From: a gamma proteobacterium HIMB30
GTDB taxonomy: Bacteria > Pseudomonadota > Gammaproteobacteria > Pseudomonadales > Litorivicinaceae
Reading direction: 5' to 3'
Length of the DNA: 64,000 nucleotides
NCBI GenBank assembly: GCA_000227525.2
Contig: AGIG01000028.1
Location: 310,001 to 374,000, forward strand
A model generated the notes under the pieces. That model worked only from the letters and a program-made list of their open reading frames with translations, searched no databases and had not been told where the DNA came from. Of the stretch, positions 1-64,000 are shown piece after piece (the first letter of the stretch is position 1; each line of letters begins with the position of its first letter). The position numbers and the translations under genes are program-made.

Positions 1-512
1 TCAAGAAATAGTCTTGCTATTTGAAACCACGATGAACCAATGGAGTGCATACTGAACACATGCGGTAAGGGAGGTTTCCGCTTGCCACTTGGGAACGTTT
101 ATAGAGTCGATTATGGATGGTTGGCTGAACGTCCCTGTTTTTTATTTTAGCCTTTAACAAGCCTCAGCAGTTACTACAAATACTTAAAAGCCGACTCAGC
201 CGCTCCCGGGTGTCTAAAAAAGACCACCCTGGGCTATGACAATAGACTGGGGAGCTATGCAGTTTGAACAGTAGACAACTGAGTAGACAAAACAGTGCTG
301 TTGTAGATGAACTGATGATGTGTAAGTCTTTGATTCTAGGTAGACATCAGTGGTCTATGGAGCCTTAGGTAAGCATCTATCCACTCTCTGGCCACCATGG
401 TCCATACGGTCCATACCTGACACACGGGTAACATTTTATTCCGAGGACATAGGTAACACTTTTGATGAACAAGGGTTATCTACCTAAGCGATCCGGTCGT
501 TGTCCCCAGCGA
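1..512. other. Gene-poor stretch, possible mobile-element scar
   Basis: I see no convincing coding region here. A hairpin-like segment near 208-230 (GGGTG-TCT, A-rich loop, AGA-c-CACCC) has no following T-run. At 399-458 there are short tandem and spaced repeats that look like an insertion-sequence end; they are listed separately. The rest of the accessory block (to about 4300) is also loosely packed compared with what follows. Inference: a former insertion point or the edge of a variable region. Confidence 0.4.
399..458. repeat. Short repeats resembling an IS end
   Basis: The 9-bp unit GGTCCATAC occurs twice in tandem (399-407 and 408-416). It runs directly into two imperfect 18-bp direct repeats at 416-433 and 441-458. 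On the minus strand both begin TGTTACC, share about 12 of 18 positions, and lie 25 bp apart. Arrays of TGTTACC-type repeats next to a short tandem repeat are typical of the ends of some transposable elements (IS21- or IS481-like), from memory. No transposase is visible, so at most this is a solo end or scar. The family assignment is a guess. Confidence 0.3.
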
Positions 513-893
513 TCACACTCGGATCCAGACAGAATCGGTCGCGAGACGATAACTTCCAATGTATTCATGGTAGTACGTCCCAAATTCCTCTGGCGCGATC
601 ATGCTGACCCACTCTTCGCCATTTTCCCGCCTGTATAGATGGTAAGTATGGCCAATAATCGGAACAAAACTGACCGTGGCATCGTACATGCGTTGCGTAT
701 CTTCAGAGGTCGCAACGAGTTGACGAAATTCCTCCTGTAGTTCCTCGTAACGACCGCGTAGCTTTGCAGATGCCTCTTTCGACTTCACTTGGCGATAACC
801 GCTCGTGTCGACCTTCGTTATTGCGGGCGCACTAACGCTATCACCGTACGGCATGGTCGATTTGTTATCTGCTACACGATCTGGTTTTTTCAT
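513..893 (-). CDS. DUF2452 / C1orf50-like protein
   Basis: 126 aa, no signal peptide or membrane segment. The N-terminal third is polar and probably disordered, followed by a helical region (residues about 45-70). The C-terminal half carries the pattern YHLYRRENGEEW..S.IAPEEFG....YIGSYRL..DS.W, which matches the conserved core of DUF2452 proteins such as human C1orf50 (YLYKRESG, ISPKEWG, FLGAYKL, LSW) as I recall them. The family has no established biochemical role, so none is assigned. The ATG overlaps the stop of the upstream small ORF by ATGA, so the two are probably translationally coupled on one transcript. Confident of the gene, fairly confident of the family. Confidence 0.78.
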   Translation of the reverse strand: MKKPDRVADNKSTMPYGDSVSAPAITKVDTSGYRQVKSKEASAKLRGRYEELQEEFRQLVATSEDTQRMYDATVSFVPIIGHTYHLYRRENGEEWVSMIAPEEFGTYYHEYIGSYRLATDSVWIRV

Positions 894-1036
894 TCTTGTG
901 GATCACTTCCTGGATAATAATATCCATCATCTTCTGCCAGCTTGGGCGGGCTTTTCGGCGCCTCGGTGATGGGTTGTTGTGCAGTAATGGCGTCTGCTTC
1001 GTCCTTGAGTTCATCTTCGTAAACTCCGCCACACAT
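890..1036 (-). CDS. Small acidic hypothetical protein (48 aa)
   Basis: Hydrophilic, acidic, proline-containing protein ending in DGYYYPGSDPQE; family not recognised. I chose the ATG at 1036 because it overlaps the stop of the preceding 29-aa ORF as TGATG, a normal coupling arrangement. A longer reading from a TTG at 1135 (81 aa) is open in this frame, but its first 33 residues overlap a better-supported ORF in another frame. An alternative is that this is the cytoplasmic tail of the 29-aa membrane ORF, separated by a frameshift. It is ATGA-coupled to the DUF2452-like gene downstream. Confidence 0.5.
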   Translation of the reverse strand: MCGGVYEDELKDEADAITAQQPITEAPKSPPKLAEDDGYYYPGSDPQE

Positions 1037-1125
1037 CAGTCCTGCCTTCCAGTATCCGCCATTGCCAACGCTACGAACAAACCGATACCCAGCCAAAGCA
1101 GGAACGGACCAACTGTTTCCATCAT
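1036..1125 (-). CDS. Very small single-span membrane protein (29 aa)
   Basis: Reads MMETVGPFLLWLGIGLFVAL and then nine more residues to a TGA: one hydrophobic helix (about residues 6-23) with almost no soluble part. The start ATG is preceded by GGAGAAAG at good spacing, the best Shine-Dalgarno in this locus. The stop overlaps the next ATG (TGATG). It is first of a three-ORF unit ending with the DUF2452-like gene. It may be a genuine membrane microprotein, or the N-terminal anchor of the next ORF after a frameshift. Function unknown. Confidence 0.45.
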   Translation of the reverse strand: MMETVGPFLLWLGIGLFVALAMADTGRQD

Positions 1126-1319
1126 CTTTCTCCAAGCACCTGCACCCTACTGTTAGTGGGGAGACCGAGTCTGTGGTTCAAGGTTTTGCCGTGACTCCCA
1201 TTTGAAAACAAAATCGACTTGCTTGATTCAGTGGCGTATCTTTGCCTGTGACGAAGGAGATTCATTCGATCAAAACGTCAGCACTCTTATATCGATAAAA
1301 AGCAAAGAGGGAATTTCTA

Positions 1320-1508
1320 ATGGCAACTTACGAATGTGACGCATGTGGAATGGCTGTAAACGCATCATGCGCAAAGTGTGATACTCCACTGGTCGATGGT
1401 TCATTGACCCTTGATGACGGAACAGTTGTTCAAATCTCAAAATGCCCAGAATGCGAAGGAAAAATTAAGAGCCCACAATGCTGTGGCGCCGATATGGTCG
1501 CAAATTAG
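1320..1508 (+). CDS. Small zinc-ribbon protein
   Basis: 62 aa, intracellular. Cys pairs lie at residues 6/9 (CDAC), 17/20 (CAKC) and 42/45 (CPEC), with a CC at 54/55. That is enough for two zinc-ribbon knuckles flanking a short beta segment (LTLDDGTVVQIS). AGAGGGA lies about 8 nt before the ATG. Proteins of this type are common in marine bacteria, but I know of no assigned function; nucleic-acid or protein binding is the usual guess for stand-alone zinc ribbons. It is monocistronic, with long non-coding stretches downstream. Confidence 0.8.
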   Translation: MATYECDACGMAVNASCAKCDTPLVDGSLTLDDGTVVQISKCPECEGKIKSPQCCGADMVAN

Positions 1509-1891
1509 CAGAGCATATGGAGAGGCTTTATTCAAACCCGAGCACTTCTCTGAGATGAAGCCTCTTTTGCCAATTATGTTGGCCAGAAAAATTTTGCATG
1601 CGACTGATTGCATTGTTGGTTGTATATCCTAAGCAATGCTGTAGGCTGTCTCATGTCGGGAAAGGATACCATCCGGGTCTATATGATGAATGAACCTAGG
1701 CTTTCAGGGTAAGGAGTCCCAGTTCTAGGTTCATACCCGTCCCCTCTTTGGCGTCTGAATTAATCCCGAAACTCAATCGTAACAATCATCCGATGCGTTC
1801 GTTGGCCCTTGTACATGACTCGGGCGGCTAAACATGTTCCAAACCGACTCACCTATTGTACAGAACGCCCTCGCTCCGATAAGCGATCCGA
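1509..1891. other. Convergent intergenic region with a long inverted repeat
   Basis: No supportable gene; the open frames here are short and lack Shine-Dalgarno sites or family resemblance. The main structure is the inverted repeat at 1691-1733, listed separately. The region lies between the 3' ends of the zinc-ribbon gene and the YdjM-like gene, so transcripts from both sides enter it. Confidence 0.5.
1691..1733. repeat. Perfect 9-bp inverted repeat, candidate hairpin
   Basis: TGAACCTAG (1691-1699) and CTAGGTTCA (1725-1733) are perfect inverted copies. The 25-nt intervening segment contains an inner GGG/CCC pair and the sequence GTAAGGAGTCCC. No T-run follows on either strand, so it is not a standard intrinsic terminator. 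It may be a transcript-end structure of either flanking gene, a protein-binding palindrome, or a mobile-element remnant. Confidence 0.4.
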
Positions 1892-2899
1892 TTACCTCGA
1901 TAATTCAACCGACGGATCAAAAATCCGTTGCCAAATCTCGGTCATTCGGCTGAGCTGTGGTCGCTGCTCCAGTTGCGCGAAGCTCCCGGTGACCACGCCA
2001 TCAATTTCTCTTTTAGCAACCTCGAAGTTGAATACATAGGCACCTTCGATACCCATTCTCAAATCACTTAGAAAAATTTTGTCGCCAGATTCCCAAGCTT
2101 TGTACTGCTCTTTTGTGAACCATTGCAATCGTTGAACGCTGGAATGATTGGCGACCGGCTCCAATAATTCTAAATTTCTCGGATAACCGATAATCTGTAC
2201 GTCGTCGATCTCATCAAAAACTGATGTCCAAATTTCGTAATAGTGATCACCCGCTATGGCTACACTTCGCCACAACAGTGTATTGAAAGGTGCGGGAGTC
2301 GATTCATAGACAGCGGGAGAGATGCCGCGAAAATTGAGAGCAGTCATTGCTTTTTCATCGATCAACACTTTAGCGCTCGCACTCCAACATAAATAAGCAG
2401 TCGAGACGATCAACATCAAATGATTGATTTTTAGATTACGGTGGGTATTACGACTAACCAATGCGCTCACAAATGCAATGATCAAGGGCAGGGTATATAA
2501 CGGATCAATAATGAATAACAATGAGTGTGAAAACGGATGTGCTGACAAGGGCCATAAAATCTGTGTGCCATACACCGTAAATAGATCTGCCAAACTGTGA
2601 GTGATGAAACAGAAGAAAATCGCCAGCCACCACTGGAGGAACACTGAATCAGTTAACTGCTTCGGACGAGTGATCATCCAAGCAAGTACAGGCGCCACGA
2701 GAGCCTGAATCAAAAACGAGTGAGAAAAACCGCGATGATAAGTCATATTTTCGATGGGCCCGCCGAAATCGATCAGCACATCAAGATCAGGCAAGGTGCC
2801 GAAAGCAGCACCATAGAGAGCGGCACGCTTTCCAATGCGTTGACCTAATATTGCATAGCTAACTGCGCCACCGAGAACTGCCTGTGTTACCGAATCCAC
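1892..2899 (-). CDS. Metal-dependent membrane hydrolase, YdjM/DUF457 family
   Basis: 335 aa with several hydrophobic segments in the first 190 residues and a soluble C-terminal part. The N-terminus MDSVTQAVLGGAV, the PDLDVL motif (residues about 36-42) and YHRGFSHS (about 55-62) are typical of the YdjM/DUF457 inner-membrane hydrolases, where the Asp and His residues are expected to bind metal. The substrate is unknown in the family. The start is GTG at 2899 with GGAAAG upstream. E. coli ydjM is LexA-controlled; I see no clear LexA box here. Confidence 0.82.
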   Translation of the reverse strand: MDSVTQAVLGGAVSYAILGQRIGKRAALYGAAFGTLPDLDVLIDFGGPIENMTYHRGFSHSFLIQALVAPVLAWMITRPKQLTDSVFLQWWLAIFFCFITHSLADLFTVYGTQILWPLSAHPFSHSLLFIIDPLYTLPLIIAFVSALVSRNTHRNLKINHLMLIVSTAYLCWSASAKVLIDEKAMTALNFRGISPAVYESTPAPFNTLLWRSVAIAGDHYYEIWTSVFDEIDDVQIIGYPRNLELLEPVANHSSVQRLQWFTKEQYKAWESGDKIFLSDLRMGIEGAYVFNFEVAKREIDGVVTGSFAQLEQRPQLSRMTEIWQRIFDPSVELSR

Positions 2900-2926
2900 G
2901 CAAGCTTTCCTGAAAATCCAATATCC

Positions 2927-3118
2927 CTAAAGATTTGCGTTTTCATGCAACTCAATCGCCATTTCCAATAATCGCTCAACATCAAGCTTTCCATAATTTG
3001 TTCGGCTCCATTCAAGCCCTTTACGCAACTGCTCGATATCGAGTTTCATCAAGCCGGTAACAATTTGATCGTGAGCTCCACGAACCAGGATTTCGACTTC
3101 ACATTGCGTTTTCGACAT
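2927..3118 (-). CDS. Small hypothetical protein (63 aa)
   Basis: Soluble, helical and acidic; family not recognised. The middle (MKLDIEQLRKGLEWSRTNYG) resembles a short amphipathic-helix protein. I chose the ATG at 3118 rather than the upstream GTG because GAGG lies 6 nt before it. It lies 27 bp upstream of the YdjM-like gene on the same strand and may share its transcript. Confidence 0.55.
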   Translation of the reverse strand: MSKTQCEVEILVRGAHDQIVTGLMKLDIEQLRKGLEWSRTNYGKLDVERLLEMAIELHENANL

Positions 3119-3579
3119 ATGACACCTCACTACTCATTATTTTTGATTTCAACGTCTTGATCTCGTTTTCAAGACCAAGAAAGACAACGCCAACAGACAA
3201 CCAAAATGCTTAGGATAAAATCAAAAGCTAACCAACTGCTTCTGCCGACAGCCTCATCGGAGTTGCTTGTCGATCAGGGAGAAAGCCAACATCATTTCAT
3301 ATCAGTATTGTTCATTAATGGCCGCATTCAAACGTAAAACTTTTTTGTCATGCGATCCAAAATCAGACGAGGTCTCTCGATATCAAATCGGCAGATCCGA
3401 CGGATTCACCGAGGCTTACTGTCAGTCACATTTGGCAACGCGCATTGACCCCTCGCACAGGCTTGTCGCGCCTGCAGTCTTTCAATCGCTAAATCAATAT
3501 TACGGGTCAGATAAAAGAGCGTGACGACCCACCACCAGACTTTCTGAACAGGCGAATGTTTTTCCACCGAATCTTCTCC
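3119..3579. other. Sparse region, only a weak ORF
   Basis: An open frame at 3267-3524 (+) could encode up to 85 aa from a TTG, or 68 aa from an ATG at 3318. It has no Shine-Dalgarno site, no recognisable family and a composition no better than random. I do not call it a gene. No RNA gene or strong hairpin is visible. Confidence 0.4.
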
Positions 3580-3714
3580 TTACTTTTTCGGCCGTTTAGC
3601 CGGCTTCGTATCTTCAGCCATCCATCGTTTGATTACCGCGGCAATACGTCTTGGGTCTTGCTTGATTTGCTTTTGGAGTTTTACAAACTCCTTAATCCGA
3701 TCCTCATCTGCCAT
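3580..3714 (-). CDS. Small basic hypothetical protein (44 aa)
   Basis: Reads MADEDRIKEFVKLQKQIKQD and continues with a helix containing AAVIKRWMAED and a Lys/Pro-rich tail ending RPKK. Strongly helical and charged, with no membrane segment. The AAVIKRWM stretch recalls the end of flagellar M-ring/switch proteins, but it is too short to assign and no flagellar gene is near. An AGAAGA-like Shine-Dalgarno lies before the ATG. Helical coherence and codon use make it more credible than the overlapping plus-strand frame. Confidence 0.5.
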   Translation of the reverse strand: MADEDRIKEFVKLQKQIKQDPRRIAAVIKRWMAEDTKPAKRPKK

Positions 3715-3901
3715 TCAGTCTTCTCGCCTAATTCAATCAATTAACTCGGTTCCCAGTACTCTGAAACCTCTGCATTGAGAGCACAAAATCATTGAACTTA
3801 ACCTCTGTAGTTCAGTAGCATAAACATCAAATCAATAAAAAATAACCCTGCGAAATCATCATGGTGATGAAAGTGTGGGGAAGAACAGGGAGATGCAATC
3901 A

Positions 3902-4282
3902 ATGCCGCCACGTCGTTGGACTACAGACGAGCTAGATACAGCGAATAAAATGTTGAGTGATGGCGCAACATTCGTCGAAATCGGTAAAACAATAGATCGG
4001 AGCCCTGCGGCTGTCGAAGCAAAGCTAAAAGGGAAGAGCGCGCCTAAATCTGCAGCCGCTAAGAAAAAATCAGCGACAAAAACGCAAGCACCGGTTGAGT
4101 CACAATCAACCGAATCCAAAGCCCCTGTGGTTGAGGAAAAATCAGTCGTTATTGAGCCTCAACCAGCTGAATCAAATCCCGTACCTCGATCCGATGACGA
4201 TATGCAAGAGAGCTCGACCATTAAGTACATCGTTGGCGCAGTGATCATCGCTGTCGTGCTTTACCTTGTACTTGGCGGCTAG
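3902..4282 (+). CDS. Myb/SANT-like domain protein with C-terminal membrane anchor
   Basis: 126 aa from the ATG at 3902, chosen because AGGGAG lies 9 nt upstream; an in-frame GTG at 3875 would add nine residues. The N-terminal 40 residues (RRWTTDELDTANKML, then IGKTIDRSPAAVEAKL) have the tryptophan and helix spacing of a Myb/SANT-like helix-turn-helix. A long Lys/Ala/Pro/Glu-rich linker follows, and the protein ends in one hydrophobic helix (about residues 106-124) with a Gly-Gly tail. This makes it a predicted tail-anchored inner-membrane protein with a cytoplasmic DNA- or protein-binding head. Function unknown. Confidence 0.65.
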   Translation: MPPRRWTTDELDTANKMLSDGATFVEIGKTIDRSPAAVEAKLKGKSAPKSAAAKKKSATKTQAPVESQSTESKAPVVEEKSVVIEPQPAESNPVPRSDDDMQESSTIKYIVGAVIIAVVLYLVLGG

Positions 4283-4310
4283 TCCGAGGAACTCGACGGC
4301 CTCTGTTGTA

Positions 4311-5069
4311 TCACGAAACCATCGCTGCCCCACCGGCGAGCAGCGTGGCTGCGAATAAGAACCATCTCAGTACTTTTGGATCGGTGTACACGGCAAACTT
4401 GACGCCGAAATAAGCGCCAGCAACGTAGCCGATTGATAGGATCAACCCTTCCAGCCAAGCGACCTGGTCCTGCCAAATAAAGATCGCGAGGGAAACAAGG
4501 GTAAAGACGAACGTACACACCAGTTTGATCGCATTCGCTCGAACAATGTCATACCGCAACGTACCGGCGATCGATGCTAACAATAAAAATCCAACACCCG
4601 CCTGAACAAATCCACCATAAAAACCAGCGGCCAGCAGACCGATCAACGCAGACGGAGTCTCACTCACGCGACGTACCATCGTTCCGCTTGGTGGCGAGAC
4701 GACTGCCGGTCTAAAAAGAACCAAGAGAGACATACAGATCATCGTTCCAATCAAAAGCGGCTTAAGAATCGCAGGGGGCGCGAAGGCGGCCGCCAATGAA
4801 CCAAATAGCCCACCAATAGCCATCGGGATAAGAATCGCCTTGAGATCAAAAGTTTCTAGCTTTTTATGCCGCCTAAACTCAGAGACCGCGACCACGGACT
4901 CAACAAAAATACCAACCCGGTTGGTTGCATTGGCAACCTCAGGCGGCATACCCATGATCATTAGGGTTGGAAGTACAAGATTGGAGCCACCACCAGCCAC
5001 TGTGTTGATCGCGCCGGCGAGTAATGCAACAAAAATGAGAATAACGATGTCAAAACCGGCAAGTTCCAT
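4311..5069 (-). CDS. TauE/SafE (TSUP) family membrane transporter
   Basis: 252 aa, about eight hydrophobic helices. The N-terminal repeat contains LAGAINTVAGGGSNLVLPTL, the sequence typical of TSUP permeases, and an equivalent half-repeat (AAGFYGGFVQAGVGFLLLA) starts near residue 145. Known members export sulfite, sulfoacetate or similar organosulfur anions, but substrate cannot be read from sequence and there are no sulfur genes nearby. It lies 87 bp downstream of the PHP phosphatase on the same strand and may be co-transcribed. A second TSUP gene occurs at 51695-52501. Confidence 0.85.
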   Translation of the reverse strand: MELAGFDIVILIFVALLAGAINTVAGGGSNLVLPTLMIMGMPPEVANATNRVGIFVESVVAVSEFRRHKKLETFDLKAILIPMAIGGLFGSLAAAFAPPAILKPLLIGTMICMSLLVLFRPAVVSPPSGTMVRRVSETPSALIGLLAAGFYGGFVQAGVGFLLLASIAGTLRYDIVRANAIKLVCTFVFTLVSLAIFIWQDQVAWLEGLILSIGYVAGAYFGVKFAVYTDPKVLRWFLFAATLLAGGAAMVS

Positions 5070-5156
5070 GATGAGCGATCCATTGATGAAAGCGCGAGCA
5101 TACGCGTCGAGAGGAGGAACTCAAAATCAATCGAATAAGTAGGATGACCTTGAAGA

Positions 5157-5936
5157 CTAAATCTCACTGACCTGCGGTCTCTCTAAGTCCGCCAACCATT
5201 CTGACAAATCTTGAGCGACCGACTTTCCGTGCTCACCCAAAAACTCGATAAATCGTCGAGCATTCAAGGTCACAATATTGCTCTCAGGAAATGCAATCTG
5301 ATCAATTTTCTGAAGGGCAACATCGACCTCACCGATCGTGTAATGGACATGGGAATCGCTTGATAGGGCCACCTTCCAATCCAATGCCTTTACGGTCTCG
5401 AGGATCTCAATACAGTGAGGCTCGCTACCGAGCCGCGAACTGACAAAGGATGAGTTATTAATTTCGATCAGGACGTTATTGTCGCGGGCGGCACGAACAA
5501 CCTCTCCAATGTTGATCGGGTAATTTGGATTGCCCGGATGTCCAAGAATTTGCACCAGACCTGTTTCCATGGCTGCGATCATCGCTCGCGTATGCGTTTG
5601 ACGATCCGATGGTGGGAAAACGGGCTCATGGAAACTCGCTATCCCAAAATCCATAAAACTCATGAGCGTGTGATTGACATCAAGTGGATGATGGTCAGCG
5701 GGAAGGATGTTCGCTTCAATCCCCCGAAGCATGGCCACACCATACCGAATGCGAGGCAATACCCGCATATTGCCAAAGTGCCATGGATGAGGCGAGTCGG
5801 GCATCTCCGGGCCATGATCTGTGATACTGAACAACTGGAGCCCTTTGTCCGAAGCCGCTCGAAAATATTCTTCGACCGTAGAATAAGCATGCGTACTCGC
5901 CACTGTATGCGCATGCGTATCTGTTAAATGCCTCAT
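5157..5936 (-). CDS. ycdX: PHP-domain phosphatase, YcdX-like
   Basis: 259 aa, the family's usual length. PHP metal ligands are visible in order: DTHAHT (residues 6-11), SITDHG (about 37-42), GIEANIL, GHPGNP and SSDSHVHY. YcdX-type proteins are trinuclear-zinc phosphatases of uncertain physiological substrate, acting in the cytoplasm. The start is supported by GGAGG five nt before the ATG. It is divergent from the acyltransferase gene, with about 70 bp between starts. Confidence 0.87.
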   Translation of the reverse strand: MRHLTDTHAHTVASTHAYSTVEEYFRAASDKGLQLFSITDHGPEMPDSPHPWHFGNMRVLPRIRYGVAMLRGIEANILPADHHPLDVNHTLMSFMDFGIASFHEPVFPPSDRQTHTRAMIAAMETGLVQILGHPGNPNYPINIGEVVRAARDNNVLIEINNSSFVSSRLGSEPHCIEILETVKALDWKVALSSDSHVHYTIGEVDVALQKIDQIAFPESNIVTLNARRFIEFLGEHGKSVAQDLSEWLADLERPQVSEI

Positions 5937-6005
5937 TCGTGCCTCCTACTTGATTTCATCAGTCTATGTAGGTTTTATTGCAGTGTCTTGACGTTTGGTG
6001 ATCTG

Positions 6006-6845
6006 ATGGTGAAGTCGCAACCTATTTCCTACGCAGAAGATTGGATGCCGATCCAGCAACGTCTCCTGATTAAAACAATGGAGACACTCACAGGTCGTGG
6101 ACGCCTGATGCGTCGGTATCGCGCATTCCAATCAGCATCCAGTCCATTTCAAACACCAGAGGTCTGGGACATGGCCATGGATCATTTAGGCTGTCGCGGA
6201 CCGTCAACAGAGCAAATCGAAATCCCACGGCGTCGAACAAACCAAGGCTTGTTGCTGATCGCCAATCATCCATTCGGCGTGACAGACGGAGTGACCTTGG
6301 CTTGGATCGCGTCGCGGCTCGATCCCGATTTCCGTGTCATTGCCAACGGGGTTTTGAGACAAGAACCGTCCTTGAATCCAAATATCCTACCTGTTGAATT
6401 TCAACCGGGTCGACACGCAACTAAAATCAATGTCGAGACGCGACGGCAAGCGATTCAAATACTCAAATCCGGAGGTGTCGTTGCGCTTTTCCCTGCAGGT
6501 GCCGTTTCTTGGTCTCAACAGCGTGGCGCACCAGTTGAAGATGACACTTGGAAACCGCTGGTTGGCAGGCTCGTGAAAGCATCTGGGTGCGATGTCCTAC
6601 CCATCCGATTCTACGGTTCCAACTCGAAACTTTTCCAACACGCGTCGAGAACGGCACTCACCCTCCGCCTTGGATTGTACATGCACGAAATCAAACGCCG
6701 TCTCGATCAACCAATCCAGTTCGAAATCATGCCGATCATCGAACACCAAGAGATTCCGAATGTTCCTGAGCAAGCACTTGCCCAGTGGCTCAGAAATCAA
6801 CTGTTTTCAGGTAACGGAATAAACTCGCTATCGCCAGGTACTTGA
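6006..6845 (+). CDS. PlsC-like / hemolysin-type acyltransferase
   Basis: 279 aa. The motif ANHPFGVTDG (residues about 84-93) matches the His/Asp acyltransferase motif of the COG3176-type group, and LFPAGAVS (about 162-169) matches the later FPEG-type motif. It probably transfers an acyl chain to a glycerolipid or amino lipid at the inner membrane, possibly as part of phospholipid or ornithine-lipid synthesis. I start at ATG 6006 because the longer frame from 5928 overlaps the divergent PHP gene and adds no family sequence. Its last 49 bp overlap the convergent pirin gene. Confidence 0.75.
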   Translation: MVKSQPISYAEDWMPIQQRLLIKTMETLTGRGRLMRRYRAFQSASSPFQTPEVWDMAMDHLGCRGPSTEQIEIPRRRTNQGLLLIANHPFGVTDGVTLAWIASRLDPDFRVIANGVLRQEPSLNPNILPVEFQPGRHATKINVETRRQAIQILKSGGVVALFPAGAVSWSQQRGAPVEDDTWKPLVGRLVKASGCDVLPIRFYGSNSKLFQHASRTALTLRLGLYMHEIKRRLDQPIQFEIMPIIEHQEIPNVPEQALAQWLRNQLFSGNGINSLSPGT

Positions 6846-7669
6846 GCAAATCGGCCATCCACCCAATCGGCTTTTGCCTGCTCAATGCGTTCCTTATCTG
6901 AGGACACAAAGTTCCACCAAAGATGTCTTGGTCCATCGAGCGGTTCGCCACCAAATATCAATACGCGAGCGCCCTGCGGAGCAACAACGCTGACTTCTTG
7001 ACCCGGCGCCAAAATCAAGAGCTCTGATTCGGGATATCGAACCCCATCGATCTCGAGCGCACCCTGCGCACTATAAATCGCTCTCTCTTGATACTGTTTT
7101 GGAATCTGAATGGCGCTGCATTGGGACATCTGGAGATCCACATACAAAGAATCCCACGGGAAAGGAACCAAGCTCTTGAGTCCAAACCAGTCACCAAGCA
7201 ACACTCGGCCTTCGATCCCATGATCAGAGAATTCAGGAAGACTCGATTCACCATAGTGATCAAAACTCGGCGCCGTCTCTTCCATCGCCCGAGGTAACGC
7301 TAGCCAACTTTGGATGCCAAATAATTGGGAGATGTTTGCCCGAGACTCAGAGTCTGATCGCTCAGAGTGCACAATTCCGGAGCCTGCTGTCATCAAATTC
7401 ACCGTCCCCGGCCCGATGACCATGTCATTACCGAGGCTGTCCCGATGCTGCATAGATCCTGCAAATAGATAACTGAATGTGGACAGCCCAATGTGTGGAT
7501 GTGGCCGGACATCCAATCCGACATCCCGAATCAATTCGCCTGGGCCAAATTGATCCCAAAAAACAAATGACCCAACAGCGCGTTTTTCGCGCGATGGTAA
7601 GGCCCGTTTGACTTCAAGATTACCAATGTCTGATGTCCGCGGAATAATCTGTGTTTCAACTGGATGCAT
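6797..7669 (-). CDS. Pirin family protein
   Basis: 290 aa bicupin. The pirin signature RPHPHIGLSTFSYL, then MQHRDSLGN (residues about 56-80), supplies metal-binding His residues; SGIVHSE further on gives the remaining ligands. Bacterial pirins bind one iron or other metal, and some have quercetinase-like activity; no substrate is evident here. The ATG at 7669 is preceded by GAGGAG, ruling out the longer reading from 7711. The 3' end overlaps the convergent acyltransferase by 49 bp. Confidence 0.87.
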   Translation of the reverse strand: MHPVETQIIPRTSDIGNLEVKRALPSREKRAVGSFVFWDQFGPGELIRDVGLDVRPHPHIGLSTFSYLFAGSMQHRDSLGNDMVIGPGTVNLMTAGSGIVHSERSDSESRANISQLFGIQSWLALPRAMEETAPSFDHYGESSLPEFSDHGIEGRVLLGDWFGLKSLVPFPWDSLYVDLQMSQCSAIQIPKQYQERAIYSAQGALEIDGVRYPESELLILAPGQEVSVVAPQGARVLIFGGEPLDGPRHLWWNFVSSDKERIEQAKADWVDGRFAQVPGDSEFIPLPENS

Positions 7670-7802
7670 AAGCTCCTCCTCATTCGAATAGTCGATGCGA
7701 TGACAAAACAAATAAAGAGCGTTTATGGATGCTTAATTCATTCCATTTTGGAACCGCTGATGCACGCTTTCTTTTCTCTGGTAACGCGCGTATTGTCTCG
7801 CC

Positions 7803-8267
7803 ATGCTGACAGTGTGCCTCTATCAACCCGAAATCCCACCGAATACAGGAAACATCATCCGCTTGTGCGCAAACACAGGTAGTCAATTAGATTTAATTCG
7901 TCCACTGGGCTTTTCGCTTGACGAAAAGGCGGTCCGACGATCCGGTTTGGATTATCACGATCTGGCACGCGTCAAAGAATTTGAGTCGTGGGATGATTAT
8001 ATCGGCGGTCCGAAGAGACGGGTTTTTGCGCTTTCGACCAAAGGCACTGTGTCGTATGAATCGATCGCTTATCAGTCAGAGGATGTTCTATTGTTTGGGC
8101 CCGAGACACGCGGGCTCCCCGAAGATGTCAGAAAGCACAATGCAGTAACTGAAGTCATTCGTGTCCCGATGTGCCCGAACAACAGAAGTTTGAATCTATC
8201 AAATGCGGTAGCGATTGTCCTCTACGAAGCGTGGCGTCAACTGGGCTTCCCGGGAGGCGTTGCGTGA
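7803..8267 (+). CDS. trmL: tRNA (cytidine/uridine-34 2'-O)-methyltransferase
   Basis: 154 aa, the TrmL (YibK) length. SPOUT-fold signatures are present: [20 protein letters not shown] near the N-terminus, [11 protein letters not shown] (about 98-108) and the C-terminal knot [25 protein letters not shown]. It uses SAM to 2'-O-methylate the wobble base of tRNA-Leu isoacceptors. The stop overlaps the GTG start of uup (GTGA), so the two are coupled. Confidence 0.93.
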
Positions 8268-10153
8268 GCGTCTTATCGATAAAAAATATTCAAGTGAGCT
8301 TTGGTGGACCGGCGATTCTCGACAACATCAGCCTCAAAATCCAACCCAAAGAGCGGATCGGATTACTCGGTCGCAATGGTGCGGGCAAATCGACATTGAT
8401 GAAACTGATCGCAGGAGAAATCCTTGCAGATTCCGGTGAGATCAACAAAAGCTCGAGTCTGAGAGTTGCTCGCCTTGTACAAGATGTGCCGACCGGAACG
8501 GTGGGTACGATCTTTCAGGTCGTTGCGTCAGGCCTTGGCGATCTCACACCACTACTTGAAAGCTATCACGAGGTGCTGAAATCGATCTCTGAAGACCCTT
8601 CAGATAAAAATATGCAGGCGCTTGAGTCTTGTCAGCACGCACTCGAAGCTGCGAATGGTTGGCGAGTCGAACAGATGGTCGAACAAACGCTCTCAAAATT
8701 TGGTTTGGATCCTGATGCGCAATTCAACGCACTCTCCGGTGGTATGAAGCGACGCGTATTACTGGCTCGCGCTCTTGTCGTTGAGCCAGATGTGTTACTT
8801 CTTGACGAGCCAACCAACCATTTGGACATTCCAGCAATTGAATGGTTAGAAGAACAGATTCGATTGTTCCAAGGAGCTGTTCTCTTCATCACTCACGATC
8901 GACGGTTTCTCGATGCACTTGCAACACGCATCGTCGAACTCGATCGCGGTACGTTAAGAAGTTACGAGTGCAACTATCAAACCTATCTGGAGAGGCGTGA
9001 CCAGGAGCTTTCGGCGGAAGCTGATCAATTTGCTGCATTCGATAAAAAGCTCGCAAAGGAAGAGGAATGGATTCGCCAGGGGATCAAGGCGAGGCGGACT
9101 CGCAACGAAGGCCGCGTTCGCGCACTAGAACAACTCCGACGCGAACGTGCAGCGCGTCGAGAACGCCAACAGACAGCAGACTTGACTCTCATTGACGCGT
9201 CAAAATCGGGGCGCTTGGTCATCGAAGCAGAGGGGTTGGGTCTGACTTTAGGTGATCACAAGCTGTTTGAAAACTTTGCAACAACGGTCCTACGCGGTGA
9301 TCGAATTGGAGTCATTGGGCCCAACGGAGTAGGAAAAAGTACACTGATCAAAACGCTACTTGGTCAGATTGAACCGACAGAGGGCACATCCAAGCTTGGA
9401 ACAAATCTCGAAATCGCGCTTTTCGACCAATTGAGAGAAACACTCGATGATGATGCTTCGGTGATCGACAACCTCCAACACGGCTCCGACTTTGTCGAAG
9501 TCGGTGGTGGCAAAAAGCACGTCATTGGATATCTGCAAGATTTTCTATTTTCACCAGATCGTGCGCGTGGACCCACCCGAATGCTATCAGGCGGAGAACG
9601 CAATCGACTCTTACTTGCGCGTCTCTTTTTAAAACCCGCCAACCTGTTGATCATGGATGAACCAACGAACGATCTCGATCTTGAAACGCTTGATATTCTT
9701 CGTGATACGTTACTTAACTATCAAGGAACGTTGATTGTCATCAGCCACGATCGAGACTTCCTCGACTCAGTTGTGACCGGCATTTGGTCCTTCGATACCG
9801 ATCATACACTTCGGGAGTATGTCGGCGGATACAGTGATTGGCTTCGACAACGGCCTAGCGATCAGACAACGCAAACAAAACCAACTGCGCAGAAAAGTGC
9901 TCCTGTTACGCCCAAGCCGGCGAGCAAAAAGAAACTCGCATTTCATGAAAAACGCGAATATGAGGCGTTGAGTGCTGAAATCGAGCAAATGGAAGCACAA
10001 ATTAAAGCGCTCGAAGAGGCAATGACTGACCCTCAATTCTTTCAATCAAATCCGGATCATGCCGCGGCGGAAAGTGCACGGTACCAAACCTTGCAAGCTG
10101 ATCTTGAAATGAAGTTTTATCGTTACATGGAGCTCGACGAACGCTCGAATTGA
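8264..10153 (+). CDS. uup: ABC-F ATPase Uup
   Basis: 629 aa cytoplasmic protein with two ABC domains and no membrane part. Domain 1: GRNGAGKS (about 36-43), LSGGMKRR and [12 protein letters not shown] charged Arg/Glu-rich linker follows. Domain 2: [16 protein letters not shown] and [11 protein letters not shown]. The C-terminal coiled-coil tail starts near residue 560 and is typical of Uup. ABC-F proteins act on ribosomes; Uup also suppresses precise transposon excision. I chose GTG 8264 because GGGAGG precedes it and the ABC fold begins at once; it overlaps trmL by GTGA. A longer frame from 8171 is unsupported. Confidence 0.93.
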
Positions 10154-10240
10154 TCCAAATCAAGTCTGTCTACCCATGGCCCAGCTTATCATCGCGTTTC
10201 AGGTCTAACCTAGTGTGATCGAGACAGGGAGTGGAAACCG

Positions 10241-10399
10241 ATGTTTGAAATCGATATCGAAACGTTTAACACACTATGGCCGAGCCTTCTCGTCGTCATC
10301 ATGATGATTGGAGTGATGACCTGGGCTTTAGTCAAAGTGGTGCAGTTAATGAACCACGGTGACGCAGACGGGTCAAAGCAGAACAGAATCACCCTTTGA
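10241..10399 (+). CDS. Small single-span membrane protein (52 aa)
   Basis: Begins MFEIDIETFNTLWPSLLVVI and carries one transmembrane helix (about residues 13-35), then a polar tail ending NRITL. A GGGAG Shine-Dalgarno lies about 9 nt before the ATG. It lies 87 bp after uup and 38 bp before the next exported-protein gene, so it fills an otherwise empty gap. Family not recognised. Confidence 0.6.
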   Translation: MFEIDIETFNTLWPSLLVVIMMIGVMTWALVKVVQLMNHGDADGSKQNRITL

Positions 10400-10437
10400 T
10401 ACTGTTCAGTCAGTAAAAGGCTTGTTAGGCTTTCAGC

Positions 10438-10785
10438 ATGAAAAAACTCGTTATTCTTCTCAGCTGGTTCTGTTTCAGTATGAGCGCAAGTGCTGCTCGT
10501 GACTTCACGCGATCAGATACCAACCAAGAATTTTGCAAAGATATCGTAAGTAATCTGGCTGAGGTCGGCGTCCGTGTCTCTCACAAGTCAATGACGAAAT
10601 GCGCGCTACAGGTTCTTGGCGGCGCCTCGGCAACATTTCAGCGCTCCTATGGGTCACCCGTGAATGTCATTGTTAAAAGCAATCCATATCGCATGTTCGT
10701 GACGCGAGGCGATAATGAAATTGGAACGTGTTACGTATTACACCCTCGTAAAACACGCCGAAAGGTGGAAGACAGAGATTGCTAG
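10438..10785 (+). CDS. Exported hypothetical protein (115 aa)
   Basis: A clear signal peptide (MKKLVILLSWFCFSMSASA, cleavage expected after residue 19) is followed by a small mature domain with Cys residues in FCKD, TKCAL, GTCYVL and at the C-terminus (EDRDC). Two periplasmic disulfides are likely, fitting a DsbA substrate. No family recognised. The 3' end abuts the ModE-type regulator; co-transcription is likely. Confidence 0.65.
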   Translation: MKKLVILLSWFCFSMSASAARDFTRSDTNQEFCKDIVSNLAEVGVRVSHKSMTKCALQVLGGASATFQRSYGSPVNVIVKSNPYRMFVTRGDNEIGTCYVLHPRKTRRKVEDRDC

Positions 10786-10787
10786 CA

Positions 10788-11132
10788 ATGCATGCGCCTC
10801 GTCTCAAGCTCAAACTAGTGCTCGGTGACAACGATACGCTTCTCGGCTCAGGGAAAATTGCTCTTCTTAAAGCAATTCAAAAAGAGCACTCGCTCTCCAA
10901 GGCTGCAAAGTCAATCAACATGTCATATCGACGCGCATGGCTTCTAATCCAGGAACTGAACGACTCCCTCAAAGAGCCGGTGTTAATTACGCATACTGGT
11001 GGCCAGTCCGGTGGTGGGAGCGAACTCACCGAGATGGCGAATCGAATCATCGAGGTTTATGAACGTCTCAACCAGGAAGCAGAGGAAGCAACCGAGGCGA
11101 CTCGTGAATCAATCGCCTCGTTGCTTCGCTGA
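10788..11132 (+). CDS. Stand-alone ModE-type winged-helix regulator
   Basis: 114 aa from ATG 10788. The fold is the LysR-like winged helix of the ModE N-terminal domain: GSGKIALLKAIQKEHSLSKA, MSYRRAWLLIQELN as the recognition helix, and a Gly-rich wing (THTGGQSGGGSELT). The C-terminal molybdate-binding (MOP) domains of full ModE (about 260 aa) are absent. No molybdate-transport or molybdopterin genes are near. It probably regulates transcription, but its signal is unknown. An in-frame TTG at 10779 overlaps the upstream gene. Its stop abuts the convergent tpx stop with no gap. Confidence 0.8.
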   Translation: MHAPRLKLKLVLGDNDTLLGSGKIALLKAIQKEHSLSKAAKSINMSYRRAWLLIQELNDSLKEPVLITHTGGQSGGGSELTEMANRIIEVYERLNQEAEEATEATRESIASLLR

Positions 11133-11630
11133 TTACAACACCGCTAATACAGCTTCATAATCTGGCTCGGTGGATACTTCTTCTACCAGCTCAACGTGCT
11201 TTACGATCCCAGCAGGGTCGATTACAACCACTACTCTGGCAGTCAGGCCGCGCCTGATGCCCGTCAAGACTGTCACTCCATAATCGTCAGAAAATGTTGA
11301 CCTAAAGGTAGAGGCAGTCTTTACCCTATCGAGACCCTCTGAGCCACAAAATCGTTTTTGGGCAAAAGGTAAATCCGCGCTAACGCATAAGACAGCGGTA
11401 TTATCTAATGACGCCAGTTCTTCGTTAAACCTACGAGTACTCGTGGCACATGTCGGAGTATCAATGGAAGGAAAAATATTCAGAACAAGATTTTGACCTG
11501 CAAAGTCAGCCAGTTGAATTTCACCAAGATCATCTGCGGTTAGAGAAAATTCGGGCGCTTTTTGACCTACAACCGGCAGATTTCCTTTGACATCAACGAT
11601 CTCACCGCGCCACCCAATTTGAACTGTCAT
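11133..11630 (-). CDS. tpx: Thiol peroxidase
   Basis: 165 aa, atypical 2-Cys peroxiredoxin. The peroxidatic Cys61 lies in DTPTCATS and the resolving Cys95 in FAQKRFC, the same spacing as E. coli Tpx. It reduces lipid and alkyl hydroperoxides with thioredoxin; trxA is in this window. I use the ATG at 11630, which has AAGGA 7 nt upstream and gives the family length; the frame is open further up to 11684 but that overlaps msrAB. It follows msrAB on the same strand, forming an oxidative-damage pair. Confidence 0.93.
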   Translation of the reverse strand: MTVQIGWRGEIVDVKGNLPVVGQKAPEFSLTADDLGEIQLADFAGQNLVLNIFPSIDTPTCATSTRRFNEELASLDNTAVLCVSADLPFAQKRFCGSEGLDRVKTASTFRSTFSDDYGVTVLTGIRRGLTARVVVVIDPAGIVKHVELVEEVSTEPDYEAVLAVL

Positions 11631-11680
11631 ATCCATTTCCTTACACCAAAAATTCTCAAGTGGCGGTTCTTCACTATTTT

Positions 11681-12748
11681 TCAATTCTGCGCTGCTGAAA
11701 ATTGAATTAAATATTTTTCATATCCACGGGCTTGCATCTGCGACACCGGGATAAATTCCAGAGCCGCTGAATTGATACAGTAGCGCAACCCAGTGGGTTC
11801 TGGTCCGTCGGGGAACACATGGCCGAGATGTGAGTCACCAAATTTAGAGCGTACCTCGACACGTTTCATCCAAAGCTTTGTGTCATCTCGCTCAACAATA
11901 TGTTGCGGCTCGAGCGGTTGCCAAAATGAGGGCCACCCAGTTCCTGAATCATATTTATGTAGCGAGCTGAAGAGCGGTTCACCACTCACAACATCCACGT
12001 AAATACCATCCGCTTTTTGGTTCCAAAAAGCATTTTGAAACGGAGGTTCCGTGCCATCTTCTTGTGTCACTTGAAATTGCAGTGGAGTCAGTCGCGCACG
12101 GATTGCTTCAAGACTCGGTTTCCGATAACTACTTTTCTTAGACCCTGTCTCGCTAAACACTGCAAATCCCTCATGTTCTGACCAAACGCGATCCAAAAAT
12201 TGATCACGCCCTGAGCGATATCGATAGAATTTATATTGGAGTGCATTGGTCTTGTAGTAGTCCTGATGATAGTCCTCGGCTTGGTAAAACGCTGGGGCAG
12301 GCAAGATTTCAGTCACGATTGGTGCATCGAAAATTTGCGAAGTAGCCAAGCGCTTTTTTGATTCCAAAGCCAGAGCCTGCTGCGCGTCTGAGTGCGTAAA
12401 AATCACGGTTCGATATGGTGAACCACGATCGACAAATTGTCCGCCAGCATCGGTGGGATCGATCTGCTTCCAAAATGTATTCAACAAGGTTTGATAATCG
12501 ATGATGCGTGGATCATAGGTGACTTCGACCACTTCGATATGACCCGTCTCGCCGGTGGTGACCTGCGCATAGGTTGGATTGGGTATAGATCCACCCGAAT
12601 ACCCAGAGACAACCGAACTCACGCCATGGAGCGACTCAAATGGTGGCTCCATACACCAAAAACAGCCACCACCAAAAGTCGCTTTTTCTGTCTCAGCGAA
12701 CAATGAAGAAGAAACCAGCCAGCATAAGGCCATGAGTGCTTTTTTCAT
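11681..12748 (-). CDS. msrAB: Exported fused methionine sulfoxide reductase MsrA-MsrB
   Basis: 355 aa. The signal peptide (residues 1-18) places it in the periplasm. The MsrA domain starts at once with the catalytic motif [12 protein letters not shown] (about 26-37). The MsrB domain starts near residue 210, with DSGTGWPSF and the catalytic Cys in RYCINSAAL. The zinc CxxC pair of many MsrB proteins is replaced ([11 protein letters not shown]), as in the PilB-type fusion. The two domains repair the S- and R-forms of Met sulfoxide. Electrons probably come from a DsbD- or thioredoxin-like partner, which is not in this window. Confidence 0.93.
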
Positions 12749-12781
12749 CGAAACTCCGTTTAGCGATTTACCACTCTAGGA

Positions 12782-13681
12782 TTACGACTTTAGTCTCAAA
12801 CGACCGAGCTTTGCAACTATTCGACCGTCAATCACAGCAAGGCCAGCGGCGATCAACAAATACGCAGTGATGTGTTGCACGGCAAGTTCCTCACCGAGAA
12901 AAACAATACCAAGCCCAGATGCACTCACCGGAACAAGAAAAGTCACCAAGACAACATTACTAGCACCTGCGGTCTGCAAGACGCGAAAATACAGAAAGAA
13001 TGCAAGCGTTGTTGATAGAAATCCGATTCCCAACATTGCCAACCAGGGTTCCAACCCAGGCGTAGGAAGTGTCCAAGGCTGGTCAAGAAACATCACTGCG
13101 GGAAATATCCACAAAGTCCCGTAAAAAACTTGTCCCGTTGCATTGATCATCGGCGGATTACTTTTCAATCGCTTGGAATAAACAGAACCAAATGCATAGC
13201 AAATCGTTGCGGTTAAGCCTGCTGTCATTCCGAGCAATGATGCACCCCCAGCAAAAGCGGCTGGCCCAAACAACACCAGAACACCAGAAAACCCAAAGCC
13301 AATGCCAACAACTTTAGAGACTGATAAGCGCTCATCAAGAGTAAACTGATGTGCGACTAAAGCCGTCATAATCGGGGTCGATGCGTTAATAATCGACGCC
13401 AGAGATCCTGTGATTTCAGTTTGTCCAAAACTGATTAAACTAAATGGAATCGCGTTATTGATCAGCCCAATGAATGCAAATGGCCGCCATTGTTCAACGA
13501 TCGGCTTCAACGAATAGCCAAGAACCTTCAACAGACAAACCAGCCCTACCAAGCCAACCAGCAAGCGGCCAAGTACGCTAGTCATCGGGGGCATCGCTTC
13601 AAGCATGACTTCCACAAAGAAAAACGACCCACCCCACACGAGCGAGAGGATCGCGATACGAATCCAGTCAGCGACTGCCAT
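12782..13681 (-). CDS. EamA/DMT family transporter
   Basis: 299 aa with about ten transmembrane helices arranged as two EamA repeats (for example FIGLINNAIPFSLI and the second-half SVYSKRL...ATGQVFYG). Drug/metabolite transporters of this type usually export small metabolites or amino acids; the substrate cannot be predicted. GAGG precedes the ATG. It is divergent from the S9 peptidase gene, with 40 bp between starts, so the promoters must overlap. Confidence 0.85.
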   Translation of the reverse strand: MAVADWIRIAILSLVWGGSFFFVEVMLEAMPPMTSVLGRLLVGLVGLVCLLKVLGYSLKPIVEQWRPFAFIGLINNAIPFSLISFGQTEITGSLASIINASTPIMTALVAHQFTLDERLSVSKVVGIGFGFSGVLVLFGPAAFAGGASLLGMTAGLTATICYAFGSVYSKRLKSNPPMINATGQVFYGTLWIFPAVMFLDQPWTLPTPGLEPWLAMLGIGFLSTTLAFFLYFRVLQTAGASNVVLVTFLVPVSASGLGIVFLGEELAVQHITAYLLIAAGLAVIDGRIVAKLGRLRLKS

Positions 13682-13721
13682 AAGACCTCACAATGTCGAG
13701 CGGCTAGCGTACACTAGGCAC

Positions 13722-15776
13722 ATGCAAACCCCAACGACAGACAACGCTTGGCTCAAAGCCGACAACTGGCGGGAAGTTCTGGAAGAACCAGAGTCACTGC
13801 CGCCCGAGATTCGAAACTTTCTCCAGACGCAAAATCAAACAGCGGAGTCTTGGCTCGGCGGCCCTGATTCGCGGCAGTGGATCACCGACGAACTGAAAGC
13901 GACTATTCGTGATCGCGACGATTCAGTTCCAGTCGAGGATGGTGATTACAGCTACTGGCAACGGTTTACTGAAGGTGCTGAACATCCCGACTTTTTACGC
14001 CGGACCGATCAGAATGATCTGGAAATTTTGCTGTGCGGTGATGAACGAGCAGCGAATCATCCCTACTACGATATCGGCGCAGCAGATCACTCTCCGAATC
14101 ATGAATTGTTCGCTGTGACGGAAGATCGGCAGGGTTCTGAGCGCTATACCCTCACACTCTTCCAAGCCGGCTCTCAGCATCCGATTGAACCTCCGCTCAC
14201 AGATTGTCGCGGCGATTTCGAATGGAGTACTGACAGTCGCAAGTTGCTGTACACACGACTTGATGAAAACCAGCGACCGAGTACTGTCTGGTGCCATACG
14301 ATCGGTACGCAGCAAACAGATGACCGCCTGGTTTTTCAATTAGAGCATCCTGGTCGCTTTATTGGGTTGGGTAAAACAAGCTCTGACGCCTGGATCACGA
14401 TCGACATTCACGATCATCAAACCAACCAGAGTTTTTTGTTGCCGGCAGATCTCAACACGCTCTGTCCAATCGCTGTTACAGATTGGATAGAAGGACTTGA
14501 ATACGAACTTGAACATGCCGATCCCTACCTAATTATTCGTGGTAATCACGAGCATGAGGATTTTGCACTGTACCGCGCACCGCTTCCAACGACGGAAACC
14601 CGAAGTAATCCGGAATCTTGGGACACGCTGTGGATTCCCAAAAAGGGCGCCTTATTTAGTGATTATGAAGTCCTCGAGAATCACTGGATCATTGAATACT
14701 CAGAGGAAGGCTGTGGTCGTTATCTGATCGCTGAGCCAAACCCGGCGGCATTCGAAATTCGCCAAGAACTCACATTATCGACCTCGATTCATGATACGCA
14801 TCTCGACCCGCTTCCTGGATATCACCGCGATACGATTCGAATGCGGGTCTCAACGCCAGCGATGCCTCCTGAGGTGCGTGAAATCAATCTGACAAATGGA
14901 AATTTCAAACAGCTTAAAGTATCGACTCCGCCCAATGGTCACGATGAATCGAACTACATCGTGCAGCGATCGTATGGCATTTCGGGTGACGGACAACGCA
15001 TCCCACTGACCATCGTCCATCATCGCGACGTCACGCCACACCCTGAAAGCCCAATATTGCTGACGGGCTATGGCGCCTATGGGATGAGTTTGACGCCGGG
15101 CTTTAGTGCGAGCAGGCGCACGCTCCTGACACGGGGGGTGATCCACGTCACGGCGCATGTTCGTGGCGGCATGGAAAATGGATACCAGTGGTATCGTGCT
15201 GGTCGAATGGCAGACAAAGATCAATCCTTTAACGATTTCATCGGCGCCGCCGAGACATTGATTCGGGATGGCTGGACTTCTGCAGGAAACATTATTCTGC
15301 ACGGCGGCAGTGCTGGTGGTTTATTGGTGGGTACAACGGTCATGCGCCGACCTGAACTGTTTAAAGGCGTGATCGCAGATGTCCCTTTCGTCGATGTACT
15401 TGAAACAATGCTCGACGCCGACTTGCCACTCACACCACCAGAATGGCCAGAATGGGGCAACCCCATTGAATCAATGGATGCCGAACGCAGACTGGGTCAT
15501 TTTTCACCAACACAGATGGTCAAAAACCGGCCTTATCCTTGTATTCTTGCAACCGCTGGTCTTACAGATCCGCGAGTCACATATTGGGAGCCCGCACGAT
15601 GGATTCATCGTCTTCAGGCAATTGCCGAGGGGGGGCCGTTTCTCCTATATACCGAACTCAATGCAGGGCACGGAGGACCGAGCGGACGCTATGCAGGCCT
15701 TGACGACATTGCTCGAATCTATCAGATGGTAGTTCAGTTGTTTGATTTACCAAAGGAAGCGCCCTATGCCATTTAA
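13722..15776 (+). CDS. ptrB: Prolyl-oligopeptidase family (S9) serine peptidase, oligopeptidase-B-like
   Basis: 684 aa, the family length. The N-terminal two-thirds form the expected beta-propeller, the C-terminal third the alpha/beta hydrolase. The nucleophile is about Ser530 in HGGSAGGLL, and the His lies in NAGHGGPSGRY. The VTAHVRGGMENGYQWY segment is typical of oligopeptidase B. No signal peptide; it should cleave short peptides in the cytoplasm. I use ATG 13722, since the longer frame from 13605 overlaps the divergent transporter. It overlaps yrfG by 11 bp and heads a six-gene run to gshA. The exact subfamily is less certain than S9A itself. Confidence 0.85.
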   Translation: MQTPTTDNAWLKADNWREVLEEPESLPPEIRNFLQTQNQTAESWLGGPDSRQWITDELKATIRDRDDSVPVEDGDYSYWQRFTEGAEHPDFLRRTDQNDLEILLCGDERAANHPYYDIGAADHSPNHELFAVTEDRQGSERYTLTLFQAGSQHPIEPPLTDCRGDFEWSTDSRKLLYTRLDENQRPSTVWCHTIGTQQTDDRLVFQLEHPGRFIGLGKTSSDAWITIDIHDHQTNQSFLLPADLNTLCPIAVTDWIEGLEYELEHADPYLIIRGNHEHEDFALYRAPLPTTETRSNPESWDTLWIPKKGALFSDYEVLENHWIIEYSEEGCGRYLIAEPNPAAFEIRQELTLSTSIHDTHLDPLPGYHRDTIRMRVSTPAMPPEVREINLTNGNFKQLKVSTPPNGHDESNYIVQRSYGISGDGQRIPLTIVHHRDVTPHPESPILLTGYGAYGMSLTPGFSASRRTLLTRGVIHVTAHVRGGMENGYQWYRAGRMADKDQSFNDFIGAAETLIRDGWTSAGNIILHGGSAGGLLVGTTVMRRPELFKGVIADVPFVDVLETMLDADLPLTPPEWPEWGNPIESMDAERRLGHFSPTQMVKNRPYPCILATAGLTDPRVTYWEPARWIHRLQAIAEGGPFLLYTELNAGHGGPSGRYAGLDDIARIYQMVVQLFDLPKEAPYAI

Positions 15777-16446
15777 CATTGATTGGCAGACGATCGACGA
15801 CGTCCTACTCGATATGGACGGCACACTGCTCGATCTTCATTATGACGCGACCTTTTGGTTAAAAACTGTGCACTCGATCGTCGCAAGTTTTACTGGAGAA
15901 TCTGAAAACGAAATCCGTGATCGGTTTCAAAACGAACTGAAAAAGCACGAAGGGACACTCGCTTGGTATTGCACAGACCGTTGGGCAGAATTCTTTGGTA
16001 TCGACCTGATCGAAGCGAAAAAACAACTTGCGCATCTGATACGTTATCGCCCACATGCGAAGCAATTTCTCGAAGCATTACGTCCGTTGCCGTTAAGAAC
16101 CATTATCGCCACGAACGCGCACCCTGACGTGATTCAACTGAAATTAGATGTTGTGCCCTTGAGCACATTGGTCGATGGCATCGTTTCCAGTCATCAATAT
16201 GGCGTCGCCAAAGAGCATCCAAGTTTTTGGACTGCATTATTTGATGAGTATTCGATTGATCCAAATCGCGCAATATTTATGGACGATTCGCCAAGAGTCT
16301 TGGACGCTGCAGATCGCGCAGGCGTCCGAGAAATTGTCGAAATTAGGCACCCCAATTTATCTGAACCACCCCGCACCACGTGGAAACAAGGTATCGATGA
16401 CTTCGATGCGCTGTTACCTGAATTATTGGCTCTAGGACAACAATGA
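15766..16446 (+). CDS. yrfG: GMP/IMP 5'-nucleotidase, HAD superfamily
   Basis: 226 aa. The HAD nucleophile motif is LLDMDGTLLDL near residue 20, with a Rossmann-like core, TNAHP (motif II) and IFMDDSPRVLDAA (motif IV). YrfG dephosphorylates GMP and IMP. The start at 15766 is preceded by AGGAAG and gives the family N-terminus. yrfG-hslR-hslO is the E. coli order and is preserved here, with 4-bp and 8-bp overlaps. Confidence 0.9.
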   Translation: MPFNIDWQTIDDVLLDMDGTLLDLHYDATFWLKTVHSIVASFTGESENEIRDRFQNELKKHEGTLAWYCTDRWAEFFGIDLIEAKKQLAHLIRYRPHAKQFLEALRPLPLRTIIATNAHPDVIQLKLDVVPLSTLVDGIVSSHQYGVAKEHPSFWTALFDEYSIDPNRAIFMDDSPRVLDAADRAGVREIVEIRHPNLSEPPRTTWKQGIDDFDALLPELLALGQQ

Positions 16447-16829
16447 GCGGGGTCAGGCTCGATAAGTGGTTGTGGGCAGCTCGCTTTTTCAAAACACGAG
16501 GGCTTGCTCGCGATGCCATTGACGGCGGCAAGATCCACATCGACGGTGTTAAGGCAAAACCATCCAAAGTCGTAACGCCGGGTCTCGAAATTGAAATTTC
16601 GAGAGGACAGACCGACATGGTTGTGATCGTACGCGATGTTCGTGAAGATCGCCGGCCGGCGCCTGAAGCACAGCTACTTTACGAAGAGACCTCCGGCTCG
16701 ATTCAAAAGCGTGAGACGGAACGTGATTTGAATCGGTTTTCTCGTGCAGGATTCCAGCCGGCAGATCATCGTCCAAATAAACGGGAACGCCGCCAGATGA
16801 CCAAGTTGAAAGGAATCTTTAATGACTGA
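16443..16829 (+). CDS. hslR: Heat-shock protein 15, S4 RNA-binding
   Basis: 128 aa. An N-terminal S4 domain (RLDKWLWAARFFKTRGLA, then GGKIHIDGVKAKPS) is followed by a basic Arg/Lys-rich tail ending in KRERRQMTKLKG. Hsp15 binds 50S subunits that carry a stalled nascent peptidyl-tRNA and helps recycle them after heat shock. ATGA overlap with yrfG; 8-bp overlap with hslO. Confidence 0.93.
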   Translation: MSGVRLDKWLWAARFFKTRGLARDAIDGGKIHIDGVKAKPSKVVTPGLEIEISRGQTDMVVIVRDVREDRRPAPEAQLLYEETSGSIQKRETERDLNRFSRAGFQPADHRPNKRERRQMTKLKGIFND

Positions 16830-17712
16830 TCTCACAGCTGATCAAGATGCAGTGCGCCGTTATCTGTGCGACTTAGCGCCGGATGCCCGACTCATGACCG
16901 TACACCTTGGCAAAACCAAAGATGACATGCTTGATCATCAGACAATGCCAGTGGCCGTTAAAACGTTGTGTGAGGAACTCGTTGCAGCAGCTTGTCTGTT
17001 ATCTCATATGCTGAAATTTGATGGCGAAATGATTCTTCAAATTAAAGGTTCTGGGCCAATTACCATGATGGTTGCCGAATGCTCCTCCGAAGGCCGCATT
17101 CGATCGACAGCCCAGTGGTCTGACATCGGCGATGCGAGCACCTTCGAGAATCTTGTTGGAACAGGCTATTTGGCGGTTACCGTGGACCCGAGACAGGGCG
17201 AGCGGTACCAGGGCATCGTACCCTTGGAATCAGGCTCGATATCGGGCTGTCTCAATCACTATTTTGAGAATTCTGAACAACTTGACACCAAGTTATGGCT
17301 CGCCAGTAACCAATCGACTGTTGGCGGGCTATTGATCCAACGGATCCCAGAGGAAGGCGGACAATCGCTTCAGGAGTACTCAAACTGGGAAACACTCTCA
17401 ACACTTGCCAACACCATTACGGATCACGAGCTTGCCTCGGACGCAGGTCCACTGCTGATTTATAAGTTATTTCATGAACTGGATCCTCGGAGTTTTGATC
17501 CGTGGACTATTGAATTCGGTTGCTCGTGTTCCAAGGAACGATCTGCCCGCGCACTGAGAGCGCTTGGTGAAATAGAACTCAAACAACTGTTCGCGGAACA
17601 GCCTCAGCTGACGCTTGATTGCCATTTTTGCGGACAGGTATACCAATACGATCAGGCTGACTTAGAATGGTTGCTCTCTGATCAGCCACCGAGGTCTGAC
17701 ACATTACAATGA
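16822..17712 (+). CDS. hslO: Redox-regulated chaperonin Hsp33
   Basis: 296 aa. The C-terminal zinc centre is complete: CSC near residue 234 and CHFC near residue 270, i.e. CxC plus CxxC. Oxidation of these Cys releases zinc and turns on holdase activity during combined heat and oxidative stress. The N-terminal domain matches the family (RRYLCDL, AACLLSHMLKFDGEMILQIK). It overlaps the PEPCK-like gene by ATGA. Confidence 0.94.
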   Translation: MTDLTADQDAVRRYLCDLAPDARLMTVHLGKTKDDMLDHQTMPVAVKTLCEELVAAACLLSHMLKFDGEMILQIKGSGPITMMVAECSSEGRIRSTAQWSDIGDASTFENLVGTGYLAVTVDPRQGERYQGIVPLESGSISGCLNHYFENSEQLDTKLWLASNQSTVGGLLIQRIPEEGGQSLQEYSNWETLSTLANTITDHELASDAGPLLIYKLFHELDPRSFDPWTIEFGCSCSKERSARALRALGEIELKQLFAEQPQLTLDCHFCGQVYQYDQADLEWLLSDQPPRSDTLQ

Positions 17713-19223
17713 AAACCGATGGGTCAAGTCGTTACGACGACCTCACCATAGCCGAACTGGTTGAACACTCACTCACTCTCGGCGAAGGTCAATTATCCGC
17801 CAAAGGCGCTTTAATTGTGTCCCCCGAGCGTCACCCTGAAGTGCAACGTTTCATTGTCAATGAACCGTCCGTAAGCGATGTGATCCGGGCCGATACCCAA
17901 TTCAAACTTCTCGACAGCGGCGTTTTCAAATCAATTTGGGAACGTGTTAAAGACGATATCGTTGAACGCGACCGCTATCGAATCCATGCGCAAATGGGTG
18001 TCAACGCAGAGATTGCGGTTCCGCTCGAAATGACAACTGTCACCGCGTGGCACGCTTTGAGCTGTCACCATTTGTGCCACATTCCCGAAGAATTTAACCC
18101 GCGCGAAAAGCCGGAGTGGAAATTGATCTGGGCACCTATCTCAAGTTTTGGTGACGCAGAAACGTTGACCCGTGGGGGCGGTGTCATCCTCATTCACGTC
18201 GGAAAACGTCGAATTTTGATGGGGGGAGATCTCACGACTGGTGAAATGCGTCGAACCTTGCTGACGCTTTTGGGATTGATCCTCCCTGAAAAAGACACAC
18301 TACCTTTGCACGGCGCCGCTTCCCAAGGCGATGGAGAAATTACCCTGTTCTTAGGTCCAGCTGGTACTCAAAAAACAACCTGGGCTCTTCGTTGTGGCCA
18401 ATTAATTGGTGACCGCGGATTATCTTGGTCAAATACAGGATTGCATCGACTTGCCGATGGCTGCCGACTGCACCTGGATCACAATCTCCCGATTAGTCTT
18501 GATGACGCCCTACGATTTGGCACCATCGCCGAAAACCTGGCATTAGGGAACGACCGTGAGCCACTGCTGACCGATTCAGAAGCTGACTCAGCAGTGCGCA
18601 CACCCACACATCTGGTTGTTCCTTTAACGCGACTCAACGCGACTCAAGCATCTGATACGCGAGGTCCAAGCCAATTAGTCATTCTCGCAACAGACCCCTT
18701 GGGTGTCTTGCCTCCGCTCTCCAAAATCACGCGAGAGCAATGCCTTGCTTGGTTTATTTTAGGCTACGGTAATCATCTAGGCCCCCTTGAAGAACGCCAA
18801 GCTGAGATCGATATCCGATTCACACCAGGATTTATGGATACGCTTTTACCAAGGAATCTCGATGACTACGTCTTCATCTTAGAGGACTTATTAGAAGCAC
18901 ACGAGACACGATGCTTTCTCGTGAACGCTGGATGGCATGGTGGACAGGCGGGGCTCGGTGATCCATTGTCCGCATCAGAAGAGAGCGCGGTCATCACAGG
19001 GATGTATTACTGCACTGATTGGGAGCCATTTGGATCTCTTGGTCTATCAGTTCCGGCTGGTCAATCAGAAACTGCGGGTCCATGGCACCCGAGAGAGCGC
19101 TGGCCAGAGGCGGGCGACTACACTGTCAACGAGTCACATTTGATCCAAGCAATCACGGATGAACTACAGCGGACCAAAGACCCACAGCGATGGCTTAAAG
19201 CCTTGGAAATTGAGTGCAACTAA
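17709..19223 (+). CDS. Degenerate ATP-type PEP carboxykinase homologue
   Basis: 504 aa, near the PckA length of about 520-540. Homology is clear: LSAKGALIV near residue 30, GDLTTGEMRRTL, ATDPLGVLPPLSKIT and LVNAGWHGG. The P-loop (216-224) reads GPAGTQKTT for the usual GLSGTGKTT, keeping Lys222. Substrate residues are altered: the RSPKD motif is absent, the paired Lys (GEMKK) is Arg-Arg, GDDEHGW has become GDRGLSW, and the FSACFG segment is lost. It probably still binds a nucleotide but is unlikely to be an ordinary PEPCK. In E. coli pckA also follows hslO, so this looks like the ancestral locus diverged in place. No frameshift. ATGA overlap with hslO, 10-bp overlap with gshA. Confidence 0.8.
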   Translation: MKTDGSSRYDDLTIAELVEHSLTLGEGQLSAKGALIVSPERHPEVQRFIVNEPSVSDVIRADTQFKLLDSGVFKSIWERVKDDIVERDRYRIHAQMGVNAEIAVPLEMTTVTAWHALSCHHLCHIPEEFNPREKPEWKLIWAPISSFGDAETLTRGGGVILIHVGKRRILMGGDLTTGEMRRTLLTLLGLILPEKDTLPLHGAASQGDGEITLFLGPAGTQKTTWALRCGQLIGDRGLSWSNTGLHRLADGCRLHLDHNLPISLDDALRFGTIAENLALGNDREPLLTDSEADSAVRTPTHLVVPLTRLNATQASDTRGPSQLVILATDPLGVLPPLSKITREQCLAWFILGYGNHLGPLEERQAEIDIRFTPGFMDTLLPRNLDDYVFILEDLLEAHETRCFLVNAGWHGGQAGLGDPLSASEESAVITGMYYCTDWEPFGSLGLSVPAGQSETAGPWHPRERWPEAGDYTVNESHLIQAITDELQRTKDPQRWLKALEIECN

Positions 19224-20788
19224 AACTACCAACGATCTCCTCGCATATCCTGCAAGAAAACCACATCGACGTTTTGAGTCAACTCTTAACCGGCATGCGA
19301 TTCGGGCTCGAAAAAGAAGGTCTTCGTGTCGACCGGGCGACGGGCCAACTGGCACAAACGCCACATCCACGGGATCTTGGTTCTGCACTTACGCATCCAC
19401 ACATCACCACCGATTATTCTGAGGCCCTGTTGGAATTTGTCACCGGAACGCACGCATCACCACAGGCAGCGATACAGGAACTTGAAGAGCTGCATATTTT
19501 TGCAAGCTCTGTGCTCGAAGACGAGCGGATTTGGCCGCTCTCCATGCCGTGCCAATTACCCGAATCGGACTCCGATATCCCACTTGCTTATTATGGGGAG
19601 TCCCACATTGGCCGGCTGAAAACTGTGTATCGCCGGGGGCTTGGGTTTCGCTACGGCAGGCAAATGCAAACCATCGCTGGGGTCCATTTCAATCTGTCGT
19701 TCAGTGATGATTTATGGGCTTGGAAAGCTGCACTGGACGGTCATCCTGACGGCACTGATCAGCGTCTCATTCGTGATCATGGATACTTCCACACAATTCG
19801 CAATTTTCGTCGGATCCAATGGCTGATCATGCTGCTAACCGGATCAAGTCCATCGGTTGATGAAAGCTTTCGTTTGCTTGCCACTGATCGATTTACAGTC
19901 ACTGGCCGAACACGCCTCGCAGAAGGGGCAACGAGCCTCCGTATGAGCGATCTTGGTTATCAATCTGCAGCGCAAGAATCCATCAACATCTGCTTCAATC
20001 ATTTGGATACTTATTGCGATACATTATCCAATGCAGTGCATCACCCATGGCCAACCTACGAAGGCTTAGGCCTCAAAGATGACCATGGATTCAAGCAATT
20101 GAATACTGCGGTGTTACAGATTGAGAATGAGTACTACTCAAGTATCCGGCCAAAGCGTATTCAACAACCTGGGGAACGACCTGTTCGTGCACTCATTAAT
20201 CGTGGCGTTGAATATCTAGAGGTGCGCGCAATCGATTTAAATCCATTCGCTCGCAACGGAATCTCAGAGCATGAGGCATCGTTGATTACGTTACTGATGA
20301 CCGCATCAGCACTTGCAGAGAGCCCGCTGAACACAACCGAGGAGTGCATCGCCATCGACGGCATCAATGCACGCACAAGTTGGGCTGGTCGGAGCCCTGA
20401 ACAACGATTTGATGACCACTCGACGTTCAAGCAAGCAGGTCTCAAGTTTCTCGGATCACTCGACCCGATCGCTGAGGCTCTCAATACCGCTTTTCACACA
20501 GAAAGCTTTACCGGTGCACTCGAGGATGCACGCTTGAGGCTCGATGGGACCTGCCCGTTACTGTCTGAAGAAATCGAACAAGCGGTTATCCAAAACGGGC
20601 ATTTGGAATTCGGGCTTGCGCGCGCAACCCAGCATCATGACAGTTGGCAAACGGTCAGCTTGACACCCGAAAAATTGGCAGCGATGCGACAGGAAGCGCA
20701 ACAGAGTCTGACAGCCGAACAACAAATGGCTGCATCAAACGAGGGCTCTTTTGATGCCTTCGTTGATGCATACATTCACCAGCCATAG
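19214..20788 (+). CDS. gshA: Glutamate-cysteine ligase
   Basis: 524 aa, matching E. coli-type (type 1) GshA. Recognisable stretches include MRFGLEKEGLRV (about 28-39), SGTH-like LLEFVTGTH, GVHFNLSFSDD and VRALINRGVEYLEVRAID. It makes gamma-glutamylcysteine, the committed step of glutathione synthesis. GTG start inside the end of the PEPCK-like gene. Linkage to hslO groups it with redox protection. It ends one base before the convergent fkpA stop. Confidence 0.93.
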   Translation: MQLKLPTISSHILQENHIDVLSQLLTGMRFGLEKEGLRVDRATGQLAQTPHPRDLGSALTHPHITTDYSEALLEFVTGTHASPQAAIQELEELHIFASSVLEDERIWPLSMPCQLPESDSDIPLAYYGESHIGRLKTVYRRGLGFRYGRQMQTIAGVHFNLSFSDDLWAWKAALDGHPDGTDQRLIRDHGYFHTIRNFRRIQWLIMLLTGSSPSVDESFRLLATDRFTVTGRTRLAEGATSLRMSDLGYQSAAQESINICFNHLDTYCDTLSNAVHHPWPTYEGLGLKDDHGFKQLNTAVLQIENEYYSSIRPKRIQQPGERPVRALINRGVEYLEVRAIDLNPFARNGISEHEASLITLLMTASALAESPLNTTEECIAIDGINARTSWAGRSPEQRFDDHSTFKQAGLKFLGSLDPIAEALNTAFHTESFTGALEDARLRLDGTCPLLSEEIEQAVIQNGHLEFGLARATQHHDSWQTVSLTPEKLAAMRQEAQQSLTAEQQMAASNEGSFDAFVDAYIHQP

Positions 20789-20789
20789 G

Positions 20790-21476
20790 TTAGTTGGCTG
20801 GATTGATCTCCAACAACTCAACATCAAACACGAGTACTGAGTTTGGTGGGATTGGTCCTGTCCCAGCAGGACCATAAGCCAGCGCTGATGGAATCGTAAA
20901 CTGGAACTTCGATCCAACTTTCATGAGCTGAACGCCTTCAGACCAACCAGGAATCACACCATTCAGAGGGAAGCTCACTGGCTCGCCACGTGCGATTGAA
21001 CTGTCGAATACATCGCCTGAAATGAGTCGACCTTCATAGTGCACTTTGACGGTATCGGTGGCCTTCGGTGAATCTCCCGAGCCTTCGGCCAAGACCTTGT
21101 ACTGCAACCCTGAAGCGGTCACAGTCACCCCATCTTGTTTTGCGTTATCAGCCAAAAAGGCTTCACCTGATTTCAGATTTGCTTCGGACATTGCTTCTAC
21201 CTGTCGTTGTTGTTCTGCACGCACCTTCGTCTGTGCATCTTGAACAGCTTGATTGATTGCTGGACGGTCGAGTTTCCAACTATTCGGATCTTTTGAGTCT
21301 TTGAGCCCTTCAAGTACAAATTGAGGGTCTAATTCGCCAAAATCATTTTGAATACGCTCGCCTAGAATGATTCCAAGGCTGTAACTTAATTTTTCTAAAT
21401 CTGTTGAAGGTTCATTCGCAAGCGCCGGAGTCGCAAGCAAAGACGCGATGATTGCGCCCCGAAACATTGATTTCAT
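20790..21476 (-). CDS. fkpA: Periplasmic FKBP-type peptidyl-prolyl isomerase (Mip/FkpA-like)
   Basis: 228 aa. Signal peptide (MKSMFRGAIIASLLATPALA), an N-terminal helical dimerisation region (residues about 25-115), and a C-terminal FKBP domain with VKVHYEGRLISGDVFDSS, VIPGWSEGVQLMKVG and IPPNSVLVFDVELLEI. It is a periplasmic foldase/chaperone for outer-membrane and secreted proteins. It lies 18 bp downstream of the CDP-alcohol phosphatidyltransferase stop side, on the same strand. Confidence 0.9.
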   Translation of the reverse strand: MKSMFRGAIIASLLATPALANEPSTDLEKLSYSLGIILGERIQNDFGELDPQFVLEGLKDSKDPNSWKLDRPAINQAVQDAQTKVRAEQQRQVEAMSEANLKSGEAFLADNAKQDGVTVTASGLQYKVLAEGSGDSPKATDTVKVHYEGRLISGDVFDSSIARGEPVSFPLNGVIPGWSEGVQLMKVGSKFQFTIPSALAYGPAGTGPIPPNSVLVFDVELLEINPAN

Positions 21477-21494
21477 AGATACTCCTTAATTGGT

Positions 21495-22130
21495 TTATGA
21501 AAGCCTATCAGGCTCTGGGGTCGAAATGCCACGTAAGACTCGATTTCCCTCTGTTATACGTGATGCCGTTGTCATCAAACACAACACACCAAACCCCCAC
21601 GCAAGCCAATCAAACCACTCCGGTATCAGACACATCAACAATAAAACGACTGTCGTTTCAAAGCCTTCAGTCAAACCTTGCAGATAATAAATAGACTTAT
21701 CTTTCAAAGCCTGGTTCTCCAAATGATGACGCGCAGCAAAAATGGAGAACGCAAGGAAACTAGAGCCTGTTCCAACAAAACTGAAGAGCAGGAATGCAGC
21801 AGCCAAAGCCACATTCGGATCTCGGATCGCAAACGCTAAAGGGATCGCGCTGTAGACGAGGAAGTCACAGGTAATATCAAGAAAAGCGCCCCGTTCAGTT
21901 GGACCTTGAACGCGAGCCAAAGCTCCATCTAACCCATCCAACAAACGGTTCAAGCCAAATAAAATTGCCGCAGTCATCAATGCATCAAGCATGATCGCAA
22001 TTGCCGCCAATAACCCAATGACAGCGCCAATCACCGTTAGTTGAGTCGCCGATAATCCTGCTCGATCGAGCGGCCGGACTGCTGAGTCTAACGGCGCCTT
22101 CAGCCGCTTCACGATCAACGCGTCAAACAC
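21495..22130 (-). CDS. ynjF: CDP-alcohol phosphatidyltransferase family protein, YnjF-like
   Basis: 211 aa inner-membrane protein with about six helices. The active-site motif reads DGALAR, seven residues, GAFLDITCD, matching DGx2AR...Gx3Dx3D. The Asp residues bind two metals, and the enzyme transfers a phosphatidyl or similar group from CDP-linked lipid to an alcohol; the acceptor is unknown. GTG start with GGGGGAG seven nt upstream; it overlaps ynjD by 16 bp. Last gene of the ynj-like cluster, as in E. coli. Confidence 0.83.
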   Translation of the reverse strand: MFDALIVKRLKAPLDSAVRPLDRAGLSATQLTVIGAVIGLLAAIAIMLDALMTAAILFGLNRLLDGLDGALARVQGPTERGAFLDITCDFLVYSAIPLAFAIRDPNVALAAAFLLFSFVGTGSSFLAFSIFAARHHLENQALKDKSIYYLQGLTEGFETTVVLLLMCLIPEWFDWLAWGFGVLCLMTTASRITEGNRVLRGISTPEPDRLS

Positions 22131-22735
22131 ATCATGTCTCCCCCTAGCGGCCGATCCTCTGGATGATGTGTTACCAAAATTCCATAACTCCCGTCATGTC
22201 GTACTTGCTCATAAATGACTTGTTTCACTTGTTCTCGGGTCTCTGTATCAAGTGCGCTCAATGGCTCGTCAAGCAGGAGTAAACGAGGATGTGGTGCCAA
22301 AGCGCGGGCGACGGCCACGCGCATCATCTGACCGCGAGACAATTCAAACGGATCCTCGGCGGCCATCCCTTGCAGACCCAGCTGATCCAATAACTGATCC
22401 ACACGGGCCTTGCGAGCGACTCCTGCACATTGATGCATGGACAGTTCAATATTTGCACCGATGGATAAATGTGGAAAGAGTAATGGCTCTTGAAATACGG
22501 TTTGCGACTCAGTGCTCAGCCGAGCGTCAGCATCCATCTGATGACCATCGAGTGTGATCTGACCCATGAATTCAACTCCCGGCTCCTGATCAATTAATGC
22601 GTGCAATAAAGTCGACTTGCCAAGACCAGACTCGCCCTGAAGTGTCATGATTTCTCCTCGCTTAAGTGCAAATGAAACCGGTTGAAAGAGTCCACGACCA
22701 GCGCGTCTCACAAACACCTCATCGAAAATCAGCAT
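22115..22735 (-). CDS. ynjD: ABC transporter ATP-binding protein, YnjD-like
   Basis: 206 aa. Walker A GESGLGKST (about 32-40), signature LSRGQMMRVAVARAL, Walker B LLLLDEPLSALD, and the switch His in TIVTHH-like VTHHPEDR. It energises the YnjC permease. I use the ATG at 22735 because GGAG lies 6 nt upstream; an upstream in-frame start at 22795 lies deep in ynjC. It overlaps ynjC by 17 bp. Confidence 0.9.
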   Translation of the reverse strand: MLIFDEVFVRRAGRGLFQPVSFALKRGEIMTLQGESGLGKSTLLHALIDQEPGVEFMGQITLDGHQMDADARLSTESQTVFQEPLLFPHLSIGANIELSMHQCAGVARKARVDQLLDQLGLQGMAAEDPFELSRGQMMRVAVARALAPHPRLLLLDEPLSALDTETREQVKQVIYEQVRHDGSYGILVTHHPEDRPLGGDMMCLTR

Positions 22736-24332
22736 AACCGTCTCCTTGCATCCCCGCACGATGTCGCCACGCAAGTCGGTTGAGACACGTCGCAAGTACG
22801 AATGCGATCAAGGGCAATAGCAGATTCACAAGTCCTGTTATCGCGGCGGATCGCCGCTCGCTGCCAACAGTGACCATCAGTTCGGTCATCAAGGTTTCAA
22901 TTCGACCACCACCGAGCAAAATTGTCTGGGTATAGAGCGCACAACTCACAGCAAACGCCAGCGCCATTGCCAACATCAATAATCGGCTGTTTCGCGGTAA
23001 CCAAATCAACACGATCCGTCGAGCGATCGATAAGCCCGATTGTCGCAAAAGCATTTCATGACGCACATCGCGTTCAAACCAGCTATCACTGATGACGATC
23101 ATGACGTATGGCAGCGCAATCAGCGTATGGCCCAAAATGACTGGCCAGAGACCTGGACTTCCACCGAAGAAATACACCCAGGCAAGCAAGCCCGACGCCA
23201 TCGGGAGTGCAGGTAGCCAGAGGAACGCCCACCAGACCCAGTGCAATCGCTTTTGCCCTTTTGACACCAAATACTCAAGAATAGCGACTGCCAAAACGAT
23301 CGAAATCAGGCCAGTGATGAGGCCGATCAACAACGACATCCAAAATGGAGAGGCTAAAGTGTCCAGGTTTTTCAAAGCCATCAACGAAATGTGCGGTAAT
23401 GGCTCAAATACACTCCATCGAAGGGTCATCGACCAAATCAGCAAACTCGCCAACGATAGACTGGTGATGGCAACCAGCATGCATCGCAATACAGTCGCTA
23501 GTCGAGTGAATGTCCAAACAACCGGCAACCGATTTTTTGCACGCGAGCGAAGCAGTGGCCGACATAAAATCCAAGCCACACCGAGTCCAATCAATAAAAT
23601 GAGTAACCCCTGCGCGCCCGCTTGTCGATTCGTGGGGTCTGGGTCGGTGAGTAATTGCAGCAATCGAACACCGATTAGCTGGGGCTGATCTGGCCCCAAG
23701 ATCAAACTGACCTCAAGATTGGTCAATCCAAAAACAAACACCACAAATATTGCCGGTCCCATTAATTGTAGGACCTGTGGCCAAATCAGTTGATGATGGC
23801 ATGCCGTATCAGTCATCCCTGCTTGTCTGGCAATGACCCGATAGGATTGAAGTGGAAGCCGTTTGGTCATTGGGATCGCAATGGCAGCTAAAAATGCACT
23901 CTCTTTGATCACAAGCGATAGGATTGCTCCGACTCCCCATGGATCTCTGGGAAATAAATATTGCTGTTCGATTGGAACCTCAACAATCACCGAGATCCAC
24001 CGCCAGCCAACACCACCAGCTGACAACGCGAGCACTAAACCAATGGCAAGTGCACTGTGTGGCATGGCAAGCAACAAACTCCGCCACAACTGGAAATCAC
24101 TCAGTCGCAATGCTTGAGCAGACAGGGCGCGTGCAATAAATAATGAAACGATCAGCGAAACAGTCGCGACCCAAAGCGAGAGTCCTGAGGAATGAACAAG
24201 GGCCGGCTCAGTCGATAGTCGGTCCCAACCTTGCGCCCAAGAAGCGCCTGAATACCGACCAAGGGCATCATCCAGCAAGCCAAGGATAGGAAGAATCAGA
24301 ATGAGAACGAAACATCGCTCAACCCAATTCAC
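22719..24332 (-). CDS. ynjC: ABC transporter permease, two fused permease domains, YnjC-like
   Basis: 537 aa with about twelve transmembrane helices in two halves, each carrying a permease-type cytoplasmic loop (near residues 175-190, RQAGMTDTACHHQLIWPQVL, and near 445-465, RQSGLSIARRIVLIWLP). The FbpB/ThiP-type fused layout fits uptake of an ion or small molecule bound by the periplasmic YnjB protein. ATGA overlap with ynjB. Confidence 0.88.
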   Translation of the reverse strand: MNWVERCFVLILILPILGLLDDALGRYSGASWAQGWDRLSTEPALVHSSGLSLWVATVSLIVSLFIARALSAQALRLSDFQLWRSLLLAMPHSALAIGLVLALSAGGVGWRWISVIVEVPIEQQYLFPRDPWGVGAILSLVIKESAFLAAIAIPMTKRLPLQSYRVIARQAGMTDTACHHQLIWPQVLQLMGPAIFVVFVFGLTNLEVSLILGPDQPQLIGVRLLQLLTDPDPTNRQAGAQGLLILLIGLGVAWILCRPLLRSRAKNRLPVVWTFTRLATVLRCMLVAITSLSLASLLIWSMTLRWSVFEPLPHISLMALKNLDTLASPFWMSLLIGLITGLISIVLAVAILEYLVSKGQKRLHWVWWAFLWLPALPMASGLLAWVYFFGGSPGLWPVILGHTLIALPYVMIVISDSWFERDVRHEMLLRQSGLSIARRIVLIWLPRNSRLLMLAMALAFAVSCALYTQTILLGGGRIETLMTELMVTVGSERRSAAITGLVNLLLPLIAFVLATCLNRLAWRHRAGMQGDGYADFR

Positions 24333-25525
24333 TGAGCCTTCCCAAAATAGCGCTGCTTCCAGGCACGCTCAATAGGCTCGACCCAACTTGCATGCGGCTC
24401 AGATAATGGAATACCGCGGTCCTGTGAAGTTAATGTCGCCGGACCTAATTCAAGCGCCTGGAAAAGTGTGCGATCCGCAGAACGCAATCGCGACACATCG
24501 ATCACTGTCGGGTCACCCCAAATCGATGGATTCGCTTTCTCGGCCTGTGCCTCAGGACTCAACAGAAGATTGATCCAAACGAGCGCCGCGTCGCGTGACT
24601 GCGCATTGAACGGAATCGCCAAAAAATGCGTATTTCCAACTGTGCCAATCTCATGAACATAGGTACGTACAGAAGGCGCAAAACGACCATCCAAAATCCG
24701 TTGTGATGCATCATTTGGATTAAAGCTCAGCGCAATATCCAAGATGCCATCGGAAAACAAATCCATCATAACTTCTGCTGAGTCAGGGAATTCTCTCCCG
24801 TTCCGCCATAGATTGGGGTGCAATGCATCAAGATATTCCCACATCGATCGGGTGACTGGCTTGAATCGCTCCTCTGAATAAGGTTCTGTCAGCCAATCAG
24901 GGTATCGCGTGGTTTCCCAAAGCACCTGCTTTAGGAAGGTGGTTCCATGAAAATTGGGTGGCTCAGGGTAAGTCACGCGTCCAACATTATCTCTCGCGTA
25001 GTCGAGCAGTGCAGCCATTGACTTCGGTGGTTCAGTGAGTCGTGCCTGATCAACAATAAATACCAATTGAGCGCGACCCCACGGAGCTTCCAATCCGTCC
25101 GTCGGAATCGAAAAGTCAGCGGCAATTGTCGGCTCAGCTAAGTTAATGGCACTCGACGACGGAAGATCAGCAACAAACGGAGCTCCTAATAGCTCGTCAC
25201 GCTTCATCCGAGCAAAATTCTCTCCATTAATCCACATCACATCGACTGAGCCCTGATCCGAGCGGCCGACACGTTTCGCTGTTTGTATGCCCTGTATCGC
25301 AATGGAGATGTCATCGACTTTGACATGCTCGACAGTAATATCATGTCGCTCCTGGGCGATTGTTGCCCAGCGCTCGATATATTGATTGATCGTTGACGAA
25401 CCACCCCATGCGTAAAAATAAACCGTCTGGCCTTTGGCGTTGGCCTCTATTTCCTGCCAGTCAGCCGCTTGGCCAGACTGAGCACTCAGGAATACACTGA
25501 GCGCAAAGATCAATCGACAAATCAT
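24329..25525 (-). CDS. ynjB: ABC transporter periplasmic substrate-binding protein, YnjB-like
   Basis: 398 aa with a signal peptide cleaved about residue 20 (SGQAADW). The mature start VYFYAWGGSSTINQYIERW and later GTTFLKQVLWE, DIALSFNPNDAS and LAIPFNAQSRDAALVWINLLLSPEAQ fit the YnjB / spermidine-putrescine-type binding-protein fold. Ligand unknown, also in E. coli as far as I know. It overlaps the TVP38-family gene upstream by ATGA and ynjC downstream. Confidence 0.88.
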   Translation of the reverse strand: MICRLIFALSVFLSAQSGQAADWQEIEANAKGQTVYFYAWGGSSTINQYIERWATIAQERHDITVEHVKVDDISIAIQGIQTAKRVGRSDQGSVDVMWINGENFARMKRDELLGAPFVADLPSSSAINLAEPTIAADFSIPTDGLEAPWGRAQLVFIVDQARLTEPPKSMAALLDYARDNVGRVTYPEPPNFHGTTFLKQVLWETTRYPDWLTEPYSEERFKPVTRSMWEYLDALHPNLWRNGREFPDSAEVMMDLFSDGILDIALSFNPNDASQRILDGRFAPSVRTYVHEIGTVGNTHFLAIPFNAQSRDAALVWINLLLSPEAQAEKANPSIWGDPTVIDVSRLRSADRTLFQALELGPATLTSQDRGIPLSEPHASWVEPIERAWKQRYFGKAQ

Positions 25526-26238
25526 GAATTCACTTTATCCCTATAACGATTCGAAACAAAAGCAGACACACCTGAAAAAACACCGAGTAAAACCAATGGT
25601 AACCAGACCTGTGGGTGCTCAATTAAATTCCACTGAGGCTTCAAGCCTTGCGCCATCAACGTATCGAGCCCACGACCCACACTGACATAAATCGCGGTCC
25701 CCGGGATGATACCGACTGCTGTCGCAAAGACGTAATCACGCATTTTCATCTGTAATACTGCAGGAACAATATTCACCAGCCAAAATGGAAAAAACGGAAT
25801 GAATCGCATCGTCAACAGCCAGCGAATTGGGCTCCGATGAAATGCTGTTTGAACTGAATCAATAACGCTGCCCGCACGCTGCGAGAAGAACTCACGAGCA
25901 ATGGTTGAGGCCAAAAGAAAAACCACAAGCGAACCCGCTGTAGCCGCTGAAACAATCATAGGGAGCGAAATCCAGCCAAATAACGCGGCCCCCATCAGTG
26001 TCAGTAGTGATGCGACCGGCAACGACAAACTGACTGCTGCGACATAGATGAAACAGAAAATCCCAACAGACCAAGCATAATGATGTTGGATCATGAGCTT
26101 GAACTCTGAATAACGCGAAATCAGATCAGTTGGTTGTAACCAATCTCTAGCAAACCAAATAACCAGAATAATGCCAGCCAAACTCACTATCCATTTGACT
26201 TGTTTCACGGTGATTGCGCTCAAATTTTCGATATCCAC
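25522..26238 (-). CDS. ydjZ: TVP38/TMEM64 (DedA-like) membrane protein, YdjZ-like
   Basis: About 238 aa with five or six hydrophobic helices. The SNARE-associated motif region ASLLTLMGAALFGWISLP, then MRFIPFFPFWLVNIVPAVLQM, is characteristic of TVP38/DedA proteins, some of which act as lipid scramblases. The frame is open to 26439 but that would overlap hemB; I place the start at GTG 26238, with GTG 26208 also possible. E. coli has ydjZ in the same cluster before ynjA-F. Confidence 0.8.
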   Translation of the reverse strand: MDIENLSAITVKQVKWIVSLAGIILVIWFARDWLQPTDLISRYSEFKLMIQHHYAWSVGIFCFIYVAAVSLSLPVASLLTLMGAALFGWISLPMIVSAATAGSLVVFLLASTIAREFFSQRAGSVIDSVQTAFHRSPIRWLLTMRFIPFFPFWLVNIVPAVLQMKMRDYVFATAVGIIPGTAIYVSVGRGLDTLMAQGLKPQWNLIEHPQVWLPLVLLGVFSGVSAFVSNRYRDKVNS

Positions 26239-26246
26239 TGCTGTGA

Positions 26247-27323
<1,077 letters not shown>

Positions 27324-27347
27324 CAGAAGAAACATAACGAGGACACA

Positions 27348-27674
27348 ATGAGCGATCAAATTACGACTTTGACAAATGACAACTTTGATTCAGTAATCAA
27401 GGATGCGCAAACGCCTGTACTAGTGGATTTCTGGGCTGAGTGGTGCGGCCCATGCAAAATGATCGCACCGGTCTTGGAAGAACTCGCGACCGAATATGCA
27501 GGCCGCCTCACAATTGCAAAGCTGAATGTGGATGATCACCGCGAAGCAACTGAAAAATTCAGTATTCGCGGCATTCCGACGCTCATCTTATTTAAAAATG
27601 GCGAGCCTGAAGCGACCAAGGTTGGCGCTCTATCCAAGAGCCAACTCGCCGCATTTCTCGATTCAAACATTTAA
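27348..27674 (+). CDS. trxA: Thioredoxin 1
   Basis: 108 aa with the active site [13 protein letters not shown] (residues about 29-41) and the cis-Pro loop IRGIPTL. General cytoplasmic dithiol reductant; electron donor for Tpx and ribonucleotide reductase among others. AGGA precedes the ATG. A hairpin follows the stop and rho comes next, as in many gammaproteobacteria. Confidence 0.97.
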
Positions 27675-27689
27675 AACACTAGACGAGCC

Positions 27690-27715
27690 CACCGAAAGCG
27701 CCTAAGCTTTCGGTG
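27690..27715 (+). terminator. Hairpin between trxA and rho
   Basis: A perfect 10-bp stem, CACCGAAAGC (27690-27699) with GCTTTCGGTG (27706-27715), closes a GCCTAA loop. The first T-run, a short TTTT, only comes about 20 nt later, so it is not a classical intrinsic terminator. It may stabilise the trxA 3' end or act in the rho leader, where Rho autoregulation is known in other bacteria. Confidence 0.55.
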
Positions 27716-27812
27716 TGGATGATCTCCGCAACCCCCTTTTATCTTTCAAAAATGACAGTTTGACCAACCCAAATACCGCTCGCGGTCCGTACCCGAGTGA
27801 TCCAGAGAACTC

Positions 27813-29072
27813 ATGAACCTCACAGAACTCAAGAAAAAATCAATGCCGCAACTCCTTGAAATTGCGGAAAGTATGAACCTCGAAAATCTCGCACGGTCTC
27901 GCAAACAGGACGTTATTTTCTCAATCCTTAAAGCGCATGCGAAGAGTGGCGAAGACATCTATGGTGATGGTGTCTTGGAGATTTTATCAGACGGTTTTGG
28001 ATTCCTAAGGTCCGCCGACTCAAGTTATCTAGCAGGTCCGGATGACATCTATGTCTCACCCAGCCAGATTCGGCGGTTCAATCTTCGTAAAGGAGACTCC
28101 ATTGCTGGCAAAATCCGCCCGCCAAAAGACAGCGAGCGCTACTTTGCATTGTTGAAGGTTGATGAGATCAACTTTGATAAGCCAGAAAATGCGAAAAATA
28201 AAATCTTATTCGAAAACCTAACGCCGCTGTTCCCGCAAAAACGTCTCACCATGGAGCAAGGCAATGGTTCAACCGAAGATTTAACAGCACGAATCATTGA
28301 TTTAGTTTGCCCAATTGGTAAGGGCCAACGTGCGTTGATCGTTTCACCACCGAAGGCGGGTAAAACGCTCATGTTGCAAAACATTGCCAACAGTATCGTG
28401 CGAAACAATCCAGAATGTTATTTGATTGTCCTCCTGATCGATGAGCGTCCGGAAGAAGTCACAGAAATGCAACGGACGGTCCGCGGTGAAGTGGTGGCGT
28501 CGACGTTTGATGAACCGCCGGCGCGTCATGTACAAGTTGCTGAGATGGTGATCGAGAAAGCCAAGCGACTAACCGAACACAAGCGCGATGTGATCATCTT
28601 GCTCGATTCCATCACTCGACTTGCGCGAGCTTACAACACAGTCCAGCCATCATCTGGCAAGGTGTTGACGGGCGGGGTCGATGCCCACGCACTCGAACGA
28701 CCAAAGCGATTCTTTGGTGCGGCTCGAAACATCGAAGAAGGTGGCAGTTTGTCCATTATTGCGACCGCTTTGGTTGATACGGGTTCGAAAATGGATGAAG
28801 TCATCTTTGAAGAATTCAAAGGGACTGGTAACTCCGAACTCAACTTGGAGAGACGAGCCGCTGAGAAACGCATTTTCCCAGCGATCAATATCCGTAAATC
28901 TGGAACGCGCCGTGAAGACCTTCTCACCACAGAGGAAGAACTGCAGCGTATGTGGATTTTACGAAAGTTACTGGACTCTATGGAAGATCTTCAAGCGATC
29001 GAGTTCTTGGTCGATCGCATGAAAACCACGACGACGAACGAAGAATTCTTCCAATCGATGAAGAAGCGCTAA
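27813..29072 (+). CDS. rho: Transcription termination factor Rho
   Basis: 419 aa. N-terminal RNA-binding domain ([20 protein letters not shown]; cold-shock-like part with GFLRS), then the RecA-type motor with Walker A SPPKAGKT, Walker [16 protein letters not shown] and the Q/R-loop GGVDAHAL. Hexameric RNA helicase that terminates transcription. It has about 140 bp of leader after trxA. The stop overlaps the convergent hemY stop by 4 bp. Confidence 0.98.
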
Positions 29073-29908
29073 GACGCATCTTCGATCAGGCGGCGCCTGA
29101 GTTGCTCAAGCGCCGCTGTTCTTCCAGACTCCGCTTCAATACTTAACAAATGCACCAAGGGATGATCGGAATCAAGCTGATTCGCTCGATCGATATGGTG
29201 TTTCGCTTCAGCATCAAGACCAGCCGCCATTGCCAATCGGGCATGCACAATCTCCAATGCAACCGAATCAGTGTGGACTTTCGTTAGTGAATTGAGAGTT
29301 GCCAACCGTGACAAGGCATCGTCATCACCAATCGTCTCAAGGGCCAGCGCCCAGTCTTCACGCCACTCCTTTTTCAACGCTTTCATCAGCGGTTTGAATT
29401 CGGATGGTCTGGGATCATGTTCGATCGCTTTTGGAATATTCGCCATCAGTCGCTCTGCTGATTCCAAATAACGCTCTGATTCATCTAGTTGTTCAAGCCG
29501 TCTCGCAGCTTCCGACGCCAGTAACCAATGCAGTGCTGGCAACGATTCAGAGCTCGCATCTTTTTTTAATACCGACAAAGCACGCTCAGGTTCATCACGA
29601 CGTAACCAGAGTGCACCCTCAATGAGTCGCGAATCGGCTTTTCGATGACGCATACGACCCCAGGCCTTCCAGGCATTCTGTGGGAGACGCCCCAAAGCAC
29701 CACCCAAACCAAATAGGATCCAGAGAATGACGGTCACTGCCAGAAAAAGAACAATAAATGCCCAGAGTGACATCTCAACTGTGTAACCACCGTAAGCAAA
29801 CAGCACGTAGCCTGAATCAGCTTTGACTCGATCTCCAAGGTATAGACCAAGTGCCAGTAGCGCACCGAAACCGATGATCCAGATCGCGACTCTGACAGCA
29901 CGACTCAC
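29069..29908 (-). CDS. hemY: HemY-like membrane protein, short form
   Basis: 279 aa, clearly shorter than the usual 390-420. Two N-terminal transmembrane helices (about 7-25 and 43-70) surround the HemY_N sequence [21 protein letters not shown]-like helices follow to residue 279. The C-terminal TPR half of typical HemY is missing and the protein ends cleanly by its own stop, which overlaps the rho stop. HemY proteins accompany hemCDX and are thought to organise heme or membrane complexes. GTG start, GTGA overlap with hemX. Confidence 0.85.
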
Positions 29909-31017
29909 TGTTGAACCTCTGCGCCAGAAATGCGCTCTTGAGTCAGTGCATCCCGATACACTTTGAGAGCTCGAAGCCCTTGAGCAGCATCCGGAATTTC
30001 ACTTGTAATTTGTATACCTTCCAATGATCCGAGGACTGTGATCACTTTCAGTCCAGCACCTTCCGTGACATCGAAGAAGTGCATCGATAAGCGTTTTGCC
30101 TGAGCAAGCCCCGCGTCAAAGAGTGCTTGATCTTCACGAATCAATGCGAGCTTGATTTGTTCAAGGCTCAAGCGGAGAACCTCACGCGCTCGTCCCGCAT
30201 CCGACGCAGAAACCAATGGTGTGATCGGTTCGTTCACCTCACGAATTCGAATGAAATCAGACAATTCCCCAAGCCATTGTTTCACATCGACCGTCGCCGC
30301 CGATTCTTCCTCAGGAGCTAAGCGACGCACAGGTAACTGCAAATCATCCAACACAGAGTCAAGAGCAAGTAGCTCAGCTTGTACACCCAATATATCAACA
30401 GATTGAACCGTGGAGAGTGACTGTAAATCCTGTGCTAAACGCTCTCTCACTGATAACAAGCGACCATCCTGTAGTTGGCCCAAAAGCGCTTGTGCTGTAC
30501 GCATTAGGGTCACCGCGGTTTCTGGGTTGCGTTCAATCAGCAGTCGTTGATCGGCGAGCTTCAAAAGATATTCAGCTTCAGCCAGTACATAGCTACTTCG
30601 TGTATCTACCTGCGCTTTTGCAAGCTGTTCTGCAACCACCTCAACACGATCGATCACTGACTGATTACGGGCGTCAGCACGGCCAATCTCCGATTCCAAT
30701 CGTTGCATTTGCTTATCAAGATTTTGGGTCGTCGTCTTTAAATTTTCGAGTTGCGATACCTGCGCGCTCAATGTTTGAACAGAAGTACCGAGTGACTCGG
30801 TTAATCGCGTGAACGACTGAAATTCGTGCCAACCAAACCAAGCCGCAAAACCAACGCCAACGCATGCGATACAACTGAACAGGAGAGCAATCCAAGCACT
30901 GGAACCCCTGGCCCCCGGATGTTCTTGAGACTCGGTAGCCGTATCAACCGACTCAATCTGTTGCTCGGTAGCAACCTCCTCAGCGACCTCAGGTGTTGTT
31001 TCTTCAGTCTTTGACAC
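29905..31017 (-). CDS. hemX: HemX, membrane protein of the heme operon
   Basis: 370 aa. Acidic N-terminal tail, one transmembrane helix (about residues 40-60, IALLFSCIACVGVGFAAWFGW), then a long coiled coil (about 70-130) and a helical C-terminus, as in HemX. Older annotation calls it uroporphyrinogen-III methylase, but it has no methylase domain. GTG start at 31017, chosen for AAGGAG 6 nt upstream; the frame stays open upstream inside hemD. 14-bp overlap with hemD. Confidence 0.88.
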   Translation of the reverse strand: MSKTEETTPEVAEEVATEQQIESVDTATESQEHPGARGSSAWIALLFSCIACVGVGFAAWFGWHEFQSFTRLTESLGTSVQTLSAQVSQLENLKTTTQNLDKQMQRLESEIGRADARNQSVIDRVEVVAEQLAKAQVDTRSSYVLAEAEYLLKLADQRLLIERNPETAVTLMRTAQALLGQLQDGRLLSVRERLAQDLQSLSTVQSVDILGVQAELLALDSVLDDLQLPVRRLAPEEESAATVDVKQWLGELSDFIRIREVNEPITPLVSASDAGRAREVLRLSLEQIKLALIREDQALFDAGLAQAKRLSMHFFDVTEGAGLKVITVLGSLEGIQITSEIPDAAQGLRALKVYRDALTQERISGAEVQQ

Positions 31018-31726
31018 TCGGATCTCCTTGCATCGCCAATCGAACGCCTTCTGGTGTCGGCGCTTCAATTTGATGATACCGGCTTCCAGCGGGTAATTGT
31101 GCTTTCGCGTCAGAACTTGTGACAAAGTGCAGGGAATCCAACACACTCAAATCATGCATCTCTGCAATTTTCAAAAAGGCGCGCACGAGGAGTGCAGAGC
31201 CGTGAACAACCCCATCAACTGCGTCGATACGTGTATTTCCCAGATCGAAATGAGGAACCAATTCAAATAGCTCCAGATGCGAGACAGGATCCATTAACAC
31301 AGAATTCAGTTGGTCAAATTGACGCCCCGAACCTTTGCCACTGACAACTAAGATTTGACTCTCTGGAACGATCCCAGAACGCATCAAATGCATCAGTGAT
31401 TGAGAGCCTGGACGCGAAGCGGTCCTCACTGAATGCGATTCGTCCGTGAGCAACTCCGATGTTCCGACACCGACTGCCCAAAATTGTTGCTTAGCGGGCC
31501 ACTGTGCCCAGCGTGATGCTACTGCATCAATCAATAATCGCGCAGATTCGGGAGAGGTCACAACAACATGATCGAAGCGGTCAAAATCGACAATCGCTGA
31601 ATCCAACGAAACATCGAGCGGGTGGGACCGGACACATGGAAGCGCAATCACCTCAAACCCGGCATCAACGAACGCATCAGCGACTCGCGGAAACGCTGAA
31701 GGAAGCCGATTGAGCCAGAGCTTCAA
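31004..31726 (-). CDS. hemD: Uroporphyrinogen-III synthase
   Basis: 240 aa. Sequence is poorly conserved in this family, but the fold pattern (LWLNRLP at the start, ALPCVRSHPL, VVVTSPESARLL, VGVGTSELL, LVVSGKGSGRQFDQL) and its position directly after hemC identify it. It closes hydroxymethylbilane with inversion of ring D. It appears to start at TTG immediately after the hemC stop; no nearer ATG keeps the N-terminal strand. Confidence 0.88.
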   Translation of the reverse strand: MKLWLNRLPSAFPRVADAFVDAGFEVIALPCVRSHPLDVSLDSAIVDFDRFDHVVVTSPESARLLIDAVASRWAQWPAKQQFWAVGVGTSELLTDESHSVRTASRPGSQSLMHLMRSGIVPESQILVVSGKGSGRQFDQLNSVLMDPVSHLELFELVPHFDLGNTRIDAVDGVVHGSALLVRAFLKIAEMHDLSVLDSLHFVTSSDAKAQLPAGSRYHQIEAPTPEGVRLAMQGDPSVKD

Positions 31727-32662
31727 TTACAAACCCGCTTGAGCAAGAAGCTCTCTCGCACCTTGCGAAACCAGATCTTCTGCAACACGAATACCGAGGC
31801 TCTCAGCATCGTCGAGCTCACCGACACCCTCTGCTTTCAGCAGCCTTCCACAATCAGCCGAACCAACCAATGCGCGTAGCCATAGCTGTCCGTCACTTTC
31901 AATTGCATAGGCCGCAATCGGCACCTGACAACCACCGTTCAAATGACGATTCAACGCACGTTCCGCCCGGCCAGCAGTTTCACCCTTGGCATCTTGTAAT
32001 GTCATCACAATGTCTCGAGTTGCCGGATCATCTTCGCGGATCTCAATTCCAAGAATGCCCTGGCCACATGCAGGCAAGATTTCCTCTGGTGCGGTCTCAA
32101 ATGCGATGCGATCTCCTAATTCAAGGCGTTTTAGACCAGCCGATGCCAGCACAAGCCCATCGAATTCACCGGAATCGAGTTTCTTCAGACGTGTTCCCAG
32201 ATTGCCTCGGACTGGCGAGAGTTTTAGATCGGGTCGTAGTGCACGAATTTGTGCGATACGCCTCAAACTTGAGGTGCCAAGATGTGCACCTTGAGGAATA
32301 TCAGCAAAACCATCCCAAGCTTGAGTCCCAGTGCGATGGACCACAGCATCTGTTGGTGTCTCACGTGCTGTTAAACAACACAAATCCAGACCGCCGGGAA
32401 GCTCCATCGGTACGTCTTTCAAAGAATGGACAGCAAGATCTGCGCGCCCGTCATACAGCGCAGTCTCTAGTTCTTTTACGAAGACACCCTTACCTCCTAT
32501 TTTGGTCAAAGACACATCGAGCCGCTCATCACCCTGCGTCGTCATTTCCAAGAGCTCAATTGTCAACTCGGGAAAATGCGCTTGAAGACGATCACGCACG
32601 TGATAAGCCTGCCACAGAGCCAACGGACTCTTCCTTGTTGCGATGGTTAATGTTTTTTGCAT
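31727..32662 (-). CDS. hemC: Hydroxymethylbilane synthase (porphobilinogen deaminase)
   Basis: 311 aa. Opens with [12 protein letters not shown] (about 7-18), then [36 protein letters not shown] and [12 protein letters not shown]; the cofactor-carrying Cys lies in [11 protein letters not shown] (about 240-250). It polymerises four porphobilinogens. First gene of hemCDXY and divergent from argH, with only 52 bp between start codons. Confidence 0.97.
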
Positions 32663-32714
32663 GTGTGGTCCTTTGTTACACCAAGTATACTGGATGCCTA
32701 CAGAAGGAGTCTCT
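32663..32714. promoter_or_regulatory. Shared hemC/argH divergent promoter region
   Basis: 52 bp separate the two start codons, including the argH Shine-Dalgarno AAGGAG. The palindrome AGTATACT (32685-32692) contains TATACT on both strands and could be the -10 box for both directions. Matching -35 boxes are weak. Inference only; no operator was recognised. Confidence 0.35.
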
Positions 32715-34109
32715 ATGAGTCAGGAAACGCCCAAAGCGCTTTGGGGCGGCCGTTTTTCGGAATCCACCGATGCGTTCGTCCAAGCATTCACTGCATCCGT
32801 CGAATTCGACCAACGCATGGCACGCGAGGATATTCAAGGATCGATCGCGCACGCCACAATGCTCGCTGAACAGGGAATCCTGACCGACAAAGAACTTCAA
32901 ACCATCATCGAAGGCCTGCGCCAGATCGAAACTGAAATTGAATCAGGGCAGTTCACATGGTCCATTGCGCGTGAAGACGTGCATATGAATGTCGAATCAC
33001 GACTCATCGATCTCATCGGCGACACTGGAAAAAAACTGCATACAGGCCGTTCTCGAAATGACCAAGTCGCCACCGACATCCGGCTGTGGCTACGGGGAAC
33101 CATTGATCACGCTGTATCTGAGTTGTCTCGCCTCCAGATGGGTTTGATCGCCTTAGCTGAGCGTGAAGCAGACACCATCATGCCTGGTTTCACACACCTT
33201 CAAGCGGCACAGCCCGTCACTTTCGGGCACCACATGCTCGCATGGAATGAAATGCTCGAGCGCGATGCGGGTCGCTTGCTTGATTGCAGACAGCGGATGA
33301 ACCAATGTCCGCTAGGCGCAGCAGCACTCGCTGGCACCAGCTATCCGATTAATCGCGAGCGCACAGCCGAGCTCCTTGGATTTGATAAACCCACAGAAAA
33401 CAGTCTCGACTCTGTGTCTGATCGCGACTTTGGTATCGAGTTTTTGAGCGCCGCAAGCATCATCATGATGCATCTGTCACGGTTTTCAGAAGAACTCATC
33501 AACTGGAATTCGACCGCCTGGCAATTTGTCGACCTACCTGACAAGTTCTGTACGGGTAGCTCGATCATGCCGCAGAAAAAAAATCCCGACGTGCCTGAAC
33601 TTATTCGCGGCAAATCAGGGCGCATGTTTGGCCACCTTATGAGCTTACTGACTTTGATGAAAGGGCAACCACTCGCCTACAACAAAGATAATCAGGAAGA
33701 CAAAGAGCCACTATATGACGCCGCAGATACATTGCTCGGATCACTGCGCGGTTTTGCCGATATGATGCCGTCATTACTGGTCAATCAAGACATTTTGAAA
33801 GACGCTGCAATCCGTGGGTTCTCAACAGCCACAGATCTGGCTGATTACTTGGTCCGTAAGGGCTTACCGTTCCGTGATGCGCATGAAGTCGTTGGGCAAG
33901 CAGTTGCCCTTGGTGTCCAAACCAAGCGCGATCTCTCGGAAATGAATCTTCTCGAACTCCAAGCATTCAGTAATCTCATCCACGATGATGTATTCGAGGT
34001 GTTGACTGTTGAAGGGTCCGTGAATGCACGTGATCACATCGGCGGAACAGCGCCCAATCAGGTGCGAGAAGCGGCCGCGCGTGCAAAAGCACGTTTAGCC
34101 AGCCGCTAA
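32715..34109 (+). CDS. argH: Argininosuccinate lyase
   Basis: 464 aa. N-terminus [50 protein letters not shown], and the superfamily signature [12 protein letters not shown] with catalytic Ser about 283. It splits argininosuccinate into arginine and fumarate. ATG 32715 chosen for AAGGAG. The stop overlaps the convergent waaA stop by 4 bp. Confidence 0.97.
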
Positions 34110-35332
34110 CGCGCAGCAATTGCTGCCAAAATCGCCTGCACTTGAAGTAGGGTCGAACCGCGATTTGCTTCAACCCAAGCACTCGCGGCCTGCCCCATCA
34201 CTTGAGCTGTCGCAAATGCCGCATCAATGGATTGAGAGAGATGCTCAGCGTCTGTACGCAGCAGAGCACCTGCGGCTTCTAAACCAGTACTGATCGCCTG
34301 AAAGTTGTGCATGGATGGCCCCGCGACAAGCGGCTTACTCATCAGCGCGGGCTCAATCGGATTTTGACCGCCCTTCCCGGAAAAGCTGCCCCCAATCGCA
34401 ATCACATCAGACTCAGAAAGATATGCCCCCATATCTCCAAAGCTGTCACCGATCAAGATTTGAGCCTTGTCTTGAATCTCAACAGATACCTGCGATGCGT
34501 GGACCCCTTGAGCATCTGCCAATGTCTTGATCTCAGATCCTCGAACAGGATGTCGAGGCACGATCAATAATCGCATTTCGGGATGTTGCCGAGCCCAAGA
34601 GACAAAGAGCACGTCATCATCGGCATGGCTACTCATCAGGCAGACTAGGACATGGCCTCGTTTCCAATCACTGATTTGATTCGCTCTTCCTCGTGAAATT
34701 TGAGGAGCAGATTGGTCAAGCTTAATGGATCCAACTTCAGAAATCACATGGACCGGCACCCCCACACGATGCGCATTGTGGGCGTCATCTTCAAATTGCA
34801 TCAGCGCGCGTGACACTTGAGACCACATTGGTCGCGATACCCAACCAAACCGTTGATATCCTCGAACTGATTGATCACTTAACCGTCCATTCGCAACAAT
34901 CACAGGAACATCAGTCCGATGGCATGCGGCAATCAAATTAGGCCAAAGTTCGGTCTCAATAACGATCAATGCTCTTGGGCGAAGTCTGGATAACCAACGA
35001 GACCAAATCCAAGAAAAGTCCCAAGGAAACACGTGGCTCACGAATTCACTCTGAGCCAAAACGCCGAGTCCAGCGGGTGTCGTCGCCGTCATAAAGACAT
35101 GAAGTGACGCGTCATGTTTGATGAGTGCTCGCGCAAGCTCCACTCCAACTTTTGCTTCTCCGAGACTACAGGCATGAATCCAGACGCAGCCATCCATCTG
35201 ATCAGGTACGTGCGCCCCGAGTCGACGACTCACCATCGGATCTTGATTTTCTCGACGATACTTCCTCACCACATGCGCAATCAGAAGTGGTGTGCAAAGT
35301 AGTAAGAGCAGTGAATACAGATGTCGTCCCAT
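34106..35332 (-). CDS. waaA: Kdo transferase
   Basis: 408 aa. One N-terminal membrane anchor ([13 protein letters not shown]...), then GT-B halves: [43 protein letters not shown] and the C-terminal [16 protein letters not shown]. It adds Kdo to lipid A precursor at the inner membrane. Start taken at ATG 35332; an in-frame ATG six codons upstream is possible. Divergent from the FAD oxidoreductase gene with 24 bp between starts. Confidence 0.95.
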
Positions 35333-35356
35333 AATTGAAGATGCTAGCATGCCTGC

Positions 35357-36478
35357 ATGAAAATCATCGTCGGTGGCGGAATTTCAGGTCTCTGGCTAGC
35401 AGCTGAACTGAAAGCTCGCAACATTCCATGCTGTGTTATCGAAAAAAACGCGCTTGGCCAAGGTCAAACCCTAGCAAGCCAAGGGATGATTCATGGCGGC
35501 ACTAAGTATGCACTTGATGGATTATTAACCAAAGCAGCCAGTGAAATTGGTGCCATGCCCGCGCGCTGGAGACAGGCTTTGCAAGGCGAAGGAACAGTCG
35601 ACTTAAGCCACGTTCAACTCGAACGAGAAGATCAGTTGTTATGGTCTGTCGAATCAATTGCTGCGAATCTTTTGGGATTCTTCGCAAGCAAAGCCATGCG
35701 ATCGCGTATGGAACGCATTGATCCGCTATCCGAAGCGGCATTCAATCATCCGAATTTCAAAGGCCATCTGTATCGATTGTCAGAACCGGTGTTAAAGCTC
35801 GATACATTGGTTCATGCGTTTGCAGAGATCTTGGATGGACAGATCTTCCAAACTGAGGTCACGCAGCTGCTGATGCAAGACAGCAAGATCGTTGGGATCG
35901 AAACCACTGCTGGTCAGATCCAAGGGGATGTCATTTTGACTGCTGGTGAAGGAGCGGAAGCGCTATTATCCGAACTTCCTGGCGAGTATCCAGCCATGCA
36001 ACGACGCCCGCTGGCAATGGCTGCCTGTAAACTTGCGCAACCCATTCCAAAAGTATTCGGTCACCAACTCGGGCGCGGCAGCAAGCCCAAACTCACCGTT
36101 TCGACCCATGAATTTGATGGAGCGCAATATTTGTATCTAGGCGGACAACTTGCAGAAGACGGAGTCACACAAGATGACAGCACGGTGTGCTCAAATGCGA
36201 AGCGTGCGTTGTCAGAAGCACTTTGCTGGCTTGAACCCAATGTGGAATCAACGCACGTTTTTCGGGTCAACCGAGCGGAGCCCAGTACACGTGAAGGAAA
36301 TCGGCCTGATACCGCATTCGTCTGTCAATCAAACAACCTGATTGTCGCGTGGCCAACTAAGCTCGCACTTGCACCTGCACTTGCCGACCAAATTCTTCCG
36401 CTTCTCGGTGGAGACGCAAAACCTGCAACACTGCCACAGTGGTCAAAAGCACCAGCAGGGCATTACCCATGGGTATGA
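35357..36478 (+). CDS. FAD-dependent oxidoreductase (DAO family)
   Basis: 373 aa. The dinucleotide-binding motif IIVGGGISGLWLAAEL (3-18) ends in the acidic IEK. QTLASQGMIHGGTKYAL resembles the flavin-contact loop of D-amino-acid-oxidase/glycerol-3-phosphate-dehydrogenase-type enzymes. Substrate unknown. It overlaps the aldo/keto reductase by 10 bp, and the pair sits between waaA and gmhA/hldE; I recall a similar pair near waaA and rfaE in Pseudomonas, suggesting a link to LPS core or sugar metabolism (inference). Confidence 0.75.
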   Translation: MKIIVGGGISGLWLAAELKARNIPCCVIEKNALGQGQTLASQGMIHGGTKYALDGLLTKAASEIGAMPARWRQALQGEGTVDLSHVQLEREDQLLWSVESIAANLLGFFASKAMRSRMERIDPLSEAAFNHPNFKGHLYRLSEPVLKLDTLVHAFAEILDGQIFQTEVTQLLMQDSKIVGIETTAGQIQGDVILTAGEGAEALLSELPGEYPAMQRRPLAMAACKLAQPIPKVFGHQLGRGSKPKLTVSTHEFDGAQYLYLGGQLAEDGVTQDDSTVCSNAKRALSEALCWLEPNVESTHVFRVNRAEPSTREGNRPDTAFVCQSNNLIVAWPTKLALAPALADQILPLLGGDAKPATLPQWSKAPAGHYPWV

Positions 36479-37251
36479 TTCATCGACCACTCGGACAAAC
36501 AGGGCTCGAGCTTAGTCCGATTGGCCTGGGCACCGTCAAAATTGGCCGGAATACAGATGTGAAATATCCGACCGATTTTGAATTGCCAAGCGACGACGAC
36601 ATCATTGAACTCCTGACACTTGCGTCAGAATTAGGTATCAACTGTCTTGATACAGCGCCTGCCTATGGCGCCTCTGAAGCGCGGCTCGGTGAGTTACTAC
36701 CAGAGATCAAAGCCGATTTTCGTATCATCACAAAAGTTGGTGAAACCTACGATCCTGACACAGGAAGTCATTACGACTTCTCAGAAATCGCAATTCTCAA
36801 GAGCGTAGAACAAAGTCTTCAACGCTTGAATCGTGACCATTTAGATGTCGTGTTACTGCACTCTGATGGGAGGGATATCGAACACCTGAATCAAGGTGGA
36901 CTTCAAACCTTGATCAAAGCGCGAGACCAAGGGCTCATTCAGGCGGTCGGGTTATCCGGCAAAACAGTGGAAGGTGGACGTCACGCCCTGCTTCAAGGAG
37001 CGGATTGCCTGATGATTACACTGAACCCTGACTCTCAAGATGACAAACCACTTATCGCTGAGGCAGAGCGATTTGGTGCGGGGTTATTGGTCAAGAAAGC
37101 CCTCGGGAGCGGCCACCTAACAACATCTATCCCTGAAATTTTTAAAGACTTGTTCGCGCACCCAAACATCACTTCCGCTATTATTGGCACGATTAATCCT
37201 GTGCATCTGCGCAATAACTGTCTTGCACTCCCAACAGAGATCCAACTATGA
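36469..37251 (+). CDS. Aldo/keto reductase
   Basis: 260 aa TIM barrel. The catalytic tetrad is visible as Asp and Tyr in CLDTAPAYG (about 53-61), Lys in IITKVG and His in VLLHSDG. N-terminus LGQTGLELSPIGLGTVK. NAD(P)H-dependent reduction of an unknown carbonyl. Two ATGs (36469 and 36475) are possible; AGGG 8 nt upstream favours 36469. Coupled by overlap to the FAD gene and to gmhA. Confidence 0.85.
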   Translation: MGMIHRPLGQTGLELSPIGLGTVKIGRNTDVKYPTDFELPSDDDIIELLTLASELGINCLDTAPAYGASEARLGELLPEIKADFRIITKVGETYDPDTGSHYDFSEIAILKSVEQSLQRLNRDHLDVVLLHSDGRDIEHLNQGGLQTLIKARDQGLIQAVGLSGKTVEGGRHALLQGADCLMITLNPDSQDDKPLIAEAERFGAGLLVKKALGSGHLTTSIPEIFKDLFAHPNITSAIIGTINPVHLRNNCLALPTEIQL

Positions 37252-37826
37252 GCCTAGACGCAATCAAAGCCACCTTCCAGGCAAGCATTGATACCAAGCA
37301 AACACTGATCAATGACACTAGACGTTTGGAAGAACTGCTTGAAGTCGCAGGCGTCGCGTCATCAACGATTAAAGCGGGCCATAAAATTATGCTCTGCGGA
37401 AACGGGGGGTCAGCAGCCGATAGCCAGCATATCGCGGCAGAGCTGATCGGTCGCTTCGAGAAAGAACGTGGGTCAATGGCTGCGATTGCACTGACCACAG
37501 ATACATCGGCTCTGACAGCCATCGGTAACGATTACGGCTATGACCAAGTGTTCTCGAGACAAGTTGAAGGCCTCGGACAATCCGGTGATTTACTCATCGG
37601 CATCTCAACGAGTGGCAATTCAAAGAATGTCGTCAAGGCAATGGAAGTTGCTCAAAGCAAAAGCATTCGAACAGTGGCACTCGTTGGCGACAAGCCGGGT
37701 GGCGCAATGCAAGCGATTGCTGATTACGTTTTAGCCGCACCGTCAACGAACACGGCGCGTATTCAGGAATGCCACATCCTAATGATGCACACGCTCTGTC
37801 AATTGGTTGAGTCAGAATCCGTCTGA
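37248..37826 (+). CDS. gmhA: Sedoheptulose-7-phosphate isomerase
   Basis: 192 aa SIS-domain protein: LCGNGGSAADSQHIAAEL (about 47-64), ALTTDTSALTAIGND, IGISTSGNSKNVVKA and the C-terminal QECHILMMHTLCQLVE. First step of ADP-heptose synthesis for the LPS inner core. Starts by ATGA overlap with the aldo/keto reductase. Its last 28 bp overlap the convergent hldE. Confidence 0.95.
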   Translation: MSLDAIKATFQASIDTKQTLINDTRRLEELLEVAGVASSTIKAGHKIMLCGNGGSAADSQHIAAELIGRFEKERGSMAAIALTTDTSALTAIGNDYGYDQVFSRQVEGLGQSGDLLIGISTSGNSKNVVKAMEVAQSKSIRTVALVGDKPGGAMQAIADYVLAAPSTNTARIQECHILMMHTLCQLVESESV

Positions 37827-39262
37827 CGAATCTTTGCAATCAAGTGGCTGGTCGATAAATTAGCCACTTCGCCAAGCACTTTGACCTCCCCGCCGTAGTC
37901 CAACACATGCTCGTAGCCAACCACTTCCTCGATCGATTTGTAGTCACCGCCCTTCACAAGAACATCCGGTCGAACCACATCAATTAATGGAATCGGTGTG
38001 TCATCCGCAAATGCGATCACGGCATCCACGGCAGCGAGCCCCGCAAGGACTTGCAAACGCCGTTCGATGGTATTCACGGGACGCTCAGGACCTTTTAAAC
38101 GAGCCACTGATCCATCTGAATTCACAGCAACAATCAAACGATCACCAAGCGAAGCCGCCTCTTTCAAATACGCAACATGACCGGCATGCAGGATATCGAA
38201 GCAACCATTAGTCATCACAACTTTCTCACCTTGGGCTCGGCATTGTTCAGCCCAGGCAGCAGCGTCTTCTGCGCGATCGAAAATGCCATGATCAACCGAC
38301 AAAGCTCTTTCCAACTCTCCACCACTGACAGTTGCCGTTCCAAGTTTTGACACAACAATTCCGGCCGCTCGATTTGCCAATTCAGCGGATTCAGCCATGC
38401 TCATCCCCGAACCAAGCCCTGCAGCAACCGTCGCGATCACGGTGTCACCAGCACCTGTGACGTCAGCCACTTCGCGAGCTGTCGCCGCAAATTGATGCAC
38501 AGATCCATCTCGCGCAATCAACGTCATTCCCTGTTCAGAACGCGTGACCAAGATTGTGTCGATATCCAGTTCATTAATCAGTTTCCGAGCTTTTTCAGCC
38601 AGCTCTTGATCGTTAGCCCAAGCACCACAGACCGCCTCGAATTCAGCGCGATTCGGCGTCAGCAAGGTCGCTCCTCGATATCGCTCAAAGTCAGTACCCT
38701 TTGGATCAACAACTACGGGAATCTTGAGTGCACGCGCTTTTTGAATCAGTAAACGGGGCTCCAGGCTTCCTTTTGCATAGTCACTTAAGACGACTGCCGT
38801 GATTCCATCAAGAGTCATCGACTGAGCGAGCGCCTCTGCATGTGATGCATCAAATGGTGTCTCAAAATCAAGGCGAATCATTTGATGTGCTTGGCTTAAA
38901 ACCCGCAGTTTTGTAATGGTTCTGTGGTCAACACGTGTTAACAGTGGCGTCACATTATGGTTTGTCAGCGTCTGCTCCAGTAAATCGGCATCAGCGTCAT
39001 GGCCCACAAGGCCAGCACAAGTCACTTGAGCACCCAGTGACGATAAATTCAAAGCAACGTTTGCAGCTCCACCTGGACGTGCTTCATCGTGAGTGACCCG
39101 AACAACCGGAACAGGAGCCTCGGGGGAGATCCGGCCTGCATCACCATGCCAATACCGATCAAGCATGACATCTCCAACGACTAAAACTCGCGATGCGGAA
39201 AAGATATGTGACACAGAAGATCTCTCTAATGATTCGAAGCTTGTTATAGTACCGAGCTTCAT
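37799..39262 (-). CDS. hldE: Bifunctional heptose-7-P kinase / heptose-1-P adenylyltransferase
   Basis: About 487 aa. N-terminal PfkB kinase (VLVVGDVMLDRYW, RPGGAANVALNL, and VTGAGDTVIATVA with the catalytic Asp), then a C-terminal nucleotidyltransferase starting MTNGCFDILHAGHVAYL (about residue 350). It supplies ADP-heptose together with GmhA and GmhB; gmhB is not in this window. ATG 39262 chosen; a TTG four codons upstream is possible. Only two bases separate this start from the nearest lpxL start on the other strand. Confidence 0.95.
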   Translation of the reverse strand: MKLGTITSFESLERSSVSHIFSASRVLVVGDVMLDRYWHGDAGRISPEAPVPVVRVTHDEARPGGAANVALNLSSLGAQVTCAGLVGHDADADLLEQTLTNHNVTPLLTRVDHRTITKLRVLSQAHQMIRLDFETPFDASHAEALAQSMTLDGITAVVLSDYAKGSLEPRLLIQKARALKIPVVVDPKGTDFERYRGATLLTPNRAEFEAVCGAWANDQELAEKARKLINELDIDTILVTRSEQGMTLIARDGSVHQFAATAREVADVTGAGDTVIATVAAGLGSGMSMAESAELANRAAGIVVSKLGTATVSGGELERALSVDHGIFDRAEDAAAWAEQCRAQGEKVVMTNGCFDILHAGHVAYLKEAASLGDRLIVAVNSDGSVARLKGPERPVNTIERRLQVLAGLAAVDAVIAFADDTPIPLIDVVRPDVLVKGGDYKSIEEVVGYEHVLDYGGEVKVLGEVANLSTSHLIAKIRQTDSDSTN

Positions 39263-39285
39263 CAATGAACCCAACCGGATTACAC

Positions 39286-40173
39286 ATGGGCAATTCTCTC
39301 GTTCCGCTGGGACTTGGCTTCATTCGACTCTTAGCCGTGCTGCCACCCAGGCTCGGAATGGCTATCGGCCGCCTGATTGGGACATTGCTGTTCCACACAG
39401 CAAAAAATCGGCGTCTTGTCTGTGAACGAAATATTGCTGTCTGCTTCCCGGAGCTGGATCCGTCCGAACAGCACAATCTCGTCAAAGCCTGCTTTGAACA
39501 AAATGGAATTGGATTAACGGAGACCGCATGGTCTTGGCATCGGCCAATCAACTTTATTCGCGACAAAATCCATGTATCAGGACAGGAGCTACTCGAACAA
39601 GCCAACACAGGGGGTCGAGGCGTTTTATTGCTCTGCCCACACTACAGTATGTTAGATCTGGTCGCCCCGCTCATGTATGCCGTCGCCGGTCGATTCGTCG
39701 TCAGTTATCGCCCCAACGATAATCCTATGTTTGATCAAGCGGTGTGTCGTGGACGCGCACGCTATGCCGAATTGGTCGACGTCCGTGCATTACGCGATAT
39801 CGCTAAACACTTAAAACAAGGTGACGTGGTGTGGTTTGGACCCGATCAAGACATGGGACCAAAAGGCTCTGTCTTTGCCCCGTTTTTTGGCAGGCCTGCC
39901 TGCACTGTAACAACACCAGCTCGACTCGCTCGAATGTCTGGCGCAGTCAGTATTTTCCTTGACCTCCACCGCGACGATAATGGTGTCTATCAAATCGCAT
40001 TTGTCCAGATGCCCGATGATTATCCGGTTGCGGATGAAGTTGAGAACGCGCGCCTACTCAATCAACACATTGAAAGCGCCCTGAAAAAGCATCCGTCCCA
40101 ATACATGTGGATGCACAAACGATTTAAGACAAACCCAGACCTTACGCGGCAGACACTGTATCAATCTGACTAA
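39286..40173 (+). CDS. Lipid A lauroyl-type acyltransferase (LpxL/HtrB family)
   Basis: 295 aa from ATG 39286, or 302 from ATG 39265. An N-terminal hydrophobic segment is followed by the HxxxxD motif CPHYSMLDL (about 117-125), then SYRPNDNPMFDQ, WFGPDQDMGPKGSVFAPFFG and TTPARLARMSGA, all typical of LpxL/LpxM. It adds a secondary acyl chain to Kdo2-lipid A at the inner membrane; which position cannot be told. No strong Shine-Dalgarno decides the start. The 3' end overlaps the convergent waaC by 32 bp. Confidence 0.9.
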   Translation: MGNSLVPLGLGFIRLLAVLPPRLGMAIGRLIGTLLFHTAKNRRLVCERNIAVCFPELDPSEQHNLVKACFEQNGIGLTETAWSWHRPINFIRDKIHVSGQELLEQANTGGRGVLLLCPHYSMLDLVAPLMYAVAGRFVVSYRPNDNPMFDQAVCRGRARYAELVDVRALRDIAKHLKQGDVVWFGPDQDMGPKGSVFAPFFGRPACTVTTPARLARMSGAVSIFLDLHRDDNGVYQIAFVQMPDDYPVADEVENARLLNQHIESALKKHPSQYMWMHKRFKTNPDLTRQTLYQSD

Positions 40174-41104
40174 CCCATTCCATCACGTCAGATGCGTTGA
40201 GATCAGACATTTGTCCTGTCGAGCTTTTGAGAATCTGTGACGTTTCAGAAACAGGCCCCACGAGACCCGGCTTCGTTGGCCCATACAATGCAAGCATGGG
40301 GATATCCAATGCGTCAGCAACGTGCGCAAGACCCGTGTCAACCGAAACCACTGCGCGGGCATTTGAAATCTCAAACGCAACGTCACTCAAGGAGGCTTGA
40401 TTCAAAATCCGTACCGGCAATCCTTGAGTCATTTCCGACACTGCAGCAAATTCAATATCACTACCAACGGGTAGGACAATGTCGGAAAACTGTGGAAGTG
40501 CGTCCTCGATGACGGCTTTCCATCCATCAATTGTCCAACATTTAGCTTGCCGACTTGTCTGAGTCACCAACACCAGACGATCTGTGGGTTCTTGTGGCCG
40601 ACTCAGGTCAATCGACGCATCTGGATCCGTCTCTGGAAGGGTGTAACCGAGTGAATGAGCGAACAGTTCACGTGTCCGCGATATGGCATGTTTCGAGCGA
40701 GCCACGCGATGCCTCACATTGTAAACACTCGCTGCCAAACCTTCTTTTGCCGACCGACGATCAAATCCATGCTTTGGCCCATCGGTAAAACGGGTAATTA
40801 AAAATGCGCTTTTCAGTAACCCCTGAGCATCAATCACGGCATCGTATTGCTCCGCACCAAGGGCTTGTTTGTACGCAGCGAATTCATTGGAGAAAAGCAG
40901 GCGATGAAGCTTTCCTTTCCACCGCCGTAATGGAATCGCCAAAACATCTCCAACCGACGGGTGCCAGTGGGGGATTTCAGCAAAGGCAGGCTCACACACC
41001 CAATCAAATCGAATATCACCAAGCGCCTCAGTTGCGTCAGTCAATGCTGGCAGTGTGTGGACAAGATCACCCATTGAGGATGTTTTCACCACCAAAACAC
41101 GCAT
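40142..41104 (-). CDS. waaC: LPS heptosyltransferase I
   Basis: 320 aa GT9 enzyme. N-terminus RVLVVKTSSMGDLVHTLPAL is the WaaC hallmark; VSVDTGLAHVADALDIPMLALYG near residue 250 carries the ADP-heptose site. It adds the first heptose to Kdo. The start overlaps the waaF stop by one base. Confidence 0.95.
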   Translation of the reverse strand: MRVLVVKTSSMGDLVHTLPALTDATEALGDIRFDWVCEPAFAEIPHWHPSVGDVLAIPLRRWKGKLHRLLFSNEFAAYKQALGAEQYDAVIDAQGLLKSAFLITRFTDGPKHGFDRRSAKEGLAASVYNVRHRVARSKHAISRTRELFAHSLGYTLPETDPDASIDLSRPQEPTDRLVLVTQTSRQAKCWTIDGWKAVIEDALPQFSDIVLPVGSDIEFAAVSEMTQGLPVRILNQASLSDVAFEISNARAVVSVDTGLAHVADALDIPMLALYGPTKPGLVGPVSETSQILKSSTGQMSDLNASDVMEWVSQIDTVSAA

Positions 41105-42147
41105 TAGGCAATCCGCTGAATTTGTTGCGATACCGCGTCGAATACCTCATCAACTGAGAGCTCAGACAAGCATGCCTGATGCTCTAAGGGACACTCTCTT
41201 TCGAAACACGGATGGCAGGGTACAGGATGCGTCAAAGTCACTGCCATCTCACTGAGAGGCGGCGTATGCACTGGTGAAGACGGTCCAAACAATGCAACTA
41301 ACGGACGACCTGTGGCTGCGGCCACATGCATCAAACCAGAATCATGTGTCACAACGGCTTTTGATAACCCAATCACATCAACTGCCTCAGGGATTGACGT
41401 CAAACCTGCAAGATTAACCAGACTTTCTCGTTTTGATTCCTCAACCTGATCAGTTAATCGCCGACTATCGTCTGCATCATTCGGTGAGCCCAACAAGACA
41501 ATCTGGTACCCATCATCAATTAAGCGCGTCACTAGATCGGAAAAATGATCAATCGGCCATTGCTTGGCGGGTCCAAACTCAGCTCCAGGACAAATCGCAA
41601 CTAGCCGAGATCGATCCAGTCCATGCGCCGTCACCAGACGGTCCTGTGATGCTTGGTCTGTGGTCAAACGCGGAAATAGGGGAGCTTCAGGTAATTGATT
41701 GGCCGACAGCGCAAGGTTTGCCGGAAAACCAAGCGCCATGTACCTATCAATCATTCGCGGGAAGCGAGCCTCGTGCAGAATTCGCAAGTCGGTCAGTAAC
41801 TTGTACCGATACTCCCCTCGCCATCCGATTCGGCGAGGAATACCTGCCATCGCTGGGATCAGTGCTGATTTGAGGGAATTGGGAAGAATGAACGAGCGAT
41901 GATAGCGAGAAAAGCGAAGCTTTCGAGCGAATGCCCACCGCTCCCTCAACTTCAGCTCACCATGATCGAACGGAAGTTCAATGACCTGATCAACTTCAGG
42001 CATTCTCCGCGCGACTTCCAAACTCCAACTGGGTGCGAGCATATGAATCGGGTCATCTGGCCGCTTGGACTTCAAAAATGAAATCAATCCGTGCGCCATG
42101 ATCATGTCGCCGACCCAATTCGGGCCAACCACTAAGGTTGGCATCAC
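41104..42147 (-). CDS. waaF: LPS heptosyltransferase II
   Basis: 347 aa GT9 enzyme. VVGPNWVGDMIMAHGLI at the start distinguishes WaaF; ICPGAEFGPAKQWP and VTHDSGLMHVAAATGRPLVA follow. It adds the second core heptose. The ATG is adjacent to the ilvE stop. The glnE-ilvE-waaF-waaC order is the Pseudomonas one. Confidence 0.95.
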   Translation of the reverse strand: MMPTLVVGPNWVGDMIMAHGLISFLKSKRPDDPIHMLAPSWSLEVARRMPEVDQVIELPFDHGELKLRERWAFARKLRFSRYHRSFILPNSLKSALIPAMAGIPRRIGWRGEYRYKLLTDLRILHEARFPRMIDRYMALGFPANLALSANQLPEAPLFPRLTTDQASQDRLVTAHGLDRSRLVAICPGAEFGPAKQWPIDHFSDLVTRLIDDGYQIVLLGSPNDADDSRRLTDQVEESKRESLVNLAGLTSIPEAVDVIGLSKAVVTHDSGLMHVAAATGRPLVALFGPSSPVHTPPLSEMAVTLTHPVPCHPCFERECPLEHQACLSELSVDEVFDAVSQQIQRIA

Positions 42148-43080
42148 TCAGTCCTTAACGAGTGTGACCCACTCGCTGAACTTTTCATTCCGGCCGTGCA
42201 CGACATCGAAATAATCTGACTGTAGCGTTTCTGTAATTGGTCCTCGAGACCCCGCACCAATCGGCCGAGAGTCAAGCTCTCGAATCGGTGTCACCTCGGC
42301 TGCGGTTCCGGTGAAAAACGCCTCGTCTGCGATCAAGACTTCATCACGGGTTATCCGTTTTTCAACAACATCAAGACCGTGGTCTTTAGCAAGGGTGAAG
42401 ATGGTCTTCCGCGTGATTCCATCCAAACAGCTGGTCAGCTCAGGGGTATAAATCACACCATCACGAACGATAAAGAAGTTTTCACCGGATCCCTCAGCAA
42501 CATAACCCTCTGGATCCAATAACAATGCCTCATCTGCACCGCCAGTCAGCGCCTCTTGCAATGCAAGCATCGAGTTCATGTAGTTCCCATTCGCTTTTGC
42601 TTTGGTCATCGTGATATTCACATGGTGGCGCGTATAACTCGAAGTACGGACCTTAATCCCACGCTTCAGATTCTCTTCGCCCATGTACGAGCCCCACGCC
42701 CAGGCAGCGACGATAACGTGAGTCTTGAGTGAGTCTGCTCGTAATCCCATTCCTTCGGAGCCATAGAAAACCATTGGTCTTAAATAAGCATGGTCCAAAT
42801 CGTTTGACGCAACAGCTGCTTTTTGTGCCGCATCAATTTCCTCCATCGAAAATGGAATATTCATTCCGAGAATTTTTGCTGAATCAAAAAGTCGTCGGGT
42901 GTGATCATGCAAACGGAAGATCGCCGCACCCTCAGCTGTTTGATAGGCACGGACTCCCTCGAAACACCCGAGGCCATAATGCAAAGTGTGTGTGAGGACG
43001 TGTGTCTGGCAATCCCGCCATGGCTTGAGTTCACCATCAAACCAAATTAATCCATCGCGATCAGCAAAGTTCGGCTGCAT
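42148..43080 (-). CDS. ilvE: Branched-chain amino acid aminotransferase
   Basis: 310 aa, PLP fold type IV. LHYGLGCFEGVRAYQT (about 31-46), the PLP lysine in MTKAKANGNY, EALLLDPEGYVAEGSGENFF and FFTGTAAEVTPI. It interconverts Leu, Ile and Val with their keto acids; ilvD is also in the window. ATG 43080 has GGAAAT upstream; an in-frame TTG four codons earlier is less likely. Confidence 0.96.
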   Translation of the reverse strand: MQPNFADRDGLIWFDGELKPWRDCQTHVLTHTLHYGLGCFEGVRAYQTAEGAAIFRLHDHTRRLFDSAKILGMNIPFSMEEIDAAQKAAVASNDLDHAYLRPMVFYGSEGMGLRADSLKTHVIVAAWAWGSYMGEENLKRGIKVRTSSYTRHHVNITMTKAKANGNYMNSMLALQEALTGGADEALLLDPEGYVAEGSGENFFIVRDGVIYTPELTSCLDGITRKTIFTLAKDHGLDVVEKRITRDEVLIADEAFFTGTAAEVTPIRELDSRPIGAGSRGPITETLQSDYFDVVHGRNEKFSEWVTLVKD

Positions 43081-43097
43081 TTTTATTTCCAATCAAT

Positions 43098-45725
43098 TCA
43101 AGAAGACATCCACTGCGCCCACAGACTCTCAACCAACTGCCGTTCGTTCTTAACCTCTGCAAATTCAACACGGCCATTGCGACCGGCTAAGATTGCCTCA
43201 TGGTTCAACGTCCGATAGCGGACATAAGCTGTTTTCAGCGCATCTGCATCTACTGTTGAAATACACCCTGAATCCGAAAGTCCATCGAGCTGTCGGATAT
43301 TATCCGTATAAGTCGCAAGCTCTGGGTGTGTTTCCGCATGTGCTAGAACCTGATATTGCACCATAAATTCGATATCAACGATACCTCCCCGATCGTGCTT
43401 TAAATCAAAACCGACATCACCGTCTTTACTCCCAAGGTGCGCACGCATTTTTTCCCGCATTTCAACAACATCGTTTAACAATTCGGTTGGCTCACGGGCA
43501 TTGCGTAAAATCTCGAGACGAAGTGTCTCTAGTTTTGTATTCAGGAATCGATCTCCGGCAACCGGTCGTGCCCTGACAAACGCCTGTAACTCCCAGGTCC
43601 AAGCCGACTCATCGAGATATTTCTTCAACGCATCAAGGCCGACAACCATCAAGCCAGAGCGACCGGATGGTCTGAGCCGCGTATCGATTTCATATAAGCG
43701 CCCAAATCGCGTATTCGTCTCGATCAGCGCAATGACACGACGCACGACACGATTAACGAAAAGACCACCCTCGATCGCGACATCGCCGTCTGTCATCTGC
43801 TCGGAATCGATGCCATGGACAAACACGAGGTCAAGGTCTGAACCGTAGCTCATTTCCAAGCCACCTAATTTGCCGTACCCAAGAACCGATAAACCGAGCC
43901 AATTATCACCTTCAGTTGAATTGACCACCGGATGGCCATGCTTGTTGGCAACTTCGCGATAGGCGTAATGCAGCACTTCGGAAACCACTGCCTCAGCAAT
44001 CCAGGTCAACTGATCGGATACCCGCATTAATGGAATCTCACCGCGGATCTCAAATACTGCGACTCGGAATGCAAGACCGCGAGCAAACTGGACGAGCACT
44101 TCAGTCAGGCGTTCTGGATCATCTGGATCAACTCGTTGCAGGCGCATTGATAATTCCTGACCAATTGCCTCACGCGACATTTCAGCGTCGCTCGCATCGA
44201 GCGTGAGCAGCTCATCCAACAGAGCCGGCATCTCAATCAGACGCTCAGTAACCCAGGATGATCGATCCAAAATATCGAGCATACGCGCGCGTGTTGCTGG
44301 ATTCTCGGATAACAGCGATAGATAAACGCTTCGTCGAGTACAGGTCGAAATGAATCGAAGCATCCGTTCTGTCACGTCAATCGGATAAGCACTCAATTCG
44401 GGCCCTAGTTGATCCAACAGTGTGATCAGTCGAGAGCGCGCAATCGGTTCGAGACGATCGCATACTGGATCATCGAGGAATGCATCCAAACACTCTTGGA
44501 CCTCGTCCTTGATCGAAGCCTCAGCCATCGCTTGTGACTTCTCGACCCGCATAAAAGAGACAAACGCCTCATGAACTCGATCAGTGACTTCTCGACGTTT
44601 CCGTTCAAAGCTATCAGCCGACTCAAAGCCCATCACAGCAGCCAACGGCCCACAGTCGGTTGGCAATTCCTGTGTTTGCTGATCATTTTCAGCTTGGATC
44701 ACGTGTTCGACGTAGCGAAGCCACAAATAGTCTTGTTTGAGTTGTAAGCCATCATTCTGACTAATGATGGCCTCCGTCATCAGAGTCGATAGGGCATCGA
44801 GAAATCCAGTGACCTGCAAGCTCGGAATCTGGCCTCCACGCAATAATTGCATCGCTTGAACAATAAATTCGACTTCACGGATCCCACCGCGGCCGACTTT
44901 GACATTCTTATCGCGGCCGTGACGACGCACTTCTGCCTCAATTTTTGATTTCAGATCGCGAATTGATTCAAACACCCCAAAATCGAGGTATTTCCGATAC
45001 AAAAACGGCTTGAGTGATCTTAACAGCGTAAGACCCAACTCCAGATCACCAGCGACTGGTCGCGCTTTCAGAAGTGCAAATCGCTCCCATTCCCGGCCAT
45101 GGACCTCATAATAGTCTTCACAAGCAACCACTGGGATCGCCAGCTGGCCTGAAGAGCCCCAGGGTCTCAGCCGTTGATCGACACGTTCAACAAATCCATC
45201 AACAGTTAGTGCATCAAGCGATTTTGCCAATTGTTGGGTCAGACGAGTGAAGTAATCGCCGTGATCCCGCACGCGCGGACCGGATGTTTCGCCGTCCTCC
45301 GCAAAGACACAAAAAATGTCGACGTCGGATGATAAGTTCAACTCCCGTCCACCTAATTTACCCAAACCCAAAATGGTGAATGCTGGATTTGACGGAACAC
45401 CGAAAGCTTGTTCAAGAATGACTCGATGATGTGAAAGACTGGCTTCCAAGGCAGCCTCAGCCATTTGAGTGGTCACTCGGACCGTGTCCTCAAATGAGTC
45501 AACTCCATTTAATAATCGATAAATCAGACCAGCTTGCGTTTGATTTCTCAATAATCGAGCGTCACGATCGAATTCCTGTGTGCTGGCTGTCACCAGCTGT
45601 TGCCAGGAGACCTGTATTGCAGAAACCGTTGGTGGCGTTGCGCCAAAGTCTCGCAACCATGCTTGTTCAGGATCAAACCTTTCAACCCAGCGTTTTAAAA
45701 ACTGTGAGTACTCAACTGGCTGCAT
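43098..45725 (-). CDS. glnE: Glutamine synthetase adenylyltransferase/adenylyl-removing enzyme
   Basis: 875 aa, somewhat shorter than E. coli GlnE (about 946). Two nucleotidyltransferase domains are complete: LGLGKLGGRELNLSSDVDI near residue 130 (adenylyl removal) and GYGKLGGLEMSYGSDLDL near residue 628 (adenylylation). It tunes glutamine synthetase to nitrogen status. The start overlaps the CYTH-protein stop by 14 bp, as in the E. coli ygiF-glnE pair. Confidence 0.95.
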   Translation of the reverse strand: MQPVEYSQFLKRWVERFDPEQAWLRDFGATPPTVSAIQVSWQQLVTASTQEFDRDARLLRNQTQAGLIYRLLNGVDSFEDTVRVTTQMAEAALEASLSHHRVILEQAFGVPSNPAFTILGLGKLGGRELNLSSDVDIFCVFAEDGETSGPRVRDHGDYFTRLTQQLAKSLDALTVDGFVERVDQRLRPWGSSGQLAIPVVACEDYYEVHGREWERFALLKARPVAGDLELGLTLLRSLKPFLYRKYLDFGVFESIRDLKSKIEAEVRRHGRDKNVKVGRGGIREVEFIVQAMQLLRGGQIPSLQVTGFLDALSTLMTEAIISQNDGLQLKQDYLWLRYVEHVIQAENDQQTQELPTDCGPLAAVMGFESADSFERKRREVTDRVHEAFVSFMRVEKSQAMAEASIKDEVQECLDAFLDDPVCDRLEPIARSRLITLLDQLGPELSAYPIDVTERMLRFISTCTRRSVYLSLLSENPATRARMLDILDRSSWVTERLIEMPALLDELLTLDASDAEMSREAIGQELSMRLQRVDPDDPERLTEVLVQFARGLAFRVAVFEIRGEIPLMRVSDQLTWIAEAVVSEVLHYAYREVANKHGHPVVNSTEGDNWLGLSVLGYGKLGGLEMSYGSDLDLVFVHGIDSEQMTDGDVAIEGGLFVNRVVRRVIALIETNTRFGRLYEIDTRLRPSGRSGLMVVGLDALKKYLDESAWTWELQAFVRARPVAGDRFLNTKLETLRLEILRNAREPTELLNDVVEMREKMRAHLGSKDGDVGFDLKHDRGGIVDIEFMVQYQVLAHAETHPELATYTDNIRQLDGLSDSGCISTVDADALKTAYVRYRTLNHEAILAGRNGRVEFAEVKNERQLVESLWAQWMSS

Positions 45726-46578
45726 TCATTGACTCCAACGATTGCATGATCATCCAACGGGCAAGTCCTTTTGGAAGATCCCCACGTTTCAAACCATCGT
45801 CATAGCAAGCAATGGCCTCATGATCACCGACCGCTTGCAATGCCCGAATCGCTTCATCTGGGGCCGGCCCAGATAACGGATCCAATGCACGGCTCAACCG
45901 GTAAAGCCAATGCTCTTGAGTTACAGGGATCGGGTCGTCCATCGGGTTGGCGTTGCGAATCAATCGATCACCTCGCTCTGCTTTCGAGATCACAGCCATA
46001 AATGCGGGTAAGCACTCAGATACCTTACCGCCGAGTGAAATTAATTGTTCGACATCTCCTGAGAGCAGTTCAAGCTCCAGTTCTGATACTTGAGACTCAC
46101 GACCGCCAACTTGGACAGAGCCAAGGTCTAAGGACATCATCACATCACAATTTTCTTCGGTGATACGCCAGTCCGTGCGCTCAAAGGCATTCTCAAATAC
46201 GACTTCAAGTAACCGGGCCTGTATTACCGAAACGACTGACACCGGAAGATCCAAACCCTCAAGACGAGCATAATCCAGCGAAGGAGTGTCTATTGGAAAA
46301 TTCCACTCACGCCGTTGCGACAAACCTCCTTCATCGGGCTCTCTCATCTTCACGGTCATTTCATGAGATCCATTCACGGAGCGCGTGCGAATGGCGACAC
46401 CAGCCCGGTGTAATAATCCTTTATAATCAAAGTAGACGTTTTGCAGCACAGCTGTGTGCCTTGGAATCATTCGACCTAACACGGAATACAGCGCATCAGA
46501 TACTCTCGACGGGTCGCAATCTCGCAATCCCAATTTGAGCTCGAGTTCAATCGTATCTGGAGTTGATGCCCGATTCAT
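45712..46578 (-). CDS. ygiF: CYTH-domain inorganic triphosphatase, YgiF-like
   Basis: 288 aa. The CYTH signature IELELKLGL (9-17) is followed by charged tunnel strands (AVLQNVYFDYKG, VAIRTRSVNG, MTVKMREP, ISKAERGDRL). The C-terminal extension (about 210-288) corresponds to a shortened CHAD-like tail; full YgiF is about 430 aa. It hydrolyses inorganic triphosphate in E. coli. Divergent from argA with 33 bp between. Confidence 0.82.
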   Translation of the reverse strand: MNRASTPDTIELELKLGLRDCDPSRVSDALYSVLGRMIPRHTAVLQNVYFDYKGLLHRAGVAIRTRSVNGSHEMTVKMREPDEGGLSQRREWNFPIDTPSLDYARLEGLDLPVSVVSVIQARLLEVVFENAFERTDWRITEENCDVMMSLDLGSVQVGGRESQVSELELELLSGDVEQLISLGGKVSECLPAFMAVISKAERGDRLIRNANPMDDPIPVTQEHWLYRLSRALDPLSGPAPDEAIRALQAVGDHEAIACYDDGLKRGDLPKGLARWMIMQSLESMNAAS

Positions 46579-46599
46579 CGCACAATTCCCTGTGAGAAG

Positions 46600-46614
46600 A
46601 GGAGTTTAACCATT
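46600..46614 (+). promoter_or_regulatory. argA Shine-Dalgarno and ATT start
   Basis: AGGAG (46600-46604) followed by seven bases and ATT. AUU starts are rare; the known case, infC, couples translation to IF3 level. The site decides the argA start and suggests deliberately low or controlled initiation. Confidence 0.65.
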
Positions 46615-47901
46615 CAAACACAGCCCTTAGTCGCATGGCTTCGTGAAGCCGGACCTTACATTGAGCAATTCAGGGGCAAAACCTTTGTCGTTTTGCTGTC
46701 AGATTCCGATCAGACCGAATCCACCATGAGTCGTTTGGTGGAAGATCTAGTCCTGCTCAACGCACTGGGCGTTCACCTTGTTCTGATACAGAGTACACGG
46801 CATGCCATCGACTCGTACATCAGTGAACAAGGATTACAGAGTGCCTTTCATGGCCATCGTCGTATCACCGACCAGGCGCTGCTGAAACGCATCGTCGAAT
46901 TGGTCAGTCAAATCCGACTGACATTCCGTGGTTTGTTTATGCGCGCTCAACATCGAAACCATGGCCAATCTTCATTGATCTCAGGAAATTTTATTTCAGC
47001 AAAGCCCTTGGGTATTCATGAAGGTGTGAACCATCAATTCACTGGATCAATTCGGCGGATTGATGCGTCAGGGATACGTCGTCAATTACAAATCGGCTCA
47101 ATTGTCTATCTTGATCATCTTTCGCATTCCCCAGCGGGGGAACTTTATAATCTCGCAAGCGAAGAGGTCGCCGCAGAAACAGCCGTCGCCCTGAATGCCG
47201 ATAAACTGATTCTGATGGGTAGCACGCCACACTGTGTTGATGCACACAATGAACGGATCTCGGAGCTCGCGTTGGCACTAGTCGGCACCACGCGCACGCA
47301 TCAAAACGAAGAAATGCAGCGTAGACTTGACGCCGCTGAGCGCGCCATCCGTGGCGGAGTGAACCGGTGTCATCTGCTTGGCGCAGGAATCGATGGTGCG
47401 ATATTGACGGAGCTGATGACAACGGATGGAAACGGCACCCTGATCGCTGCACAGCCCGCGGCACCTGTCCGACAAGCCCGCGTTGATGACCTGCCTGGTT
47501 TGATTCATTTACTGGCCCCGATGGAAGAACGCGGAGCCTTGGTGCAACGTTCTCGCGATAAACTGGAAGCAGAGATCGATCACTTCTGTGTAATTGAGCA
47601 AGATGGTCGCATCCTCGGATCTGCAGCACTCTATCCGCTCGATCAACAATGCGCGGAACTGGCAGCCTTGGCAGTTGACCATGCGATCTCCGAACAACAA
47701 ATCGGTAGCAAATTGCTCAAACATATCGAAGAGCAAGCGCGCGCACTGGCGATTCAAAATCTCTTCGTATTAACAACACAAGCAAGCGACTGGTTCAAAG
47801 AGCGCGGTTTTGTGATGTCGTCTGTTGAAGCTTTACCCGAAAATCGGCAGGCTTTGTATAACTTTCAGCGAAATTCGCTGATTCTGAAGAAAGAACTATA
47901 G
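46612..47901 (+). CDS. argA: N-acetylglutamate synthase, apparent ATT start
   Basis: 429 aa from ATT 46612. The N-terminal amino-acid-kinase domain begins [20 protein letters not shown], equivalent to the conserved PYI..HRGKTF start of ArgA, so the reading from TTG 46693 would cut the domain. Then [27 protein letters not shown] and, from about residue 290, the GNAT domain ([58 protein letters not shown]). First step of arginine synthesis. No in-frame ATG, GTG or TTG lies between the AGGAG at 46600-46604 and 46693, and ATT is spaced 7 nt from it. Confidence 0.9.
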
Positions 47902-47909
47902 GACCCACT

Positions 47910-49583
47910 ATGACCGACAAACGTCGCCCTTATTCGTCCGTTATTGTTGATGGACTCGCACAAACTCCTTCGCGCGCCATGTTACGTGCGGTGGGCTTTG
48001 GTGATGACGATTTCAAAAAGCCACAAATCGGTATCGCCAGTACATGGAGCATGGTGACTCCTTGCAATATGCACATCAACGAACTTGCTGATCATGCGGA
48101 AGCGGGTGCCAATGCCGCCGGCGCAAAGGCTGTCGTCTTCAATACCATCACTGTCAGCGATGGTATCAGCATGGGTACACCAGGCATGCGTTACTCACTT
48201 GTCAGCCGCGAAGTGATTTGTGATTCCATCGAAACGGTTGTTGCTGGCCAAGGATTCGATGGTGTGGTCACGATCGGCGGTTGCGACAAAAATATGCCGG
48301 CTTGCGTCATGGCAATGCTTCGACTGAATCGTCCATCGGTCTTTGTTTATGGTGGAACCATCAAACCAGGCGAAGAGCGTCGCGATATCGTGTCAGTCTT
48401 CGAGGCTGTTGGGCAACGCGCGGCTGGCACAATTGATGATTCACAGTTAATTGCCGTCGAAAAAACAGCGATCCCAGGACCTGGCTCTTGCGGTGGGATG
48501 TACACCGCAAACACCATGGCAAGCGCAATTGAAGCGCTTGGTTTATCACTGCCAAATTCATCTGCTCAAGAGGCAGTCTCAAGCGACAAAAAAGACGACT
48601 GTGAGCGAGCGGGCGCTGCTGTCATGCGAATGATCGAGACGGATCTCAAGCCATCGGATATAGTGAGTAAAAAGTCATTTGAAAATGCCATCACCGTCGT
48701 CATTGCGCTCGGAGGTTCAACCAATGCAGTTCTTCACATCCTCGGAATGGCACAATGTGCCGGAATCGACGTGACTCTAGACGACTTTACAACAATTGGT
48801 GAACGGGTCCCTGTTTTGGCAGATGTTAAGCCGTCTGGTCGATATCTAATGAGCGAGCTCATTGAGATTGGTGGTATTCAGCCACTGATGAAGATGCTAC
48901 TCGACCGTGGTTTATTGCACGGCGATGTCATGACGTGTACCGGCCAAACAATGGCCGAAAACCTTGCCGATGTGCAGCCATACCCTGAATCACAAGACAT
49001 TGTTCGCGCATTCGAAAACCCAGTGAAAAAAGACAGTCATCTTCGAATTCTTTACGGCAATCTGGCGCCTGAAGGGGCGGTTGCAAAGATTTCCGGTAAG
49101 GAAGGGCTCTCGTTCACCGGGACTGCGCGATGCTTCAATTCAGAAGAACAGGCGCTTCAAGCCATCCTCGATGGGAAAATTGAGAAAGGCTCGGTCATCG
49201 TAATTCGTTATGAAGGCCCGAAAGGTGGACCAGGTATGCGAGAAATGCTCTCACCAACCAGTGCCATCATGGGCGCCGGCCTTGGCAAAGACGTTGCACT
49301 CATCACTGATGGTCGTTTCTCCGGTGGTTCTCATGGTTTTGTGATTGGCCATGTGACTCCGGAAGCTGCAGTCGGCGGTCCTATCGGACTGCTCGAAGAC
49401 GGAGATACGATCACGATCGACGCTGAAACAAACGCTCTGATCGTTGATGTTGATGATTCAGAGTTGGCTCGTCGGAAAGCATCATGGACGATGGAAAAAG
49501 AAACGCCAACCCGTGGTGTTCTTGCAAAGTATGCACGATTAGTGTCTTCCGCCAGTCTTGGAGCAGTCACTGACGGCGACTAA
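47910..49583 (+). CDS. ilvD: Dihydroxy-acid dehydratase
   Basis: 557 aa, the shorter class; E. coli IlvD is about 616. Fe-S ligands sit in [14 protein letters not shown] (about 120-133) and [14 protein letters not shown] (about 192-205); the C-terminal part has [22 protein letters not shown]. It makes the keto acids of Val and Ile. It lies 8 bp after argA. The stop abuts the convergent folA stop. Confidence 0.97.
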
Positions 49584-50093
49584 TTAACGAGAGATCCGGT
49601 CCCAGATCTCGTAACTGTGGGCCGGTGACGCGTCATCGCCAGCATGGTCTTCAACTGAATTTCGAGCGAACTTCTTTCGGTCAGGTGCGTCAAAAAATGC
49701 GTCCCCATCGGGTGACGCATGCACCTGTGTCACATACATCCGATCGACTTGGTCAATTGCTTCACGATATAGGGTGGCTCCGCCGATCACCATCACCTCA
49801 TCGGCGCCATCAAGATCCGCCTGTGCTGCTGCAAGCTTCAATGCATCCGCCAGATTCCCCACAACTCGAGTCCCTGGTGCCGACCAATCCGCATTGCGCG
49901 TAATCACGACGTTGGTTCGTCCGGGGAGTGGCCGCCCGATCGATTCAAAGGTTTTTCGGCCCATTACAACGGGTTTCCCCATTGTGACTTGCTTGAAGTA
50001 CTTCAAATCACAGGGCAGATGCCATGGAAGTTGGTTATCGACTCCAATGACGCCGTTATCGGCGCGTGCAACGATTAATGCTGTTCGGATCAT
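49584..50093 (-). CDS. folA: Dihydrofolate reductase
   Basis: 169 aa. [20 protein letters not shown] (5-24), the catalytic Asp in [27 protein letters not shown] and [14 protein letters not shown] (NADPH site). Regenerates tetrahydrofolate used by ThyA. ATGA overlap with thyA. Confidence 0.97.
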
Positions 50094-50923
50094 ATGGCCA
50101 CCGGTGCTTTAATATGAGGATGCGGTTCATAGCCATCAATCACAATATCCTGTTCGCGGTAATCCAGAATCGAATCAGGTGTTCGTAGCAAAGTGAGTTT
50201 GGGTAGTGGCCGAGGGTTGCGAGAGAGCTGTTCACGCGCTTGATCGACATGATTCTGATACAAATGCACATCGCCACCGGTCCAAATAAAATCGCCCACA
50301 CCAAGACCGCATTGATCAGCAACCAGATGTGTCAATAATGCGTAGCTTGCGATGTTAAAAGGCACCCCGAGAAACACATCAGCAGAACGCTGGTACAACT
50401 GACATGACAATTGATTATCAGCGACATAGAACTGAAACAGGGTATGACAAGGAGCAAGCGCCATCCGTCCTGCACGGACATTGTCCTGCGGCGATTGGCT
50501 TTCATCAGGCAATAACGATGGATTCCACGCGGAGACCAAAAGACGTCTGGAGTTTGGTCGGACTTTAATGGATTCAACCACCTCCGTCAGCTGATCAATC
50601 GTGCCACCACCGGGAGTTGGCCAAGAACGCCACTGTGCTCCGTATAAAGGGCCTAAATCACCGTCCTCTGTCGCCCATTCATCCCAGATCGACACACCGT
50701 GATCACGAAGATATTGCGTGTTGGTGTCGCCCTGCATGAACCACAGAAGCTCATGGATCACAGATTTCAAATGGACCTTTTTGGTTGTCACCAGGGGAAA
50801 GCCCGCATTCAGATCAAATCGCATCTGATGACCGAAACGGCTCAAAGTTCCTGTACCAGTTCGGTCGCCCTTCGCGGTACCTTCATCCAATAACAGTTGG
50901 AGTAAATCAAGATATGCGCGCAC
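50090..50923 (-). CDS. thyA: Thymidylate synthase
   Basis: 277 aa. [20 protein letters not shown] (N-terminus), [12 protein letters not shown] and the catalytic Cys in [14 protein letters not shown]. It makes dTMP. GTG 50923 is chosen because AGGAGG lies 6 nt upstream and because the family begins here; a longer open frame to 50959 is inside lgt. Overlaps lgt by 17 bp. Confidence 0.97.
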
Positions 50924-51698
50924 CCGGCGCCTCCTTCCATACGAACAATAACCACACACCGATTGCGATCATGGGAACTGTCAGCAATTGACCCATCGTC
51001 ATCCAATTCAGTGCAATAAATCCAAGATGTGAGTCCGGCTCGCGGACAAACTCCACCATAAAACGAAATACGCCATAACCCAACAAGAAAAGACCCGTCA
51101 CTTGTCCGCGTCTCCGCGGCTTGGACGAGAATAGCCATAACACCACGAAAAGGAGGACGCCCTCGAGGGCAAACTGATACAACTGACTCGGGTGACGTGC
51201 CAGCTCGTCTGCTTTCGAAAAAACCATCGCCCAGGGTAAGTCTGTTGGTCGACCCCACAATTCGCCACCGATAAAATTACCGAGCCGACCAAAGCCCAAG
51301 CCAATCGGAATGAGCGGCGCTAATGCGTCACCGAGAGCAAGTGGCGCAATCTGGTGCTTTCGAGCAAAAATCCAGGTCAACACGATCACGCCAACCAACC
51401 CACCGTGGAAAGCCATGCCGCCTTCCCAAACATAGAATAACGACAGTGGATTATCGAGCAGACGATCTGGCTGATAAAAGACCATATAGCCCGCACGGCC
51501 ACCAATGATCACACCAAGAGCAATCCAGCTCAAAAAATCAGACATCTGTTCTCGATTGATTGGAAATAACCCGCGATCAATCCGATAAATCGCAAGCCCA
51601 TACCCACCCAAAAAACCGAACACGTACATCAACCCATACCAATGGATCTGAATAAATCCCAGATCGAGGGCAACTGGGTTAATCATCCAATCACTCAT
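50907..51698 (-). CDS. lgt: Prolipoprotein diacylglyceryl transferase
   Basis: 263 aa, about seven transmembrane helices. [19 protein letters not shown] near the N-terminus, then [22 protein letters not shown] and the Lgt signature [20 protein letters not shown]. It adds diacylglycerol to the lipobox Cys in the inner membrane. ATG 51698 overlaps the TSUP stop by ATGA; upstream residues of the open frame are not Lgt-like. Confidence 0.96.
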
Positions 51699-52501
51699 CC
51701 CACGGACGTCCAAATCAAACGAGCTGACAATACAGCAAGAAAGGTCGCAAACAGTCGTTGAAGCAATTTTTGGTCGAGAGCATGGGCAAGCCGAGCCCCT
51801 AAACGGGCAGAGACTGTGGATGTTGCAATAATGCCAATCAGTGCCGGCAGATACACGTAGCCAAATGCCCAATCAGGCCTTCCTGGATGGTCGAGACCTG
51901 CAACGACAAATGCTACGGCGCCGGCAAATGCTGTCGGTATACCGAATGCTGAAGCTGTCCCAATCGCGTCGCGTACCCGCGCACCATGGGATGTCATAAA
52001 CGGTACAGTCAAAGCTCCGCCAGCAATACCCATCATTGAACTGATCCAACCCGTCAACGTCCCAGCAAAACCGAATACCGGAATCGATGGCATCCGAATC
52101 GTTCCACCCTCGGAATGTCCCGAATTTTTGATAAACAACTGAAACGACATCAACAACAAAAAGGTACCGAGGATCACAATCAGAATGTGTCCTGGTAACT
52201 GATCAGCCGTCCACCCACCGATCAAGCCACCACCGATCAAAAACGGTCCCATACGAATGACCCACGACCACATCACTGCACCTTTCTTGTGATGCGCAAC
52301 CGTCGAACTCAATCCAGTGAATACAACGCAGGCAAGGCTTGTTCCGATGGCCAAATGTGCCAGAACGTCACGATTCATATCAAGCAATTCAAAGCCCAGG
52401 AGTAAAACGGGCACAAAAATAATCCCACCGCCAATGCCAAATAGGCCTGCAAGAATACCAGCGACAACACCCAAGGGCAGGTATAGGAATATTTCTGTCA
52501 C
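51695..52501 (-). CDS. TauE/SafE (TSUP) family transporter
   Basis: 268 aa, about eight helices. GVVAGILAGLFGIGGGIIFVP (about 9-29) and the second-half ISSMMGIAGGALTVPFM are the family repeats. Substrate unknown. It is inserted between ptsP and lgt with ATGA overlaps on both sides, an arrangement I also associate with Pseudomonas-type genomes. Confidence 0.88.
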   Translation of the reverse strand: MTEIFLYLPLGVVAGILAGLFGIGGGIIFVPVLLLGFELLDMNRDVLAHLAIGTSLACVVFTGLSSTVAHHKKGAVMWSWVIRMGPFLIGGGLIGGWTADQLPGHILIVILGTFLLLMSFQLFIKNSGHSEGGTIRMPSIPVFGFAGTLTGWISSMMGIAGGALTVPFMTSHGARVRDAIGTASAFGIPTAFAGAVAFVVAGLDHPGRPDWAFGYVYLPALIGIIATSTVSARLGARLAHALDQKLLQRLFATFLAVLSARLIWTSVG

Positions 52502-54792
52502 GCAATTCCCACTTCGAGTGATTCGCGCAAATTTGGTGGCACCAACAGATTCAGGTGCTTATCAATGAATGCCTGAGCGACAATCCGAAGGACTTGGACG
52601 CCAGATTCACGGGTTAGTGCCTCCTCAGCGAGCATTCGACATTCCACAGAGCTGAACTCACCTAATGCACGCTTCACCTGAGCCAATGCCGCAGACGACA
52701 TGGATAACTCATTAAATCCAAGACCAACCAATAAGACTGCCGCCAGAGGGTCTCCGGCCATCTCACCACACAAAGCAACTGGAATTTTTGCCTCAATACC
52801 CGCCTTAGATGTCATCTCAAGCGCACGCAAGACGGCTGGATGAAACCCATCAAACATGTCGGCAACGCGCGCGTTTGTTCGATCAACAGCCAACAGGTAT
52901 TGGGTTAAATCGTTTGAGCCGACTGAAAGAAAATCAGCCTCTTGAGCCAATTCAGAAGCAATATAAACAGCACTTGGAACTTCAATCATGACACCGACTT
53001 GTGGAGCCTCAACTGCGTACCCTTCGGCGGTTAATTCCCGAACCACGCGTTGAATGAGCGCCTTCGATGCCCGCAACTCTTCGAGGGTAGTAATCATCGG
53101 TAATAAAATACGCAGATTGCCAAATCCTGAATTCGCACGCAGCATGGCGCGAATCTGGGTCAGAAAAATTTCCGGATGATCAAGAGTGACACGAATACCG
53201 CGCCATCCCAAAAATGGGTTTTCCTCGTCAATCGAAAAATAGGGAAGACTTTTATCACCACCAATATCGAGTGTCCTCATCACGACTGGTGCCGGGGAAT
53301 ACGTTGCCAGCTCAGCTCGGTATTCACTTTCTTGCTCATCCTCTGTTGGAAATCGAGATCGCGCCAGAAAAATGAACTCAGTTCGGTAGAGTCCAACACC
53401 ATCGATCCAGCTTCGCTGTCTCTCTGATAACTCACCGAACGGACCTGCGTTAAACATCAGATGAACGTGCTGACCATCGGATGTCGTCGCAATCCCAGAG
53501 TCAATCTGCTCGAGATCCATTTCAAGACTTGCAGCGTCATCAAGCGCTCGTTGGTATTCAGACAGCACATGCTCTGACGGTTCAACAATCACTTCTCCGC
53601 GCCAGCCATCGACGATCAAGTGAGCCCCTGAAATATCGCCCAACGGTAAATCCACAGCCCCCATGACCGCGGGAATCCCTAAACTTCGAGCCAAAATAGC
53701 CACATGCGAATTCGCAGAGCCCTTCACAGAAACAATCGCCTTCAGCGAACGCGTTTGGACTTCCCCAAGCATGACAGGCGTCACATCTTCCGCGACTAGA
53801 ATGACGTCATCTGGATAATCAAGGGACTCTGATTGCTCATGCAGCAACTTTGCTAAGATCCGTCGTCCTAAATCCAGCAAGTCCGTCGCCCGCTCTTTGA
53901 GATACGCATCATCCATCGCCTCAAATCGGGCAACCAAGTCCGATACAACGTGTTTGAGAGCCGTTGGGGCGGTTTCCCCCGATCGGATGCGCTGGCAAAC
54001 CTCACCACTCAGTGTGTGGTCTTCTAGCATCCGTAAATAGGTATCAAATAATGCTGTCTCTTTACGCGCTAAATGCTCGGACAATGAATCGCTGATCTGA
54101 CGAAGCTCTGCTTTGACCTCACCCAATGCGGTTTGAAACTCCTCAAGTTCGTGCTCAGGGTTGTCAGTCTTCGCATCCTTGATTCGCCGTAAATTAGCAG
54201 GTGGTTGACGCACAAATGCGGTGCCGGTGGTCACACCTGACACGCCAGCAACTCCCTTAAAATGAACGTCGATCGGCTGCTCACCATCCATATTACTGAG
54301 ATGAAGTCGGCCAGAAACCTTGGCGTGCGCGATCAAAGCTGAGATCTGTGCGGCGACGGTGACGAGCAGTGCCTCTTCATCATCACTGAATTTGCGCTGT
54401 GTTGTTTGCTGTACAACCAACACGCCAAGAATTTCGCGCTGATGAACAATTGGAACACCGAGAAACGATTGAAAAATCTCCTCACCGGTTTCTTGTAAAA
54501 AACGAAACGCCGGATGATTCGGGGCGTCATCAAGATTGACTAATTCACCACGGCTGCCGACTGTACCGACAAGACCCTCTGTCTTTGCGAGGCTCGCACT
54601 TCGCACTGATTCCGGATTTAAGCCGTCTGTTGCCATTAAAAGCCAACGATCTGTCGATTCATCGAGCAAATACACAGAGCACACACCGGTCTGCATCGTC
54701 TGCTTAATACGTATCACGATAATTGTGAGCGCCTCATCCAAAGTCGCGGCATCGGTCACCGCCTGAACAAGCCGTCGAAGAATATCTAGCAT
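52498..54792 (-). CDS. ptsP: PTS-Ntr phosphoenolpyruvate-protein phosphotransferase (EI-Ntr)
   Basis: 764 aa. N-terminal GAF domain (residues about 15-155), linker, EI helical domain, then the swivelling His in [21 protein letters not shown], and the PEP barrel (RTDFIF-like [50 protein letters not shown]). It starts the nitrogen PTS relay to NPr and IIA-Ntr, which are elsewhere. ATG 54792 chosen; it overlaps rppH by 7 bp, the E. coli order. Confidence 0.95.
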
Positions 54793-55277
54793 GCCATCGG
54801 ACCGAACCAACGTAATGCGGGTGCAAGCTCCATCATTGCCTGACGATACACGTCCCGTTTGAACGGAATAACCTGTCCCAGGGGATACCAATAACTGACC
54901 CATTGATAGGCATCAAATTCCGGATGATCTGTTGCATCAAGATTTGGCTGAATAAACGGGTCATTCAGTGCCAGCAAATACCAACGTTGCTTTTGCCCCA
55001 CACAGGTTTTTTTGCCACGGGGCCGAATGAGGGATTTTGGTAGCCGATAACGAAGCCAGCCTGCGGTTTGCCCCAACACAAATACCTGATGACTCGAGAT
55101 TCCTAGCTCCTCGTGAAGCTCTCGATACATGGTCTCTTCAGGAGTTTCACCAGCTTTCATGCCACCCTGAGGAAATTGCCATGCATCCTCCCCGCGTCGC
55201 CTCGCCCACAGAACAGAGCCGGTCGGGTGCGCAAGGATAATCCCCACGTTAAGCCGAAAACCGTCCTGATCAATCAT
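54786..55277 (-). CDS. rppH: RNA pyrophosphohydrolase
   Basis: 163 aa Nudix protein: the box is [20 protein letters not shown] (about 38-57), preceded by [11 protein letters not shown]. It converts 5'-triphosphate mRNA to a decay-prone form and so starts mRNA turnover. It heads rppH-ptsP-TSUP-lgt-thyA-folA and is divergent from the HAD phosphatase gene. Confidence 0.95.
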
Positions 55278-55352
55278 GACTTGAAACTCCCTAAAAACCC
55301 TCGCATTCTTTCAACTTTTCATACATCACTCAAATTAAACAAGACAAATCCT

Positions 55353-56009
55353 ATGCAACTTGCCATTTTCGACCTCGACCATACGTTACTTCCATTCGAC
55401 AGTGACAAGGGCTGGAACCAATTTCTGATCGACGTTGGGGCGGTCGACGAGGCCTATTATCATGAAAACAACGAACGGTTCTATCAAGACTACCTCGATG
55501 CATGCCTTGATATCCGCGCCTACCAGCGGTTTGCATGCGAGGTACTGCAAAACTACCCAATTGACCAAGTGACTGCCTGGAGACATCAGTACGTTCAGGA
55601 AATCGTTCGGCCACAATTACAGATCAAGGCTCTCGACTGCATCCAAGCATATAAAATTGAAGGTTTTCACACACTGATAATCTCAGCGACAAATACGTTC
55701 ATTATCGAGCCGATCGCCCGTTTGCACGACGTCGACGGTTATTTGGGATGCGAATTTGAAATTGTAGAAGGTCAATACACTGGCGAATTGACAGGGATTC
55801 CGACTTATAAAGAGGGCAAAATTGTTGCCTTAGATGCTTGGCTTGAGTCACAGAACGCGAGTGCGTCGACGATTCATTTTTATTCAGACTCAATTAACGA
55901 TCAGCCGCTTCTTGAGCGAGCTGATCAAGCATTTGTTGTTGATCCAGATCCGGCCTTGGCTCACCTTGCGAACGATCGAGGATGGCCCGTCATCCAATTT
56001 TCAAACTAA
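55353..56009 (+). CDS. HAD-IB family phosphatase (SerB-like)
   Basis: 218 aa. The nucleophile motif is IFDLDHTLLPFDSD (5-18), motif II is IISATN, motif III uses YKEGK and motif IV is FYSDSINDQPLLERAD. Relatives include phosphoserine- and histidinol-phosphate-type phosphatases; the cap is the short helical type-I kind. Substrate not determinable. No strong Shine-Dalgarno, but the fold begins exactly at this ATG. The same gene sits divergent to rppH in Pseudomonas, as I recall. Confidence 0.85.
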   Translation: MQLAIFDLDHTLLPFDSDKGWNQFLIDVGAVDEAYYHENNERFYQDYLDACLDIRAYQRFACEVLQNYPIDQVTAWRHQYVQEIVRPQLQIKALDCIQAYKIEGFHTLIISATNTFIIEPIARLHDVDGYLGCEFEIVEGQYTGELTGIPTYKEGKIVALDAWLESQNASASTIHFYSDSINDQPLLERADQAFVVDPDPALAHLANDRGWPVIQFSN

Positions 56010-56019
56010 GCGGAGTGTC

Positions 56020-56955
56020 ATGAAACAGGTCGGTTATTTCACTCATTCAGATTGCATGAGTCACAACATGGGACACATGCACCCAGAAAGTCCAATGCGA
56101 TTGGAGGCGATCAATGCGCAGCTCCAAGCCCAAGGACTGATGCTTGATTTGACACAATTCGCTGCGAAACCGGCTGAGCTTAACCTCATCGAGAGAGCGC
56201 ATCCGCGTCAATATGTGCATGAAATCGAGCAAACCGGGCTTGATGTGGAGGATGGTGATTTAATTCCACTCGATGGCGACACGTCGATGGGCCCAGGATC
56301 ACTGCGAGCGGCACTGCTTGCCGCCGGTGCGGGGTGTCAGGCGGTCGATTATGTGATGGCTGGTGACTTACAGCGTGCTTTTTGTGCAACCCGGCCTCCA
56401 GGGCATCATGCTGAAAAATCGTTAGCCATGGGCTTTTGTTTGTTCAATAACGTCGCAGTCGCAGCATTGCATGCCATCGAACAGCATGGCTTAGAGAGAG
56501 TTGCCATTATCGATTTTGACGTCCATCACGGTAACGGAACAGTTGATATATTCGAAAATGACGAGCGCGTAATGGTGTGCTCTTCCTTTCAACACCCATT
56601 TTATCCGAACCGACACTTTGATACTCCGGGCGAACATTTGGTTTTGACGCCAATTCGCGCTGGGGCTTCTGGATCAGAATTTCGAAATAAATTCGAACAT
56701 GATTTTTTTCCCGCATTGGATCAATTCAAACCCGAACTGATCCTGATCTCGGCAGGCTTCGATGCACATGCGCTGGATCCGTTAGGTGAGCTCAATTTAG
56801 TGGAGGACGATTATCGTTGGATAACGGCGCTGATTAGCGATATTTCAAAACGTCATAGTCAATCACGTATCGTATCTGTCCTCGAAGGTGGGTATCATCT
56901 TGAGGCGTTGAGCCACAGTGTGTGCGCCCACATCGAGACGTTGCTTCATGACTAA
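56020..56955 (+). CDS. Histone-deacetylase-like amidohydrolase
   Basis: 311 aa zinc hydrolase of the HDAC/acetylpolyamine-amidohydrolase class. HMHPESPMRLEAI (about 19-31), catalytic RPPGHHAE, metal ligands in AIIDFDVHHGNGT and SAGFDAHALDP, and LEGGYHLEAL. Bacterial members deacylate acetyl-lysine proteins, acetylpolyamines or related amides. It overlaps argD by 8 bp, so a link to acetylated amines such as acetylornithine is tempting but unproven. GGAG lies before the ATG. Confidence 0.9.
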   Translation: MKQVGYFTHSDCMSHNMGHMHPESPMRLEAINAQLQAQGLMLDLTQFAAKPAELNLIERAHPRQYVHEIEQTGLDVEDGDLIPLDGDTSMGPGSLRAALLAAGAGCQAVDYVMAGDLQRAFCATRPPGHHAEKSLAMGFCLFNNVAVAALHAIEQHGLERVAIIDFDVHHGNGTVDIFENDERVMVCSSFQHPFYPNRHFDTPGEHLVLTPIRAGASGSEFRNKFEHDFFPALDQFKPELILISAGFDAHALDPLGELNLVEDDYRWITALISDISKRHSQSRIVSVLEGGYHLEALSHSVCAHIETLLHD

Positions 56956-58153
56956 TTTATCTGACTATCAACAAGTATTGACACCAAATTATGGTCTGCC
57001 TCCAACAATCATTGTCAAAGGACAAGGCTGTGAGCTGTTTGGACAAACCGGTGAACGCTATCTCGATCTTGCTGGTGGTATTGCTGTCAGTGCACTGGGC
57101 CATTGCCACCCCGATGTCATAGAAGCACTGACTCAACAAGCCAATAAGGTATGGCACCTCTCAAACGTATTGGCCAATGAGCCTGCGATCGAGCTCGCAA
57201 AAGCTCTGGTGGCATGCACATTTGCTGATCGTGTTTTTTTCTGTAATTCCGGCGCCGAGGCCAACGAAGCAGCAATCAAAGCGGCACGAAAAACTGCTTT
57301 CGACCTCCATGGTCCTGAAAAACATGAAATCATTGCTTTCAATGATGCGTTTCATGGGCGCACGATCGGAACCATCACAGCCGGAGGGCAACCCAAGTAT
57401 CGCGTTGGATTTGGCCCCATGCCGGCAGGTTTCACACACCTTCCTTTCAATGATTGCAATGCCCTGAATACTCAAATTTCTGAGAAGACCTGTGCCGTCA
57501 TGGTTGAGCCGATTCAAGGAGAGGGTGGTGTCCGTCCAATCTGCCCCACATTTTTCGAGAAAATTCGTACAGCCTGCGACCGTGTTGGTGCTGCATTAAT
57601 CGTAGATGAGGTACAGACAGGGATGGGGCGGACAGGCGAGCTATTCGCCTATCAACACAGCGACATTACCCCTGATATTCTCACAAGCGCGAAGAGTCTT
57701 GGGTGTGGTTTTCCAATCGGCGCGATGCTCTGTCAGGAATGGATTTCTGAGCACCTCATTGCTGGCACCCATGGGAGTACATATGGCGGAAATCCACTTG
57801 GAACGGCAATAGCTGCCCGAGCGCTCGAGATCATCAATACACCTGAGCTTCTGAGTAACGTAGTGGCTCGCGGCCAACAATTGATCCAAGGGCTCAACCA
57901 ACTGAACGAAAAATATGGTCTGTTTAAGACGATCCGAGGAAAAGGGCTTCTGATCGGCGCTGTTTTAAAGGATGAATACGATGGGCGGGCTGGCGAGCTC
58001 TCGGCCCTCACTATGCAAGAAGGGCTCATGACACTTGTTGCTGGGCCGCGTGTGCACCGATTTGCACCACCCTTAATCATCTCGAAAGTTGAAATTGATG
58101 AAGCATTGGATCGGCTTGACCGTGCATATGCTCAGTTTAATAAACAGGCTTAA
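56948..58153 (+). CDS. argD: Acetylornithine aminotransferase
   Basis: 401 aa, PLP class III. GERYLDLAGGIAVSALGHCH (about 29-48), FFCNSGAEANEAAIKAARK, AFHGRTIG, VDEVQTGMGRTGELFA and the PLP Lys in SAKSLGCGFPIGAML. Fourth step of arginine synthesis; some members also act on succinylornithine or diaminopimelate intermediates. ATG lies in the end of the HDAC-like gene. Confidence 0.93.
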   Translation: MTNLSDYQQVLTPNYGLPPTIIVKGQGCELFGQTGERYLDLAGGIAVSALGHCHPDVIEALTQQANKVWHLSNVLANEPAIELAKALVACTFADRVFFCNSGAEANEAAIKAARKTAFDLHGPEKHEIIAFNDAFHGRTIGTITAGGQPKYRVGFGPMPAGFTHLPFNDCNALNTQISEKTCAVMVEPIQGEGGVRPICPTFFEKIRTACDRVGAALIVDEVQTGMGRTGELFAYQHSDITPDILTSAKSLGCGFPIGAMLCQEWISEHLIAGTHGSTYGGNPLGTAIAARALEIINTPELLSNVVARGQQLIQGLNQLNEKYGLFKTIRGKGLLIGAVLKDEYDGRAGELSALTMQEGLMTLVAGPRVHRFAPPLIISKVEIDEALDRLDRAYAQFNKQA

Positions 58154-58181
58154 CTCAACCGAATAGGCTACACTGGGCGGT

Positions 58182-58691
58182 ATGAAAATATCTCAAATCA
58201 CACCACGGCTTTTGCTGGCAGCTCTCGCTCTCTCGATTTCCCACACGTCGATTGCATTCGATGTTGCTGGACTGAAAATCGGAGACACTGTCGATGACTT
58301 CCAGAGCTTGGAAAGTCCTGCGAAAGAGTTTTTGACAATTACTCACGATCCGGACGGCAATATTGTTCGCGTTTTTTATCGCCAAGAGGGCTTACCGAAT
58401 GACGAAAAAACGCAAGCCAAGTTAGTCAACCGCATCTGTAATAAATATGGACGTGTCACACCTTGCTACTCAGCACTCTCCGAAATCGAATCGAACGACA
58501 AACAGTTCCTACGATTCTTCCATCTGTATCGTGATGACAACGAAACTCAAGAACTGCGCGCGCGGATTCGTCGTACCAAAGCGTTTAGTTTGACTCCAGA
58601 TCTGACGGTTGAAATCGATTTGATGGATTCAGCTTACGCAAAGGCTTTGCGTGAGCAAAAGGCGACTGCGTCTGATTTGATCGACTTTTAG
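58182..58691 (+). CDS. Exported hypothetical protein (169 aa)
   Basis: Signal peptide of about 25 residues (LLLAALALSISHTSIAFD). The mature part begins VAGLKIGDTVDDFQSL, a pattern common in small periplasmic proteins, has two Cys (CNKYGRVTPC) spaced for a disulfide, and ends in an acidic helix. Family not recognised. It lies 28 bp after argD and is closed by a good intrinsic terminator. Confidence 0.7.
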   Translation: MKISQITPRLLLAALALSISHTSIAFDVAGLKIGDTVDDFQSLESPAKEFLTITHDPDGNIVRVFYRQEGLPNDEKTQAKLVNRICNKYGRVTPCYSALSEIESNDKQFLRFFHLYRDDNETQELRARIRRTKAFSLTPDLTVEIDLMDSAYAKALREQKATASDLIDF

Positions 58692-58698
58692 AGAACTT

Positions 58699-58728
58699 AG
58701 CCAATCCGAAAACACGAATTGGCTTTTT
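58699..58728 (+). terminator. Intrinsic terminator after the exported protein gene
   Basis: Stem AGCCAATcCG (58699-58708) with CGaATTGGCT (58715-58724), one internal mismatch, AAAACA loop and a TTTTT tract. It ends plus-strand transcription just before the convergent dsbA stop. Confidence 0.85.
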
Positions 58729-58730
58729 GT

Positions 58731-59360
58731 TCACTTTTGTCGTGACTTTTCAATCAACTCGTCGAGTAGTTGAAACAACTGAGATTCGCCACCCGCTTGT
58801 GACACGCCTGTCACAAACTGTCCATTGACAACGAGTGCAGGAACGCCCTGAATCCCATAAGCACGGACTCGTGCATCAGCAAGACGCAATGCACTCTCCG
58901 TCGCAAATCCAGCGAGCTCTCGTTTCACGACCGCAGGATCAGCCCCATAGCGCTCGAAAAATGCAACGACATCGTCCACACGCTGTAAACGCTGCCCCTC
59001 GCGATGAATCGCATTAAACAGTGGCTCGTGGATCGTCTCCAAAAGCCCCAAATTCTTCGCAACCCAGAACATCCTCGCATGCATTTCCCAAGAACGCCCA
59101 AACACAACGGGCATTCGCATGAACACCACATCGCTTGGTAGTTTTTGGGCCCATGCCTTCAAAGCCGGATCCAGCGTATCGCAGTGTGGGCATCCATACC
59201 AAAACAGTTCCAAAACCTCGACGCGTGAAGGGTCTGATGTGACCACTGGCTTGGTGAGGGTTTGGTAATGAACTCCTTCCTGGAATCCGTCCGCAGAACA
59301 GGCTTGATTCATCATCAAACCCAAGCCGAGAACTATCGCCGAAAGGATGCGCTTTAACAT
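58731..59360 (-). CDS. dsbA: Thiol:disulfide interchange protein DsbA
   Basis: 209 aa. Signal peptide (1-22), thioredoxin fold with active site FWYGCPHCDTLDP (about 53-65) and the cis-Pro loop IQGVPALVVNG. It introduces disulfides into periplasmic proteins. The start shares one base with the cytochrome c4 stop. Confidence 0.95.
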   Translation of the reverse strand: MLKRILSAIVLGLGLMMNQACSADGFQEGVHYQTLTKPVVTSDPSRVEVLELFWYGCPHCDTLDPALKAWAQKLPSDVVFMRMPVVFGRSWEMHARMFWVAKNLGLLETIHEPLFNAIHREGQRLQRVDDVVAFFERYGADPAVVKRELAGFATESALRLADARVRAYGIQGVPALVVNGQFVTGVSQAGGESQLFQLLDELIEKSRQK

Positions 59361-59977
59361 TACTGAAGGCCTCCGACATAGCTCGCAACAGCTTTAATGT
59401 CTGCATCTGACATATTTTTAGCGACACCATTCATCATGACATGCTGACGTTGGCCGTCACGATATGCCTTTAACTGCGTCTCCGAATACGCTGCCCATTG
59501 GCCCTTGAGTGATGGGAAAACAGCTGAAGCCACTCCGGCGCCAGTCGGCCCATGACATGCAGCGCACGCACTGATTCCTTTTGCAGAATCTCCAAACCGA
59601 TAGAGCTGCTGACCACGAGCAACTAAATCTGCCTCGACGGCACCTGTTGATGGCGTCTGTGCTGAAAAGTAAGCAGCGAGATCGGCGATATCTTCATCTG
59701 ATAGAGCTGCAGCGAAACCGGCCATGATTGCGTTGGCGCGGGAACCGTCACGATATGCTTTGAGTGTCGACTGCAAATAAGTCGCGTGCTGGCCTGATAA
59801 TTTAGGATAATCCGCGACCGCACTATTGCCATCTGCACCGTGGCATCCAGCACAAGTCACACTCTTTGATTTTCCTTGGTCAGCGTTTCCGACATAAGCG
59901 GCAGTTGCTGAAGAATCTGCAGCGACAACAATTGTCGAGGCGAGGGTCAATCCAATAACCGTGATTAAAGACTTCAT
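59360..59977 (-). CDS. cc4: Cytochrome c4
   Basis: 205 aa diheme cytochrome with signal peptide ([19 protein letters not shown]). Two heme sites, [10 protein letters not shown] and [10 protein letters not shown], sit in homologous halves, each followed by a distal Met candidate (IMAGFA, MMNGVA). It carries electrons in the periplasm towards terminal oxidases. Start at ATG 59977, or nine bases upstream at 59986. First of the cc4-dsbA unit and divergent from engB. Confidence 0.93.
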
Positions 59978-60069
59978 TCTTTTCATCTCTTTGTTGGGAA
60001 AGCGATAGGTTTTTCGATGGCGTATTATACATAGCACTTGAAATTTATGCAGTGAAGGATTCAATTACC

Positions 60070-60678
60070 GTGCGCGATACACAGCTCGACCCAAGACTGG
60101 CTCAGACCAAGTTCCTCACTAGCGCACCGACACTGGCTCATTGCCCTCCTGAATGCGGACCCGAGATCGGCTTTTGTGGTCGTTCAAATGCAGGTAAATC
60201 CAGTGCACTAAATACATTAACCGGACAAAAAAGTCTGGCCAGAGTCTCGAAAACACCAGGGCGTACACAGCTGATCAATTTCTTCGAAGTTCCTCATACA
60301 GGGGGTTTCCTGGTCGACTTGCCAGGCTATGGATTTGCCAAAGTTCCAGAAGCAATGAAAAAACAATGGCAACAACATCTCGGTGAATTTCTTGCAGAAC
60401 GCCGAACACTCACCGGACTTGTACTACTAATGGACGTCAGACATCCGATGACAGCTCTCGACGAACAGATGTTGTCTTTCGCCGATCATCGGGACATGCA
60501 TACGCTCCTGCTTTTAACTAAAAGCGACAAACTGAGTCGAAATCAAGCCGCTAAAGCTCGTTTAACAGTGCAAAAACGGCGCCCACAATCACTTGTGCTT
60601 AATTTTTCCAGTCTCGACAAGACAGGAATCACCGAGGCCTCTGCTTGGATTACTCATCATTTGGATGGAAGCCAATAA
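60070..60678 (+). CDS. engB: Ribosome-biogenesis GTPase EngB (YihA/YsxC)
   Basis: 202 aa. G1 [12 protein letters not shown] (about 38-49), G2-like [12 protein letters not shown]3 [12 protein letters not shown]4 TKSDKLS. Needed for 50S assembly and cell division. GTG 60070 has AAGGAT about 9 nt upstream; GTG 60052 is an alternative adding six residues. The gene faces polA, and the small-RNA region lies between them. Confidence 0.94.
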
Positions 60679-60762
60679 TAAAAAACCCCGGTAGCTCACA
60701 CCGGGGTTTCAACATCCGACAGGGGTCTCGTCGGAACAACGACTGAGGGAAACTCGTTGCCT
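60678..60762 (-). ncRNA. Predicted ErsA/Spot 42-position small RNA
   Basis: About 85 nt on the minus strand, after polA. The 5' region begins at about 60762 (TSS inferred). Stem-loop 1: CAACGA (60754-60759) with UCGUUG (60737-60742), loop GUUUCCCUCAG. Stem-loop 2: CCGAC (60730-60734) with GUCGG (60716-60720), C-rich loop containing GACCCCU. A 10-bp terminator stem follows. Both exposed C-rich loops could pair with Shine-Dalgarno GGAGG/GGGG. The site between polA and engB is where ErsA (Pseudomonas) and Spot 42 (E. coli) lie, and the promoter is AlgU-like as for ErsA. Could also be polA 3' UTR. Confidence 0.7.
60683..60709 (-). terminator. Intrinsic terminator of the predicted sRNA
   Basis: Perfect 10-bp stem AAACCCCGGT / ACCGGGGTTT with 7-nt loop. 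Read on the minus strand it is followed by TTTTTTATTATT, so it ends the sRNA or polA transcript. On the plus strand it has only TTT, so it could also act weakly after engB. Confidence 0.9.
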
Positions 60763-60768
60763 AATTAT

Positions 60769-60795
60769 TCAGACAGTACAGATCTGAAAAAGTTC
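60769..60795 (-). promoter_or_regulatory. AlgU/sigma-E-like promoter of the predicted sRNA
   Basis: On the minus strand GAACTT (60790-60795) and TCTGA (60769-60773) are separated by 16 bp, matching the AlgU/RpoE consensus (GAACTT-N16/17-TCTGA). It lies between the polA stop and the first sRNA stem, 6-8 nt before the inferred start. ErsA in Pseudomonas is AlgU-dependent. An algU/rpoE gene is not in this window. Confidence 0.65.
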
Positions 60796-60813
60796 AATAA
60801 TCATTAGAAAATT

Positions 60814-63504
60814 TTAATGCGCCTCAAACCAACTTTCGCCACTCCCAATCTCGACGATTAAAGGAACCGCAAGCTCAGCTGCCGCCTCCATCTCTGTTCG
60901 GACGATCTGTCGGGCGCCATCTAGATCCTGATCACGAACCTCAAACACAAGTTCGTCGTGCACTTGCAATAACAAGTTACAGCCTAAATTTGTAGTCGCC
61001 AGCGCCTTTTGAACCCGTAACATGGCACGTTTAATAATATCCGCTGCTGTTCCTTGCATCGGAGCATTAATCGCTGCCCGCTCAGCAGCTTGGCGAATCG
61101 GCACTTGGCGTGCGCGAATATCAGGAAGCGTCAGCCGCCGGCCAAATACCGTCTCGACATAGCCTTTTTCATGAGCCATTGCTCTCGTCGAGTCCATGTA
61201 ATGTCTCACTCCAGGATATCGCTCAAAATATCGATCGATATAGGCGGCAGCCTCTGCCCGCTCAATTCCAAGTTGGCGAGCAAGGCCGAACGCGCTCATC
61301 CCGTAGATCAGTCCAAAATTAATCGCTTTTGCACGGCGTCGCTGCTCATCCGTGACGAACATTGGCTCGAGATCAAATACCTCAGCAGCGGTGGCTCGAT
61401 GGATGTCATCGCCACGAGAAAAGGCATCGACCAAACTCTGATCACCAGACAAGTGCGCCATAATCCGCAATTCGATCTGGGAATAATCGGCAGCCATGAC
61501 AGACCACCCATTCGGAGCAACAAATGCCTTTCGGATTCGTCGTCCCTCTTCAGTACGGATCGGGATGTTTTGCAAATTCGGGTCCGAAGATGACAATCGC
61601 CCGGTCGAGGTCACAGCCTGATGGAAAGAGGTATGAACGCGTCCATCCGCTGGATCACAGTCATCCGGCAACTTGTCAGTGTATGTTCCTTTGAGTTTCG
61701 ACAGACTGCGATGCTCAATCAATAGCTTCGGCAACGGATAGTTAAGCGCCAGTTCTTGCAAAACCTCTTCATTTGTTGACGGTGCACCTTTCGGTGTTTT
61801 TTTCAATACGGGCAGCTTCAATTCATCAAACAAAATTTCTTGTAACTGCTTAGGGCTCGCCAGATTGAATGGACGCCCAGCTAACGTCTGAGCTTCTGAC
61901 TCCAATTCTTCCAGTCTTGTCCCAAGTGACTTTGATTGTGATCTCAATATCGCGCTGTCGAGTAATGCTCCGTGATTTTCCATCTCACGAAGCACAAGCA
62001 TGACTGGTAATTCCAAATCTTGATAAATCGATTGTAACGAGGGCTCATCGGCCAAGCGCCGTGAAAATTGGTTAAATAGTCGCAATGTAATATCAGCATC
62101 TTCAGCTGCGTACTCAGATGCCTGCTCAAGCGGCACCGCTGCAAATCCAATCTGTTTGGCGCCTTTACCACAGACATCCTCGTAAGAAATCGTATCAATA
62201 CCCAATAACCGTTTCGCGAGAGAATCCATATCGTGGCGACCACCGGCAGCATCCAGTACGTAGCTCATTAACATGGTGTCAGCCAGCACACATCGTGGGA
62301 TCAAACCAACAGTCTCCAGAACCGTTAGGTCGTATTTCAGGTTATGACCAATCATTGTCAGAGTCGGGTCTGCTAGCAGCTTCGACACCTGGTTCAGAAC
62401 CACTGTGATATCAAGTTGCTCTCCAGCTAAATGTGCAACCGGGACATAACACGCCTTGCCTTCTGCAGGCGCCAATGAAATTCCGACGAGCTCTGCATGC
62501 CTCGAAACCAGCGATGTTGTTTCCGTATCAAGCGCAAATACTCCCGCCTCACGGCACTGTGACAGCCAAAATTCAAACCGATCGAGAGTAGTGACGAGCT
62601 CGTAGTCAGTATCAACCACAGCCGGAATCTCAACTGATGTCCGAATCGATGTGGAGGCATTTGAGAGCTGTTTTAAAAATTGATTGAGTTCGAGCTCGGT
62701 ATACAACGCGGTGAGACGCTCAAGATCTGGACCCGAACGGGATAGTTCCTCAAGCCCGACTGGTAATTCACAGTCCGTTTTAATGGTGACCAAAGCCTTG
62801 GACAGTGGTAGCACATGCATATGCTCCCGAAATGTCTCACCAATCTTGCCTCCAATGTCATTCGCGCTGGCAACAACTCCATCGAGAGTTCCGTAAGCAT
62901 TCAACCATTTCGCAGCCGTCTTCGGACCACACTTCGGAATCCCAGGTACGTTGTCAACGCTATCGCCTGTCAATGCGAGAAAATCAATAATGCGCTCTGG
63001 TGGAACGCCAAACTTTTCCGAAACACCAGCAGGCGTCAGAGTGGTGTCACTCATCGTATTCACGAGCGTTACTTTATCGGTCACGAGTTGTGCTAAATCT
63101 TTGTCTCCAGTTGAAATAAGAACGCTCTCTCCAGCCGCCTCCGCCATCTTCGCAAGCGTCCCAATCACATCGTCAGCCTCGACACCCGGTACTGCAAGTA
63201 ATGGAAATCCTTGTGCTTTGACAATCGCATGTAGTGGTTCAATCTGTTCACGAAGCTCACCGGGCATTTTTTCTCGATTCGCCTTGTATTCAGCGTACAT
63301 ATCGTCACGAAATGTTTTTCCTGACGCGTCAAACACAACAACCATCCGCTCAGCACCGGTGGAATCTGCCAGCTTATTAAGCATCGAGATCACGCCACGT
63401 ATAGCACCGACAGGCTGGCCGGTACTCGTTGTCAGTGGTGGCAAGGCATGGAAGGCGCGATATAGGTAAGAGGACCCATCGACTAAAACCAAAGGTGCAG
63501 GCAT
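60814..63504 (-). CDS. polA: DNA polymerase I
   Basis: 896 aa. 5'-3' exonuclease domain at the N-terminus (LVDGSSYLYRAFHALPP), proofreading domain with the active DEDD start FALDTETTSL (about residue 320), and family-A polymerase with DYSQIELRIMAHLSGD, RRAKAINFGLIYGMSAFGLA and QVHDELVFEV. Repair and Okazaki-fragment processing. Divergent from thrB with 68 bp between starts. Confidence 0.97.
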   Translation of the reverse strand: MPAPLVLVDGSSYLYRAFHALPPLTTSTGQPVGAIRGVISMLNKLADSTGAERMVVVFDASGKTFRDDMYAEYKANREKMPGELREQIEPLHAIVKAQGFPLLAVPGVEADDVIGTLAKMAEAAGESVLISTGDKDLAQLVTDKVTLVNTMSDTTLTPAGVSEKFGVPPERIIDFLALTGDSVDNVPGIPKCGPKTAAKWLNAYGTLDGVVASANDIGGKIGETFREHMHVLPLSKALVTIKTDCELPVGLEELSRSGPDLERLTALYTELELNQFLKQLSNASTSIRTSVEIPAVVDTDYELVTTLDRFEFWLSQCREAGVFALDTETTSLVSRHAELVGISLAPAEGKACYVPVAHLAGEQLDITVVLNQVSKLLADPTLTMIGHNLKYDLTVLETVGLIPRCVLADTMLMSYVLDAAGGRHDMDSLAKRLLGIDTISYEDVCGKGAKQIGFAAVPLEQASEYAAEDADITLRLFNQFSRRLADEPSLQSIYQDLELPVMLVLREMENHGALLDSAILRSQSKSLGTRLEELESEAQTLAGRPFNLASPKQLQEILFDELKLPVLKKTPKGAPSTNEEVLQELALNYPLPKLLIEHRSLSKLKGTYTDKLPDDCDPADGRVHTSFHQAVTSTGRLSSSDPNLQNIPIRTEEGRRIRKAFVAPNGWSVMAADYSQIELRIMAHLSGDQSLVDAFSRGDDIHRATAAEVFDLEPMFVTDEQRRRAKAINFGLIYGMSAFGLARQLGIERAEAAAYIDRYFERYPGVRHYMDSTRAMAHEKGYVETVFGRRLTLPDIRARQVPIRQAAERAAINAPMQGTAADIIKRAMLRVQKALATTNLGCNLLLQVHDELVFEVRDQDLDGARQIVRTEMEAAAELAVPLIVEIGSGESWFEAH

Positions 63505-63572
63505 TCAAGCTCCTGAGAGTGTTGCTTTTGTATCTCTCGATGCATAATACCGCGCTTAGACAGGACGCGGCG

Positions 63573-64000
63573 ATGAGTGTTTACACAGAATTAAACCTGC
63601 AGGATATGCAGGATTTCACCAAACAGTTTGATTTTGGTGCACTAAAAAGCTTTCAGGGAGTGGAAGCAGGTGTTGAAAACACTACATATTTTGTCTCATT
63701 TGACCAAGCTGAAACCGTTCTTCAAATATTCGAAGAACAGGGATTTGATGAAATTCCTTTTTTTATTGAACTCAATCGTCGTCTCTCGGAAGATCAAGTC
63801 CCAGTCGCAACACCGCTTGCCAATCGGTCTGGCGACCGACTCTTTACGATCAAAGGGAAGCCGGCCGCTTTATTTCAGCGTATTCAGGGATCAACCATTT
63901 CCCCGATCTCTGTTGAGGCATGTGGACAAATGGGTGAAGCGCTCGGAAGAATGCATGCTGCAACGCAACGATATACAGATTTAAAGCGTGAAAACCATCG
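63573..64000 (+). CDS. thrB: Homoserine kinase (ThrB, APH-fold type), partial at window end
   Basis: 142 codons seen; the window ends before the stop. MSVYTELNLQDMQDFTKQFD, VEAGVENTTYFV (about 29-40), a conserved FIELNRRLSEDQVPVATPLA and MGEALGRMHAA match the aminoglycoside-phosphotransferase-type homoserine kinase of Pseudomonas, which also lies next to polA. It phosphorylates homoserine on the threonine pathway. A plus-strand frame at 63670-63984 is out of frame with this gene. Confidence 0.9.
   Translation, partial: MSVYTELNLQDMQDFTKQFDFGALKSFQGVEAGVENTTYFVSFDQAETVLQIFEEQGFDEIPFFIELNRRLSEDQVPVATPLANRSGDRLFTIKGKPAALFQRIQGSTISPISVEACGQMGEALGRMHAATQRYTDLKRENH

Follow-up and report, generated by a model that had tools for sequence, protein, structure and literature searches.

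A conserved candidate small RNA gene at the ErsA position of a Litoricola-group bacterium, probably sigma-E-driven, with a predicted porin target

Does the interval between polA and engB, which holds ErsA in Pseudomonas, also encode a small RNA (sRNA) in the Litoricola group of small-genomed marine bacteria? At this locus the question was raised by the original prediction, made from the sequence alone, which proposed an ErsA-like sRNA with its own minus-strand promoter. It had been put more generally by the authors of the sX13 study, who asked if sRNAs are also encoded at polA in other bacteria (PMC3771888). We analysed the window (the whole 64,000-nt stretch of DNA), the genome from which it comes (2.17 Mb in 36 contigs), the genus and the order. 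The features of the locus are as follows.

60790-60795, minus strand: GAACTT, the -35-like element of a promoter of sigma-E/AlgU type; 17 of 18 genus genomes retain it
60769-60774, minus strand: GTCTGA, the -10-like element, with a conserved GTC; the 15-nt spacing from GAACTT is the same in 17 of 18
60676-60764, minus strand: predicted small RNA gene, about 85-89 nt (110.6 bits with model R1, which was partly built from it)
60736-60760, minus strand: hairpin 1, with UUUCCCUC at 60745-60752, complementary to a putative porin ribosome-binding site
60715-60735, minus strand: hairpin 2, with ACCCC at 60722-60726; stem variable, with some compensatory changes
60680-60710, minus strand: intrinsic terminator, stem 60710-60682 plus T run
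60814-63504, minus strand: polA, DNA polymerase I, the upstream neighbour on the same strand as the RNA
60052-60678, plus strand: engB/ysxC GTPase, the convergent neighbour

The RNA is thus predicted to lie in the polA-engB interval, as ErsA does, and to start at about 60764-60762 on the minus strand, some 50 nt beyond the stop codon of polA. The elements first described here were recovered: the promoter, given as GAACTT-N16-TCTGA, reads GAACTT-N15-GTCTGA at 60795-60769; the two short stem-loops with C-rich loops correspond to hairpins at 60760-60736 and 60735-60715; and the perfect 10-bp stem is the terminator stem, with 10 Watson-Crick pairs (12 pairs when two G-U pairs are included) and a 3′ end that enters TTTTTTATTATT.

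Of the 22 genus genomes, 18 (this one among them) had an interval that was readable from end to end, and 17 of these keep GAACTT-N15-GTC at fixed spacing; the promoter is also present in all three sister-genus genomes. Loss of these elements in close relatives had been named at the outset as evidence against the RNA, and the alignment of the interval showed such a loss in one genome, G014, where promoter and RNA are both degenerate. This genome (locus L048) is a natural loss case, in which the promoter and the loop letters of the RNA are gone and the leader of the porin gene discussed below is kept. The motif by itself is not special: GAACTT-N15/16-GTCT is not enriched genome-wide (11 sites versus 21 for the reversed control), and its use as a genome-wide regulon finder was rejected on that count. 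The case for a promoter comes from position and conservation. In the stretch that separates polA from the RNA, nothing is as well conserved as the two boxes. This pattern also argues against a processed fragment of the polA mRNA 3′ end, as opposed to a promoter-driven sRNA, which the shared strand and the short distance from the polA stop codon would fit; we regard such a fragment as highly improbable.

The same arrangement was surveyed across the order in 139 loci of 138 genomes, drawn mostly from 292 and picked so as to span the families and to have coordinates on record. In 67 loci a polA stop was recognised; 2 of these were dropped as false and 7 as too short, leaving 58 to be tested. On the strand of polA, 37 of the 58 genomes, representing 22 of 37 genera and also 15 of 26 families, have the strict motif in the first 300 nt past the gene, versus none of 58 on the opposite strand, with 0.90 expected from shuffles; three of the 37 matches (G048, G219 and G304) lie off the promoter place. 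In 21 of 22 genera, CCC is more frequent than GGG in the sequence that follows the motif, the sole genus with the reverse being that of G048, whose motif match is also among those off the promoter place. A slightly looser motif was found near engB in 4 of the 24 loci without a recognised polA. Separately, two or more copies of the promoter motif occur near polA or engB at L136 (G299), L181 (G215) and L080 (G234), and a second C-rich RNA-like stretch is visible in G299; these multiple copies suggest tandem duplication of the putative sRNA gene.

The predicted RNA folds with a minimum free energy of -35.5 kcal/mol (z = -4.18), which none of 200 dinucleotide shuffles equalled. Its C-rich motifs lie mostly in the apical loops of two adjacent hairpins, and the loop of the terminator is not C-rich. 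For comparison among relatives, the alignment (A2) left out G014, with its degenerate promoter and RNA, and G013, in which two contigs share the interval; G006, G017 and G019 were also dropped, since engB was not matched whole. In the 17 intact genus copies, loop 1 is invariant at UCCCU and loop 2 nearly invariant at ACCCC, while the stems vary. Single-sequence folding formed both hairpins in 16 of the 17, the exception being G011, and paired one C of loop 2 in some copies. Within the supplied structure, 93.0% of cells are paired, as high a value being reached by 0 of 500 shuffles; five pairs have both sides changed (12 of 500 shuffles reach five), there is no surplus of further pair types (396 of 500 shuffles), and the covariation score is 0.174 versus 0.035-0.079 with partners slid. 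The structure was supplied by hand, so these counts lean towards it, and hairpin 1 was not predicted by RNAalifold alone. Covariation gives the RNA structure moderate backing. The strongest structural element is the terminator, with 99.4% of cells paired, and it probably also ends polA transcripts. This strength, and its placement between convergent genes, would be expected if the interval held a terminator for polA (and weakly for engB) with chance hairpins upstream and no independent gene. Such a reading leaves unexplained that 17 of 18 genus genomes have the promoter at fixed spacing, that 37 of 58 order members carry the motif and do so only on the strand of polA, and that the loop letters are invariant on changing stems; a known sRNA also occupies the interval in Pseudomonas-type loci, and we consider it very unlikely. 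An independent, conserved small RNA gene at the ErsA place, sigma-E-driven as judged from its sequence, is what the locus probably contains.

Given this position, we asked to which RNA family the gene might belong. The earlier assignment to an ErsA-like RNA stood as to the interval, the sigma-E-type promoter sequence and the C-rich loops, but not as to family membership in the Rfam sense. Neither the ErsA model (RF01719) nor the Spot 42 model (RF00021) gave a match at the gathering score or, for 60500-61000, up to E = 10, and the positive control worked, with RF01719 (Pseudomon-1/ErsA) matching four of four Pseudomonas-type loci scanned at 107.3-134 bits. Filing the RNA as ErsA or Spot 42 was thereby ruled out, and it follows that the place and the promoter-like sequence of ErsA are common to both groups and the RNA body is not. 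Spot 42, which adjoins polA in Escherichia and its relatives, is under CRP control. ErsA resembles the RNA described here in its polA-engB interval, in a sigma-E/AlgU-type promoter at the corresponding place, and in its stem-loops and C-rich parts. It is driven by AlgU (PMC8395346), lowers the porin OprD (PMC8395346, PMC7565897), and carries between SL1 and SL2 a 34-nt, U-rich, single-stranded domain II (PMC8575079); this domain is absent from the Litoricola-group RNA, which is shorter and has its hairpins adjacent.

In build, the RNA resembles sX13 of the Xanthomonadaceae, which likewise lies downstream of polA, is highly structured, and uses its C-rich apical loops to act on G-rich motifs close to where translation begins (PMC3771888). 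However, sX13 has three C-rich loops versus two here and acts without Hfq, and its model (RF02232) gave no match in the window up to E = 10. The best Rfam resemblance in the window was to anti-hemB/Burkholderia RNA 7 (RF02837), which shares a hairpin followed by a GC-rich terminator and was aligned over the whole model (26.3 bits, E = 4.3e-4), below the gathering score of 49.5. On its sequence, the RNA is best described as an sRNA in the ErsA position with a body of another, sX13-like build. Weak resemblances to sX13, ErsA and anti-hemB, all below the cut-offs, were found at the same place in other order members; those to RF02232 scored 34.4 (L123), 30.4 (L112), 25.1 (L147) and 22.9 bits (L166), against a cut-off of 50. 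One polA-engB RNA, in G054 (L123:112-232, minus strand), shows all three resemblances at a single place, below cut-off (sX13 34.4, anti-hemB 26.5 and ErsA 24.6 bits) and could be a bridge between these families.

Homology of the RNA body across the order was also considered and rejected: among 66 sources, model R1 clearly matched only the window. It gave six weak matches (E = 0.041-0.61), four of them within the polA-engB interval (L113, 21.1 bits; L125, 19.9 and 15.9; L114, 19.1) and two outside it (L082, 20.7; L068, 15.7), and no match in the Pseudomonas ErsA loci. A search with R1 for a second copy in 400 kb of the genome's own contig C9 and 12 other loci of the same genome found none; its two matches were the split copy of G013, and the decayed copy of G014 (L048) went unmatched. 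Among the matches listed in our literature searches there was no account of this RNA, and a search on Litoricola and small RNA found nothing.

If the promoter is read by a sigma-E-type factor, the corresponding regulators should be considered. The genome contains three genes in a row resembling an rpoE-rseA-rseB operon, as well as hfq, whose product assists ErsA in its action. The sigma factor scored 234.6 bits, just below the curated RpoE cut-off of 236.15, and the RseA-like protein 21.1 bits with RseA_N, below the cut-off of 24; the MucB/RseB protein is clear (MucB_RseB, 129.5 bits, cut-off 22.3). The RpoE model matched 18 of the 22 genus genomes, including all 10 near-complete ones, and exceeded the cut-off in four; the match is weak in G008 and G016 and fragmentary in G015. 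A similar promoter within 450 nt upstream of rpoE was not seen in 14 of 15 loci.

We then turned to candidate targets. A new result is that loop 1 is complementary to the predicted ribosome-binding site of a porin gene. The pattern TGAGGGAA-N1..9-ATG has 30 sites in five genomes versus 9 for the reversed control, and the porin site alone was seen to recur, heading the same gene in three of the genomes (G000, G001 and G020). The predicted target is an outer-membrane protein with a signal peptide, and Porin_4 matched two of three such proteins scanned. Its 11-mer GAGGGAATCTC, the complement of GAGATTCCCTC, has a single site in this genome and 27 sites in the 22 genus genomes, versus 5 for the reversed control: 10 at porin starts, 5 within the sRNA gene, 11 in long reading frames or on the strand opposite them, and one (in G004) preceding a 79-aa open reading frame. 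Each of the 10 porin starts located in the genus has it, and GAGGGAATCTCAAATG is unchanged in all 10 genomes in which the gene was found. The relatives' porins are 31-40% identical to that of this genome (54% for a short piece in G013), and the gene of G020 was matched in two pieces.

Duplex predictions were compared with a background of 439 start regions from 464 kb, taken by a simple custom open-reading-frame picker. With loop 1 of this genome, 2 of the 439 score at or below the porin, and with the relatives' loop GAGAUUCCCUCA none do; this rank is not independent, since the porin was found through the loop-1 pattern. An unrestricted 55-nt duplex does not favour the porin (261 of 439 background starts at or below it). 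Loop 2 gave no signal (116 of 439), and its pairing with the porin was rejected. The proposal that the RNA blocks Shine-Dalgarno sites gained a possible predicted target for loop 1, the porin. In all six genomes with both an intact RNA and the porin, loop-1 pairing is predicted at -13.9 to -22.2 kcal/mol, reaching 12 contiguous bases in G020; for the decayed RNA of G014 the value is -11.0 kcal/mol.

The distribution of the porin complicates this assignment. It was found in 10 of the 22 genus genomes and in 5 of the 10 near-complete ones, and in five genomes that are at least 90% complete (G002, G003, G005, G009 and G015) the RNA is present and the porin was not detected. Five genomes have a perfectly complementary loop; the porin was found in G020 and not detected in G003, G007, G009 and G010, which slightly lowers our confidence in the explanation favoured below. 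Conservation of the leader also has to be read with care: it is equally strong in G014, with its degenerate RNA, and extends far beyond the pairing site, so it cannot come from the RNA alone and must reflect other constraints.

Two further observations concern the porin locus. The 5′ leader (L252:1410-1517, and the same place in nine relatives) contains conserved hairpin-like stretches and, away from the predicted pairing site, an invariant block TACTTAAGTA (10 of 10); Rfam models found nothing in it when four porin loci were scanned, and it possibly holds a separate control element. About 210 nt upstream of the porin start site, and directed away from the gene, lies a second GAACTT-N15-GTCT (L252:1263-1287, minus strand; G000:C10:76169-76193) with a partly palindromic spacer, CGAAATTTCG; it is identical in G001 and G018 and is followed by no obvious gene or terminator.

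Retention of the RNA in the five near-complete genomes without a detected porin would be expected if an RNA driven by the same class of promoter acted broadly on G-rich start regions, with the porin incidental or one of many targets. The loops are short and C-rich like those of sX13, which act on G-rich motifs (PMC3771888). On the other side, 10 of the 22 GAGGGAATCTC sites outside the RNA gene are porin starts, and the 12-base pairing in G020 exceeds a generic anti-Shine-Dalgarno stretch. We judge broad targeting to be rather unlikely, and somewhat favour an envelope-stress sRNA, transcribed by RpoE, whose loop 1 would block translation of the Porin_4 mRNA. The promoter-like sequence, structure, conservation, rpoE-rseA-rseB-like genes, hfq and complementarity were all found by computation, and transcription, sigma-E dependence, pairing in cells and the direction of the effect are inferred, as follows. 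RpoE (sigma-E/AlgU) would be held by RseA and RseB, be freed under envelope stress, and start transcription at the promoter at 60795-60769, giving an RNA some 85-89 nt long. Loop 1 (GAGUUUCCCUC) would pair with the ribosome-binding site of the porin mRNA (TGAGGGAATCTCAAATG), and the duplex would block ribosome loading, so that less porin is made during envelope damage. Loop 2 (ACCCC) probably has further G-rich start regions as targets.

This scheme has known counterparts. MicA, RybB and VrrA are sigma-E-dependent, porin-repressing sRNAs encoded at other loci. Each is transcribed under a sigma factor of envelope stress and stops an outer-membrane protein from being made. For VrrA the protein gene is ompA (PMC2628432). 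In the present RNA, by contrast, the pairing part is predicted to lie within a hairpin loop.

To the question raised by the sX13 authors, the survey suggests a positive answer in many families of a single order, and the common promoter type would tie the polA slot to envelope stress. In the Litoricola group the porin start site also offers a testable target. We suggest tentatively, and with less confidence than for the porin model itself, that this slot is long-lived, its RpoE-type promoter staying in place across the order while the RNA body is rebuilt by lineage and nothing but the C-rich loops is kept. One envelope-stress sRNA gene, with the lowering of porin synthesis as its core task, might then be the ancestor of ErsA, of the Litoricola RNA and, more distantly, of sX13.
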